From NCBI GenBank assembly GCA_029706075.1, contig JAINUG010000324.1:548115-612114 (forward strand): 64,000 nucleotides of DNA, in the 5' to 3' direction. The stretch comes from Aldrovandia affinis (lineage: Eukaryota; Chordata; Actinopteri; Notacanthiformes; Halosauridae). The notes beneath the pieces were generated by a model. That model made no database searches. It worked only from the letters and a program-made list of their open reading frames with translations, and was not told the DNA's origin. Below are positions 1 to 64,000 of this stretch, one piece after another. Numbering within the stretch: position 1 is the stretch's first letter; each line of letters begins with the position of its first letter. A program made the position numbers and the translations under genes.

Positions 1-2900
1 AGAGTCAGTCATGTAAACTCTGTTTACCTAAAAGCTGTTGCGTTGTGGAGTTTCACATACCAAAGCATGAGGAGAAAGAAAAAGCTACGCTTTAACGTAT
101 TCGCGCTTCTGAATAACTTCCCTGAGAGACGGTTCAAATGGATTCACGCTGTTGCAAGAGCGCTGCTAGGTAATGAGGAGGGGGGCTCTTTTTTCTGTGT
201 GTTGTATTACTGACACACAAGAAAAATGTATCTCTACATTAGGGTGGTTTGGTTATTTCATCTTAGTTTATTGCTAAAGTCCTATCAAAGATATTTTTCA
301 AAAGCGCAGCTAGTGGGTACAGTCATAATGGAACACTGTAATTATAGCTGGTGAACACGCGCGTTACAAATGCATCATCTTTATGTGACTACGGTCTGCT
401 TTTTGCTATATGTCCATCAATACAGAATGCGGGAGACTTAATAGGTAGATCATGCATAGATAATGTTAAAAGTACAACTCGTTGGATTGAGGCAGTTGTT
501 TTCGCTCAAATATTTTGGCTGCTATTCCTACATGGCATTTTATTAGAGGCCAATTCGACTCTACGAGAGTCAAAGTCACTCCTCCAAAACGAACCGCGAA
601 CAGGAAAATAAATAAATAAGTAAATAAACATTTTGCATGAGGTAATTGTTTTGACTTGCACAGGGTATTCACCAGAGAAAGCCACTAACACTCGGGTAGA
701 CAAAAATGAATGTGCGCTTTACAAGCAAAATGACGCAACATGATGTACTCTCTGGGAAATGTTTTGTAAACTTTGCAAATGTAATGAAACTAAGCCCAGG
801 GTAAATGCATTTAAAAAACATTTACTTAAGAAGCACAGACAGCGTGATTTTGCCACGTTGACGAAAAGTGAAATGCTCTAGTGTAGTGCTCTAGTGTGCT
901 GTAGTATTATCGTCATAATGTGTGTGTGTATGGGGGCACGGAAAAAGTACTTTAGTGTCTGTAGCCACTGCCTCGAGCTGAAACCATGATACTTCATTTG
1001 CTCAAAATCAAACAGCCCAAAGTTCTAGTCACAGAATAACCGATGTCTGTCTTTACAAGCATGGCCTATTTATCCCCCAAAAATGTCCAGGAACGCTTCC
1101 CTCTGTGTATTGTGGGCTTCTCACGAACACCCAAGGTTGTGAATTATTTCTGGGGACATTTATGATGGAGATCTGATTTGTGATTCATGCTTCAAACGCT
1201 ACCTCTCTATGGGTGTTCTTATTTGAACTTCACATCTTGTTTAGAAGAGTTAAATATTTACTGCACTAAGCTCTCGAGGCCTCTAAAAGTGAAACATGAC
1301 CAAAGATGCAGGCCCTGGACTACAAATCCATGACGAACATGAAGGCAAACTTTCCCCGATAAAATAAAGTTGATAAATCAGTTTTGTGTTGGGGAAAGGC
1401 TACGGAGAAGGGGGAATCGTGAGGAGTGTCCCCCCCCCCCACCCACTCTTTACGAGGCCTCCAAAATGGCTTCGCTCCGTTTATTGTTTTATAGTAATTG
1501 CGCGCGCTCCCAAGCTTGATTCCGTGTTGCGAACGCGGGGATCTGCGGTGAAAACGAAAACTAATTCAAACGTTAGCACCCATCAAGACGTAAAACATTG
1601 GAAAGAAAAGAAGGGGGGAAAAAAGATTAAGGAAATGATTCTTTTCATCTAATTAATCCTCCCATGCCCAAAGGTTATTTAATTTGTTGAGAGATCATTA
1701 ACGAGTCTCAATCCAGCAAATAAAATAATGAGGATCTTAATTTGCTCCAATTCAAAGAGTAGCATTGCAATAAACAACGGCTGGCAATATCAAGCCTTCT
1801 CACCGCAGAGTCGCTGACGAAATTAGAAAAACACAAATAACGGAGAACTGTGTGCAACTTAATGGCTCTGACAGCAGCGACGATAATTTACACATTGTGT
1901 CGACATGACGCCCCATAAACTGGGAAACAAAACATTAAGTTGTCAGGCTGAAATGATGGGTATTTTAGTGGCTGAAATACACAAAGGGGAAATTGTTTCT
2001 CGTGGTGGTGCTTGTTCTTTTCTGTTACGCCACGCCACCCCACCTAGGCAAGTGACAATATATTAAAATGAGATTAATGGGGGAAAAGGGTGACAAACTC
2101 AGAAATCGATTTTAATTATCGGTTAAGATGTGTGTGTGTGTGTAACCTGCCGGGCTCAACAGAGCCTGTGACCTACTTAGGTCTATGCAGAGTGTGTCTC
2201 TCATTCAGAGCGTCTACTTGCTAAAAACAGGGAAAGCGCGCGAGTTTGTCCCACGCTCTCGCCAATGCACGTCAATGACGCTACAGGTAACACACAGACA
2301 GAAATGGCAAGGATCGGTTTATTTTCACGTACACGGCAATGGAAGATTTCACCCCCTGTGGTTACGAATACTTTGCGTAGGCATTGTCCATTCCCAGCCC
2401 ACACAAAACAACATGTTGTTAGGCAGCGCGTAGGAGAAAAGCATGTTTCCCGGCTCCAGGTGTCAAGGTAGGCTGGCCGTCAAACCGTAACCCCTGACGT
2501 CGATCAAACACGGGGGACCAAAGCGGGGCGGCAAGAAGTCTATTTCTGCTTCAAACATAATAATAATAACATGTTTATATCTGTTGCCTTACGTCTCCTG
2601 AAACCAGCACACACGGAAATGAAGCGTGTGAAAAAAGCAGTGGCGAGCTGTCAGGGTTAATTCGGGGATAACTCTGAATATTAAGCGGATATCGAGAGTC
2701 TTCGCGATGCCCACCCGACTCGTATCTCCATTTCATTTGTATTCTTTGCGCCCGCTGTGACAAGATTCATGTTTTCTAATAAAACCTCTGCTTCTCCAGT
2801 TTCCCGCTTCTTTGCTCAAAGAATGATATAACGTCAGGAGCACTTTATTGAGCGGCTCAAAAAAGATGCCATCATCGCATCCTTCACCGCAAAATATACA
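1..2900. other. intronic DNA, no gene recognised
   Basis: No exon, repeat family or RNA gene is recognisable. The part at about 1650-2000 is AT-rich, evenly mixed and free of simple repeats, like a conserved non-coding element, but only alignment to other fish could show that. Open frames here are short and look random. It lies in the long diaph2 intron downstream of the 105-nt exon. Confidence 0.5.
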
Positions 2901-2902
2901 AG

Positions 2903-2925
2903 CAGAGAGAGAGGAGGAGGAGGAG

Positions 2926-2970
<45 letters not shown>
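2903..2970. repeat. (GA)n / (GGA)n microsatellite
   Basis: About 68 bp of GAGA and GGAGGA units, purine on the plus strand. A polypurine tract of this kind can form triplex DNA. Confidence 0.95.
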
Positions 2971-2974
<4 letters not shown>

Positions 2975-2975
<1 letters not shown>

Positions 2976-3940
2976 CACTCCTCCGACAAAACCGGAAAAG
3001 GGGGAGAAATATCCTCTCTGAAGTGCTGCCTTTTTCCCTCTCTCTGTAAGACTTGCTCCCCTGCGCCTAATTCCTTTTCTCTTTTTTTAAACTCGGATGG
3101 CCAGAAGCTGTTCCTCTGACCAGCATATTAAAAAAGTCTCATTTAATGTTAGTATTACTGCAGGGAATATCTAATTCACTTTCTGATAATGAAGTAAAGC
3201 TTCCAAGATGGATTTTTTTTTTTTTAAGTCTCATATTAGATTTTTTTTTTCTTCTGCCTTCCCGCCTCTCCCTCGTACCCTAACCAGCCGCTGTGCTTTT
3301 TTTGTCTTCCTGCACGCGGCGATCACATCCTGGTGAGCTCTCGATTTATCCTCTCTGCCCTCTGCTTTGTGTAATATGTAATAAATGTAAAGAGCCCAGA
3401 TCTTCCCCTTGTGCGGAATTACGCTCCTGCAGGAGAGACGATCAGACGAAAATCAGGCAAAATTACACTGCGGTCGGATTCTGAGGTTTTCTGAGATTCT
3501 TATGGAGGTTATGTTGAAAACAGAGCAGAGTCCGCCCTCTTAAATGCACTCATCCCCGCTCACTCCATAGGAATCAGTCTGGCATTCACTCCGCCTCCAA
3601 CCCCACCTGACAGACACCTGGGTCAACTGATTACTTCAAATATTTTAACCCTTTCGACACTAGTAAAATTCCCGCAGACTACTTTCATAGAAACATTATT
3701 TCCCCCAATATTCATTTCCAGCTTTTCCCCAATTCCTTCTTTTATACGATTGTAAATTTTTGGGGCGAGTAACATGTCCCTCAGTGGTCTGCAGTTGTGT
3801 TTTCACAACATTTTAATGGGATCCAATGAGCTAACGGTATGTCTAATGCATATGTGAATGTAGCGGGTGAGCTCTGGTACGTGAGCATCCGCTACAGAAA
3901 GTGACGTGGATAAGAGTGCGATTAGTTACCGGAGTTAGAG
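2975..3940. other. intronic DNA with T-rich runs
   Basis: Contains poly-T runs near 3210-3250 and otherwise unremarkable sequence. No exon or transposon is recognised. Confidence 0.5.
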
Positions 3941-3944
3941 ACTT

Positions 3945-4170
3945 GAGTCTTTAGCTCGGCGAGCTAAATCGCTCTCGTTGCGTCGAGATCCCTCGGTTCG
4001 AAACCCGCTGTGGGCAGAAGCGGCTCCGTTGCATGACCCAGGTCTGGCACAGGGCACAGGCCTCCCTGAAAAGGGGGCGTTCTGCTGTGTGAGACTCACA
4101 AGACAGACGACAGCAAGAGGAGGAAGCTGCAGCGCTCTGTTGAGCGACAGTCAGCGATAAGTGCAAGCCA
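3945..4170 (+). mobile_element. probable tRNA-derived SINE copy
   Basis: A tRNA-like head contains a degenerate A-box (TTAGCTCGGCGAGCTAAATC) and, about 40 bp later, a clean B-box GGTTCGAAACCC. It is followed by about 150 bp of GC-rich body. This arrangement is typical of a pol III-driven SINE. The 3' end and any target-site duplication are unclear, so the limits are approximate. It could be a diverged relative of the SINE group near 50-58 kb. Confidence 0.5.
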
Positions 4171-4877
4171 CGTTAGCGTCCTGACAACACGTTAGCATTG
4201 CTGGGCGATGCCGCACTGTATAATTAGTCCAAAGTCCAAAACTGTGATTGGGGAAAAAAGCATGCGACGTCTGAAAACATTCCTATTTAATGAAATCGTA
4301 TTTTTCAAAAACATCAAATTCTGTAAAATGCTGCAGTTGTATATTTCCAATAAGTCAAAAAAATTTAAAGAGATTTTTGTCTCAACAACACAGGACATAA
4401 AAGCCCAGAGGTGCGGGGGGGGGGGGGGGTATTGATGCCCAGCAACACGGTGCTGAATTGGCAGTTAGAGAGGTAGACCTGTGTTTCGGCGATGCCGGAA
4501 TGTGTGCGTTCCCAGCCAGCTCAGCCCCGGCAGAGGGTGTCAGAGACGCCAGGGTAAACAAACTGGGCCGGCCGCAGGTGCTTGTAAACAGAACGTCGCC
4601 TCGCTGGTGAAAAAGCACAAGCAGCAGAAGATCCCAGCCAAAGCCAAACTGATGCCGAGCTGAATGGGGGGGGAGTCTCTGATCCCAGAACAGCAGACAT
4701 AATGTACAGACAGGTAGTCCCTGGACCTGGGGCCAATGCTAAACACCACACACAATGCTACACACACACACACGCACAGATGCATTGAAATCACTTAGCC
4801 AAATGCACACAGAACCATTGGGCCAAACCACATAACAGTATAGCCTGGCCAAACACATAACAGTACCATCAGCCAAC
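4171..4877. other. intronic DNA, no gene recognised
   Basis: Unremarkable apart from a G run near 4417-4430. No exon or known repeat is seen. Confidence 0.5.
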
Positions 4878-5002
<125 letters not shown>

Positions 5003-5095
5003 CACCAAACCAGACAAGTGGCCACAGGGAGAGTCCCCCTGAGCTGCAGCCAGCTCTTGTTACACGGCCTGTGGGAGCAGACCTCCGCAGAGCCT

Positions 5096-5096
<1 letters not shown>

Positions 5097-5162
<66 letters not shown>

Positions 5163-5170
5163 CGTGCGTG
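5097..5170. repeat. (GT)n microsatellite
   Basis: About 62 bp of pure GT followed by GTGC units. It lies 96 bp from the CA tract ending at 5000, in inverted sense. Confidence 0.97.
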
Positions 5171-5769
5171 CCAGCGAGTCTGGATGCGGATTCTGTTCCA
5201 GCTAGCTCGAGGGCACCGTTGAAACACAGCGGCGGTGCCTGACAGACTATATTTACATGTTAACATGAAATAACTCCTGCTAAAAACCCCACTAAGAGCA
5301 GCGGAACACAGCGATCACCAACTGGCAGCTCGCAAACGGAGCGAGGGGACTACTTTAACCCGGGGTATCGATCCAAGACGTGCAGAGGGGGGGAAGGGAA
5401 AACAGACGCGTTGCCTTAACAAACATTTCAAAAAATAAAACGCAGGGCGGGAGCTTTAAAGGTCACGCTATGGATTCCACACCAGGAGACCCTTTTAAAT
5501 GTTAGCAGCACGCTGGGACAAAAGGCACGGGGATGGAAGACAACAAAAAGAGAGCTTCATCAATCCATCGTTCAGCTTGGCACGTCACTCTTATCCCTCC
5601 CCGGAAAGTCCACTGAAGGACACGCGGGTTTTCCCTCCACGCGTTTGACACGATGGGACGATGGGAACGCCGTCGTTGGGGAATTCGCCAGGACAAATGC
5701 CCCCTCTCCCCCCCCGTCGGTCTGGCGCGACCGTTACCACCCGCGAAATTCCACACCTGTACAGATGCC
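5171..5769. other. intronic DNA, CpG-containing
   Basis: Moderately GC-rich sequence with no recognisable exon, tRNA-like box or transposon end. Confidence 0.45.
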
Positions 5770-5846
5770 ACAACGCTTTACGGTATAAAGAAGGTGAAAC
5801 AGAATGGCGTGTTCTATTTCACCTTCTTTATACGGTAAAGCGTTGT
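5770..5846. repeat. near-perfect 35-bp hairpin (snapback repeat)
   Basis: Left arm 5770-5804 and right arm 5812-5846 are reverse complements with only two mismatches over 35 bp, separated by a 7-nt loop (TGGCGTG). The arms begin and end with ACAACGCTTTAC. The size fits a small foldback transposon relic or a precursor-microRNA-like hairpin. Neither strand resembles a microRNA I know, and no TSD is obvious. Either strand would fold if transcribed; the diaph2 pre-mRNA would contain it. Confidence 0.85.
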
Positions 5847-6142
5847 CTCCACGCTCAATACCACTTAGCGTCTTCAAGGTGATGGAAGCGGAGCGCGATA
5901 ACTGCGCAAAGTACATAAGTCGCTGATTCCCTCTGTAGAGTGTACACAAGAAAGGCATTAGGGAAGACAGGCGTGCCGAGCTCCGGTAAGAAGTGTCAAA
6001 AGATCCGCGGCTGATGATGAAACCGGCGGGGCCGACAGCGCATCTGAGGCGGAGAGCGAAGAACTTTAAAGTCAGATCGTCGCGTTGCCATGTTCCGCCG
6101 GCTTTGACGCCTCCGTTGGGCTGGCGGGCGTGTGCCAACGCC

Positions 6143-6159
6143 GAGGTGTGTGCGCGCGT

Positions 6160-6204
<45 letters not shown>

Positions 6205-6223
6205 TGTCTGTCTGTCTGTATGT

Positions 6224-6264
<41 letters not shown>

Positions 6265-6454
6265 TGTCTGTCTGTGTATGTGTGTATGTATGTGTGTGTG
6301 TCTCTGTATGTATGTATGTGTGTATCTGCATGTATATGTATGTGTGTCTGTATGCATGTGTGTGTGTGTGTGTGTGTGTGTCTGTATGCGTATGTATGTG
6401 TGTCTGTATGCGTGTGTGTCTGTGTGTATGTGTGTGTCTGTATGTATGTATGTA

Positions 6455-6490
<36 letters not shown>

Positions 6491-6538
6491 TGTGTGTCTG
6501 TATGTATGTATGTATGTATGTATGTGTGTGTGTGTGTC

Positions 6539-6608
<70 letters not shown>

Positions 6609-6635
6609 TGTATGTACATATGTGTGTGTGTGCGC
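6143..6635. repeat. roughly 490-bp (GT)n-rich compound microsatellite
   Basis: A continuous GT-rich tract interrupted by CTGT, GTAT and GCAT units. The long open frames that read through it (Cys-Val-rich on plus, His-Thr-rich on minus) are repeat artefacts. In the diaph2 pre-mRNA, from the minus strand, the tract would be CA-rich. Confidence 0.97.
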
Positions 6636-6639
6636 ACAT

Positions 6640-8925
6640 GGAGACAGGTAGGGGACACGGAGAAGAACAATAGAAAAACTATAAACCATCTGTCTGAGTT
6701 TGCCCACGAAATGAATTATGTACCAGCGCCTTGATCACCCGCGCTCTCCTGACGGCATGCCAGCAGAGTAATGATTAACAGTAATACGGATGTAAGGCTG
6801 CTGTTCCCCGAGCTGAATTGCCAAATCAATGGCAGCCCTCACAAAGCACAGACACTGCCGCAAAGCGATCAATCCCGCTAAGTTTCCTCAATCCAGTCCC
6901 CGGGTTCCTTAACCCAGACGAAGCCGAGCGGGGAGAACGGGAACAAAGGAGGACGGAGCGGAGGAGGGGGGGGCGAAACAAAGCCCTGCCAATAAGAGAT
7001 CCCTTTCCGTCAACTTTGTTCCTTAATCACTGGGCCCTGGACAATGCGCGGTGATATCTGACGGAGCCCGAACGCCGATATCTCGCGCGAGCCCTCCGTA
7101 GCATTCCCCACACCTCCTCTCAACACCTCCATCTATCAGGGCTCGCACAAAAGGTCACCGTTAAAGACGGCGGAAACGAGGGCAGGGCGCACGCCTGCCG
7201 CTCGCTGCTCCTATTGTCTTTTAAACCACATTCTTCATGTCAGCGCGTGGACCGTCGTATAATCAAAGCCATTAACAACTTGACTACACACGTGTCTTGC
7301 CGGGATTGCGGAGGAAAAATTATGACCTACTGCATCGACGCGTTATTACCCAGTCGTACTCGCTTCTGCGAACGGAAAGTATAAATGTGTTGGGAGCACA
7401 TGCACGTTTGACAGCTGAAATGGCATGCACTTTTCAGGCAATTTCACCGTAAAAGTATAAGGCCTCACAATAAGCCTTAAGATCTCATGCAGAATCCTAG
7501 ATATAGAAATGGTTTCTGTAACGTGGGAGAAAAACATACACTATGCATATGGCACGAGTGCACATTTTAAGAACTGAAGAGAATTTATTTTCTGTTGAAA
7601 TCGAAATGGAGTGTAAACTTAAGAGGGAGTCATTTTAACAACGTCCAGATGTAGGAAAACGAATACAGAGGTGTGGATTCAGCTCTGTGGCCATTTTTGA
7701 GGCCGTTGTTTTGTGGGCCTCGCAGGTTTTAGTAGCCATCTTGTTAAGTGTCCGTCCATCCCTGTCGACAGGCTTCAGCTCTTCAGCCAGCCTTCCTCTT
7801 TCCTTGCGCAGCTTCGTGATTTTCGACGCCGTTCCCCTCGACGATGACGACGCCGTTTCCGTGACTGGCGCGCCCGCAATTCAGGCACCGACCCTTTGAC
7901 CTCTTTCCAAATCTCTTCGATCTCTCACGCTGCTTTGGGAAACTCACACAGTAAAGTGTTGATTTTGAAACGCCTTTCGCGGCGGAAACGTATCGGCAAT
8001 TACCGCCGGACCCCGAGGAAGACTTCTCGTTTCTGTCGATTCCCGTAAACAGCTTCACTCTCCGCCGAGGAGTTCTTATCGCCACTCGGAGCCTCCCGCT
8101 AACAAATCCCGCCTAATAGCAATTATTCCGAGTCAATCCATCGCAAACGGCATCACTTACAATTCACTCAAGTGGAGTTACGCCGAATACAACTGTATAA
8201 AAAAAAAAAATCACTTCATAAAAAGGAAAACAAACGATGTTTTTACTTCAGGTCGGAGAGGTGGGTAATTTGTATTCTCTGCTGCGACTTAAAGAGAGTG
8301 GGATCCGGGCCATGTCCCTGGCCAGATAAGCTACTTAATACAATTTAAATATATTGTAGCTGGAGGCTCCGTGTATTTCTGAAACATTTATGCAAATGTC
8401 AGTTTAAAGATGCAGCAGCATTAATCGGTCGGCGCATTAAAATGAGTTTTTACGACTCAAAATCCGATACTGGAAAAAAAACGTGGGTGAAAGGAAGGTC
8501 AACTCTTATACCACAACACCGCCCGTGAGATGGTGCCAACCTGAAATTTTAAGTCTTCGAAAGGAATACAGGCATCAGGTGCCAACAGCGTAAAGCTGTG
8601 TTTGAGGGAGAAATAAAATAATCGAAATGTTATTTAGGTCAAATAAATCCACACAATGCCAAATGTCTTCAGGTGTGAGCAACAAAATGTCTAACCATAC
8701 TTTTTTTTCCACAAGGCTTTAAACGTGACATTTTGTCAATGTTGTTGGAACAAACTGTGTAGCCACCTACACTTTTGTGTTTTTCCAAAAACAGTGGCCG
8801 ATATTGTCCAATATTCCACAACCAGTGGTTCTTCTTTTTTGTAACGTTAATCACAAATGACCACATCAATGTTCTGTGTTTGACCAGAAGCCAGACAACT
8901 TTTTCCATTTCAGATATTTTCCCTG
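6640..8925. other. intronic DNA, CpG-rich in parts
   Basis: CpG-rich stretches occur at about 7030-7260 and 7780-8100; AT-rich, element-like stretches lie between. I recognise no exon. A 100-codon open frame at 8085-7783 on the minus strand has no recognisable domain and is treated as chance. Confidence 0.45.
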
Positions 8926-8929
8926 TTTT

Positions 8930-9175
8930 TCTCCCAATTTGGTGGCCAATTGCACCCTCTATTTCTTCAATTCACCCTCTCCCATGAGCAATGAACCGTT
9001 TCGTTCAACACAAAATTTGCCTATTCATTTTGCCTGTAGGGAAGCCTTCTGTGCTCACGGCGAGCCCGTGCCGGCTTCCCCTCCCCCCCCCCGAACGGAT
9101 CTAACCCCGGCCATACTGGGCAACCTGCACTCCAGGCAAGTGCCTTTACCGGTTGCGCCACCCTGTGTATACTAC
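8930..9175 (-). mobile_element. SINE copy (family C), minus strand
   Basis: Read on the minus strand it begins with a tRNA-like head (GTGGCGCAACCGGTAAAGGC, then GCCGGGGTTAGATCC), followed by a G-rich body, and ends with GGGTGCAATTGGCCACCAAA. Head and tail match the copies at 50.1, 52.2 and 57.7 kb, especially the 52.2-kb one (GGTAAAGGCACTTCCCGGAG and GGCCACCAAATT). The body is rearranged and shortened, so this is an older copy. Confidence 0.8.
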
Positions 9176-9179
9176 TTTT

Positions 9180-11260
9180 GGCAGAGAGTGCTTTAGAGGA
9201 GGACTGTCTCTAAATGTACAGTACACTCAATGGGATTTAGGGTTGTATTCCTTTGTCATTATTATTAAATAACTTTTCATCCCTATTCCATCCCCTTTTA
9301 TTGCTATGATTTGGGATGGCCAGTTGCAACAAACATCCCTTACTACAAGATTACCATCATCTACGAAAGATTTTACCATGTTCTTAGAGAGAGAAAAAAA
9401 TACAAAATACAAAAAATACAAAAAAGCAATTAAATATCTATCTAGCAACCTCTGACATTTGTGAATGTGAAAGAAAAGTACAGGTATCACGTTGAAAGCA
9501 GCACACCCCTCCCCACGTAATAAGAAACATTAGTACTGTAGCGCCACTCAAGGCTTCATACGCTCGAAGGGTTACGCTGCAGCGCAACCTGAAAAAGATT
9601 GATTGCGGTTCACGCATTAAACCGTGGAAGAGGTTGATCTCAAACTTCAGTTGTTAGAAGAGCTCAGAGACGACAACAAAAAAGGAATCGACAAATTCCC
9701 CCCTTCACAGAAGAAGATAATCGTCTGTGCTAATCGGTAAAGAGCAAACGAACGCAGTGAGATCTCCACCCGTCGGGGTGAATTAAAGACTCCTGCGTCG
9801 ACTCGGAAGGGCGGACAGGCAGGTGGACAGACGGCCGGCCGGACAGGAAGATTGACAGCAGAAGCCCCGGCGGTACAGGGGGGGGGTAGCGAGGCCCTCT
9901 GGCCCCGGGAGCGCCAGCGCGGCGCGGCGGCGGAGGTTCTATTAATAGCCGCGCGACCGGCACAGCAGACATGACAGACTTCTGTTCGGAACCCGCAGGA
10001 AGCCTCCGCACAAGACACCAACCCCGCATCAACCCCAGGACAGAACATGAGAGAGCAGGCTGTCTGCAGTGCATTCAGCTCCCATTAAAGATGTTGTTAA
10101 GGAGGCCAGCTCACCGGGGGGGGACCTCAAACAGCTCAAACAGCAGACCTGTTCATCTAGAGGCTACTGCTTGGCATCGTTAAAGAAGAAAAAAAGAAAA
10201 GAAAAGAAAAAAAAACGAGGATTTGATTTTCCAAAGGCATGAAATGCGTTTGTTTATTTTTAGAGCGTGCTGTTGGGACAGCTGTGAAATTGTCCCGTTG
10301 GGATGCCACCCTGCGCAGGAACGGCCATTAGAACGCAGGGATCAACCGTGTCCCATGAGGCCCTGCCGTCGTGGGGTCACTGCTAGTGCCCACTGCCCAC
10401 GAGCCCTGCCTAGATACTGTTAGAGCGTATTCCCCTTACAACAATGATGGCTCTCAAAAACAAATGGCGGGATGTTTTTACTTCCTCGGTGTGGACAATG
10501 CTGTTGTGTGAGCGGCCGCATGGTAAAACGTTGAGTATTAATGACTTTAGAAACTGACATTTCTCTTTATTTTTCATGCACTGTCCTTGAGCATTTTTAC
10601 ACAGGGTTCACACCTTGGCTGTCAAGGTGAAAACAAAACTAGGCTTAAGCAGAAAAGTGTGATAAAAACTTATTGATGGATCGCTATTTTCATGAACCCT
10701 CTGCACATGATTTATGTGTTTAGAATGATATGAAAGAAATAATACACAAAAAAAAACAGATTCATTGAAGTTTCATTTTATATGTTGGGGGAAAGTCCAT
10801 GTCATCCCTCAAACGGTTCAGCAAAAGTACCTTCTCCACAGGGCTTTCTCCAAAGAGTTGTGGTACTTCCAAAATAAGTCTGATTTCAAAAGTTGTCTCT
10901 CTGGGTTAGTTTATAGCCCTCTCGAAATATTGTTGCTTGTGTCTAAGGCCGAGACAAAGGAGAGGGTCGTGAATATGAGTTCTGCGACAAAAGAAAACCA
11001 GCGGGTGGAAAATCGTGTTAAATGTCTCATGAACGATGGAGACATCTCAGGATCGTTTAACTGAACCAAAGCCTTTCTCGGCTAAGGATCAAACATAAAA
11101 TACGGCCTTTTACTGAATACGAGACACAACCATGGAACATTAAACATTTTTCCTTTTAATCCAAAAAAGGAAAATTAGTCTCAAAGCCATGCACACAGAA
11201 AGTCAATTGATTTCAAATGAAAAGGTAAAAAGTCATCTCATATTTGACCTTTATTACTTT
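9180..11260. other. intronic DNA with a CpG-rich patch
   Basis: A CpG-rich patch lies at about 9775-9965 (several GGCCGG and GCGCGG clusters). A short A-rich run lies near 10190-10215. The rest is AT-rich without recognised exons or transposons. Confidence 0.45.
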
Positions 11261-11263
11261 TTA

Positions 11264-11412
11264 CATATACATATGCCATTTAGCAGACGCTTTTATCCAA
11301 AGCGACTTACAGTCGTGAATGCGTACATTTTTCAGTATATGTGGTGCCAGTGGGAATTGAACCCACAACCTAAGCGTTGCCAACGCCGTGCTCTACCTAC
11401 TGAGCCACAGAG
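11264..11412 (-). mobile_element. SINE copy (family B), minus strand
   Basis: On the minus strand: CTGTGGCTCAGTAGGTAGAG (A-box region), GGTTCAATTCCC (B-box), a short body, and a tail containing GTCGCTTTGGATAAAAGCGT. It is a tRNA-derived SINE with a LINE-like tail. The copy at 48248-48390 differs at only a handful of positions over about 140 bp, suggesting recent activity. The tail resembles that of family A (CTCTGGATAAGAGCGTCTGC), implying a shared LINE partner. Confidence 0.9.
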
Positions 11413-11704
11413 TCGCCTTCTTTTCGATGAATACGATGCAAGGATACATGAAAATACATGACTAAAAGTTGTCACATTTTGTTTGCAGCAGGAATCTTAA
11501 TAAACTCATCCAATCTAATTTAGCAGCAGTCAACCTGTGGCCAAATGGCAAGCTAGAACCACACCGGAGTTGACAATGGCCTTGGGCCCTAATTACCAAA
11601 AGTAAAAGAATGATTAAATTGAGTGTTATTTAATGACTTTTAGCACATTCGTTCGGAGGAAGCTGTAGGCTCGCGCTGAAGACTGACGATATGGGGTTTA
11701 ATTT

Positions 11705-11923
11705 AGTCTAATAGAGATGTCGAGCTGCAGTTGTGGTGTCCAGGCCTGACATATACGCGCACCCACGCACGCACGCACGCACGCACGCACAAACACACAT
11801 GAGCACAGACCTGAAAACTACCTGTTCTCGTTTAATCCACTCTAAAAGAGATGTCGAGCGGCAGGTGCAGCCTGACAAACACGCACGCACGCACGCACCT
11901 ACCTGAAAACTCCTACCTATTCA
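11705..11923. repeat. diverged tandem duplication with (CACG)n tracts
   Basis: Copy one, about 11705-11829, and copy two, about 11839-11923, share in order GAGATGTCGAGC, GCCTGACA, a CACG repeat, and ACCTGAAAACT. Copy two is shorter, mainly through a shorter CACG tract and a deletion in the middle. Confidence 0.8.
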
Positions 11924-12163
11924 CTGGGCTTTTGGCCAACTTGCCCTGTTTAATGACGGCCATCCACAATTCATAGAAGGCCCTTTTAATATGTTCAGCA
12001 TATTCCAAATGCTAATTTTACGTAAGCTTTGAAACTGCACCTTCTGGCACCATCCATAACCATCGCAAAAAAAGCTATTTCTACAGTGCAAGGTTATATT
12101 CATAACCTCTGAGGGTTTTTTTTGTTTTTTTATTTAATTGTTTATTCCTATGCTAGCATCAAT

Positions 12164-12550
12164 GGCCCTTTTCATTTTTCATACTAATCTTACTCCTATT
12201 GAAAAATATAATTACTCTGTTTAATAACAAGACAAGGCCAGATCTTTGAAAAAAACTTTCTGTGGGTGCTGATGGCTTTTCTCTTTGTCTGGCGGCCTTT
12301 GGGGAATGGCCCATCTGAAAACAGGTGTGGAAAGCCTCAGGGTGCATCTCTTTCAGAGAGACCAGTTCTGATAAAAACAGGTTTTTAGCGCTGCATACAT
12401 AATAACAGTGTTCATGTGAAAGAAAAATTTACTCTTTATAACGAGCCTGCTCCTCTGTGCGGTCCTTCAAATAAAAATATCAAAACGAGGTGGGCCATGG
12501 GCCGTGGGTGAGGAGCCCTTTTCATTTTCATACTAATCTTACTCCTATTG
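12164..12550. repeat. pair of 37-bp direct repeats 350 bp apart
   Basis: The segments at 12164-12201 and 12514-12550 share CCCTTTTCATTTT, then TCATACTAATCTTACTCC and TATTG, differing by one T in a homopolymer and at the first bases. The DNA between is unique, with no transposon recognised. It is too long for an ordinary target-site duplication. Confidence 0.85.
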
Positions 12551-14056
12551 GAAAGAGGCCAGAGTCAATCTCCCGGTTCAGAGTCCGCTGGCAGCCCTTA
12601 CCTCTGCGCTTGGCTTTTGCTGCACTTTGCTCACGGCTGACTGCACTGAACTGAGAGGAGCAGAGTGGAGCTGTCCACCACCCCGGTGCTGAAACGGGCC
12701 AGCTGTGAGGACTGAAGGCCGAAGCTTTTCAGCGCGGCTACTCCCGCGCGTCACTCCCCGTTCAAAAGCAAGCGCTGCCGCAACGGTAGCTGGGGTAAAT
12801 GTGACCTGTCCAAGCTCGTGAGCTTTAGCTTGCCTCCCACACCTAAAACAGAACTCGAAAAAAGGTCCAACAGCAGCAACCGCTGTAAGAATCCCGACCA
12901 CGTTTCGACGGGAATAATTTATTCACAGAGCAGCGTCAGCACCTAGTAGACAGAGCAGCCTTCACGCCCCGCCACGTAGCTTCAGGCGGCGCCCGATATC
13001 AGGCAGACCACAGCTGACACTTCAGTGGCACCTGGAATTGCAGGTGTACCTTCCACCGTGTCGGTTTATTTACCAAGACGCGAGGGGAAACGAGGGCCTC
13101 GCGTCTGCTGCGGCCAACCGCCTCACGAGCGAGCGAGCGAGGCAAGGAGAGCGCAGACGGAGGGGTACACCTGGCAGTCTCGCCTCCCTCTTTCAACGAC
13201 TCCTCCGGTGGCCTTAAACATCTAATTACCTTTTGTTTTGCTGGCGGTGTCGAGCATTAATCCCCGCGCAGGTGCTGCTGCGCTCTGACGGCGGGGCGGC
13301 TGGGGGACACGCACCTGCGCGCGGCGACACAGAGCGAGGGCGGCGGAGACGAGCCAGTGTAACATTGCTGTTTTGGGTTGATATAATTACACAGAATCTG
13401 TATTCTTTTATTTGTTCTTTTCTTATTTACATGCGTTTTATTAATTTACTGTAATGGGCTACTGTATATTCACCGGGAAGATCGTAGCCCCTCCTTCTGT
13501 GACCCCATTTCCTGTGAGGTTGCCCCTTATAACTTTGGGTTTCCCCCCTCTGCCTCTTTCCGGCGATGTCAAATGTGGAAAGAGCTGGAGCTGCGGATCA
13601 ACTAGCTAGCTCCCAATACCGCAAGAGACCAAAGAAAGAAGTTGTCCGCCTCCTCCTTGGACAAATCATTAAAAATACACAATGCAGAAAGACACCGGTC
13701 ACACCAGTCAATAAGCAACATTTCTGCTCTCCACACCACGGGGAGACAACACTAGCACCTGCGTGCTCTCGCGGAACGGCGCATTTTCGCCAACAAAGAT
13801 TCTCTTGCGCTATAGTTACAGGAAGAGAGACCTACCCTCCCTTCTGAATTACACATTATATTGAAGAAAAATGTATCTCGGTTGAGCTGCGTCTCAGTGC
13901 CTGTAGACACCTTTCATTACAGGCATTTGCATTTTTTGCAACCTTCCAGTTGATTATATGAATAGACTGAAAACTTGAATAAGCTGAACTTGTTCCACCA
14001 TACCCTGTACAGTTGACCAAATCCGGGTTTTGCAAAAACAGCACTGCCCCACCACC

Positions 14057-14057
<1 letters not shown>

Positions 14058-14089
<32 letters not shown>

Positions 14090-14120
14090 CACACACACAC
14101 GTACGCACGCGCACGCACGC
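14058..14120. repeat. (CA)n microsatellite
   Basis: CA repeat with CCCC and GCAC interruptions. Confidence 0.93.
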
Positions 14121-14818
14121 AGCGACAATACATGTTTAATCCTTACATTACAGATTGAACGGAGTATTTGTGTAAAAAATATAATACAAACTAACACAAA
14201 GTTCGTTTTCGTTAGCGCGGGGAAGAAGGGTGGATGAAGAAAAGACTGTTATCGTCTGCAGCTCGCGCCCGCTTTCCCCCCTCGCGCTGTAATGGCTTGC
14301 GAGTCTCCTGTGCCCGGGAAACGCGTGCGCTCTTTCAAGTGAAAACGAAGCGGGCTATTCCACAGTGTATCAATCAGTGTGGCGGAGTTTTGAAGATGCA
14401 TGAAACGAGCCGAGCCGATCAGCAGTTTTTCAAATCGAGAGGGTCAGCAGAAAAAAGTGCTTGGCTCCTCTCCGCAGCGCGAGGGCTTCTGACAGACCTG
14501 TACCATCTGTTTGTTATTTAGACCGTTTTATTTTCCACTATCAAAAAAAAAAAAAAAAAAAATACATTATTTATTCATATCTCCACTGAGCTGCCGCTTG
14601 CGCGAATAAGATGAAGAAGCCTAAAATAATTATGCCGCTTTTTCATAATTACACGAGAGTGAACTCGGTGGTGGCGTTCCGGCTTTATTACAGTTTCGGA
14701 AATTTGCATTTTGCGCGTGTACACGCAAACGACACACAAGATTTGCTTTTTGACAACACAAAATAAAGAGAATAGGGGGAAAAGTTACGGAGTTGCTTTG
14801 ACGCAAATGTAGATGTCT

Positions 14819-14849
14819 GTAACAACAACAACAACAACAACAATAACAA
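14819..14849. repeat. (ACA)n microsatellite
   Basis: About ten AAC units, preceded by ordinary sequence. Confidence 0.9.
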
Positions 14850-16265
14850 ACAGCGATCTCTCTCAGCTGAGCAACACGGCCCCCTTTTTATATGTTAACC
14901 GTCAATCTGCAGCAGGACATTTATGGCCTCAGGAGCATTTCAAGACGGACGGACGGGGGGCTATTAATCAAATTAAGTTAATTTAGACGCATTCAGCATA
15001 TTCAGGTGACCGGCCATCATTTCACGACATAAATATTCTGCATTACTCATAATTAATTTGTTTGGCAGTCACCCATGTCTGGTGACTAATAGTGCTTTAG
15101 GTTTAACGTTCAAGTGCATGCAAATATAAGTAATTCAAATTATTTTCCAAACTAGTCACCTTTGTAGTGTGTCATTAGTGTTTTGACACATTTCTGTGAA
15201 GTTGCACCTAGAGTGTCCTCCCCCACTTGAGTTCAAACGGTCACATCTGTAGTATGAGACGTTATGTGGGGATAGGATCATTCGCACTGCAGGCAACGCA
15301 CTGATCCAAGCTCAGAGACGCATTATCATTATTATTTTTTTATACACCTTTGCGGCGGACTCAATATCTCATTAGAGTTGTTCTTAGAGAATTTGAACGA
15401 AAAATAGAACATTCCTTCTACAGCTTCATCATGTTTGGGGGGGGGGGGCAGTGAAAAAACAACATTTATAAAGTAATGCTAAGCATGCATACAAAATGGC
15501 TCCGTTACCAAAGTGAGGGCATTATCTCATCAGTTTTTAAATTATTGACTCCCATTTATGCTGCCACGATATGAGTGATCAAGTCCTCCAGCCGTAAAAT
15601 GCAATAACCCGGAGAATTGTTTTGTGAACAGAAGCAAATAACAATGCCCACACATCATTATGTACCCTCATATCCCATTATAACTGCGTCAAAAGGGTGG
15701 GGGGGAACGAAGCTGATACCGAGCACAATGGGTTCATGCCGTGGTTACCGTGTCAAACCTGCAATGAGGGAAAGAATAACATTTCACCACACGAATACTT
15801 GCAATTTAAATGATAATGACTCCCCTTTCCCAAACATTTAAACAATAAACCCGATTCGGCTTGCGTGAAAAAACAAAAACGCATAAATTCCAGCCCATTT
15901 GGCTGAAAAACAGGATCAAGATACAAATCCTCTCTAATTGCACTCTAAAACATGGAGCTCTCTGTTTAGTTTTTTGTTTTGTTTGTTTTTCGGAACACTC
16001 TGGTGTGACGGGAGCGTGTGGGCACCGGGTTCGATCAGCCCTCTGCCGCTCACTTCCACGGGAGCGAACCCGTTTACAGGAGGATCAAAGTCAAATCAAG
16101 CCCCGTGGAATTATCTCATAAACGTCACATGAAATCAGTGTTTATTACTTTTACACCCTTTACCTCCTCTAGGAGATTACTGAAAAGACCTTGTTCCTTT
16201 CCCCTTAATAAGACGCCTAATAAGACTTACCCAGTCACAGAGCACAGAACCCCGGCCAACAAGGA

Positions 16266-16309
16266 GGAAAAACAACAACACCAACAACAAGAACAACAAC
16301 AACAACAAG

Positions 16310-16341
<32 letters not shown>
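16266..16341. repeat. (AAC)n microsatellite
   Basis: About 75 bp of CAA/AAC units with a few GAA variants. Read in frame it gives a polyglutamine-like run that is not a gene. Confidence 0.95.
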
Positions 16342-16619
16342 AATTAAATAACTCGTTTAATTGCTGCTTCCAAGTGCTGGGATTAAGATAGCGGGAATGT
16401 TAATATCCGACTGATGAAAAATTCATTAGCCAAGAATGAAACAATTTATCCAAATTCCATGCAAGTGTGTTGTAATTAAAATTATGCCTTTCCGTTTTCA
16501 TTAAGCGGGAGAGGCCTTTTTCTTATGTCAAAAAGTAAATGTACAAAAAAATAAATAATAATAATTAAGATTGATGGGAAGTACCGTGTAATTAGCAGGT
16601 CGGGGGTTGCTGCTTCCAC

Positions 16620-17110
16620 CCGTTTGAATGCGAGCAGGGGCACAGCACTCTGTGGTTGTGTCCTGAGGGGGCGGGCGGGGGGGATTCACTCTGTATAGCG
16701 CGGCGGGAACCGGGGCCGAACTGTGCGTTGCTATGGAGCAGATACAGTGCGTACGGTGTGGGAATCACCTGTGGCAGGAGCGCACCGCGGGGGGTGGGCT
16801 GAGAGGGGCCTCGCCCTGGAGGGGCCTAAACGTGCAGGCCGCGCCTCGTCAATTTTCGGGCCAAACGCCATCGGAGGCGCGCACAAAAAGCCACGGGACA
16901 GAGGCGGTGAGGGCTGTTGGCCGGTCGGGAGAAAGCACATTTAATCAAAGCCATTCCCCCTCCCCTCTCCGCCTCTCCGCCTCTCCGCCTCGCGCCATGG
17001 AAAGCGCTCGGCGTGGTAAAGGTGGAGCGTGTCGGCCTCTGGGGCAGCGGCAGCTCTGATCCTCGTCAATCTGCGGCCCGCGGTGCCGGGCGCTGAGGGA
17101 GACGGGCAGG
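16620..17110. promoter_or_regulatory. CpG-rich patch, possible intragenic CpG island
   Basis: GC-rich sequence with dense CpG, including a tandem CTCTCCGC motif at about 16967-16990. It sits inside AT-rich intron. Short open frames appear on both strands, but none is recognisable. It could be an orphan CpG island or alternative promoter; I see no TATA box or exon tied to it. Confidence 0.35.
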
Positions 17111-17390
17111 GGTCACGGCTCATTAGCCAGCACCCCTCTCTTCCCAGTGCCACGCTTCCACTGGCCCAATTTAACCTCATTGCGAAGGCAGAGATGAGAG
17201 GCTCTCTCTTCTGTAGAGGAGGAAGTCACAGATCAGGGGGCAGCCAGGAGTCAGACACAGTAACCTCAAGACAATACGGCAGTTTTGGGCTGTGAAGACG
17301 ATTGGTCTGCAGTTTAGGCAGATTACTTGGATAAATTTGTACCTTTACTAAGCCAAAAAAAACCCCCAAAAACAAAAACGCACACAGATG

Positions 17391-17480
17391 TGCACACACA
17401 CACAAACAAACAAACAAACAAGCTCACAGAAATACACATGCACACATATACACGCACACGAACACACACGCACGCACACA
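17391..17480. repeat. CA-rich microsatellite with AAAC units
   Basis: CACA, (AAAC)n and CACG units mixed over about 90 bp. Confidence 0.85.
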
Positions 17481-18670
17481 TCCCCTCGCGCCCCTCCCCT
17501 CCCCCAATTCATGCAAGAGCTGTCATTCAAGACATATGAACAAAGACAGACTTTGGGAGCACCGTGACTAGGAAGTTCATCCAAGCCATTCCTTCAACAG
17601 CCAATTCTCAAATGTAAATAGAGGGGAAAGGGAATGAATTCACTTTCCGTTCCAATTACCTTCACCGGGAAAAGTCATTTCTGCAAGGAGTTCAACAGTG
17701 CAATTTAGTCACAAAAAAAATATCTGCATCGCTAATATTCGGAAGTTCCCACTCAAATGTATTCAGCGCGTATGCAGATGTGTTTAAACACCCCACAATT
17801 CATTTTATTACCGTTCCCTTCATGGCCCATTATAGGCACATGCGCAACGTGCCAGCATCCGAGACGGGAGTCGCTATTACATGGCAGCTATCGCTCATAA
17901 AGGCCGCGCAATATATATCGATCTCACCCTACAGCATTATGACCCCGGGACGCCAAGATAGGGCGGTAATGGGGTTACTTTCAGAGCCATTAACGTGATG
18001 CATTTCTGTTTGAGGAGACAACATCTGGAACAAAGGCCACTAATAGCCAACAGCTGTTCACGAGGCAGGGACCAATTAAGAGGACCAAAATCAGGGATAA
18101 GGTACAGGCGGTTCTAATGGTCTGCACTCCAATTTAATGGCCTTTCATTCTTCCAAAATACCACAGGTTGAATATTTATTATTCATTATGATTAATTGCG
18201 AGATACCAAGACTGTGTGAGTCGTCCGCCGTGACTTCGACCCCGACCGAGGAAGAAAACACTTGAATGTCACGGTCTATCCGAGAGTCGCACAGATTTGG
18301 TTAAACGGTGGCCAGAGAAAATTTGCCTGCATAGCGATAACCTTTTTGTTCATTACCGCACACACAAATCAAATTTGAAAACTATATCCTACACGAGTGC
18401 TGAACTAATGGGAGCAAAACGCATTAGATCTGATTAAAATTCACATTCGACAGTCTTTCTTGTTTCCAATCACCCCAGAAAACATTGCCCCCCTCGCTGT
18501 GCATTTTTAAGGACACAATTCTGGAGTATAGCTTTTCTTTCCTTGCTTGCGGTGATGACAATTGAATTTCAAAACATTCCACTAAATATATATTTAAATA
18601 TTCAAATGGGTTTTAGTTTATTTTTTATTTACAGAAATTTAAATGCCGTTCATATACTATTTCACGATAC

Positions 18671-18705
<35 letters not shown>
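18671..18705. repeat. (AT)n microsatellite
   Basis: About 35 bp of pure AT. Confidence 0.95.
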
Positions 18706-18708
<3 letters not shown>

Positions 18709-21700
18709 GGTTCAAAAAATAGTAACAACATTTTCTCATTCAGATCAAAGACACCGGAAAACTTTCATTAGAAATGTAATCAATTCAACCTCCATGCAGC
18801 AGACACAATTAACTCTGTAAGATTAATGGAAAAAAGGGGAATAAAAACTTCACAATTCACTGCCTCTTTTTGGGTCTTTGATGATCATTAATAAATATAA
18901 TTATACTGAACAAAGAGCAGTGTGGGGTAACAGCGGCTTCTGACAGAGACCCAATTGTTATTATTATAAAGCGTTAATTACATTTAATGTAAGAAAGAGA
19001 AAAAAAAGAAAGAACATTCATATTCAAGACCCCTTTCACAATATGTACAGTTCTTTTCTTCTTTCGCCCATTCAGTCAATCTTAATACCAAAGACACAAT
19101 GTTCAATCTTTTTAATGTCTTGCTTTTCTGTTTTTTTCGTGCGGCTTTTTTGTACAAAGCCACATCTCAATTCTGTGCTCCAAGAGAAATACAGCCGTGC
19201 ATAGTCCAGCAGGACAAACAACCCATTTGGGGTTGGCTGCTATTAAATATTCCGGAATGACTTTATAACATGCATTTGGCTTGCTGCAATGGCTTTCTGT
19301 CTATGTATTTCTCTTTATTTAACCCATTTACTTCCAATTTCAATGTAATTGGGTGCTTTCTAGGGACAGTTATGTATACATTTGTGGGGTGTGGAGCAGG
19401 GAGCTTACTTGGAAACAGCCTTCGACCCTCACGCAATCATTAGGCTTGCTTCAGGTTTCTCAAGCTCTCGATTCCTTGAGAGCCATTTTCTAGTTCGTAT
19501 CCATCAGTATCCTTTTTAAAAGTTGTGGGTAAAGTGGGAGATTGCATCAGAAGTTATTTCCTGGTAGACACTTGTACTGCACTATTCCACAGAGGGACTG
19601 GATGTTTTTTTATTATTTTATTTTATTTTTTTAAATAAAGCACTACAGTAATTGGTTTTTGAATAATGGAATTCATTACAGTTGTGCAGCTTGTTCAGAA
19701 ATGCAAAACCGAGGAGGGAAAAAAAAACCACTCACTAGAGGTTTGGATTGATCTGCTTAAACAAAACCATGGGGAGATGAAAGCCGGAATTCAAATGACA
19801 ATTTTAGAACGCTTGGTTCATTTATTTCTGAAACTTAAAAGATGCTGCTTGCATAATTGTGAAGGCAGTGTACCAACATCTTTTCGTGCCTTTCGTACCG
19901 TGACCTCCTCTCCAGGACTGGCTTGGGAGGGGCTTGGAGTTTCAGCGCAGTTCACCCCGGCCTCCAACTTGCCCGAGCAAAAAAAAAAAAAAGGAAGATT
20001 GAGTGGGCCGGAATTCTGAAATCAGAGACCGTAAAGCTCCCTATTGTCACTGTAGTGACAGGACAGCATTCCCAACTAAGGGGAGGAAGCCACCAAGGTG
20101 GGGTGCCCCACCCCCTGGGTTTCCCCACCCCCACCTTAACTTCAGTGCAGAGAGAGGTTATTCTGCACCGCAGGTTTGAAGGAGGGCCTGGAGAAACGTG
20201 CGAACTTGGAGAGAGTGTGTCAGGGTCGCTGGGTTGTTTACGATGGTTTAGTATGCCATACTTGACTAGTAATGTTGGGCGGAGGAGGCAGTGGGGTATA
20301 ACATTTCTATTCAGACTCGAAGCAGAAGCACACGGCTCCGCCTGCTTGTCTCAGCTGTAACTCACTGTGTCCCCCCCACCCCACCCCACCCCCAGCTCAG
20401 TGAAGGGCATATTCAGCAAACCTGCATTTGCAAAGATCACACTAAATATATATCTATGGAGATGACTCACTGTATACATTAACTAATTACATCACTCACA
20501 GCATACAGTACAAGAAGTCTCGCTCACTGTACGACTGAACTCTGACATCGATCACAACAGTAAATTCTGACATCAGCACCCATATACACCGGCTCCCGAT
20601 ATCAGTCAAAACATCAGGCCACATAAACTCAGATCGGTCACCATAAAAAGGAACTCGGCGGCTGAACTGATTCCGTGGCCGTTTTATGTCCCCTGACACA
20701 CAGGACATAATCTCATTTAGATTACCGTTCATCACTCAGAAAATAACCAGGAAGATGAGGCACCGGAACAGTCACTTTTTTTTTTTTTTTGATTTGTGCC
20801 GTTTTGATTCACTATCCGCCAGACCGCCGAGCCATTTCCACTCAACCCGGACCACTGAGCGACTGAAGTAGCCCGCTGAAGCAAAACCTGCAGTACGTGG
20901 ATTTTGTTTTTCTAAAAACGATTTAGTTCATATTGTTTTGGCAGAGGCACCTGGGGAGGAGGTTGGATGGAGGAGGGAGGTGGGGGGGAGAAACAAGGCT
21001 GCCATATGGTTGTGTTTTAAAAATTGATATGCGGTGTTACCGCGAGCACCTGGTGGCACCGCGGCATATGCGAGGAGCGCGGAGATGCCTCTGCCACTCT
21101 GTCACCGGCAGACCAGGAATAATTCAATGAGCCCACAGACCGCTGGTGAGCCACGCGCGTCCCCGCCCGCAGATTTCAGAAGCTTGTAATTATTCTTGGG
21201 CTACGGGCTCAAATCTTGCTGGAGAAACATTGAAACCGACAATGCAGCATGGGCTGGCCCGCGAGCATGACTGCGTCTTTTTGTTCCCCCCGCTGGCCTG
21301 TGTTGTGGCGTGAGAGTCTCGCTGGCGCCGGTATAAATTATTCAGATCTGATTGCATAAGCGCACAGTCAATAACTAGGCTGTCGATAGCCGGCGAGAGA
21401 GCACATGCTTCCGCAGTGTCCATAACTACGTCTGAGTAGTTAATAACTGGGGGGAAATAAAATGCAGTTAAGAGCCAATTGTCGCCTTTGATGTCGATAC
21501 TCGCCCCGGCTCCGGAGCTTTCTTCTCTCAATGCAAACCAAGGCCAATATATTGATCCGCGCCGAGTCAATCTGAAAGCGGTGCGCAGACATTTCAAACT
21601 CATTTTCTTCTTTGAAGATCTTACTTCTCACAGCAGCTTATGCTGCTCCCTGCAGAATCCATTCAGACAAGGAAAGGTATTTAAATGGCATTACAGACAG

Positions 21701-21744
21701 ACACAGTAGTGAGCGGGACCTGAGAGATGCGCATTAGGTCAATT

Positions 21745-21754
21745 CCATGGCAAC
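21745..21754 (+). promoter_or_regulatory. X-box half site CCATGGCAAC
   Basis: Exact CCATGGCAAC, preceded by AATT. It resembles one half of the RFX-family X-box (GTTNCCATGGCAAC). The same 10-mer recurs at 24540 and 26192. Confidence 0.3.
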
Positions 21755-21807
21755 AATGTGGCATTTTTCCCCCTCCGAACAATTTATCTCAATGCAATAG
21801 ATATGCT

Positions 21808-21819
21808 GCCACCTAGTGG
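21808..21819 (-). promoter_or_regulatory. CTCF-like motif, minus orientation
   Basis: On the minus strand CCACTAGGTGGC, followed by AGCAT, fits the CTCF core CCASYAGRKGGC at every position. Chance occurrence is possible for a degenerate motif in 64 kb. Confidence 0.4.
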
Positions 21820-24539
21820 GCGCTGGAGAAAGCGCCAGCGTTCAAGCCACCAGCACCTCGGTGAACGCGACAGTGGAAGTGCTGGGTTTTTTATAAAGCA
21901 CTGGCGTTTGATCTGCACACGTACAAAGAACAAACACATCTATACAGAGAACGAGGCGGAACGAGAGTTGGTTTTGTTTGTCTTTTTTTCCGAAGTAGAA
22001 GGTTACAAACGGGTGTTCTGTAATGCAGACTGAGATGCCATTATAAGTTTAAAGCTCCATTTTACAGGGCCAATTTCTCCTGGGTTCCTTAACAAGAAGC
22101 GCAAAGCAGACTATATAAAGGTTTCTGATCTGGCTTCAATCAAACCACCAATCATTGCAGTTCGCCCGCTCAGATTCAGTTTAAGGGCAGTTTAAGGGCT
22201 GTTGATGAGGAAATAATGATCGCTCTCTGGAGTGTGTGGAGGTATGACAGATGTGAAATCTCATGGCGGAGGAGATGCTATCTAAGAGGAGCAATGCACC
22301 TTATTAGAGGAGGATTACAGCGGCAGGACAGAGCTTCTCTTCAAAGCCGGCCTCCCGAAGGTGTGAAGGTTTTGCTGGAGGATTACTGCATTGACATGAC
22401 CTTCGACCCCAAGGGAAAAATAACCATGACTCACCCCCTCCGCACTGTCACACTTGTCCTCAGAACTCTCTCCCACAGGAAGGGAAGCTCACAGTGTTTA
22501 TTGAAGGGAAGCAATCAACTGCAGAAGCCTCCAGATGCTTTAGAAGGCTTTAGAAATATGAATATGAATCTGCCTCATTTCTACTCTGAATCACAACCTG
22601 ACAGAGAGCTCTACAATGCTATCCAACACGCTAGACATTCCTAAACACAGTGAAACCCTAAGTTGCGTTTGTAGAACCGTGCCGGAATCAGATTATTAAA
22701 CGGTTACAGAATTCACACAAGCACAATCCAAAGCTTGTGCAGTAGCGAGGCACTTCCAGGGACAGAGCGGGACATTACAGTTTCCAGTCAAAGAGAAGGT
22801 GGGCAAAAATTAAATTAAACATGAAAAAGAAATAAATGGGCCGCCATTGTTGACACGTGCACTGGGGGGAAGAAGTGAGAAATAAAGAGAGCTCCATATA
22901 TCTGAAGTCCACGCATCTCCTAAATCAAAAGAATACAGTATCTCGCAGCTGTGCAAAGCAATTCGTGCAGACGCCGTCACTGCAATGCATAATGCATACC
23001 GAGTGCTGGGTAGTAAAATATGTAATAAAGTTTATTGTGCCTAATGCAGCCTTTAGGAGTGTCATGCGGAGAGCTCGATGTTGTTGAGTGTTCGGGATCA
23101 GCGGGAGAAGAGCCCTTGGTGCAGGGGCAATGTGTTTCCGACTGGATAAGCAGACCGTGGCAGGAGTCCTGGCACACACAGGGCAAGCCAACCATCGCTC
23201 ACCGCATTCCTTCACATAAAGTGGGGGAAAAGGCATGTCCGTGTCACTATTCCGGAACGGAATGTCCTTGCTTCTGACACCGATTGCCGCCGCAGACATG
23301 GCTGGGGAGGAGGGGGTGAGCAGAAGGCGTGCTGGACCGGTTGTGTCAGACCCGGGCCCTGGCAGAACCAGAGGCAACCCCTGTGAGCCCCTGTATCCGA
23401 GCTCGCTCGCACCACCAAACAGAGGGAGAGGGCGTGGTTCTGGCACACGGGGTCACGGTGACAGGTGAGAGGAAGGACCGCGGTGGCGATCGCACCAATT
23501 TGGCTTTCCTCGGCGCGACACGGCCACTCTCCGCTCTCCTTTCATCTTCTCCTCGGCGTAATGGGAGCCATCTCTCTCCCTCCGGTCACATGCGGGGCAG
23601 CCTTTGAGGAGCGCTCACGCGGTGTCACCGCTTGTTTTGGGTGGACTCGGCCCGTCGCCACTCCGACAGGTCACGCTTCCGGCTCAAAAATCCGCTCCTG
23701 CCACGGGGAACCGTTCCACATCGTCTGCGACACGTTGATCTTAACGTGGGAAAATGGGGCGGGAAGAGGGGGGGGCAGCTATTGTGAAGAAACCAGACTC
23801 CTTTAAGAGGATAATCACTGCGCTGTGTACTCAGTCTGGTAGCTAATAGTATGGATTGTACAGGCAAGAAACTCATTTACAATGCTGTTTAATTCAATAC
23901 CCAGGGACTATATTTAAATCCCCTTGCCCTCTCGACACCCGTACGCGCGCGCTAAAATTCAGCGAGGCCGGCTGCAATATAAATAATCCTTCAGAAAACA
24001 TCTCCCAAATTGTATTAAAGGTGAATCAATCACATCTCGCTTGGCACTTCTGAATTAGTGCTTGACTGAAAAGAATTAAAACTGTATGCAAAAAGGCGCG
24101 CGCGCACGCAAAAACCACTGCCGCCGCATTAATAAAGCTCCCGTGGAAAGGACACGCATCAAAATGAATATTGTTTTATTGTCAATCCATCTCCGACCCA
24201 CTGCAACTTTTAATATGAGTGATTTCCCATGGCAAACATGAATAGAACTCCTGATCTTGCATCTCGAAATGATATTCCTCGATGCGGATGTAACTTTATA
24301 AAAGAGCACAGTTCGGGGACACGTGCTTGAGGAAAGCAGCATCACCCCCCGTGAACCGAGGAGAGAAAAGAGCCTCATGATAAATAATAATCAGACGCGA
24401 AGTGAGAGACGGAGAGCGAGGGGGAGAGGAAAACAAAGCCTCCCCAATAATAAGATTCACAGGGAGTAGAAGCCTCCAGCTGTACTGCGACCTTGCGATG
24501 TCTCAGACAGGCTCGGTCTTCAAAGACGGACGGCGATCC

Positions 24540-24549
24540 CCATGGCAAC
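24540..24549 (+). promoter_or_regulatory. X-box half site CCATGGCAAC
   Basis: Exact CCATGGCAAC preceded by GATCC. The left half is not well formed. Confidence 0.3.
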
Positions 24550-26187
24550 TGTGCACAGGCAACGCCCGTCAACACACAGTCCGCCGCAAAACTTTTCAGG
24601 GCAGGCGCTGTCCGTAACCGCCGGTGACAGGCACCCACAACCTATGCCGAGCGGTTCCCTTACGAACAGACGGCGTTTGAACATGCTCGGTTCTTTCGGC
24701 ACCAGCAGTGTCCAAAAACCTTTCCGGTCAGTCCGGACTATCTGACCCGACCGAGTGTCAAACTCTGGCACAGAGACTGCCTCTTATCCTAACCTCTTAT
24801 CTGCACTGTCCACATAAAACAGCCTGTGTTTCAGGCTCTCTGTCTGGCCATCAGTACGGCCTGGGCACCATCTGGCAACAGGAGGCTGATCGATGCAATC
24901 GTGGCTGAACGACGGGGCCAATCCAGAGGGCTGGGTCACATGCAGGGCAGTGACATGAACTCGGTTTGATATGGAGCTCAGAAAGGCTGAAGGCTGAACC
25001 AGGGGCAGAACATTCTAAGAAAGGCTGACGGCACAGTTAAGGAGAATGGTGGCATCAATAGTACGACGCGTGGGTTGGTGTGCAGCCTCGGCAACGCATG
25101 AAAACATTGTCAATATGTGCGCACGGCTTGGTAAACGAAGTGGAAAAAGTCAGCATGTTTGCAAGTCGTATTATCATTATCCTTTATGGTCAAAACAGCT
25201 CATGAGTCTTGTATTATGCAGTACACACAATATTAAAAGACGTCATGGGGCCTCCACATTAGGGTTTAGCACGTGACATTACAGCACCATGCTGGATGGT
25301 CTTTTTTTTTTAAGAGCAGAGGAAGGAGAGCAACTGGGGAAAATTTAGATTTCGCCCTTCATAAACTGGCAAATTAAGTTCAGTCAGATTAAATACTTAT
25401 AGCTTTTTTGCCTATAAAGTAGACAAAACCCTCCCAATTTTGCATCTCCCTGACTACCTCCCTAATTAAAACTTCAGGTCTATCTAAACCTGTACTTCAA
25501 TGTCAACTGGGTAGCAGCAGCTCGCCCGCCGTCAATTCCTCTATTCAATTTCCAGCGCTTGTTTTGAATGCGCCAAGGACACATGCCACATCAAATCTGC
25601 TCTACTCTCTCGGAACAGTCAACATTAATGGACTATTTGAAAACAAACTGTCTTTTCAGACGGTGGCTTTGAGGGGGAGGGGGGGGGAGAAGGGTGGGCA
25701 GGGTCTGGGCAAGACACGCTGGCCTTGATTTAAATAGTAAAGCGGAATACAGGGCGCCTTTACAACCTATCCCACGTGTCCAGCTCGGAGCCAGGGAGAG
25801 AAAGGTGAGCTGCTTGGCGTGGCTTTAAAAAGGCAGCCACAATGAGAACGAGGCGATGATAAAAGTACACACAGGTTAGATACACAGTCTGCCGTCGAAA
25901 ACAAAGTGAAAGCGAGGCACAAATGTCAAGGATAAATTATTTCTCACTTGCCTGGCAAGACAGCCTCCCCTGGCAGACACAAAACAAAAAAATTATAAAA
26001 AATGTTTTTTAAATGATCTCTGCTGAAACCTCGTAGATGCAACAAAGAAGCCATGCAGAGGCGATTCGCATTCTCCGTTCGGGGCTCGAGGGCACCTGGG
26101 AATTCATCTGAGATATTGCTGAGATGAAACCTTCCCTAATATCGTTTTAAGTGTACATCTAATTAGAACGCAAACAAATGAATGGCG

Positions 26188-26201
26188 ACTACCATGGCAA
26201 C
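26188..26201 (+). promoter_or_regulatory. X-box-like motif ACTACCATGGCAAC
   Basis: Differs from the RFX X-box consensus GTNRCCATGGCAAC only in its first base. Binding is inferred from the motif alone. Confidence 0.35.
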
Positions 26202-26846
26202 TGAAGATGAAAGCCAAAGACGTTGTTCTGGTGGGAAAATGGCGAGACCGATGGCCGTGACGTTGCAGCTTAAGAAACGGCTGCTTCTGGGGGGAATAAT
26301 GGGTCCATCAGGGGACATCTCATCCCATATTGTCTTTATGTCATCCTTATTGTGACAAGAGGTCACCATTTGTGGAGCGCCTGAGGTGGCACCATGTGAC
26401 CACAGTCGGTTAACCCCGCCAGGGGGCCGTCGACATCACACAGCACGTTCTCCTTCAAAGGTCACGGTTAAATGGACACAAAATACGGACATGTTATATG
26501 CACAGATCGGGTGGAATGTCATCTTTGGGATTTGTTGTGTCCACATCCCCATAAACTACAAGGTGTTTCCTTTCAAATTATAGCAAATGTAGGCATGTGG
26601 CCATCACAGGTCTTGAGCTATGGACTGTTATATTTGGGTATGTCCAAATAGGCACGAATGGTAAAAAATAGGGGGTGACGGTTAAGGGGTTTTAATGGAG
26701 CTCTGTTGATCTCTATAAACCGTGCTGCTGGAGGACCGCTGCTCCTCTGAGATCCGCTATGCCATCCGTTTATATGACGCTACTTTGAGAGGTCACACAA
26801 ACATGTCCTGGTAATTGTTGGAGTGAAAAGGTTATGACTGACTCCC

Positions 26847-26847
26847 A

Positions 26848-26880
<33 letters not shown>

Positions 26881-26898
26881 TGTATGTGTGTATGTGTG
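26847..26898. repeat. (GT)n microsatellite
   Basis: GT repeat with GTAT interruptions. Confidence 0.95.
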
Positions 26899-27052
26899 GA
26901 GGGGGGAACAAGCTCTGTCCATTATTTTCTCAGACAAAAGCACTATTCTTCAAACCCGCCGCTCCATCACGAATAACACTTCCAATCCCTAAGGGCTGAG
27001 ATTTCTTCATGCTTCTTTCCCTCCGGATCGACTCGGTGTTCGCCGAGTTTGC

Positions 27053-27066
27053 GTTACCATGGTAAT
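27053..27066. promoter_or_regulatory. X-box-like palindrome GTTACCATGGTAAT
   Basis: A near-perfect palindrome differing from the GTTACCATGGTAAC RFX site only in the last base. Confidence 0.4.
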
Positions 27067-28950
27067 GGCCCACGTCAGACAGGGAAGCCCGGCCTTGCGG
27101 ACATCTGTCCTTATCCAGAATCAGAGGGTGGAACCAGAGCAGCATTTGGGGTCAGCATAGCGTTTTGGGACCCTTCCTGCATGGGGTGGGGTTCGACCAA
27201 ACAAAACGTTCATAGTAATGCGCCTTTGAACACTCCTCTCTCCCTGTTATTTGTTGCTCCTTGTATTTTTACAAGGCCTACGCTTTAAAACATCTTCTTG
27301 TTTGAGGCGGGCAGGTATAGATACAAATTGCTCTTTCATTCATTTGTATTTGCAAGAACCCATCGAGGAGAAAGCTGTAAGTGGTGAGTGCCTCCCCATT
27401 AGGTTAAAGTTACAGAGGCCTCTCAAGTAGCAAGACACATCAATCTCCCAGGCTGGATTACCACTGGCTCCAGGATGCCATTGGCGTTGTACTTAAGTGC
27501 GAGAGGCAAGAGGCCTGCCTCGCACAAACACGCCACGAGGCCTGTCGATAGAGCACAAAAGGGAAAGTGGGAATGAAGTGTCCACCACTCCTGCTTTGAA
27601 AAACCAGCAAACCTGCATCGGCAATCAATCAAGCACGCCGCGTTCTGCAAGCAGGCACCTCTGTGGTCAGCTATGCCAAGCCCTGTCCACCTCCCTCACA
27701 ACAAAGCCCAGACAGAGATGAGGTTCAGCACGCGGACATACTGGGCAGACTGAATTACCACTCCGTACCTCCCCCTCTCCCTCCCCCGTACCGTACCTGG
27801 AGATGCCACCGGGGAGATCTTACACTTGAGATGGAGGAATAAATGTTGTGGGTGTTTGCTCCCTCCCCCGTCCCCCTCCTCCCCTCGAGCTCCGTGATGA
27901 CGTGCTGACAGCGTGCAAAATGGCGGCTCCCCATCCCGGACTCCCGAACCAAGCCGCGCCATGGAAGGGCAGCTTCCTTTTCATTAAAACTTCCGACGGA
28001 GTCTGTGAAACGACAGCTCGTGGCATCACTCCTCCAGGCAAGCTCAGCGGGGGAACCAACAGGGTCAAAGGTCAGGTTCTACGAGGCCAGCCAAAGGGCA
28101 TCGAGTTTTTGCCTCCTGCCTGCCGAAAGCAAAGTTTTTTGGGGGTTTTTCCACAACTGTCCGAGTTGCGCAGCGTGAGCTCACTTCCAAACTCCCTTCA
28201 AAACGCGCGTTCGCCATACCGCACCTTATCGGACAGTCGACTTACTAATATATGCACAGCCCAAATATCCTCTGAAGTCCGTTCAAATCTTCACCAAGTC
28301 TGTTTCTTATGTTCATCCACAGCCCTTCTATTAATCTATCATGGCAATGCTTGGGCGAAACATGTCTAAAAACATAAATAAATAGGCTTGAATGATTCAG
28401 AGTATTGGTCCACTACAGCTCTGCACGGCCCTAGCCAAGTCATATAAAAAGTACTCTACTTCATTCCTTAACTACTGCACCGTAGCCCTCTGTCAGCTTT
28501 TCCAGTGCAATAGAACGCCATTAAAAGTCTCACACTTGCAAGAGTAATAACAGCATTGCTACAAAAATGAGTGCACGGCCTCACCAAGGCAATAGGGCTC
28601 CACTTTGTGAGAAATTGCCAAATCTGCAATTACCATATTACAGTGCAGAGAAATGAGAAACATCAGCATCACTTGGACAGTGTATATTTATAAAGATTAT
28701 TACGGCTGGTTAAAAGCCTACTGAGGAGGAAACAAAGTGACAACAGTAACAAAAACAACAATGAACATTTCTAAGATGGCAGTGACATGCCTTAATGTGG
28801 ATCAGAGACAAGCCTGTCTACAAAATAAATTCAAAACAAAAACATGAGAATAGCACTGAATGTCCGACTGCAGAATTAAACCAGCCAAATTTATGAGAGG
28901 AAAAATGTGTTCAATACCTTTTCCGCTGTTCAATTACTGAACTATGTGTG

Positions 28951-28980
28951 AGTGCGTGTGTGTGTGTGTGTGTGAGTGTG
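28951..28980. repeat. (GT)n microsatellite
   Basis: Short GT repeat with GAGT units at the edges. Confidence 0.9.
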
Positions 28981-29429
28981 AGAGGGAGAAAGAGAAATCT
29001 AATTAAGAGCCTATATTCTCATTGTTCTGTCTGAAAGAAAGAGTGAACACAACGAAAGCCATTTAGACGCAATACATTAAAACAAACAGATTAGAGATAG
29101 CAGATTATGATTATTCACATGCAAACCATTGCTCACTGCTGGTGTTATAATATTTAGATGCTAATATGCATTTGCCTATGATACATTTCAATGAAAGGCA
29201 GTTTAAATTAACAAAGGGCCCACAGTTCATATCTGGCTGTATAGCCTTATTCAAAAGCATTCCCCATTTACGTGCAGACATTACACAGACAATTTATAGC
29301 CCTTCCAAATTACTGCCTATTAGCAATATTAATGTTGACAACAAAAAACCCAAGCCATAAAAATGACCTTAGTTGTGCATTCCAGGGGAAATCAGCTGCC
29401 TCTTTTCAAAGGGGAGGCGAAACAAAGAG

Positions 29430-29449
29430 ACACACACACACACACACAC
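29430..29449. repeat. (CA)n microsatellite
   Basis: Ten CA units. Confidence 0.9.
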
Positions 29450-29712
29450 GATAAAAAACATGACTCAAAAGCTAATAAATAATTGCTACTTACCGCAACT
29501 TTGCTCCCAGTTATCTGCATGCGGTCAGCGGAGAGGAGTTAATGTGCAAAAAGACACAAACAGCACAATCATTAGTAGGCCAGAGCTTATCCTGTCTCCA
29601 TTTTGTACAATGTTGAAGGTTTTGTTTTTTTGCGCGCATATAGACTTCATGTTACACACTACCCTGTATGCTGCTCACAGGTGTCATGTGCGGAGAGTAT
29701 GTATAAAAGAAC

Positions 29713-29750
<38 letters not shown>
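29713..29750. repeat. (CA)n microsatellite
   Basis: About nineteen CA units. Confidence 0.95.
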
Positions 29751-29752
<2 letters not shown>

Positions 29753-32298
29753 GTAGGAAGTATAAAAAGAAAAGACAATGTCTGTGATTTTGACAGCGGT
29801 TTTAGTGCCCTATACTGACCTTGCGGTGACTCGTTCTCCAAAAGTTGTTTGCATTACGCAAGGCTACACCCTTTAACGTGTCACACATTTCTTACTCTCT
29901 CTTTTACTGAGATGATGAAGCAGCATTGGTGCGAAGATGCTACCATTCTAAAGATTTTTTTTTTTTTTTTTTTTTAAAGATGGTTCAGAACTCGTACGTG
30001 CTTACCCGGAGAATTCATGCCCAAAACATTCCATATACTTTATATATTTTGGGTAATGTCGTATAACACATTTTTAATATATGAAGCCTTTGTTCAATAA
30101 GAGGTGTGCTGCAACAGTGTACTGCCCTTTTACAGGTGTGTCAATTTCCAGAGCAAGTAGGTAATAGGTAAAAAAAAAAAAAAAAGGTAATTTCACAGAT
30201 CCTGCTGCTGTCTCAGTGCGTATGTAGAGATTCTTTAGGAAATCCAATTGTTCTGCGCTGATCGATATGTACCGAATTAACCCTAAATAACCCCTTATCC
30301 TCGGTAATCCAACGAGCTGAAACCCCCTCAATAGACCCCAAAATCAATCACCCTTCAGCAGCGGTTTATTTCAGGCGTCAGATTTGCACGCGACGGCCCT
30401 TGAGACAATACAGTCAGCGTGATTTTTATTTTTTTTGCATTAACCTTGTTACCTGTCAATAGCATTATGCTTAGAATCCATGAGCATTTTTCTATTACAG
30501 AAACAGGGGACCGCGAGGGGGGAGGGGGGGATTGTCAAGAGAAGCGTCTGACAGCGTAGTAAATTTATTCTGCGACGGTGCCACTCGTCATTCCAGTCAC
30601 AAAGCCAACACCCATTAGCAGGCTGCTCACAGGAAGTCGCGGAGTCCTTGCAAATCAAGGTATTTTGGGTTCATCATCTTCAACGCTTCTACCCTACCTC
30701 TTAAATCAGAGTTTATGTTGCAGCCACATGGTTATGTGACCGTGAGGTCAAAGTGATCTTTTTCTCTTTCGCGGTCATGGCTAAACGCATTGGGGCGCGC
30801 TCTCGGATTCTGCACGTCGCTGTGCACGTTTTCAAATCGTGTCCACTTTTGACTGAGATGGAGTCACAGGGCAGTCAGGTTATATATATTTCTATAAAAA
30901 TGTTACCTATCAAGTTTTATGAAAACATATTAAGCTGGTTCGTTTATTGTTTGAAATCTTAATCAAAAGAACAGACATTATCATGAAGAAGAAAAAAAAG
31001 CTGTCACAGGAAGGGGTCTGGGAGAGAATGCAGTCATCATAACTTCTACCAAAATCAGGAGGAACATTCTCTGTTCCTATCTCTCAATATTGCCATATGA
31101 TATCTGTCAATTCCTCAAAAGCATTCAGTACAATAATAGCCTTATTGCTATAGTCTGCAATAGTGTGATATGTTAATGAGTCTCTGAATTGCTCATTTAT
31201 GAAATGTCTGCTGTAAACAAACTTCAGAAGACTAGCTTTTCAATCACACAATGTGTATTTATATCCTTAGGTCCATTAAAAGAATATTTATCATGCATCA
31301 TGGCTATTATACAAGTGATTATTATTCTCATCTCTTTCTGTGCTGATCAGAACATGGGCGTTAGGCAGGAGTAACCTTCTCCTGAAGATCTGTCAATCTT
31401 GATTATGGCACTGCATGGCACGCATTCTCATTTGTGTCTGAATTAATCAGAAAGAATTATAATCCATTGACTTCTGTGGATTACATGAGGAGATTGCCAG
31501 GTATCATAGCAACATGCAGACTGTGAGCCGACTGCACAAAGGCATCCCAAAACCCCTCCCAAACTACTTGCTGTTACACTCCCTCACAGTCCCGTGAAAC
31601 AATAAACATTTGAATTAAACAGGGAAATAATCTGTCGCATGAAATTAAGCAAAGTTAGTGATTCGTTGTTTTTTTGTCATCACATGAGCGATGGAGGCAT
31701 TAGTGCGAGAGGGGCATGCATTGGCATATTTAACGACATCCACGTCCATTCTGTCAGAAAGCAAGCCTGTCATGCAATGTTAATGGTCAAGGACATTCAC
31801 ACAGTGGCGAAGCGCGACGTTCGGTACTGTCGTACACAGCACATTTCCCAATGAACGGAGCGGGGGGGGGGTCAATGCAATGCACGTCTCCTTTGAAAAG
31901 ACATTACAGCTTGCACGGGGATCATTTGAAGGCTTCCTGCGGAGACAACCTTGGAAATAATGGGAAGGTTCTCCGTCTTGCCTTGTGATAAACTGGAGGC
32001 CATTTGAGAGAGAAATATGGCCCCGAAGAGCACATGCAGATAATAACGATGGGCGTTTTCTCCCGCTCGCTGTGTTTGCCAGAGACGGACAGAGATTCGG
32101 CCACGCCAACAAGTGGAAATAGCAATGATAGAATTCGTGAAGGGAGATGAGTGGCATATTGGGAGTATAAATGTGTGGATCTAATTCAAGGACAGAAGGA
32201 GATAGCTGGTGATTTCTTCTTTTAAATCTTTAATATGCAACGTGAATGGCTTTATCCATGATCGCATTTAATCAAGGCCACTTAAGAGGCTTTGTGAG

Positions 32299-32299
<1 letters not shown>

Positions 32300-32342
<43 letters not shown>

Positions 32343-32665
32343 CGTGCGTGTGTGTGAGTGTGAGTGTGCGTGAGAGCGTGAGTGCATGTGCGTGTGTGTG
32401 TGTGCGTGTGTGTGTGAGTGTGCGTGTGTGCGTGAGTGCATGAGAGTGTGAGAGCGTGAGTGTGTGTGTGTGAGTGAGTGTGTGTGTGTGTGTGTGTGTG
32501 GGCGTGTGTGCATGCGTGTGTGCGTGAGTGCGTGAGAGCGTGAGTGCATGTGCTTGTGTTTGTGCGGGCGTGCGTGTGCGAGTGAGTGTGCGTCCGTGTG
32601 TGCGTGAGTGCATGAGAGTGTAAGAGCGTGAGTGTGTGTGAGTGTGTGCGTGTGCGAGAGCGAGA
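32300..32665. repeat. (GT)n / (GTGA)n compound microsatellite
   Basis: About 365 bp of GT, GTGA, GTGC and GAGA units. Minus-strand open frames of over 300 codons that cross it are Thr-His-Ser repeat artefacts. Confidence 0.97.
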
Positions 32666-33118
32666 GAGAGAGAACTCGCTGAAGCGCTCCAGCTGCAGCT
32701 GCAGAGACAGACACAAAAGCTGGAGACCAGAAGATCGTACGTGATTGTTTTCCCTGTAATATTTGCACTGCAAAACTCCTTCCACAAATGCAATCTGCGC
32801 AGGCCTGCGCAAACAGCATTAGGCGGAAGATTAAGAGGGATAAAGGGATTCCCTGTGTTATTTGGTTGGATTTGGTGTGTGAGGGGAAGGAGTGCAGAAA
32901 CTGAGAGTAGTGCCCTCCCCCCCTCCTCTCCTGCCTTTCCCTTGGTAAGCCCGTGCGGGATTGAACTGGGAGCAGTGCGATGCCAGGTCCCACCCAGTCG
33001 CACCGCTCTGCCGTCCCTGCCGTGAATCCTAATGACTCCGGCGCTCCCTCCCACCCACAAAACAGGACACTGACCCAGACAGGAGAGACAGACAAGAGGA
33101 GAGAGGTTGCGTGCGTGT

Positions 33119-33142
33119 GTGAGAGAGAGAGAGAGAGAGAGA
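33119..33142. repeat. (GA)n microsatellite
   Basis: About twelve GA units. Confidence 0.92.
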
Positions 33143-33288
33143 ATGTGCACGTTAGTCCATTTTCCTGTAAAATGGAGAACACTCTTTGCGGCGCCCAGGC
33201 ACACAAAGAACATCTGCAACAGTGAGCCCAAATGACAGCAATCATCTTTGGAAGAAAAGAGTAATAAATAAATAAAATGAAGAAGAAA

Positions 33289-33330
33289 AAAAAAAAATCA
33301 AATCAAATCAAAATCAAAATCAAATCAAAG
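33289..33330. repeat. A-rich / (ATCAA)n repeat
   Basis: A run of A followed by ATCAA and ATCAAA units. Confidence 0.9.
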
Positions 33331-34816
33331 ATTTAGCCACATATTAGTTAGGTAAGATCACCCCAGCACACCAGGAAGGTCCCAACAATTCCCTTGAACC
33401 TTGAACCCTTGAACAGCAGAGCAAACTTTGCCCCATCATGTGCCTTTAAAGTCAGTGAAATGCTCATATTCTTGAATCCTGAGTCAAATGAATGTTAAGC
33501 ACATGCACAGCTTTGTCACAACTGGCACAACAATGTGGTTACACCTATCACCATCCCCGTGCACGTGCAGTGTGCTCACATCTCACGGCTCAGTTCCGCA
33601 AAGGTGTGGGAGGGGCTGGCCATCGGCCAATCACAAACACTCCTGAGCTGCTCTAAAACTGAATGGGGTCGGTCGCAGCGCAATTCACCTCTTCAAACAC
33701 TCTTTCCAATAAGCCAAATAAACTAGGACAAAAAATGAAATAAACAGTTGACAAAGAATCTTTAAGCAGACACTGGAATTTATGAACATCCTTCTGAGGC
33801 CTTCGACCACTTTGAACTTCAAGGCGTTTTTTAAAAAAGAAATGTGCATTATTGTTTTATTATTTAAGTCTCAGGCAAAGAAAACCAACTTGTCCTCTTT
33901 TCTAACAATCTTGTTGCCCCTGCACATGGGAAACGCTGAGGAATGTGAGGCCAGGAGAGGCGTGCTCTCTGCACCTCCTTCTCCAGCACTGAAAGGTCCA
34001 TGACAAATACCACTTGCTGTAAAGAAGTGTGGCTCGTCTCCAACAGACAGGAAGTTCCTGTCCTTTAAAAAAACTGAACATCCAACCAGTTCAATTCCAA
34101 AGAAAAGACAGCACAGACCTTCTTTCTCCCTTTGAACCTTCCTCTGGATAACCCGTGGTATAAATTTAATACATTCAATATTTCATTTAGCGTGTCACAA
34201 AATCATAATTGATGCGGCGAAGGACACCATTATCATCATGTTGGGATAATTGCTATGATTAATATAAGCTTTCGTTATCACAACAAATGAAATCAATAAC
34301 GATGACGATGATCACGAAGGACAGCCGTGTCTAAACGGTCCAGAGAAAAATCACTTCTCTCTCCGTCTAGCCCCTAACCTGGACGATGTTAATGTCTCTA
34401 TGTACCCACTTCATTAAGGGGGATACCGGGTCCTGGGATTACTCCCCGACCGCGCTGGATTTACAGCGCTTATTGGGTTATCGTTACGAGAAAGGCACAT
34501 TTCAGATCACCTGAGTGTTCTAGTACCAAATTCTAATGAGCTTCTAGATCCCTAGCATAAGAAGTATCAGAGCAGAATACAACAAAGGTGGTTCGACGAG
34601 CACCGAGGAAGGGCAAAGTAAAGTAAAAAAAGAATAATAATAATGTTTTTATTGTTTATTTTTTACAAAAGAGGCAACGATCACAGATTTGGGGCTTTAG
34701 CAAGGAAGCAGGAAGCAGATCAGGTTAGGCTCATTATTCCATACAGTCTTGTGAAGTGTCATGTGTCTCGTCCCGCTCCCTGTCGCAGAAAGTGTGCGCG
34801 CCTCTCTCTCACTTAC

Positions 34817-34921
34817 GGATTTGGCCGTGGCGGAGATGTACTGGACCACCATCTCCCGCTTGGTGCTCAGGTCCTTCCTGCGCAGCGGCGCCTTGCGCTC
34901 CTCGTTCAGGTTCATGTCCTC
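34817..34921 (-). CDS. diaph2: diaph2 coding exon (105 nt), EDMNLNEERKAPLR segment
   Basis: Thirty-five codons, phase 0 at both ends, encode EDMNLNEERKAPLRRKDLS followed by TKREMVVQYISATAKS. This is the start of the GTPase-binding / armadillo-like region of diaphanous formins, which binds Rho and, folded onto the C-terminal DAD, keeps the formin inactive (family knowledge). QYISATAKS is the DIAPH2 form; DIAPH1 and DIAPH3 differ here. The acceptor is ccccaacag and the donor is gtaagt, a strong consensus. The acceptor has no clean pyrimidine tract: the intron immediately upstream (higher coordinates) is a minisatellite. I find no later diaph2 exon below 34817, so the following intron occupies all of 1-34816 and continues outside the window. 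Confidence 0.93.
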
Positions 34922-34928
34922 CTGTTGG

Positions 34929-35480
34929 GGCACACATCACACAGACCCTTAGTCAGGGGAGAGACCCCACACACATCACACACAGGCCCTTAGTCTTAAT
35001 CAGGGGGGAGGCCCTCAGTCAGGGAGAGACCCGCACACATCACACACAGGCCCTTAGTCAGGGAGAGACATCACACACATCACACACAGGCCCTTAGTCA
35101 GGGGAGAGACACATCACACACAGGCCCTTAGTCAGGGGAGAGACCCACACACATCACACACAGACCCTTAGTCAGGGGAGAGACACATCACACACAGGCC
35201 CTTAATCAGGGGAGAGACGCATCACACACAGGCCCTCAGTCAGGGGAGAGACCCGCACACATCACACACAGGCCCTTAGTCAGGGGAGAGACACATCACA
35301 CACAGGCCCTCAGTCAGGGGAGAGACACATCACACACAGACCCTTAGTCAGGGGAGAGACCCGCACACATCACACACAAACCCTTAGTCAGGGGAGAGAC
35401 CCTTCATCACGCACGCACGCAGTCAGGGAGAGGACACATCACACACGCACACACAGCAGTCGCAGTCAGGGACACACACA
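34929..35480. repeat. minisatellite, 34-40-bp unit, about 14 copies
   Basis: Tandem units of the form CACATCACACACAGGCCC / TTAGTCAGGGGAGAGAC in a shorter (about 35 bp) and a longer (about 39 bp, with CCGCACA) version. Copies degrade into CA-rich sequence near 35400-35490. The array starts about 7 bp from the acceptor AG of the 105-nt diaph2 exon, so in the transcript it occupies the branch-point and pyrimidine-tract region. On the transcribed strand each unit carries CTCTCCCCTGACTAAGG, with a pyrimidine run and a branch-point-like CTGAC. Confidence 0.93.
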
Positions 35481-35489
35481 CACACACAC

Positions 35490-36780
35490 AGAGAAACATG
35501 TATGAACACCTGAATGCCGAGAGTACTGCATTTATGACAGCGTGAGATCAAACAAGCCTGAACAACCACAGACCGCCTTGATTGGAAATCAAGTTTGTGA
35601 AAATCTGTTTTAATTTTGCAACATTCTTTTAATGTTGCCGAATCTTGTGAGGGCCACCCTTGTCAGAGGCGTGTCACATCGGCGGGTCTTCAGAGGCCAG
35701 GAACTAGGCCGTGAAGCTTTAACCTGCCGGGTAGAGGATGACACATGACGGGAACACTTGATTGGAACAGCTGGTCTGTGTTTACCAGGCCCACTCTCAG
35801 ACAAAGAGACCTTCTGAAAAACACACCAGCAACATCTCTTTCAGCTCTCACTGCAGAGTGGCGGTGGGTCCATGCTGCCCTCTAGTGTGAGCACGTGTAA
35901 TAGCACATTCTTTTGTTCCAGGAGAGGAATTTCACTGGCATTTTTTCTTTTTTCTTTTATAACCTGCTGCAGCGTGCGAATGACACACAGTGGCCAGCAT
36001 ATTTCCCAACAGCTATTTCCATCTTTTCATCCGTGTACGGTTATTATAGATGTGGAAATCAGGTGGATGAAGGATGTGAATGGTTTCTGTAAGCATTTTC
36101 TTTTTTTACCAGCAGGAACCTCGTTGTTGATGCTACATAACAAATAAAGACATACATATGCAACTACCTCTACTCCTGCCATGTCGCCAGGAAGAAAATT
36201 AACAGGCCCTGTCTGATAAACAAAAAAGATTATAAATTTACAACCAATCTCTATTTTCCTTCTTTTTTTTGGACAGATAACATTGCGAATAGTCTCTGAA
36301 CTCGGTTAACTGGCTGGTTAATTGGCATTCGAAAAATGAGCGGAACTGTAGCAGCGAGAGAAAGGCGCTCTCTGTCAGAGTTGAGCAGCGGGCCTGCAGG
36401 GCACTCATCAAGGAGAACTGGAGAAAAAGAAATGTGGAGGAGAAAAAAAAAAAAAAAAAAACCCTTTCGTATTTCTGCTAAAAATGATTTATGATCCATT
36501 ATTAATTGCATCCTCATAGGTTTGGATAGCACAATCCCGAGATACCCTGCCTGTCGGCCGCGGTTAGAAACATTCACTCAGGCACCGCGAGCGCATGAAT
36601 GGAGGAATATCTCTGAGGGGCAGGGGGGCAGGGGGGGGTTGTCAAAAAATCTTTTTGCCTAATTTATTGGTTCGTTTATGTCATGCAGCCGCAGCGACAC
36701 ATCAGTTTGAGCCGCGTGAGGAAGGAGCCTCCGCCAGCGTGAATGTAGGCCGACAGGCCCCGGCCTTAATTACAACGGCG
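35490..36780. other. intronic DNA, no gene recognised
   Basis: Apart from the CTCF-like site and a poly-A run near 36442-36460, I see no recognisable exon or transposon here. Confidence 0.5.
35877..35888 (-). promoter_or_regulatory. CTCF-like motif, minus orientation
   Basis: On the minus strand ACACTAGAGGGCAGCATG matches the CTCF consensus CCACTAGAGGGCAGCA except at the first base. Confidence 0.4.
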
Positions 36781-36789
36781 TTTAAACGA

Positions 36790-36990
36790 AGGGTAGGCGG
36801 CGCAGTGCGCTGGAGTGGGTTTTGGCGAATTGATGAGCGCTTTAATCCGCGAGGCGGCGGGTTCGAATCCCGAAAGGGGCGCTGTCATCGCACCCTCGAG
36901 CTCGGCGCTTAACCCGGACGGCTTCATTAAATGTTCAGCCGCATAAATCAATATCGCGTTAAGAGCGTACGTCAAACGGCATAAAGGGCG
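36790..36990 (+). mobile_element. diverged, GC-rich SINE copy (family A-like)
   Basis: A tRNA-like head with a strong B-box (GGCGGGTTCGAATCCCG), then CGCACCCTCGAGCTCGGCG, CTTAACCCGGACGGC, TTCAGCCGCATAAATCAAT and AAGAGCGTACGTCAAACGGC. These align in order with the family A body (TGTACCCTTGAGCAAGG, CTTAACCTGAATTGC, CCAGCTGTATAAATGGAT, AAGAGCGTCTGCAAAATGCC). Differences are mostly towards G and C. It is probably an old copy or a related subfamily. Confidence 0.6.
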
Positions 36991-36999
36991 CCTGCGAAG

Positions 37000-38300
37000 C
37001 AAACGCACAACCCGCAGTGCGATTCGCCCGTGTGCGGTTAAATGGGGGAAGAAAATGGCATCGTTTCTTTGCTACGTGTTCACCTTTGCGTGCTGAAAAA
37101 GAGTGTGCGAGGAAGCATCTCATCTCTGTATTTACTTGTAGGTGAGCAAATCAGTTCTCGTTATTCCAGTCCTTAATAAAATCAGTCAACAGTCAGGAAC
37201 AGAACCGTGCTGAGCTTGCTATCGTCGCAATGCCCAATACGGGATCTTACAGTGCTCCCTTATTCCCCTTAGGAAAGCATGGTGTTCACTAGTCACGGTC
37301 TGCCATGGGTGCAATCCTTTATCTGAGAGAACCCAGAGGAGGCCTGACTATTACCCTGGCTGTGAGGTGAACATTTTTTGTGCCATTTGAACTATGTCTT
37401 GATGCTGGCAACATTTACATGCTCTGCACTCCACAAACCCCTTTTAAAAAATGTGCATCATTTTTTAATTCTCCGTGCACACGGTGTTGAAATAACTGTA
37501 CATATTCCGTAGCCTCACCTCGTCAAAATCAACATTTGGGTTGCTCATCAGGACCTGGACGAGAGCAGCCACGAAGAAAGAAAAAAAAAGCGTCTCTTCG
37601 ACAAAAATATGAAAAAATAAACCTGAGAAAAATATCTGCCTGAAATCTCTTAATGATACAGGCTGTGGGCTCTGGCTTCCCACCAGCCTTCATTTCCTTA
37701 GGTAATTAATGGAGAATTTAACGTCTGTCTGCAACAGAAAAGGAATATGGGACCCATCCAAGGAAAAATAGCTTTTATAAAAAATAAAAAAAGATTGAAA
37801 AAAAAATCCTGTTAGAAATGGAAATTGGTCATAATCTATTAGAAATCTTCCAACCACCCAAGTTTGAGTAATTTATTTTGAACTGTCAAGCGTAAAGTGG
37901 TTTTCGTCTCTTTCCTTGGCGCTAATGCCAACACTGCCAAAACTCTGGTGTCAACCCTGACTGTTGGGGAAGGTTAGATAGCTGCATATGTAAATGCTGA
38001 GGTACTCCCCACCCCCCACCCCCCAAACTTATGCAATGAAAAAAACTCCAAAACAGAAGGGTACTTCATTACTTGCTCCACTGGGGCATGAGTGCATGAC
38101 CCCCAAGAAGGGAGAAACAGAAACAATAGCACAGAAACAATGCTTGTTTCCTAGCCAGTGCTGGTATGTGCTTTATTGGGAATGTTTATTTGGCATGCTA
38201 TTTCATCACAACGCTGTAATGTCCTCTGAAGCCGCATTGTCTGAGGAGTAAGGTACGCTCAGGAGAGCCACCGTCTGGAAGATCAGCCGGCAGGCATCAC
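37000..38300. other. intronic DNA around candidate microexon
   Basis: No transposon is recognised. It contains the candidate 36-nt exon at 37554-37519 and A-rich stretches near 37780-37810. Confidence 0.5.
37519..37554 (-). CDS. candidate 36-nt cassette microexon of diaph2
   Basis: On the minus strand a long pyrimidine tract (a run of T, then ctttcttcgtggctgctctcgtccag) leads into 36 nt encoding VLMSNPNVDFDE, followed by a strong donor (GAG|gtgagg). The segment is phase 0 at both ends and lies in the intron between the 176-nt and 105-nt diaph2 exons, which are also phase 0 there. Including it would insert twelve residues between FEKMM and EDMNLNE without breaking the frame, in the Rho-binding region. 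I do not recall this peptide in any DIAPH protein. Good splice signals around a short open stretch also occur by chance, so it may be a pseudoexon. Transcript data would decide. Confidence 0.4.
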
Positions 38301-38308
38301 GTGGCTTG

Positions 38309-38333
38309 CTTCCTTCCTTCCTTCCTTCCTTCC
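38309..38333. repeat. (CCTT)n microsatellite
   Basis: Six TTCC units. Confidence 0.93.
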
Positions 38334-38572
38334 TGCTCCGAGCCTGAACCGGGAGCCATTTGTCTCAAAACACTCACGGAGAGGAAAGGATAAAAACCAA
38401 TGCTCGGAACTTAAAAATGCCAAGCACTTAAGGTATTTCAAATGTGTGTTCCCTCCTTTTTACACCCTAGGGAAACAGGAAAGCATTGTAAGCTCCATAA
38501 CCTTCCAATGAACTTCAAATAAGTTGGATATTTAGGAAGATTTTTGTTGGATTCAATTTGAAAGAATAGTTA

Positions 38573-39635
38573 GTGGTGTGAATAATTGTGATCCAGATGT
38601 TTTCTGGAAAAAAATATTATTAGTAAAACACGTTTTTTTTCTGAAGAATTGTATTGTAGGTTTGGAATTCTATGATTTTTTTGCATAAAATATACCTCAT
38701 TACTTATATAGTTTATTTTATACGATCTCTTTTGTTCATCTTTATCAAGGGTGTGAATAAAAACGGAGTCTACTGTATATACAGTATGTAACATATAATA
38801 TATGTAATATATAACTCCAAAACTATTCAACCCTTGATAAATATGAGCAAAAAAGGCTGTATAAAATACAAATACAATTGCTCAGAGAAAAATATTTGGT
38901 TGAACAATAAAAAGATAATAATTCCCCAAAAATCTGTCACAATTATTCACCCCCCTGTTTTCAGTGCTTTGTGCACCCACTCCGCGCAAGGATGACACGA
39001 CTGAGTCTTCTTCTGTCGTGTGTTACGAGACTGGTGAAAATATTGGGGGATCTTTGACCATTCCTTCACACAGAATCTTTCAATATTCTTCAGATCTTGC
39101 AATTGTGGACTGCCCTCTTCAATTCATCGGTCGGGTTCAAGTCTGGAGACTGAGATGGCCATGGCAAAACATTAATTTTGTGGTTAATTAACCACTTCCT
39201 GGTTGATTTTGAGTTATGCTTGGGATCATGCAAGGGAACCAGGATTTGGCCCAAATGTCTTGGTGCTTGCTGGAGTTCATGATTCTATGTCTGATGGTAG
39301 ATTTGGAGACTTTGTGTCCCCAAGATACAACCAAGTTTTGTAGATCTCCAACTGTGAGGCTTGGATTTTTATTTGCCTCCCAAACAAGAGGCACTGGTGT
39401 GTCCTCTACCAGGCGGGTTTACCACTGTCCACCTAAGAGTGGAAAGTGGTATCTTTAGTTTTTTTAGTTTTTGTTTGTAACCATCTCCTGACAACCTTTT
39501 ATCTTGTTTCTTCCAAGAGTTATTTGCCTTTCCCCATGGTGATGGATGACAAATGGAGCTTACATGTGTGTTACCTCATGTGTGTTACCCCAGTGAACTT
39601 CATGGGAGGCCACAATACAGTTCCCTAAGATTGTG
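38573..39635 (-). mobile_element. degenerate Tc1-like DNA transposon, minus strand
   Basis: Minus-strand fragments of a Tc1/mariner transposase. An amino-terminal helix-turn-helix segment (LTVGDLQNLV then KVSKSTIRHR) lies at 39394-39188. A degenerate catalytic carboxyl part follows at lower coordinates, including a damaged PDLNP-like block near 39140 and QDLKNIERFCVKEWSKIP near 39095-39040. The catalytic middle is largely deleted and stops and frameshifts are present, so it is inactive. AATTATTCAC-type end sequences occur at 38574-38592 and, inverted, at 38937-38955. Transposition would have used DDE chemistry at TA targets (family knowledge). Limits are approximate. Confidence 0.8.
38741..38841. 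repeat. 100-bp inverted repeat with central palindrome
   Basis: The arms TTTATCAAGGGTGTGAATA and, inverted, ATTTATCAAGGGTTGAATA flank AT-rich DNA with a perfect 16-bp palindrome, TACTGTATATACAGTA, at about 38771-38786. It lies inside the 3' part of the minus-strand Tc1 remnant and looks like a MITE, or two Tc1 ends abutting at a TA. Confidence 0.8.
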
Positions 39636-39636
39636 A

Positions 39637-40030
39637 GATGAACATGGTGTGGGGTGCATTTTCCTGGCATGGTAAACACCAATAAATACAAAGGCATTTT
39701 TGAGCTTCATCCCGTGGTGAAGTATTTCTATGCTGGTGGGAGTGGTCTCTTCCGGGATGACAACATGGTTTGACGAGGATGAAAACAATGCAAACCATAT
39801 GCCATTGCTGTCCCAGTCACCATATGTCAGCCCAATTGAACACTTATGGGAGATTCTTGTGGAAGAATGGGGTTGCATCCCTCCAATAGAGTTCCAGACA
39901 CTTGTAGACTATGCCAAGGCGCACTGAAGCTGTTCTGGCGGCTCGTGGTGGCCCAACGCCGTATTAAGAGACCTTATGTTGGTGTTGGAGTGTGATGGAG
40001 TTGGTTCCTTTATTTTGAGTTACCTGTGCA
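39637..40030 (+). pseudogene. degenerate Tc1-like transposase remnant, plus strand
   Basis: Plus-strand pieces of a second, different Tc1-like transposase: MVWGAFSWHG near 39645, then TTWFDEDENNANHM and SPIEHLWEIL near 39760-39860, VEEWGCIPPIEFQTLVD, and RRTEAVLAARGGPTPY ending at a stop near 39965. Family members have a further stretch between EHLWEIL and the EEW block; it is missing here, as is part of the segment after MVWGAF. Stops and frame changes confirm inactivity. It lies head to head with the minus-strand Tc1 remnant. Confidence 0.85.
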
Positions 40031-40042
40031 TACATAATATAT

Positions 40043-40110
40043 GTACACACACACACATACATACAGTATATATATATATACACACATATATATATATATA
40101 TATACATACA
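40043..40110. repeat. CA / TA microsatellite
   Basis: CACA, TACA and TATA units over about 68 bp directly after the Tc1 remnant. Confidence 0.92.
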
Positions 40111-41540
40111 ATTTTTTTATTTTTTTTATTTGTACATTTTGAAAGCTTTCAGTGTGACATTTCAGGCCGTGAACATGCTTTCCTTGTCATCTGTCATAGC
40201 ACAAGTTTAATGTCACGCTATTTTGAACACAAACATTGTAATTGAGCAGTGAGGTGAGAGACAAGAGATGAGCACTGATGCAGGGAAGCATTGAGCGATG
40301 CCAGGGCTGTGAAGCAGGCCCCAGCCTCGCTCAGTTGGCTGCAGCAATGAAGGCTTGTGCAGCGATATTGGCAGTGAACTGGAGATAATTCAGTGTCTGC
40401 TTCAGAAGGGATGAACAGAGAGCCTCTCGTCACATTACCAGACCCGAGCACTGTCAGCGCCAGCCGTTATCGAGCAGACAACAGCGGGGATGAGTTCTGA
40501 CCTTCATAAAAGAATTAGACTGCTCGCAACAGCCGCGCGCAAAACGAAGGAGACAAGAGAGACGTGGCCACTTCGGAGGTAAAGACGGATATGCTACAAG
40601 CCGGCGTCGACAAATTCCATTTGTCTATTTCGCTGACATTGTGCAAGGATTCCGGGTGATGCGGTGTACGCTGCATTGAGAAACCAGTAGAAAATAATTG
40701 AGCGTTGTTTTTTTTTTTGTTTTTTTCCCCCTTTCTTCAATAATTCAATGAATACGAAAATCAGAACTAGAGCAACGAGCATGCATGCATCTGGTGGTGT
40801 CTGGTGCAAATCGAGGAAAACCAAGGATTAATCCTAGTCTTCTCCACAAGGGGGCATTGTTCAGCTACACAATGACCACTGCACGGGAGAGATCCTTACT
40901 GGTCATAACAAGTCCGTGTTAAGGTCAGGTCGTGCCCTTTCCCATCTGGACCATTTAGAGAAACCATCATCGCTCAATTAAAAGGCGCCAATGTGAAGCC
41001 GCAGACGATGCAACCAACCTCCAGGTCGGTCGGTAAAGTTAAACATCGGCCCATCAAGTGCATTTGAAACAAGCTAATCAAAGTGCGCACTTCACTTTGA
41101 AAAAGATGAAAACCTTCAAATGGGTTCAGGGCCAGGAAATCAATGTGCATCGGCCCAGAGGCTGTGGGCACAGGACAGTAATAGCCTCTTCTGGCAAACG
41201 TCTTACGATGCAATGTTCCGTTGGTCACCCGCTGTCGTTGTAATAAAGTGCCAGTACCTGAGGCCCCATGACAATTATACACTCCCCCACACTCGAGTAG
41301 CGAGGTGCTCCCCCTTACTGCGGAACCAACTGGAGAAAAGTACCCTGGGATTAAGGACTGAAACTGAATCCCACAATCCGTCCCGTGGAAAACTAAGCAA
41401 CAACCATATGATGCAGTGGCCAGATCTGTCATCACCTGTGAATAGTAAAAAAGTGTGTTATCTGGGCCAACGAAACTCCCGTTGTGCAAAACTCGGCTGA
41501 ATCATGGAGGGAGGCGGTGAGACGGGGCTGCGTCACACTG
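40111..41540. other. intronic DNA, includes a long open frame of no known family
   Basis: A 171-codon open frame runs 41489-40974 on the minus strand. I recognise no domain, signal peptide or splice support in it. A CTCF-like motif lies at 40844. Nothing else is recognised. Confidence 0.45.
40844..40855 (+). promoter_or_regulatory. CTCF-like motif, plus orientation
   Basis: CCACAAGGGGGC followed by ATT fits the CTCF core except A at the Y position. Confidence 0.35.
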
Positions 41541-41541
41541 T

Positions 41542-41625
41542 TTCTTTTTAACCTTTTATTTTTACCGGGTAGAGCAACCGAGAAACGAAATTCTCGCTTA
41601 GCAGCGACGACCTGAGGAACCAGGA
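41542..41625 (-). mobile_element. probable LINE 3'-end fragment, minus strand
   Basis: The plus strand AACCTTTTATTTTTACCGGG, followed by GAAATTCTCGCTTAG, resembles the inverse of the LINE tail at 63640-63860 (AATCTCAA, CCTGGTTAAATAAAGG). It is diverged and GC-shifted; no coding part remains. Confidence 0.45.
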
Positions 41626-41652
41626 CAGGGCAGGCAAGACAAGGGATCGTGC

Positions 41653-41702
41653 AGCCAATCAGCCAATCAGCCAATCAGCCAATCAGCCAATCAGCCAATC
41701 AG
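41653..41702. repeat. six tandem AGCCAATC units (CCAAT boxes)
   Basis: Six perfect 8-bp copies starting at 41653, 41661, 41669, 41677, 41685 and 41693. Each contains CCAAT, the NF-Y core. The array lies about 0.6 kb from the 176-nt diaph2 exon. Confidence 0.95.
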
Positions 41703-42291
41703 ATGTAGGGAGGGGTTATTGAGGTGGCCAGATGCAGAGAGCCAGTTTAATGACTGAGCATCACAGTGACCAGGTTGGTGCGTTCTCTGCTTTTACCTCC
41801 TGGTCTGACCCCTCCCCCCCCTGGCTGGGACCAGATTCTGATTCAAGAGCAGACAGTAAGTAAAGGAGGCTTCCAACAGGAAATAAGAGGTAAGATGAAA
41901 ACAAAAGGCAGTCTAAAATGCATTTAAGCAGCCAACTGCTGTTTACAGAGGCCAACGGGGGGGAGGAGGGGGTCATAGACTATGAAATAATGCATTGCCT
42001 TGGCAAGAGCAACATTAAAGCCTTCCTCTTGATTTGGTGCCTTTTAGATGCGCGCTAATCAATCATCCACCGTTCCTCCACGTCCGATCTCAATTCCGCC
42101 ATTACGATAACGATTTGCGGATAGAAAGGAGGAAAAATAATCATATCTGGAGAGTGGCGCATTTACATTAGCCGAGACGACGCTCCCACTCCTGAGCCGA
42201 GACATCTGATAGCAAACGCAAGCAGGGAGTTCATTATCTATCCGCGGAGAGAGGGGGTAGGCAGAGCGGAGTCAAACGAAAGGGGGTTTAC

Positions 42292-42467
42292 CATCATCTT
42301 CTCGAAGAGGTCCACGATCTCCTTCTCCGAGAGGTTCATGGAGCGGTCGTCGAAGAGCGGCTGTGGCACGGGCAGCTCGGCCTGGTTGATCGGGAGTCGG
42401 TGGGGTGCTGGATCAGCGGCTTCTCCTTCTTCGTGCCTGCCTTCCTGAAGCTGGTGATCCTGTCGCG
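42292..42467 (-). CDS. diaph2: diaph2 coding exon with one-base deletion (frameshift)
   Basis: The exon begins RDRITSFRKAGTKKEKPLIQ and ends NLSEKEIVDLFEKMM. It covers the end of the amino-terminal basic stretch and the start of the Rho-binding / diaphanous inhibitory region of a DIAPH2-type formin. The acceptor is a C-rich tract ending acag and the donor is gtaaac. The two halves are in different frames: frame one runs through HPTDS, then goes out of frame and meets a TGA at 42338-42336; the second frame supplies INQAELPVPQPLFDDRS onward. The exon is 176 nt, one short of 59 codons, and both neighbouring exons are phase 0. A single missing base in the codon after DSx, near 42391-42395 beside a run of three identical bases, explains this. 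Sequencing error, a rare allele or real decay are all possible; the rest is well conserved, so error or a recent event is likeliest. Confidence 0.92.
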
Positions 42468-42542
42468 CTGTGGGGGGGGGGGGGACGAGAGAAAAGCAAC
42501 CCATAGTATCTGTGCTGTTGGTAGATTGTATTGTTCTACTTC

Positions 42543-42569
42543 AAAGAAAGAAAGAAAGAAAGAAAGAAA
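42543..42569. repeat. (GAAA)n microsatellite
   Basis: Six GAAA units, about 75 bp from the acceptor of the 176-nt diaph2 exon. Confidence 0.93.
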
Positions 42570-42643
42570 TACATCCGGTAGGCTGTGTACACAGGCGCAG
42601 GGTGGTCAAAATGTATGCACCAATATGGTGAGAATGAGCCCCA

Positions 42644-42786
42644 GCACACACCGTTTCAAAGCTCCTGGTGGTTTACTAATAAACAAATGGCGTTTTGACC
42701 TCACCGGGTCGACAGGATGAAGGCCGTCCCCCCGATGAAGGCCGCGTAGTTATTAAACCACCAAAGGTCTTTGAAACGGTGTGCAC
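42644..42786. repeat. inverted repeat, 37-39-bp arms
   Basis: The left arm 42644-42682 (GCACACACCGTTTCAAAG ... GGTGGTTTACTAATAA) and the right arm 42750-42786 (TTATTAAACCACCAAAGG ... GTGTGCAC) are reverse complements with a few mismatches. The 67-bp spacer carries ATGAAGGCCG twice (about 42718 and 42734). It is likely a foldback or MITE relic in the intron just 5' of the 176-nt exon. Confidence 0.85.
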
Positions 42787-42953
42787 GGGAAACATTCGTT
42801 TCCGCCCATTTCGTTCCACTGGGACGGGAGTTTTGGCTCAGAGGAGACAGCACAGACCGCCACACACTGCATTACATCGCATTGTATTACTCGAGTCCTC
42901 ACGCCATTGAGTAGCTCATTCTGTCAGACTTTCACTGCATGACTTTCACGGCT

Positions 42954-43180
42954 GGCAGTGTAGTGTAATGGTTAGAGAGCTGGGCTTGTAACTCAGAGGC
43001 TGCAGGTTTGCAGGTTCAATTCCCAGGTGGTGCACTGCTGTTGTATCCTTGAGCAAGGTACTTAACCTAAATTGCTTCAGTAAAATATCCAGCTGTATAA
43101 ATGGATTGTATGAAATGTAAACTGTGTGAGTCGCTCTGGATAAGAGTGTCTGCGAAATGGCCAAAATGTAATGTAAAATG
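42954..43180 (+). mobile_element. SINE copy (family A)
   Basis: tRNA-derived head (AGTGTAATGGTTAGAGAGCT A-box region; GCAGGTTCAATTCCC B-box), a body with TTGAGCAAGGTACTTAACCT, and a tail with GTCGCTCTGGATAAGAGTGT ending in TGTAA-type repeats. It matches the copy at 46845 closely along its length. Confidence 0.93.
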
Positions 43181-43198
43181 TCTTTGATATGTCTAACG

Positions 43199-43401
43199 CA
43201 GGGGTGTCAAACTCATTCCATCGAGGGCCGAGTGTATGCAGGTTTTTGTTGCAACCAGTGCATTACACCAGGTGATTTCAATTAGTTCCCCTCCTTGGTT
43301 GAAGAAGGAAGCTAATTCGTGAAATCACCTGGTGTAGTGCACTGGTTGCAACAAAAACCTGCATACACTCGGCCCACGATGGAATGAGTTTGACACCCCT
43401 G
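43199..43401. mobile_element. hAT-type MITE with 8-bp target-site duplication
   Basis: 203 bp, almost entirely an inverted repeat. It begins CAGGGGTGTCAAACTCATTC and ends with the inverse. Perfect flanking GTCTAACG copies at 43191-43198 and 43402-43409 are an 8-bp target-site duplication, the hallmark of hAT elements. It has no coding capacity. Confidence 0.93.
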
Positions 43402-43631
43402 GTCTAACGTCTCAGGCTCAAACATCCGCAGCAGGTCAGAAAGGATCTAGTCGCTCTGATCAATGACTACATTGAAATGTAAATGGCAGAGGGTGAAAGG
43501 GAGAAACTGGCCTTTGACTTACCTGCGCTCTTACCTGTATTCTTACCAGAGGGTCGCAAAAAAGGATGCAACACACACGGGATGTATGCACACCAACAGG
43601 CAATTTGGTGTTTTTAAGGGATGCACGAACA

Positions 43632-43826
43632 CAGGGGTGTCAAACTCATCCCATCGAGGGCCGAGTGTGTGCAGGTTTCTGTTGTAACCAATGCATTACA
43701 GATTTAAATTAGGTTCCCTCCTTAGTTGAAGAAGTGAGCTGATTAGTGAAATCACCTGGTGTAGTGCATTGGTTGCAACAGAAACCTGCATACACTCGGC
43801 CCTCGATGGAATGAGTTTGACACCTG
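43632..43826. mobile_element. second hAT-type MITE of the same family
   Basis: It starts CAGGGGTGTCAAACTCATCC and ends with ATGAGTTTGACACCTGTG. The internal sequence matches the MITE at 43199 in the same orientation with scattered changes. The right end is damaged (CACCTG instead of CACCCCTG) and no clear duplication flanks it, so it is the older or end-eroded copy. Confidence 0.88.
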
Positions 43827-44890
43827 TGCACAGTACTCAGTTACTCAATGTGGATGAGAGCAGAGAGAGTGTTAGAGAGAGAGAGAGAGAGGGTTAACTA
43901 GGTGGAAGCGATGTCCAGCTGCCGAGAGAATGGCGCACCGTTAACTCGGTGCAAGACCAAACGCAAAGTGCCGTCATTCTGCTTCCGACTCAGTTACCAG
44001 GTCAGAGAGGGTTCTGAAACCATGCGCAGCTCACTGTTAGTATTCATTGATAAAAATGGGCTTAGCGGTCATGCGGAGTGAACGGATGTGCATTCTTATG
44101 GATGAAATTTGGGAGGGGGGGGGTAACAAAGTAAAATAAAATAAATCAATTATGGCACACACTGCTGAAGACTGAAATATTTGTGGAGAGGCAAATGGAA
44201 CCTAAATTCCTAGCCTACCTCAACCTGAAAAAGCAGCGTTGAGTTTGAAAGCCCACGCAAAAACCTCTCTTTGTTTTTACTTTGATTTCTCCCTTTTTTT
44301 CAGATCACAAGAAAACAGAATGTTGACGATTTCAAAAAGATGCTCCCTGACTGAGAACCTACTGAGAAGTACAGAGGGGACTACTTTTCATAATATTACA
44401 ACTGTAAACATCTAAACCACGACAATGGATAAAAATATTTTATTTTCTCTTTTTTATTCCCAATATTCATTATGAATATTACCCTTTAGATTTAATTTAA
44501 TCATTTTAACCCAGAACAGAATTTCCATATTCCATGTTTTCTGACTTGCCTCAAATGAATTCATCTGAACATTTTTTTTTATATATATATCTGGCTGACA
44601 AATAAAAATGCTGCTCATCTTTTACAACTCAGCAAGAAAGTACAATTATTACTTATTCCACTTCCTTAAGGAAAGTGTGGCTATGCCGCAGCATAGGAGC
44701 TTCATGGGAGCTTCAAAGCAGAAACAAAATTGTTAAAGAAAAAAAAAATGCAGATGGGCTTACAAACTCACGCTTACATATCCACAAATATTTCAGATTT
44801 AGAAAAAAAAAAAAAAGTCCCATGCAGCCTTGAAAACAAAAGAAAACATAAAAATGGAATGTACAAAAACGTGACAAACCAGGACATCTT
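43827..44890. other. intronic DNA, no gene recognised
   Basis: AT-rich with a short GA run at about 43873-43892 and poly-T or poly-A stretches. It ends at the donor of the 33-nt diaph2 exon. Confidence 0.5.
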
Positions 44891-44892
44891 AC

Positions 44893-44925
44893 CATGTCAT
44901 CAGCCAATGTTTTAATGTGTATGTT
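44893..44925 (-). CDS. diaph2: diaph2 coding exon (33 nt), NIHIKTLADDM segment
   Basis: This small exon encodes eleven residues, NIHIKTLADDM, closely matching the amino-terminal segment of vertebrate DIAPH2 (human has a very similar NIQIKTLADDV just before RDRITSFRK; from memory). DIAPH2 is a diaphanous-related formin, a cytosolic and endosomal actin nucleator controlled by Rho GTPases. On the minus strand the exon follows a pyrimidine-rich acceptor (ccttcccttctacag) and is followed by a good donor (gtaagatg). It is exactly 33 nt and phase 0 at both ends, so it joins directly to the 176-nt exon starting at 42467. I could not find the preceding exon, which should carry the initiator methionine; it probably lies beyond 64000. 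A DIAPH3 paralogue is less likely, given the downstream QYISATAKS. Confidence 0.9.
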
Positions 44926-46840
44926 CTGTAGAAGGGAAGGGACATTACACAAATGAGATCCAACGTAAAACAACAGACCACACGGTGCCCTATTTTGACG
45001 AGGCAAAAAGGCAGCGCAGGAAGCAGACCCAGTGGGGTTCTGGTGTTCCGGAGTGGCTCAAGAGCACTAAATGAGTGAGTGTTCTCATCTCTGTTTTTAA
45101 GCACTTGTGCTGGCTTTGTTTGGGGGGTGTGGATTGATGCAGACGCATGACGCAGTGGTACATTAGAACAGATTTAAGGGGCCTGAACGAATCAGGCCCA
45201 AGACAACTAGTCTTAGTAAACGCACAACCGATGCGCTACGTGATGATGATATAAATTAAGATTTGGGCTATGAAATATGTTCAACTCACGGATAGTACTA
45301 TGATAACAGGATTACATTTCAATCCATTACTGCTAAATACATCATCATCATTTGTTGTACATATCATATAATTATCTATGTTTGTGCTTTCATGTTATTT
45401 GCAAAGAGACATTTACAAATCAGTACCATTATTATTATTATTATTCATACTATAATAATGTATTTAATTCAATATACATTTTCATTCAAGCATAAAGAAA
45501 AAAATTTCCATCGGTAAATAACATTATGTCATTAGCAGAAACACTTTAAAAGATAAAGTTTAATATCTTACTAAGGGCTTAAGGGACAGTCGTATTTGAG
45601 AACGGAGAGGGAGAGAGCGGCAGTGAGCATGTGCTACGCGAACAAACACGGGGGAAGATATCAACGTAAGACAGAACAGCTCAGTTCAAAGGGAATGTGC
45701 AAAGCGCTCTGATCGGAGAGTGCGCGGTCACACCTTCGCCACAGCTTCAGCTCACTGCATGCTGAAACCCGCAGTTGCACCGCACCCGCTTGCGTCGCTA
45801 AAACAGCGAAACTTGATTTCCGTGCTAGCGCTTGTGGTTAACATTTTTGTCGTTAAAATAGGGCACAGGGAGTGTATGCACGGGGTGCTTTCATCCACTG
45901 CATACGGGGGTCACAAGGTCATAGACTGAAACAACACACGCATGCACAGATGAGGGACATCACAAAGGCCCACATGAATCCGTGAACAAACAGACACATA
46001 GAAAAGCCCAGCGGAGCCCCACGTCGCCCACAGCACCAAGTGGATTATCGGCTCGATGGAGGGAATCATCTGCACCTGGACCACACTAAAGCGCATATAC
46101 TATTTATTTGGCTTTTCAGTTGATTCCGTTATAGGTTTCACGTTGGCATTGACCACCCATGTGTTCTTCTGGAAAACAATGGCTTCTTTAGGCTGGCAGA
46201 AAGCAGTACAATAGAGTGAGATCAGGGAAATAAATCCATTATGCAGCTTTTCAATGTAAAAATGTCAAATCCTGTATGCCGCTAGCCGCTGGTTAGCTGT
46301 ATCAGCCTTAGCTTAACAAAGATAAATTGGTTATGACTTCCACTTGGGTCCTGGGTCTGACTTCACAAGCCATTTATAGTGATGGTTACAAGTGCAAAAC
46401 TATGATGAAGTACACCACAGATTCGTTGCTGGAAATACTGTGCTTTTCTGGGGTTTTGGAGATTTCAGCATTTGCACTGGCGCCCAGTAAAACCTTTTGT
46501 GCTGGATCTGGTGGAGCAAAATCGAGCAAAGCCCAGCAGCCTGCAGCTGTCTAAAGCACAAAGGTGGCCACTACTGGCTAAAGGAGAAAACAACGCATTT
46601 CCACTGTTGTGTAAGTGTGTCCCTGTATGTTCAACACCCACTAAAGCCACTTGCTTTTATGCTATGCTAAACTAGGGCCACACTGTTCCACCATTGTCCC
46701 GTGTGCTCATTTTTGGTTGGTGAAATAGGTGCTCAACAATGGTGGAGATGCATCTTTGCTACGGTCTACCTTAAGAGTCGGCATAATTCTTCCACTTTGG
46801 TATAAGTCTGGCTTTGCTCAGTGATCATACAGGTGATGTC
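44926..46840. other. intron 5' of the 33-nt exon, no gene recognised
   Basis: Mostly AT-rich sequence with an ATT repeat near 45430. No exon resembling the DIAPH2 amino terminus is found on the minus strand. Confidence 0.5.
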
Positions 46841-46844
46841 AGGC

Positions 46845-47068
46845 AGGCAGTGTGGTATAATGGTTAGGGAACTGGGCTTGTAACGTTTAAGGTCGCAGGT
46901 TCAATCCCCAGGTGGGACACTGCCGTTGTACCCTTGAGCAAGGTACTTAACCTGAATTGCTACAGTTAATATCCAGCTGTATAAATGGATTGTAAAGAAA
47001 TGTGAACTGTAAGTCGCTCTGGATAAGAGCGTCTGCAAAATGCCTGGAATGTAATGTAATGTAATGTC
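46845..47068 (+). mobile_element. SINE copy (family A)
   Basis: Near full-length copy: GGTATAATGGTTAGGGAACT, GCAGGTTCAATCCCC (B-box), CCTTGAGCAAGGTACTTAAC, CTCTGGATAAGAGCGTCTGC and a (TGTAA)n tail. It is better preserved in the tail than the copy at 42954. Confidence 0.93.
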
Positions 47069-48205
47069 ATCCGAGCAGGCAAAACGTCAAGTCTGATGGT
47101 CACAGAACAGTGACCAAGGCCAGAACCGGGTCAGCGTTAACCAGTATAAACCAGTCCTTGGTTCCTGGCATCCTCTGAACTTGAGCAGCATCAGCCTCAG
47201 AGTGCTGGTACAGCATTTGGACTATTCACTTTTCTCTCTAACTCAATAACATTGTCCGTTTACACCTTAAGGGTAAGCCGGAATTACTTTCACAATTCAC
47301 AAGTATGTAAAACATTGCATATAGTAATTAAAATACAGTATAAGAACAATTAAAAAATATGTGCAAATATCTTTTAGCTAATTTCACACAAGTGAATACC
47401 ATTTCGGCTAATTGTACAGAATTAAAGAGAGGCAATCGGTTTACTGCGCCTAGTTCATTATCCAGCCAACACTGCACCGAAGCAATTTGTCACTTAACAA
47501 TTAGGTTTACATACCTTCTGGGCTTTATTGGATTATTAAAAACGAAATCTTTTTTATTAAGATAAATGTATGCGGCTAGGATAAATGCCTCTCTAACAAA
47601 ATTGAATTGTTCCCTGCACACAGACAAAACAAGACTTTGACTGAACAACGGTCTGTATGTTCTGAAGCCCAACTTAAAGTGTAACATCTAACATCTGAAA
47701 AGGCCAGCCTGGAAGATGCTGCATTGACCTGGTGTGTGGTTACTAGGGTTACCATATGTCAGATTTTGTCCTGAACATGTCTCTCTACCATTCCCAAAAT
47801 GTCTGCCCAGGCGGATTTTCCGAACATCTAAAACTGTTTTGCGCAGCTTGCCACGTTTCAAAACGTGTCCATAGCCTGTAACCTGCAGTATAATTAAACT
47901 CGTACACAATGTTGTTTTACAACAGAAAACATGGGTAGCAAGAGTTAATAGGCCCCCAATTCCCCCTTCTGCCACCCCCAACCCCGCAGGCCTGCACAGC
48001 AAATTTACCGGCAACCAGCTCGTATTTTACTGGAGCATGCCATCCCGGCCATTGTGCCCAAGGCCAGAAGTTGTGCTTCACAGAAGACTCAAACCCTCTA
48101 TGCGTAATGGTCCATTTGGACTGCTGGATTTCGTGCCAAAGAACATTCCATAGAGTGTTGCAATGCATGAACAGAATATAAAAATCTTTCAAGGCATCAC
48201 CCTTG
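47069..48205. other. intronic DNA, no gene recognised
   Basis: No exon, RNA gene or transposon end recognised. Confidence 0.5.
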
Positions 48206-48217
48206 CCACCAGGTGGC
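48206..48217 (+). promoter_or_regulatory. CTCF-like motif, plus orientation
   Basis: TTGCCACCAGGTGGCGCA; the core CCACCAGGTGGC fits CCASYAGRKGGC at every position. It lies about 40 bp from a SINE but not inside it. Confidence 0.45.
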
Positions 48218-48247
48218 GCATTGGAAAAAAAAAAACACTTTCACAGT

Positions 48248-48390
48248 TATATATGCCATTTAGCAGACGCTTTTATCCAAAGCGACTTACAGTAGTGAAT
48301 GCATACATTTTTCAGTATATGTGGTCTCAGTGGGGATTGAACCCACAACCTAAGCGTTGCCAACGCCGTGCTCTACCTACTGAGCCACAC
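48248..48390 (-). mobile_element. SINE copy (family B), minus strand
   Basis: On the minus strand GTGGCTCAGTAGGTAGAGCA, GGTTCAATCCCC, and a tail with GTCGCTTTGGATAAAAGCGT. Nearly identical to the copy at 11264-11412. Confidence 0.92.
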
Positions 48391-48695
48391 AGACCCACAG
48401 GGAATTCTGGGTTCATTGCAAGCTTAAAAAGGAAAGTCATTTCCACCACCTACTCTTATCACACTGCCAAATAATGTCACTTGTATGGTGTGAGCCAATA
48501 GACATTTATAATGTTCCTTGATGTTTTCAAAATGATGCCAATGTCATCAACGGGATGTTTTCATGTATCCATGGTTTCTACTAATGATTCATATCACGGT
48601 AGCAATTAAATTATAGTAATGCTTAAATGATCTGTTGATTAAGTATTCTTTTAAAACCCCCCCCCCCCTTGCGTCCCAGTCCCAGTCTGATACCC
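48391..48695. other. intronic DNA with a C run
   Basis: A run of C near 48657-48668; nothing else recognised. Confidence 0.5.
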
Positions 48696-49271
48696 CAGAG
48701 GTTCCCACACTTGGTCCCAGGGACCCACTTTGCATGCTGGTTTTCATTCCAACCCAATTTAGCACCTCAGAATTGTAACTATCTGTTAATTGTTCTTAAT
48801 TAGATACATTTAATTTCTGTTAAAGCATGATCTACTCTCTTAAGGCCATATTATGTCTGAAATAGCTAAGCGTGCCATGAACAATAAATGTTCCATATTA
48901 ACATGACAGGACTTTTAATTAGTCAGATCAACAAATTCTCATTTTCTGCAATGTGCTATATGACACATGATTCCTTTCCAAAGAGGTTACCGTTTTTATA
49001 TTATATAATTATATCATCTACAATTATAGACTGGCAGGTGAAATCAGTGGGGTCCTAATCACTGAAAGTAAATCATATGTGGAAAATAAAGAGGTCAATG
49101 ACAGAGCAAATGGCAACAAGCCAAACCTGCATTATGTTCAAAAAAGTTTATAAAATAAGGAAAACAAATATGGTAGAACACAGATTTCAAGAACCTTAAT
49201 TGATCAAGAGATTGACTGCAACAAAAACCAGCATAAACAGTGGGTCCCGGGACCGAGTTTGGGAAACCTCC
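48696..49271. mobile_element. non-autonomous DNA transposon, about 575 bp, long terminal inverted repeats
   Basis: The left end, CAGAGGTTCCCACACTTGGT then CCCAGGGACCCACTTTG and GCTGGTTTTCATTCC, is mirrored at the right end (GCAACAAAAACCAGC, AGTGGGTCCCGGGACCGAG, GGGAAACCTC) over about 58 bp. The interior is AT-rich and non-coding. The ends suggest a hAT-type MITE; I could not identify a clear target-site duplication. Confidence 0.85.
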
Positions 49272-49429
49272 ACTCAACCTCACCCCAGGACCGCCACCAC
49301 CAGTTCTGCCTTGCACTCAACAGGTTCCACACCCCTTCATTGATCACCACTCTCCAGCTCAATTTGAACAACTTATTGATTTTTAAATGGACTCATTGCC
49401 CCCGTGTTGGTCATTAAGCCAGTCAAAGT

Positions 49430-49592
49430 AGCCCCCCAACCCCTTGAGTATGGTTTCTTCCCCTTTTCCTTGCCACTGTCGCCCTAAGCTTGCCTTCTGT
49501 GGGGGGTTCAGGCAGGGCTATGCTAAAGCGTATTGTGACAGATGTTTTGTGAAATGTGCTATGCAAATACATTTGATTTGATTTGAAGAAGT
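49430..49592 (+). mobile_element. LINE 3'-end fragment with (ATTTG)n tail
   Basis: CCTTTTCCTTGCCACTGTCG, then TATTGTGACAGATGTTTTGTG, and GCTATGCAAATACATTTG followed by ATTTG units. This is the usual 3' end of a fish L2-type LINE (TTTGTGACAATG..., GCTATACAAATAAA... in relatives). No open reading frame remains. Confidence 0.65.
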
Positions 49593-50069
49593 TGCTCTTC
49601 ATTTACATATTTTCAGGCACTGCACATGCCCATGTATTAACTACAGGGAGCTCCTCACAGGGACACTCGTCTACATGCACTAGCTCAGTACATTGCTAAG
49701 GATTCAGAGAATTGTTATACAGCGCACGCACGCGCATACACACACACACACACAACATACAATACACAATACAACAACAAGCTCTAATATAGTGCCCTTC
49801 ATGCCAACATGCCAGAGTACTTCACAAGAAGATTAAAACGAAAGTAAAGGATCAGAATCAGCTAAAAGCCCAATCTAAGAAGAACAGGCACATGAGATCA
49901 GGCAAGTCTTAAGACCTGATTTAAAAGAGCCAATTGTGGCAGCGTCTCTGATATGAGACGAGGTGCAGAGCAGCTGAAAATCTCTTCCCCCAGCTGTTAA
50001 ACGACGGTGGGGGATCAGTGAAGACAATCAGCAGTTGCTGAACGCAGAGCGCAGTTAGGAACATAAGAC
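49593..50069. other. intronic DNA with short CA repeat
   Basis: A short CACG/CA repeat at about 49727-49755; nothing else recognised. Confidence 0.5.
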
Positions 50070-50455
50070 CCGGCCTCCCGGGTGATGTAGCGGTAGAACG
50101 TCCGACGCTGCCCACTACGACCGGGGTTCGATTCCCCCAGGTTGCGCCAGATTCGGCTCGGGCCAGGAGTGCCACTGACGGGCGGCAATTGGCTGTCCCC
50201 CCCCAGGGTGGGGGGAGGGAAGCCGATACGAGCTTGCTGCGTATAGGAGTGGCCCTGGTGTGCATACCGGAGTTACGGTTCCGGCTCGGAAGAGGCGGTG
50301 CTCCACCACATGTCACTACCGGTTTCATGACTACGGCAGCAAGCTCTCAAATATGAGGGAGGGGATAATTGACGTGAAAAGAGGGTACAATTGGCTACTA
50401 AATTGGGATAAAAATAGGGAAAAAACTGCAGAAAGTGAAAATAGAAAAAGAAAAA
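50070..50455 (+). mobile_element. SINE copy (family C)
   Basis: Head GGCCTCCCGGGTGATGTAGC with A-box-like TGTAGCGGTAGAAC and B-box GGGGTTCGATTCCCC; body with GGCGGCAATTGGCTGTC and CACTACCGGTTTCATGACTA; tail GGTACAATTGGCTACTAAAT, then A-rich sequence. It matches the copy at 57705 in order and spacing. Open frames on its minus strand are not genes. Confidence 0.9.
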
Positions 50456-51243
50456 AAAGGAACTTCCAAGGCCATGAAGGGTAGCAAGCAGCCACTTTAA
50501 GGGAGCCGAGGCAGTGACTGAAGGACAGGACCTCCACGGTCTGAGGGGCATGTTTGGGTAAGTACTCGGAATGCTGCACCACACGAATGGAACATTGAAT
50601 TGGAGAGTTCCTCGACTGTATTTCACATTTTATGGATGGGAAATTCTGTTGCTTTGTGAATTCAACTGTATCGATGTGTAACGAAAAAATCTCGAGCAAA
50701 ACCTACTGGATGGAGAGACTATCCTAAACAGCTGTTGTAGCGTTTAAGAAATCGCATGGATAAGGACACGACTGAACTGTTAAACATTTCTCTGGCTATA
50801 CCATTCCTCTCGCACAAGCAAGTAGGCTATAGTTCTAAATCTTTAATTACACAATTACACCATCTGTTCATAAAACAATCCCTGCTCATTACAAGAAGAA
50901 CACATGACAAAAATACCTGCGTAAAGCTGCTGCTGAAAATGCTTATTACTGAAATCAGGTTTCACTTTAATTAGTAGTAATTAATAGCAAACAAAGGATC
51001 ACTTGGAGCCCAGCTTTTTGGCAGTGATAACTACCAAGCCATGTGCCACAAATGGTTCCTGGCACCCTCGAGTCACACCTCCCAGGATGCTCAGCTTCTT
51101 AGTCTGCCAACTGTTCCATCCAGTTTATCACCACTCCTCACAATTTAATTTACATTCTGAGCAAGTTTTGACTGTTGTAATTATGTATATATGTAATGTT
51201 AATCGTATATATATATATACATATGCATATACATACATGCATA
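50456..51243. other. intronic DNA, no gene recognised
   Basis: AT-rich, with a short TA/CATA run near 51186-51240. Confidence 0.5.
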
Positions 51244-51645
51244 CAGTGCCCCTTTAAAGTCTACACACAGTCTAAAATATTTCACCTTTTGTTGCCTAAC
51301 AGCCTGAAATTAAGACTTTTTTTCCACCTTTATCTACACATTCTACCCTATAACTTACAAGTGATTTTTTTTTCCGGAACATTCATTCAAAATAAAAAAA
51401 CTATAATAACTTGGATTGATAAATCTATACCCCACTTATCATACCAATTGTAAACTAGCTCAGGGGTAACCAATCACCTTCCAGATCACACACCAAGCTA
51501 ACCGGCCGCCACCTGTACTTGTAGTGATTCCGATTACTTCAGAATAAAATCAGCTGTTCCTACAAGAATCCACTGCTGGGTAGTGCATTCAGGAACTTTC
51601 TAAAGAACTCTGGGATAAAGTTGTGGAAAGGGTGTGCATTGGCCA
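51244..51645 (+). mobile_element. 5' fragment of a Tc1-like DNA transposon
   Basis: It begins at a TA with CAGTGCCCCTTTAAAGTCTA, followed by TTTCACCTTTTGTTGCCTAA and CAGCCTGAAATTAAGAC, then CACCAAGCTAACCGGCCGCC and CTGCTGGGTAGTGCATTCAG. These are familiar 5'-untranslated sequences of a fish Tc1-like family. No transposase segment or right-hand end is found, so it is a truncated relic. Confidence 0.7.
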
Positions 51646-52242
51646 TACATAGAGCGGGCTCAATCATAGAGCTTTTTTTTTTTTTTACAAGAGAAAAATA
51701 AAATCTACGCTGACGTTTTAAAGTTCAGAAGCATCTGACTCATTTCCACCATTAAGTGACTTTACTGCTTCAGGTGCTATTTCCTTCCAGTGCCAGGATG
51801 AAAAGAAAGCGAAACACATGGGCACTATAACAGGGCCCCTGGCTCGTGGAGAGACAGAGAGTGGAGAAGCATAGGAGCGGTGCGGTGAGCGCACGTTAAC
51901 GATAACGGCCAGCATCGCGGGGTTGATATTGCCAGGTCGGGCGATTTCAGAAGCCACCCTCTTTGTGTCGCAGGGGGCGGTCTGTGAGAACAACAGCTGG
52001 CAGACAAAGCGAAAGTGCTCGAATGCTTGCCTTCTAACCCCCTCTCAGGCACAGAACACAGCAGGAACCACAGCCAAAGCACACAGGTCCTGCTCGATCT
52101 ATGCACTTTGCGCCATCCGATATTAGGACCGACAAAACACGGCCTTACCATGTTATCAGATCGGCCGTGCTATGCGGTGATCTCGGTCGCCGCTACATTC
52201 TCTGCAATCGCGTTTGATCCAGTTGAAATAAACAAGTTAGTG
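51646..52242. other. intronic DNA, no gene recognised
   Basis: A poly-T run at about 51673-51687; otherwise unremarkable. Confidence 0.45.
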
Positions 52243-52640
52243 AGTTAGGTGGCTCAACGGGTAAAGGCACTTCCCGGAGTGCGGGTTGCCCACTGCGGCC
52301 GGGGTTCGATTACTCGGCTGTGCCAACCAGGCTCTGGCCGGGGACTCCCGCTCGGGGGCGGCGATTGGCTGTCTGCTCCAGGGGGGAGGGGAGAGGGAAG
52401 CCAGCATGAACTCGCCACAGGTACAGAAAGCTTCCCTGCCTGTATCGGATTCGCGGTCAACGGCTCGGCAGGGTCCGTCTCAAAGGAGGCGGTTCACTCG
52501 CCCTCATCACCAACGGTCCCAGGGTAGTGGCTGGTCTCGTAGTTGCAGGCGGCGGGCTAGTGGGAGGGTATCTGAATCAGTAAAGGGTACAATTGGCCAC
52601 CAAATTCGGAGGAAAACGGGGGATAAAATCTGAAACTAAT
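52243..52640 (+). mobile_element. SINE copy (family C)
   Basis: Head TAGGTGGCTCAACGGGTAAA (A-box region) and GGCCGGGGTTCGATTACTC (B-box); body GGCGGCGATTGGCTGTCTGC; tail GGTACAATTGGCCACCAAAT. Head and tail are closest to the minus-strand copy at 8930, suggesting a subfamily distinct from the 50.1 and 57.7 kb copies. Confidence 0.9.
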
Positions 52641-55600
52641 TTATATTTATATTTTTTTAAAAAATAGGCTCGGCAAAGTGGTTACCTGACTAAACAGTCA
52701 GTGTGTCAGTAATTCCTGTGTGAAAATCTAGTACTACAGAAATAAGTGCGGGGGCAGATGTACAGAATATGATATGGTTAAGCAGTACCTTATAATAAAG
52801 CAACATACGAGTTGTAATGTATTACGTGTTTCTCTCAACACCCCTCTTGAAAAATACAACCAAAAATGTAATAGATGCATTTTCACTCTTTTAATATCTG
52901 TTGATGATGATGCAAACACTCAGAGCATGATACATGCAATGCCCTGCTTGGCAAGAGAGCTGCTGCTATGATTGTGATGAATCACACACAGGCAAGGAGA
53001 ACCCCGCTCCAGGGCCATGCCAAACTGGGCTGGGCTGCTTGTCGTCATCTTTACAATTTCAAAATCAGTCATCTATACATGTGCGGGTACATGTTCTCTG
53101 TCAATCAAGCAATGTGTCACTATGACTTTCCCATCTTCTAAAATTTGTCGTAAAAGACGCCACGCAGCCATTCCAGCGTTTCCCTCGCCTCAAGCGCAGA
53201 CAGTCCATTGCCAAGTCATTGTCTGTAATGTCTGTGAGATGTTCTGGAAATGCTTGACGGGTATTGGATTACAAAAACAAATCGAAAGATCGGTTTCGCC
53301 GAGCACGACAGAATTGTAAAAAGATTTATATCTCATGAAAACTAATCAAGCTGTATATTGGTGCATATTCCTTCCAGAAATATCTAAAATATATATCAAA
53401 ACATAAGTAACAACATCCAGATTGAAGTGTGGTGAATTTGTTCCTTTAAGAAATATGCACATTCTTAAAACATACACGTTGTTAGCCCCCATCACATTTG
53501 TGCACGCTTGAGGTTGCATCGGCTCAAATGGACCAGAGAGACAGAAATATGTGACCCATCTGCACACGACCACTCAGGCAGTTGCCCTGACGATGTTGGC
53601 GTAGTCCTGTCCTGTGATGCTTAGAGTAGGCATTCTTCCCCCCATGTAGGCCATGTACCTCAGAGAGAGGACCTCCCTATCCAAACATCATGCCCCCTCC
53701 CCCATCCCTCATCCCCATCCCCATCCCCTCCCCTCCCCAGACTCCCGGCTGGCCTGTCCGCTCACCTCTATAGCCGCATGCTATGCTATGCCCAGCCCAG
53801 AGACGTGCCCACAGGGCTAATCAGAAGGGGGGGCTTAATCCCTGTGTGACCCAATTACTGTACAGTGACAGTGGGTAAGGCCGGAGCCTCTCCTCTCCAC
53901 CCCTGGAGGCCTGCTGCTTCCAGCCTTTCAGGCTGATGGAGCCATTCAAAGGGGAATTGTGGCAGCCCGCTGGCCAACCAGGAAGAGGTTGCACTGCAGA
54001 GCCACAAAGAATGGACAGGCACGCAGACCTGGGTCACATACACATTTGAAATACTTTAACTCTTTGGATGCTGGCAAAATGTGAAAACACTCCTGCAAAC
54101 GAAACATGTTAATAACCAACATGTTAATAACCATGTAAGAATACATTTGTTTCAAATTGTCAGTGATCTACGGGGATTTTTCTGGTGTCTAAAGGGTTCA
54201 AGTACTTCAAAGAATCATTGACCCAGGTCCCATGTCCTCAGACAAAGTTCTCAGCTCTCAAAAAAAACTGGGCCATGGGTTTGAGTTGTTAATGTTTATG
54301 CTGGTTGTTTATACAAGGCTAAGATAATCAAAGGGCTGTTTATATAAATGTCGTTTGTATACAGTAAAAATCTCCAGGAAATGAAATCATGATGTCACTC
54401 ATGATTACATGTGCTTATCGCATTACGAGGTCTGCTTTTGCAGAAGAAAGGCTAGCCTGTCTTATCTTATTAGATGAGTTTATGAGTTTATGAGTTTACC
54501 CTATCATAAGTTATAAATACCATAACTGGTAACTATATGTAGCTACGTAAGTGTTATGTCATTTCAAGTATTGAGTTTGTGTTCTCTGTCAGTTTTGATT
54601 GTTTGAAGACATGCAATGACGTGCTGTGTGTTTCTTGTGGACACCGGTACATCACCAATTTTCTGTCTCGATCCACCTTCTGAACCAACACTTGTGCCAT
54701 ACAATATAGCCCATTTCACACCAACAACAGCAGCCAAATCACCAAAAATCTAATCACAGTATTTATTAAGGCTACCCATTTCACACCTCCATGTGATTCT
54801 GGCAGACGGCCACTACTCTGTCCCCTTCCGGCTTTCAAACAGACCAGATAAATACTGGAAAAACCAGATGCATGTCACTTCTTCATGTAGCAGATCTGAC
54901 ATTCAGGATTGTTGTCGCTGCACAGAAAAAAACGGGTAAACTCCTAGACAAAATATAATTCACATCTAAATGTCTATGGGAATTTCTGCTAAACTTTCAT
55001 TGTAAATCGATCTTGCACTGGCTCAAGGCTAATAAAACAGCATCTGAAAACATGCCTCTTTGTTTGGCGCTTCACATATTGGCTAGTCTGGGTGGTCTAT
55101 AAAATGGCTGGTCTTTCAGCATCAGGGCGTCTATATGCCGGCATAACTATTTACATAACTATTTTTGGGCTCCGCTGACACACCAGTGGTAACGGATTTG
55201 TGACACTTTTTTTGTGACACATTTTAACAAGGTCTTAATGGAAACTTTAAAGATTTCACAATTAGGTCTCCAAGGTTCCCTTGTACCCCATTCACAGTGA
55301 GTTATTGGTATTTTACAGGGACTAGGCCCAGCATGACTGGGGCTTTGAAGTAGCTGGCAAAAAAAACACACTGACATAGCTGTATTTAAGCCCAAAAAGT
55401 TATTTTTTACTATTGTATTTAATGTATTTTGACTAACTTTAAAAACCTCAACAACTAGAAAGTTCATTTGAGACCGCAAGCAAATGTATCCCCTCCAAAA
55501 CAAAAACATTGTCCCTCCTTGTGAATTGTTCCACCCTAGACTATTCACTCATAGCATTCATTCACGCAGTGGCTGAGCACTGCCATTCCAAAACATGCCA

Positions 55601-57190
55601 TTCTCTTCTTTTCAATGGCTTCTTGTTTTCATTTTTGACTAATCTAATCCAAGCAAAAACAGCCACAAATTGCATAAAAAAACAACTATGTTCTATTGAG
55701 GTATCAACAATATGCATCTGAGCTGAATCTTTAACCTCCCACAAAAATCTGTACACAGACAACAAAGCCAGGAAAGTCAACAGAGTTATTTGGAACAAGT
55801 TTACATTTGTACACCAAGTCCCAAGAACCATGAAGGCGGCTGTTTCATAGACATATGTCTAGTAGGGATGAGTTGATGATTGAATACTTGAAATAGCACC
55901 AAGTCTTTAGCATTAACAACAATGCTTGATTGCTCTAAATGGTATGCTAATTAGGTTAAGTAGGTCAGTAAATAAAACGTTTATTTTTTTAACACGTCGT
56001 ACTCTTACATGTACAATGCTGTGTTAGGTTACAAAGATAAACAATACGATGCTTCAATAAGAGGAAGCATTGCAGAACCTTTTTTTTTTTCTTCTTCTTC
56101 TTTCAGTTATCTACAGTAATTGTGTGTAAAAGTGCGGGTTTGACTGCCTTGGTCTGGAACCTGGAACCTGAAACCGGAAATGCATCTGCATGCATCATCA
56201 CTGGGTTGCTTGTCCTTGTGGTCAGCTTAAGGTGCGTCAGTACAACAAATCTAATGGAAATATTTAGTTAACATAGCAGAAAAGGAAAAAGTTAAATGCA
56301 AGACTTGCATTCTTGGCTGGTTCACCACAAGAAACTTGAGTTACCTGCAGCACCGCATGCAATCAAAGCAGGCAGAAACTGCATCGGGTAGAGGAAGGCA
56401 TGTTTTCCCACTGCATTTGCTAGCACACAGCACACTAATGCAAACCTGCTCGTTTGGAAAACCACTCATTTCATTTTGTTATCAATCCCTAAAAGTTCAA
56501 TCCAATGACCCCTAATCTTTGACTTGGTTTTGATCAATTATTAGTCTTTTATATTTGAAGCCACATTTATTTTGAGGCTATGAGGTGTATATTTATTGTG
56601 ATGCCACATTAACGACATGATTTTGGCAGGCATCATGGTGTCACTCTGTACAGAGACAGTTCTTGCCATTTTTAGTCAGTCGACTAAACTTGTATTATAA
56701 GAACTGACATAACAAGCTTCTTTGATGGATGGCTTGAACTATGACCCCTTGAACTGTTGAATTTCTGCCTGGATAGCTAACACTTCACCAACTCGGAATT
56801 TTGGAATGAGCTTTTTTTTTCCAATGCACAGGCAAGCTCTTGCTGATAAACACTTCAACATTTCCAACTAAAACATTTTTATCAGGAAAACAACTGTTTA
56901 ATCTGGAAAGCTACATTTAAACAAAAAAAAACATGTCACTAACATTCAACATGGCTACATGCTTCATTAACAATAATGGAATATTTTACAATAATATGTT
57001 TGACAGTAAATACATTGAGTGAAGTACATTTATACTACAATGTGAATGAATTCATTTATGTCCAGTAAAAAGTTTTGTTTTATTTGTTATGGTCCAATCT
57101 TGATTTGACCTTTTGGCTGGGTCTTTCTCAAGGAAGGCTAGTGTTTGTATTGGAGTTTAATGTCAACCTATTTGTGAGTGCTCAAGTACT
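52641..57190. other. intronic DNA, 4.5 kb, no gene recognised
   Basis: AT-rich with C-rich runs at 53690-53740. I recognise no exon, RNA gene or transposon. A 37-codon minus-strand stretch near 53690-53580 looks protein-like but lacks supported splice sites. Confidence 0.45.
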
Positions 57191-57201
57191 ATTGTTTTAC
57201 C

Positions 57202-57633
57202 TTCTTCTTCTTCGTTTGGGTATGATCTTTTTTCTGCTCCCCTAGGCTCGGGGCCGAGGGGCTATCCTTTTACCACCTCAAGCCTAGGGGGGGTTCACCC
57301 AGACTATATTTCGGGGCACACCTCCAGCAGCCATGTCACCATGTCATCGTCCAAAGCCGACAGACCATGGATCCCATTGGGTGCCCGATAAATCGGGCAA
57401 TCCAGGATGACATGGTCTGCGGTTTGTTCCTCTGCACCACACTCACAGGCCACGCAGGAGGCCAAGACCCATCTGTGCATCGATGAGCAGAAACGCCCGA
57501 CGCCAGTCCGGAGGCGGTTAAGCCTCACCCACGCCAGTCGGGGCAGGTCCACCCCGATGGGGGGAAAACCGACGTCTGGGATGAAGTCAAGGAGTCTAGA
57601 GGTGTTTTTCTCCCACTCCGTGCTCTAGGTGTA
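57202..57633 (-). mobile_element. 5'-truncated LINE insertion with 11-bp target-site duplication
   Basis: The minus strand carries the carboxyl end of a non-LTR retrotransposon ORF. It includes LLDFIPDVGFPP, DLPRLAWVRLNRLRTGVGRF and a Cys/His cluster, CECGAEEQTADHVILDCP, ending at a stop near 57304. A short 3' UTR and a GAA-repeat 3' tail (plus-strand CTTCTTCTTCTTC at 57201-57213) follow. ATTGTTTTACC flanks both sides (57191-57201 and 57634-57644), a perfect target-site duplication. The frame is open from near the truncation point to the stop, so the insertion is young. The clade (Jockey-like or similar) is uncertain. Confidence 0.9.
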
Positions 57634-57704
57634 ATTGTTTTACCCTTCAGTTCCTAAGCAACAAATTATTGAAAAACCAGAGTCTGAAATCAAGATTACT
57701 TTTA

Positions 57705-58080
57705 CAGGGCCTCCCGCGTGGTCCAGTGGTTACAACATCCGACGCTGGCCACGGAGACTGGGGTTCAATTCCCCATCTCGCCAGAGTCGGCTCTGGCCGG
57801 GAGCGCCACCGGGGGCGGCGATTGGCTGTCCGCCCCAGGGAGGGGGGAGGGAAGCCGACATGAGATTCGCTGTGCATAAGAGTGGCCCTGCAGTATACCG
57901 GGTTACGGTTGATACTTGGGCGAGTGCCGTCTCGGAAGAGGCGTCAGGTAGCGTGTCGCTACCGGTTGCAGGACTACGGCAGCGAACTCGCATTACTAGG
58001 GGGGGGATTGACTTAAATAGCGGGTCTAATTGGCTACCAAATTGGAAGAAAATGGGATAAAAATCAGAAACAAACAAAAA
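57705..58080 (+). mobile_element. SINE copy (family C)
   Basis: Head GGCCTCCCGCGTGGTCCAGT with B-box GGGGTTCAATTCCCC; body GGCGGCGATTGGCTGTCCGC and CGCTACCGGTTGCAGGACTA; tail GGTCTAATTGGCTACCAAAT and an A-rich end. The best-preserved family C copy in the window. Confidence 0.92.
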
Positions 58081-59391
58081 ATTTTTAAAGAAAAAAATAT
58101 TACTTTTACAGCATACCGGAACATATAACTATGGCTCAGTTTCCAAAATTGCATTTAAACAGCTACAACTCAGCCTATGCCTGGAAATGCATTTTAAGTT
58201 GGTGTGGTGTTCAGCACTACTTCCCTGCATGTAATATTGATCAGGAGAAATGTACCCTGAAAGGCTGGCTGCTACTTATGCCGTAACTCTATCCTGTCAT
58301 TTGAAATTCTCCAAGAACACTGTGTATTACGGAATACGATGCCGTAAATATTACATTCTATAGAAATATACATGTATTTTTGATTATTATTATATCATTT
58401 AGTCAAAGTAACGAGTATGCCTATATCCACCACTCTTCTCATTTCAAATCATTACTGTGTGTGAAATATAATGCTCACAAAAATAAATGTGAACTTTTAA
58501 GCGTATTAATATTTATACAACACGCAGATATTGTATGAGCATAACTATAATCACCACTCAGACACTGATGTGCTAATGCGTTTCAGTTGTGTCCTAATGC
58601 ATTTGTTGCGCCGTGAATCATTTTCATGATTATGCACCACTCACAAACTCAAGTGGACAGTTCAAGAGCTGCCGTGACACATTATGGTATTATAATAGTC
58701 CGAAAATCATGACTTCTGTGTCTCGGTTTACAGCACTGGTCTGTTTCAAGCACTTTTGACTTCCCTCACAGGTGACATGCACATGCATTTTAAAACTTAA
58801 AATAGGAACTTGCGCTGGGCTCTTTTACAATGGGCTGACACTGTACACCAATAACCCACCAGCAGGCAGGGGACATTTAGCTGGAGAACATACCTGGACA
58901 AAATATGTCTAAATGTGCCTATGCTGACACCCCTGGTCATGTAGGCAAGCATTTTAGCAGCCTGTGGAGAGCAGATGGCCATCGGTTGTGTTCCATTGAG
59001 AAAGAAAAGCACCAGAGGACGCCTAAATTACTGAGAGGGCCTGTTTTTGTTTCTCAACCGAACATGACTAAGAGCAGCACAAAAGACATACAGCACATTC
59101 ATTAACCCAAATCATTTGACATTACAGGACAACGTCAACCTCAAAAAGGCTGCTATGCTAAAAGGCAATATAGTATTCTTTCTAATCTCCAGATATACCC
59201 CCCTTCAACACAGCTCACTGTTCACTGTGTGCAGCAGGAGTTTAAGATTTCTTTGGCAGCCAAACACCTAGATGAAATGAAAATCATCAGTAAATATTAA
59301 AACTTCGGAGCACTTTGGCACTGAGCCTGAAATTCACATCAGATGCACAAATCCAAAAACAAACATAATTCGCCTTTTCCCCTCCCCCATA
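58081..59391. other. intronic DNA, no gene recognised
   Basis: AT-rich; no exon or repeat recognised. Confidence 0.5.
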
Positions 59392-59936
59392 CAGTACCAG
59401 TGAAAAGTTTGAGTACACTTCCCATTTGGATTACGGCTAATTGGGCACTCCTTCATTCTTCAGCAAGATAACGACCCAAAACACACCCTGAAGTTGTGCA
59501 AGAACTATCTGGTGAAGGAGGAACGTGAAGGACAACTCAAACTAATGACCTGGCCTGCTCAGTGTCCAGACCTCAATCCCATAGAACTTGTATGGGACGA
59601 GCTGGACAGAAGAGTCAAAGCAAAGCAACCCACAAGTGTCTCTGGGAATTTCTGCAGCAGAGCTGGGAAGACATGTCGGGTGATTTCCTGCTGAAACTTA
59701 TTAACCAAATGGCCTGTGTTTGTGAGGCTGTTATCACGGCGAAGGGTGGCTATTTTGGGCAATCCAAGATTCCATTTTCAACTTTCAACATTGCTTTGAT
59801 GTTAATTTTGTTTATTGTTGCATGTGTTTTTTGTCATTTTTCAAGTATTTACAGACACTTATATGGTGTAAAACATTGTAAATTATGAGATAAACCTAGT
59901 TTCCAGCAGGTATATTCAAACGTTTGATTGGTACTG
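59392..59936 (+). mobile_element. internally deleted Tc1-like transposon with both ends
   Basis: 545 bp flanked by TA on both sides. Left end CAGTACCAGTGAAAAGTTTG; right end, inverted, CAGTACCAATCAAACGTTTG. After the left end it jumps straight into the catalytic part of the transposase: FILQQDNDPKHTLKLCKNYL, then CPDLNPIELVWDELDRRVKA. A frameshift near 59630 separates this from LWEFLQQSWEDMSGDFLLKL and VCEAVITAKGGYFG. The DNA-binding half is missing, so it is non-autonomous and inactive; full-length relatives are about 1.6 kb (family knowledge). Confidence 0.93.
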
Positions 59937-62900
59937 TATATAGTGTTAGCACCGCTAGCTATATAGTATGATACACCATCAAGGGCAGGGAAACACGGAG
60001 GTGAGACATGCAGTCTGTGTGAGGGCTGGGCACGCTCATAGCAGACGTCCCTTAACGCCCACAGACCCTTCGGTTGTCCACTTCAATTAAAACAACTTTA
60101 CTATGTTTCCTCCATAGACTGACTTCATGTTGGCTGAGGTGTGTGTGTGGGAGGGTAAAATCTGACATCTTCATTCAAAAACACATCCCTTTACCCAACA
60201 TTCAGCCAGATAATTTCTTGAAGGTTTGTGTCAGCGAAGTGATGTCATGCTCCTCAGAAGTAGAGAATGATTAATACATATAAACGGAAGAGGAAAGAGA
60301 AGAAAAAAAAGAGAAAAAAAAAAAAAAAGCAGCTGTTTTAGGTTTCTGAAAAAAAAAAACGAAAAACACTTTGGAGCACAATTGCCTTTAAATGGGAAAC
60401 ATTCCTTGGGCTCTTGGCTATTTAAAGGAAGCTGTGGCAGTGGTAACTTCCCCTCCCAATAAAAAATAGAATCGGCTGAAAGGAGCAGACCCACGACATT
60501 CCTGGCACAGTCAGCGTTCGTTTTGAGTCCTGTCCATAAACTTGCCTGCCCCACTTGACCAATTGGTACAGACCCCCCCCTGCAGGCTTAACCTACTTGT
60601 TGATTTGCCCGTTTCAAAAGAAATTCCTCTGTGTCCATATACCCAAGAGGGTTAGCCTCCTCTTGCACAAAGAGGAAATGGAGTCAGCTTCTACATGGAG
60701 ACTCAAACAAAACATACAACGTTTGGCGCACCCCTTTCCTAACAAAATGCTACGTAAAAAGGAGATCAATTATCTTGTGTAAACATTTCCAGCTTCTACA
60801 TAATAATGCTTACCAAGCCTATGTAAGTCTGTATGAAAACTTCTTTGCCGCTAATTGTCAAGAGCATATTTTCAAAGGATGATGTAATGGGCAGTTCGAC
60901 GTTTCTTCCACGGAATGACAAAAGCATTCTTAACAACTTCCTTTCTCCATTTCCCGAGTGCCATGAAACACACACATATGGTCCACTTCCTGCCGCTTCT
61001 CGCACGTCTCAATGTGTCCCTTTCTGGGGGAGAAGTTCCCGCACAACTTGTGATAGAGAGCAACACCACATGATAGAATGATTAATACTGGTATTTTCCA
61101 GCAATATTAACAAAGCAATGTTCAAAATAATGTATTGCAATACACAATAATCTAATATCTTGAACCCGCAGCAATGATTTAACAGCAATGTACTGTACAG
61201 TCAACGATAAGACTAAGTGTTAATGCCATTAAATAATGTGTGAAATATGGGACCCGTTCCTGGAGCAGATTTTTTTATGACCTGGTTGTGAACACTATAA
61301 AGCTCCCTCACCTCCCCCAGCAGTTTCACTAAACCTAAATCAGCCAAACGGCTGATCAACTGGAAGGGTTGAAACCTGGGTCCTGTGATAAGGCCATTAC
61401 CCCCCAAATAATCACACTTGTGAGAGGCACTCTCTAAAGAATGGTCCCAGCCCCTGGTTTCACTGTAATATGGCCTATTATGTTAGTGTATAAACACATT
61501 TATTTGTACTATGGTCAATTTAGGCATCTTGACATAATGGGTACAGATGGCTTGTTATTTACAATTAACCCCAAAATGAGAGATAATTGCTAAATGTACT
61601 TAAATTGATCAATTACGTGTCTAGTTACTTTCTAGTAATTTAACGGTCAAATACCATGCATGACAATGGAAATAAATATTATGGGCTTAAGGTCACAGAG
61701 GAGTATCAACACCTAGGCTAATTGTTTCAATCAGTTGATATTTCCATTGTATTCCATATACAAATACATTTTGAAACTTCTGTTTAATGTAATCTAGTCT
61801 AGAATATCACATAGCTTTAGGATTTATTGATCAAGCGAAGCCTTTTGTTTCTATCATTAAAGACATTTAAGGCCCAATATTCAAAATGTAGGCCTAAACA
61901 CTGGTGCAGTTCTCAAAATGAACTGCAATTCTTAAAGTAACCAGCCCCATTTGTTACAAATTACACCATTGTTTTCTGTCAAGATCATCTATATGGTTAT
62001 TTCCTGGTGTTTCTTTGTCAATTTCCACAAGGAAGGAGATTTGCTGATTTAAAACAAACCAATCACTGAGGTAAAGATCTTGAAAAGGTGCACCTTGTAG
62101 TAAGCAACATATTTAGGGCTGATTGGACACGGTCATAGCTACAGTCTAGAGGAGTCTGTTATAGCACATGCAAAGCATGCAATTTTGTTGGTAAAAACAT
62201 TTCTAAGCGATGTAGAAAATCATGATGGTGTCTAGTCTTGTGAACATCACCACGCATGACACCACAAATGTTAGCATGCTAGCTAGCTAACATTATCTAA
62301 CAAATAAAGACACAAAAGAGGTGGAGGTCATTGCAGGCACGCAACAAGGCAGTTTCTAGAATTTTCTAGAATCCTGCTTAGAAAGGAGAGGTTGGATGTC
62401 GGGCAGTAGCCATCCAGTACATCCAGGGAAAGGTTGGGTTTTTTAAGTTTCAAATGTTTTCATCAGTGCACTGGTACGTTTAAAAGTGTTCCAATTTGGT
62501 GAGAAACTGAACAACCCTGTAAAAAGATGGTAGGAGAGCACAAAAATAACCAAGAAATTCGAACAATTTGACTCCTCTTTTTAATGAAAACTAGAAAACA
62601 ATTTCTCAAATTGTGAGGATTAGTTAGTTTGAATAGTATTTGTCCTTTGCCATAAAAAATATAATCTACATTGGTGCTGGAACAGCGGAAGGAGGATTTT
62701 GAATGTAAACCCTGTGCAACCATCATCTTAGCACTTCACAAAAGCAGTGTTTAATATCCAAAGTGCTGAAGACAAAACTGCTGGTTAGAGACCAAACAAA
62801 AAAAAACGTTTTAAAAATAATGATTATGCAACATGCAATTCAATTTCCGTCAATGAACAATGTGTTAATTTTTTTATGATTATTATCATTATTAGGTCAA

Positions 62901-63635
62901 AAAGCAGCTGGATGTGGATGTAGGATGTAGGTCATGATTTTCCAATCCTGTCTGGACTGGTGAACTAATGTGAATTTGACACCTGCCTCAATCCTTTTTA
63001 TAGCGTATGGACTCACTCCCTGGGAACCTCCCTCAAGCAATACTTTAGTGAACTCTTGAAACCATGGATTTATTGGTTCTGCTCTTGTCAGCTAGCATTT
63101 CACCTGAGTAATCCAGGCAAAGAAAGAACCACTAAAACAGATTTACGAAAGGGAAGATTTTGGGAACCATCACTACAAAGGACAGACTTTGAAAAGCAAA
63201 AGTTCCAGCCAATGCTCCACGTGTCTTCCTAGCACTGCTTGCCAAAACATTTTCTTGGTATGGGAAAAGTGGAGATGTGGATGATTTGCTATTAACCAAC
63301 CGACCCTTAAAAAGTCAGCATGTAGCATCTGGATGTTGGCATTCCAGCTCACAGACTGCTGACTTACATGTAGCATTTTCTTGGTTTAGCTGAGCTCCAG
63401 GGCTCAGGTCCTGCTACCAAAACATCATCCCTTGCCTTAACTTCCAAAACATCTGTTTTTTTAAATATTATTCATTATCAGCTGATTGTTGTCATTAAAC
63501 ACTCCAACAACCTCACCCACAACAGAGTGACGCTGGAGTGCCTCGTGCTGGGTTACAAAATCCTGTTTCCAAAGTTGTGAAATTCTACTATTGAATCCAT
63601 TTCCGTAAACAACAGAATTGCACAATTACTTGTCA
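59937..63635. other. intronic DNA, 3.7 kb, no gene recognised
   Basis: A-rich runs at about 60296-60360. No exon or recognised transposon. An exon carrying the diaph2 initiator methionine was looked for on the minus strand and not found. Confidence 0.45.
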
Positions 63636-63639
63636 TGAA

Positions 63640-63862
63640 ATGCTCCTGTTTTTGATGAACTAAAGCTTTTTTAGGGCATTCTGTCCCCCTCTTTTTAATT
63701 TGTCTTGCTTTCATTTATGACTTTCTATGTAATGTTGTTTTATGTGAAACTTTTTGTATGCTGCCTTCTTGGCCAGGGCTCACTGGAAAAAGAGATGCCA
63801 ATCTCAACGTGACCACCCTGGTTAAATAAAGGATAAATAAATAAATAAATAAAAAATAAATA
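63640..63862 (+). mobile_element. LINE 3'-end fragment with A-rich tail
   Basis: TTGGCCAGGGCTCACTGG, AAAAAGAGATGCCAATCTCA, CCCTGGTTAAATAAAGG and an (AAAT)n tail. This is a widespread fish LINE 3' end (in relatives TCTTGGCCAGG..., AATCTCAAT..., CTGGTTAAATAAAGG). No coding part is recognisable upstream. Confidence 0.7.
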
Positions 63863-64000
63863 AAGATGATCATCATCAGAATCATATCATAATTATATCA
63901 TAATCATAATTACATTTTTGTCCTTTGGGAATTCCATTAGTTTTGGGCAGCTAAGCTACTTTATGGATTGAAATAGGACACATAAGGGAGTCATTATACA

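Follow-up and report, generated by a model that had tools for sequence, protein, structure and literature searches.

On balance, a 36-nt segment in an intron of the diaph2 gene of the fish Aldrovandia affinis appears to be a real cassette microexon, an assignment made from the DNA sequence and held with modest confidence. A genuine exon is favoured because the segment has good splice sites on both sides, is open in phase 0 within a phase-0 intron, is made up of coding-like triplets and is present in one genomic copy. It lies in the window, by which we mean the whole 64-kb stretch of DNA that was analysed (C1828:548115-612114, from a genome of 1.22 Gb). The coordinates of the features are collected in Table 1.

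Table 1. Features of the diaph2 region, in positions of the window
Feature	Position	Strand	Basis or remark
Diaph2 exon NIHIKTLADDM, 33 nt, phase 0	44893..44925	-	TGCATG starts 67 bases into downstream intron
Upstream diaph2 exon RDRIT...FEKMM, 176 nt, internal frame break	42292..42467	-	Acceptor 13.5
Candidate pyrimidine tract, 17 bases, -35 to -19 before the exon	37573..37589	-	Read from sequence
TGC, -13 to -11	37565..37567	-	Position typical of Srrm4-type UGC elements
Candidate acceptor AG	37555..37556	-	Acceptor score 10.4
Candidate 36-nt phase-0 cassette exon, VLMSNPNVDFDE	37519..37554	-	Splice and codon scores
Candidate donor GT, GAG/gtgagg	37517..37518	-	Donor score 11.1
GCATG	37418..37422	-	97 bases into intron downstream of candidate; weak evidence
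Downstream diaph2 exon EDMNLNE...AKS	34817..34921	-	Start cag/GAG GAC ATG
Diaph2 microexon ITGSKVA, 21 nt, phase 0	29494..29514	-	cag / gtaagt; 5/7 residues as in human IVGSKVT
Open 51-nt pair GGGREADTSLLRIGVAL	50207-50257	+	Acceptor 14.4 (strong), donor 7.0 (moderate); unexplained; second-best splice sum in background

The original prediction had placed an in-frame cassette exon in the Rho-binding region of diaph2, and rereading of the sequence confirmed its coordinates, strand, peptide, acceptor, donor, pyrimidine tract and phase. Read on the minus strand from 37554 to 37519, the DNA is ...TTTTTTTTTCTTTCTTCGTGGCTGCTCTCGTCCAG / GTCCTGATGAGCAACCCAAATGTTGATTTTGACGAG / GTGAGG, with cag standing before GTC...GAG. 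The segment is a multiple of three in length and stop-free, and is translated in phase 0 as VLMSNPNVDFDE. Its host intron of 7,370 bases separates the upstream and downstream diaph2 exons of Table 1, the former ending in AAG ATG ATG/gtaaac; the boundaries of these two exons show that the FEKMM/EDMNLNE intron is in phase 0. As for the wider proposal, the gene, the phase, the splice signals and the position in the GTPase-binding domain held good, and the view that the segment is a real exon is favoured by statistics and by the regional context.

A human DIAPH2 sequence was used as probe in tblastn, and the EDMN exon was 86% identical to it. The form skipping the segment scored 41.4 bits against the Pfam domain Drf_GBD (PF06371). 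These two results identify the host gene as diaph2, and the exons flanking the segment were found to belong to this gene and to encode Drf_GBD. Besides the 21-nt microexon, the next downstream diaph2 exon that was found (GGLRNSK...) lay about 45 kb before the window start. An origin of the candidate from a repeat or transposon was rejected: a search of the fish's own genome, with very common words skipped, returned a single match, the segment itself, hence the candidate is no repeat visible to this search, and a second copy of the region was not found. Two weak 25-base matches were seen elsewhere in the window. The candidate peptide pattern had no match in the viral_contigs collection and the EDMNLNE-exon pattern none in genome_contigs, zero matches being expected in both for a fish gene.

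Other features were noted in and around the host intron. The upstream exon switches frame midway: it begins with RDRITSFRKAGTKKEKPLIQHPTDS and finishes with ...LPVPQPLFDDRSMNLSEKEIVDLFEKMM in another frame, which is either an assembly indel or a real lesion. At approximately 38900-39900, in the same intron as the candidate, six-frame ORFs resemble a broken transposase of the Tc1/mariner family. Upstream of the acceptor of the downstream exon, at 34950-35450, there is a repeated short unit with frames of the type SGERPxHITHRPLVRGET...

Splice sites were scored on a log2 scale with matrices of the Shapiro-Senapathy type. The candidate donor (11.1) exceeded both flanking donors (4.7 and 4.4), and the candidate acceptor (10.4) fell between the acceptors of the upstream (13.5) and the downstream exon (7.3). 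Upstream of the segment no clear branch-point consensus was found: apart from the A of the acceptor AG, the stretch that follows the last upstream AG has a single adenine, at -39. Within the host intron three pairs of sites 3-75 nt apart had scores of at least 7 on both sides, and the candidate was the only open one among them. The main competing explanation, to which we assign an appreciable if smaller likelihood, is that the segment is a decoy or pseudo-exon, i.e. that an open 36-mer of a long intron has, by chance, splice-like sites on either side that are never or rarely used. Chance was estimated with 3,000 dinucleotide-preserving shuffles of the intron, which yielded 35 open pairs of 3-75 nt with at least the splice sum of the candidate; the resulting expectation of about 0.012 per intron speaks against a decoy. 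Both single scores were reached by 11 open pairs in these shuffles, and at the candidate's splice sum shuffling predicted 0.053 open pairs per 64-kb strand.

A background of real DNA was assembled from the window and 25 loci of the same genome (551 kb strand-bases); L004, L007 and L008, which overlap other loci, and L029, which lies inside the window, were left out, and 114 bases of L017 duplicate the window end. With both sites scoring at least 7, this background contained 169 pairs, 38 of them open. The candidate's sum was equalled or exceeded in 6 of the 169, and the one open pair among these six was the candidate itself. When the site limits were set to 4, the candidate ranked first by splice sum among the 360 pairs in the 551 kb that were open, in frame and 9-75 nt long, and it was first by splice score at each of four smoothing settings. 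Its sites were thus better than background, and usable splice sites are present on both sides. Two other pairs came close, however: compared with 21.5 for the candidate, the splice sums of GGGREADTSLLRIGVAL and GCTYFL were 21.4 and 20.8. Since these two pairs have no known support and are within 0.7 bits, splice signals alone are no proof, and the existence of such comparable pairs speaks for a decoy. Taking splice signals alone, the chance of such a pair is roughly 1-4% for the candidate intron and higher for the whole scanned window; that the candidate was chosen after the fact from 64 kb also counts against a real exon. One recurring sequence, a strong acceptor (ttttccttcccag) with a good donor 8 bases on, was seen at positions 417-424 (minus strand) of L025 and similarly in L018, L020, L021 and L024; it supplies this genome with decoy splice pairs at scattered places.

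Codon content was scored with a human codon table against the intron's own triplet content. The candidate obtained 3.33 bits, a value equalled or exceeded by 2.2% of 4,290 stop-free 36-mers of the intron. Among 8,000 shuffled introns, 64 reached the splice sum and none reached the splice sum together with the codon score, a result that weakens the decoy explanation; the two measures are not fully independent because the donor consensus favours a terminal GAG. By the combined splice and codon score, with both sites at least 7, the candidate was first among 32 open pairs of at least 9 nt. Rank 2 was a 48-nt formin exon in L001; when it is included, an additional Drf_FH3 match appears, at 25.4 bits with a cut-off of 27, and its comparison with solved structures found 0 sequences. 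Rank 3 was TLKRLIPDE in the diaph1 locus, sharing 7 of its 9 residues with TLKRLMADE of human DIAPH1. With site limits of 4 the candidate, scoring 24.8, was fourth of 362, and ranks 1-3, 5 and 6 were occupied by segments that lie within coding exons, of diaph3 and of other formins. That the six best pairs consist of the candidate and five parts of coding exons argues against a decoy, as does the drop of GCTYFL to rank 20 of 362. The 51-nt pair GGGREADTSLLRIGVAL, which came seventh with 23.5, about 1.3-1.4 bits under the candidate, is unexplained and points the other way. The true 33-nt diaph2 exon had a codon score of -1.13 and a combined rank of 29 of 362, and the 21-nt exon was placed 99th of 360 by splice score and 184th of 362 by the combined score. 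The measures thus perform less well on other real exons; good scores are informative, and poor scores do not exclude an exon.

The paralogues diaph1 and diaph3 of this fish were located by tblastn with human probes (on C2011 and C1269, respectively), and in both genes the exons flanking the homologous intron align to adjoining human residues. The homologous introns (diaph1, 361 bases; diaph3, 6,434 bases, no N) were scanned for splice pairs on the coding strand and for VLMSNPNVDFDE-like 12-mers on both strands. The diaph1 intron contained no splice pairs, and of the three pairs in the diaph3 intron none was open; AG preceded none of the best VLMSNPNVDFDE-like 12-mers listed, eight in diaph3 and three in diaph1. 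With no similar exon in either intron, comparative support is absent, which adds to the case for a decoy.

A further alternative is that the segment is a constitutive or near-constitutive exon in this lineage, so that the Rho-binding domain of diaph2 would always be 12 residues longer. The donor score, far above those of the flanking exons, would suit such an exon. To our knowledge, however, human DIAPH2 carries no insert between the equivalents of FEKMM and EDMNLNE, and the exons of fish diaph1 and diaph3 adjoin at this point in the human alignment with no exon candidate between them; we consider constitutive use improbable. Recursive splice sites have an acceptor AG followed immediately by GT, as is the case here (GTCCTG), but we rate it as highly improbable that the 7-kb intron has a recursive-splicing site or a decoy here in place of a coding exon, as GTCCTG scored 0.8 as a donor, compared with 11.1 for the donor 36 nt downstream, and the frame between the two is open.

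If the segment is a cassette microexon, its insertion point corresponds to chain position 24 of mDia1 in the structures 1Z2C and 3EG5. In the GTPase-binding subdomain this falls where the first helix has ended, ahead of the stretch that leads into the second. Of the 12 residues of VLMSNPNVDFDE, three are acidic and none is basic. With them inserted, the Drf_GBD score dropped from 41.4 bits to 25.0; the cut-off is 30.1, so that the domain was no longer recognised. The reduction can be counted in favour of a decoy; it fits an inserted optional segment and equally well a segment that does not belong there. In a structural study of FMNL2 with Cdc42, the arrangement of the three N-terminal helices was much like that in mDia1-RhoC; these helices seem to be flexible when the GTPase is absent, and switch II is read by the second of them (PMC4432619).

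Most cells would skip the cassette microexon; it would be included where an activator of microexons acts on its TGC/pyrimidine-tract acceptor, the likeliest case being Srrm3/4 in neurons. Inclusion would place VLMSNPNVDFDE between FEKMM, where the first helix of the Rho-binding subdomain ends, and EDMNLNE, which leads to the helix contacting switch II, and the twelve extra residues may loosen or displace the first helix. The armadillo domain (DID) that binds DAD would be untouched and the long form would stay autoinhibited; since the DID armadillo repeats are encoded further on, autoinhibition should remain while relief by Rho changes. Activation of the long form by Rho would then occur with a changed, probably weaker, affinity or specificity. 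Both neural regulation and a Rho-tuning role of the candidate are plausible. The complete picture, in which a fish-specific microexon included in neurons distinguishes a Rho-responsive short form from a long form whose affinity or specificity for Rho is retuned and whose autoinhibition is intact, seems to us rather unlikely.

Were the exon real, splicing would set the response of a formin to Rho. The stretch concerned is near-identical in the three diaph genes of this fish and in the human ones. As the edge of the Rho-binding helices would be the sole difference between the two forms, they would offer a clean test of what the Rho-binding subdomain adds to activation, apart from DID-DAD autoinhibition. 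The reported neuronal microexon of DAAM1 (cited in PMC12626420 and PMC12626424) is likewise a small cassette exon of a Rho-regulated formin; it belongs to another formin and lies in the FH2 region, unlike the candidate, which lies in the GTPase-binding domain. Exon 3b of RAC1B is also a short in-frame cassette exon (19 residues) altering Rho-family signalling, but it alters the GTPase, whereas the diaph2 candidate would alter the effector (PMC6356296). A text search of the literature found no mention of four peptide fragments covering VLMSNPNVDFDE and its junction or of a DIAPH2 microexon, a kind of search that leaves room for existing gene models.

The candidate is perhaps a neural microexon. 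A UGC was found near the 3' end of the directly upstream pyrimidine tract, as in Srrm3/4-dependent microexons. TGC by itself was common in the last 30 bases of acceptor-like sites (74 of 156 on this strand, 51 of 135 on the opposite one), and its combination with a rich pyrimidine tract was rarer (8 of 156 and 8 of 135). This motif support for tissue-specific inclusion is suggestive only. Studies in zebrafish (PMC12626424, PMC12626420) and mouse (PMC3464207) describe Srrm3/4 neural microexons that share with the candidate the small in-frame exon and the UGC and tract before the AG. In one zebrafish set, UGC plus a UC repeat or similar tract was reported for 42 of 95 conserved microexons (PMC12626420). 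Srrm3/4 microexons are defined by lengths of 3-27 or 3-30 nt; at 36 nt the candidate exceeds both ranges and is therefore not filed as an Srrm3/4 microexon, only as one possibly working like it. It fits the class of 28-51 nt, and 82 of 136 zebrafish neural exons of this length were affected by srrm3/4 loss (PMC12626424). None of the main texts of PMC12626420, PMC12626424 and PMC3464207 contains the string 'diaph'.

Small phase-0 exons are frequent near the start of diaph2: there are two, of 33 and 21 nt, and the candidate would be the third. If real, it would make the beginning of the gene a cluster of three such exons. The 21-nt exon ITGSKVA is likely a conserved diaph2 microexon. Regulation of the candidate by RBFOX was considered and rejected, as the single GCATG at +97, an RBFOX-type pentamer, is too frequent a motif to carry weight. 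A study of pancreatic cancer lines reports that exon 2 of human DIAPH1 and exon 2 of human DIAPH2 are both cassette exons that are lost from the mRNA when RBFOX2 is depleted, and that in MiaPaCa2 cells DIAPH2 exon 2 is skipped even with RBFOX2 present (PMC10730836). The 33-nt exon NIHIKTLADDM is probably, we infer, the fish counterpart of this RBFOX-dependent human DIAPH2 exon 2. The two human exons (PMC10730836) resemble the candidate in being cassette exons that lie early in the same genes. They sit upstream of the Rho-contacting helices, whereas the candidate interrupts those helices. A GCATG also occurs just before the acceptor of ITGSKVA (gaccGCATGcag).
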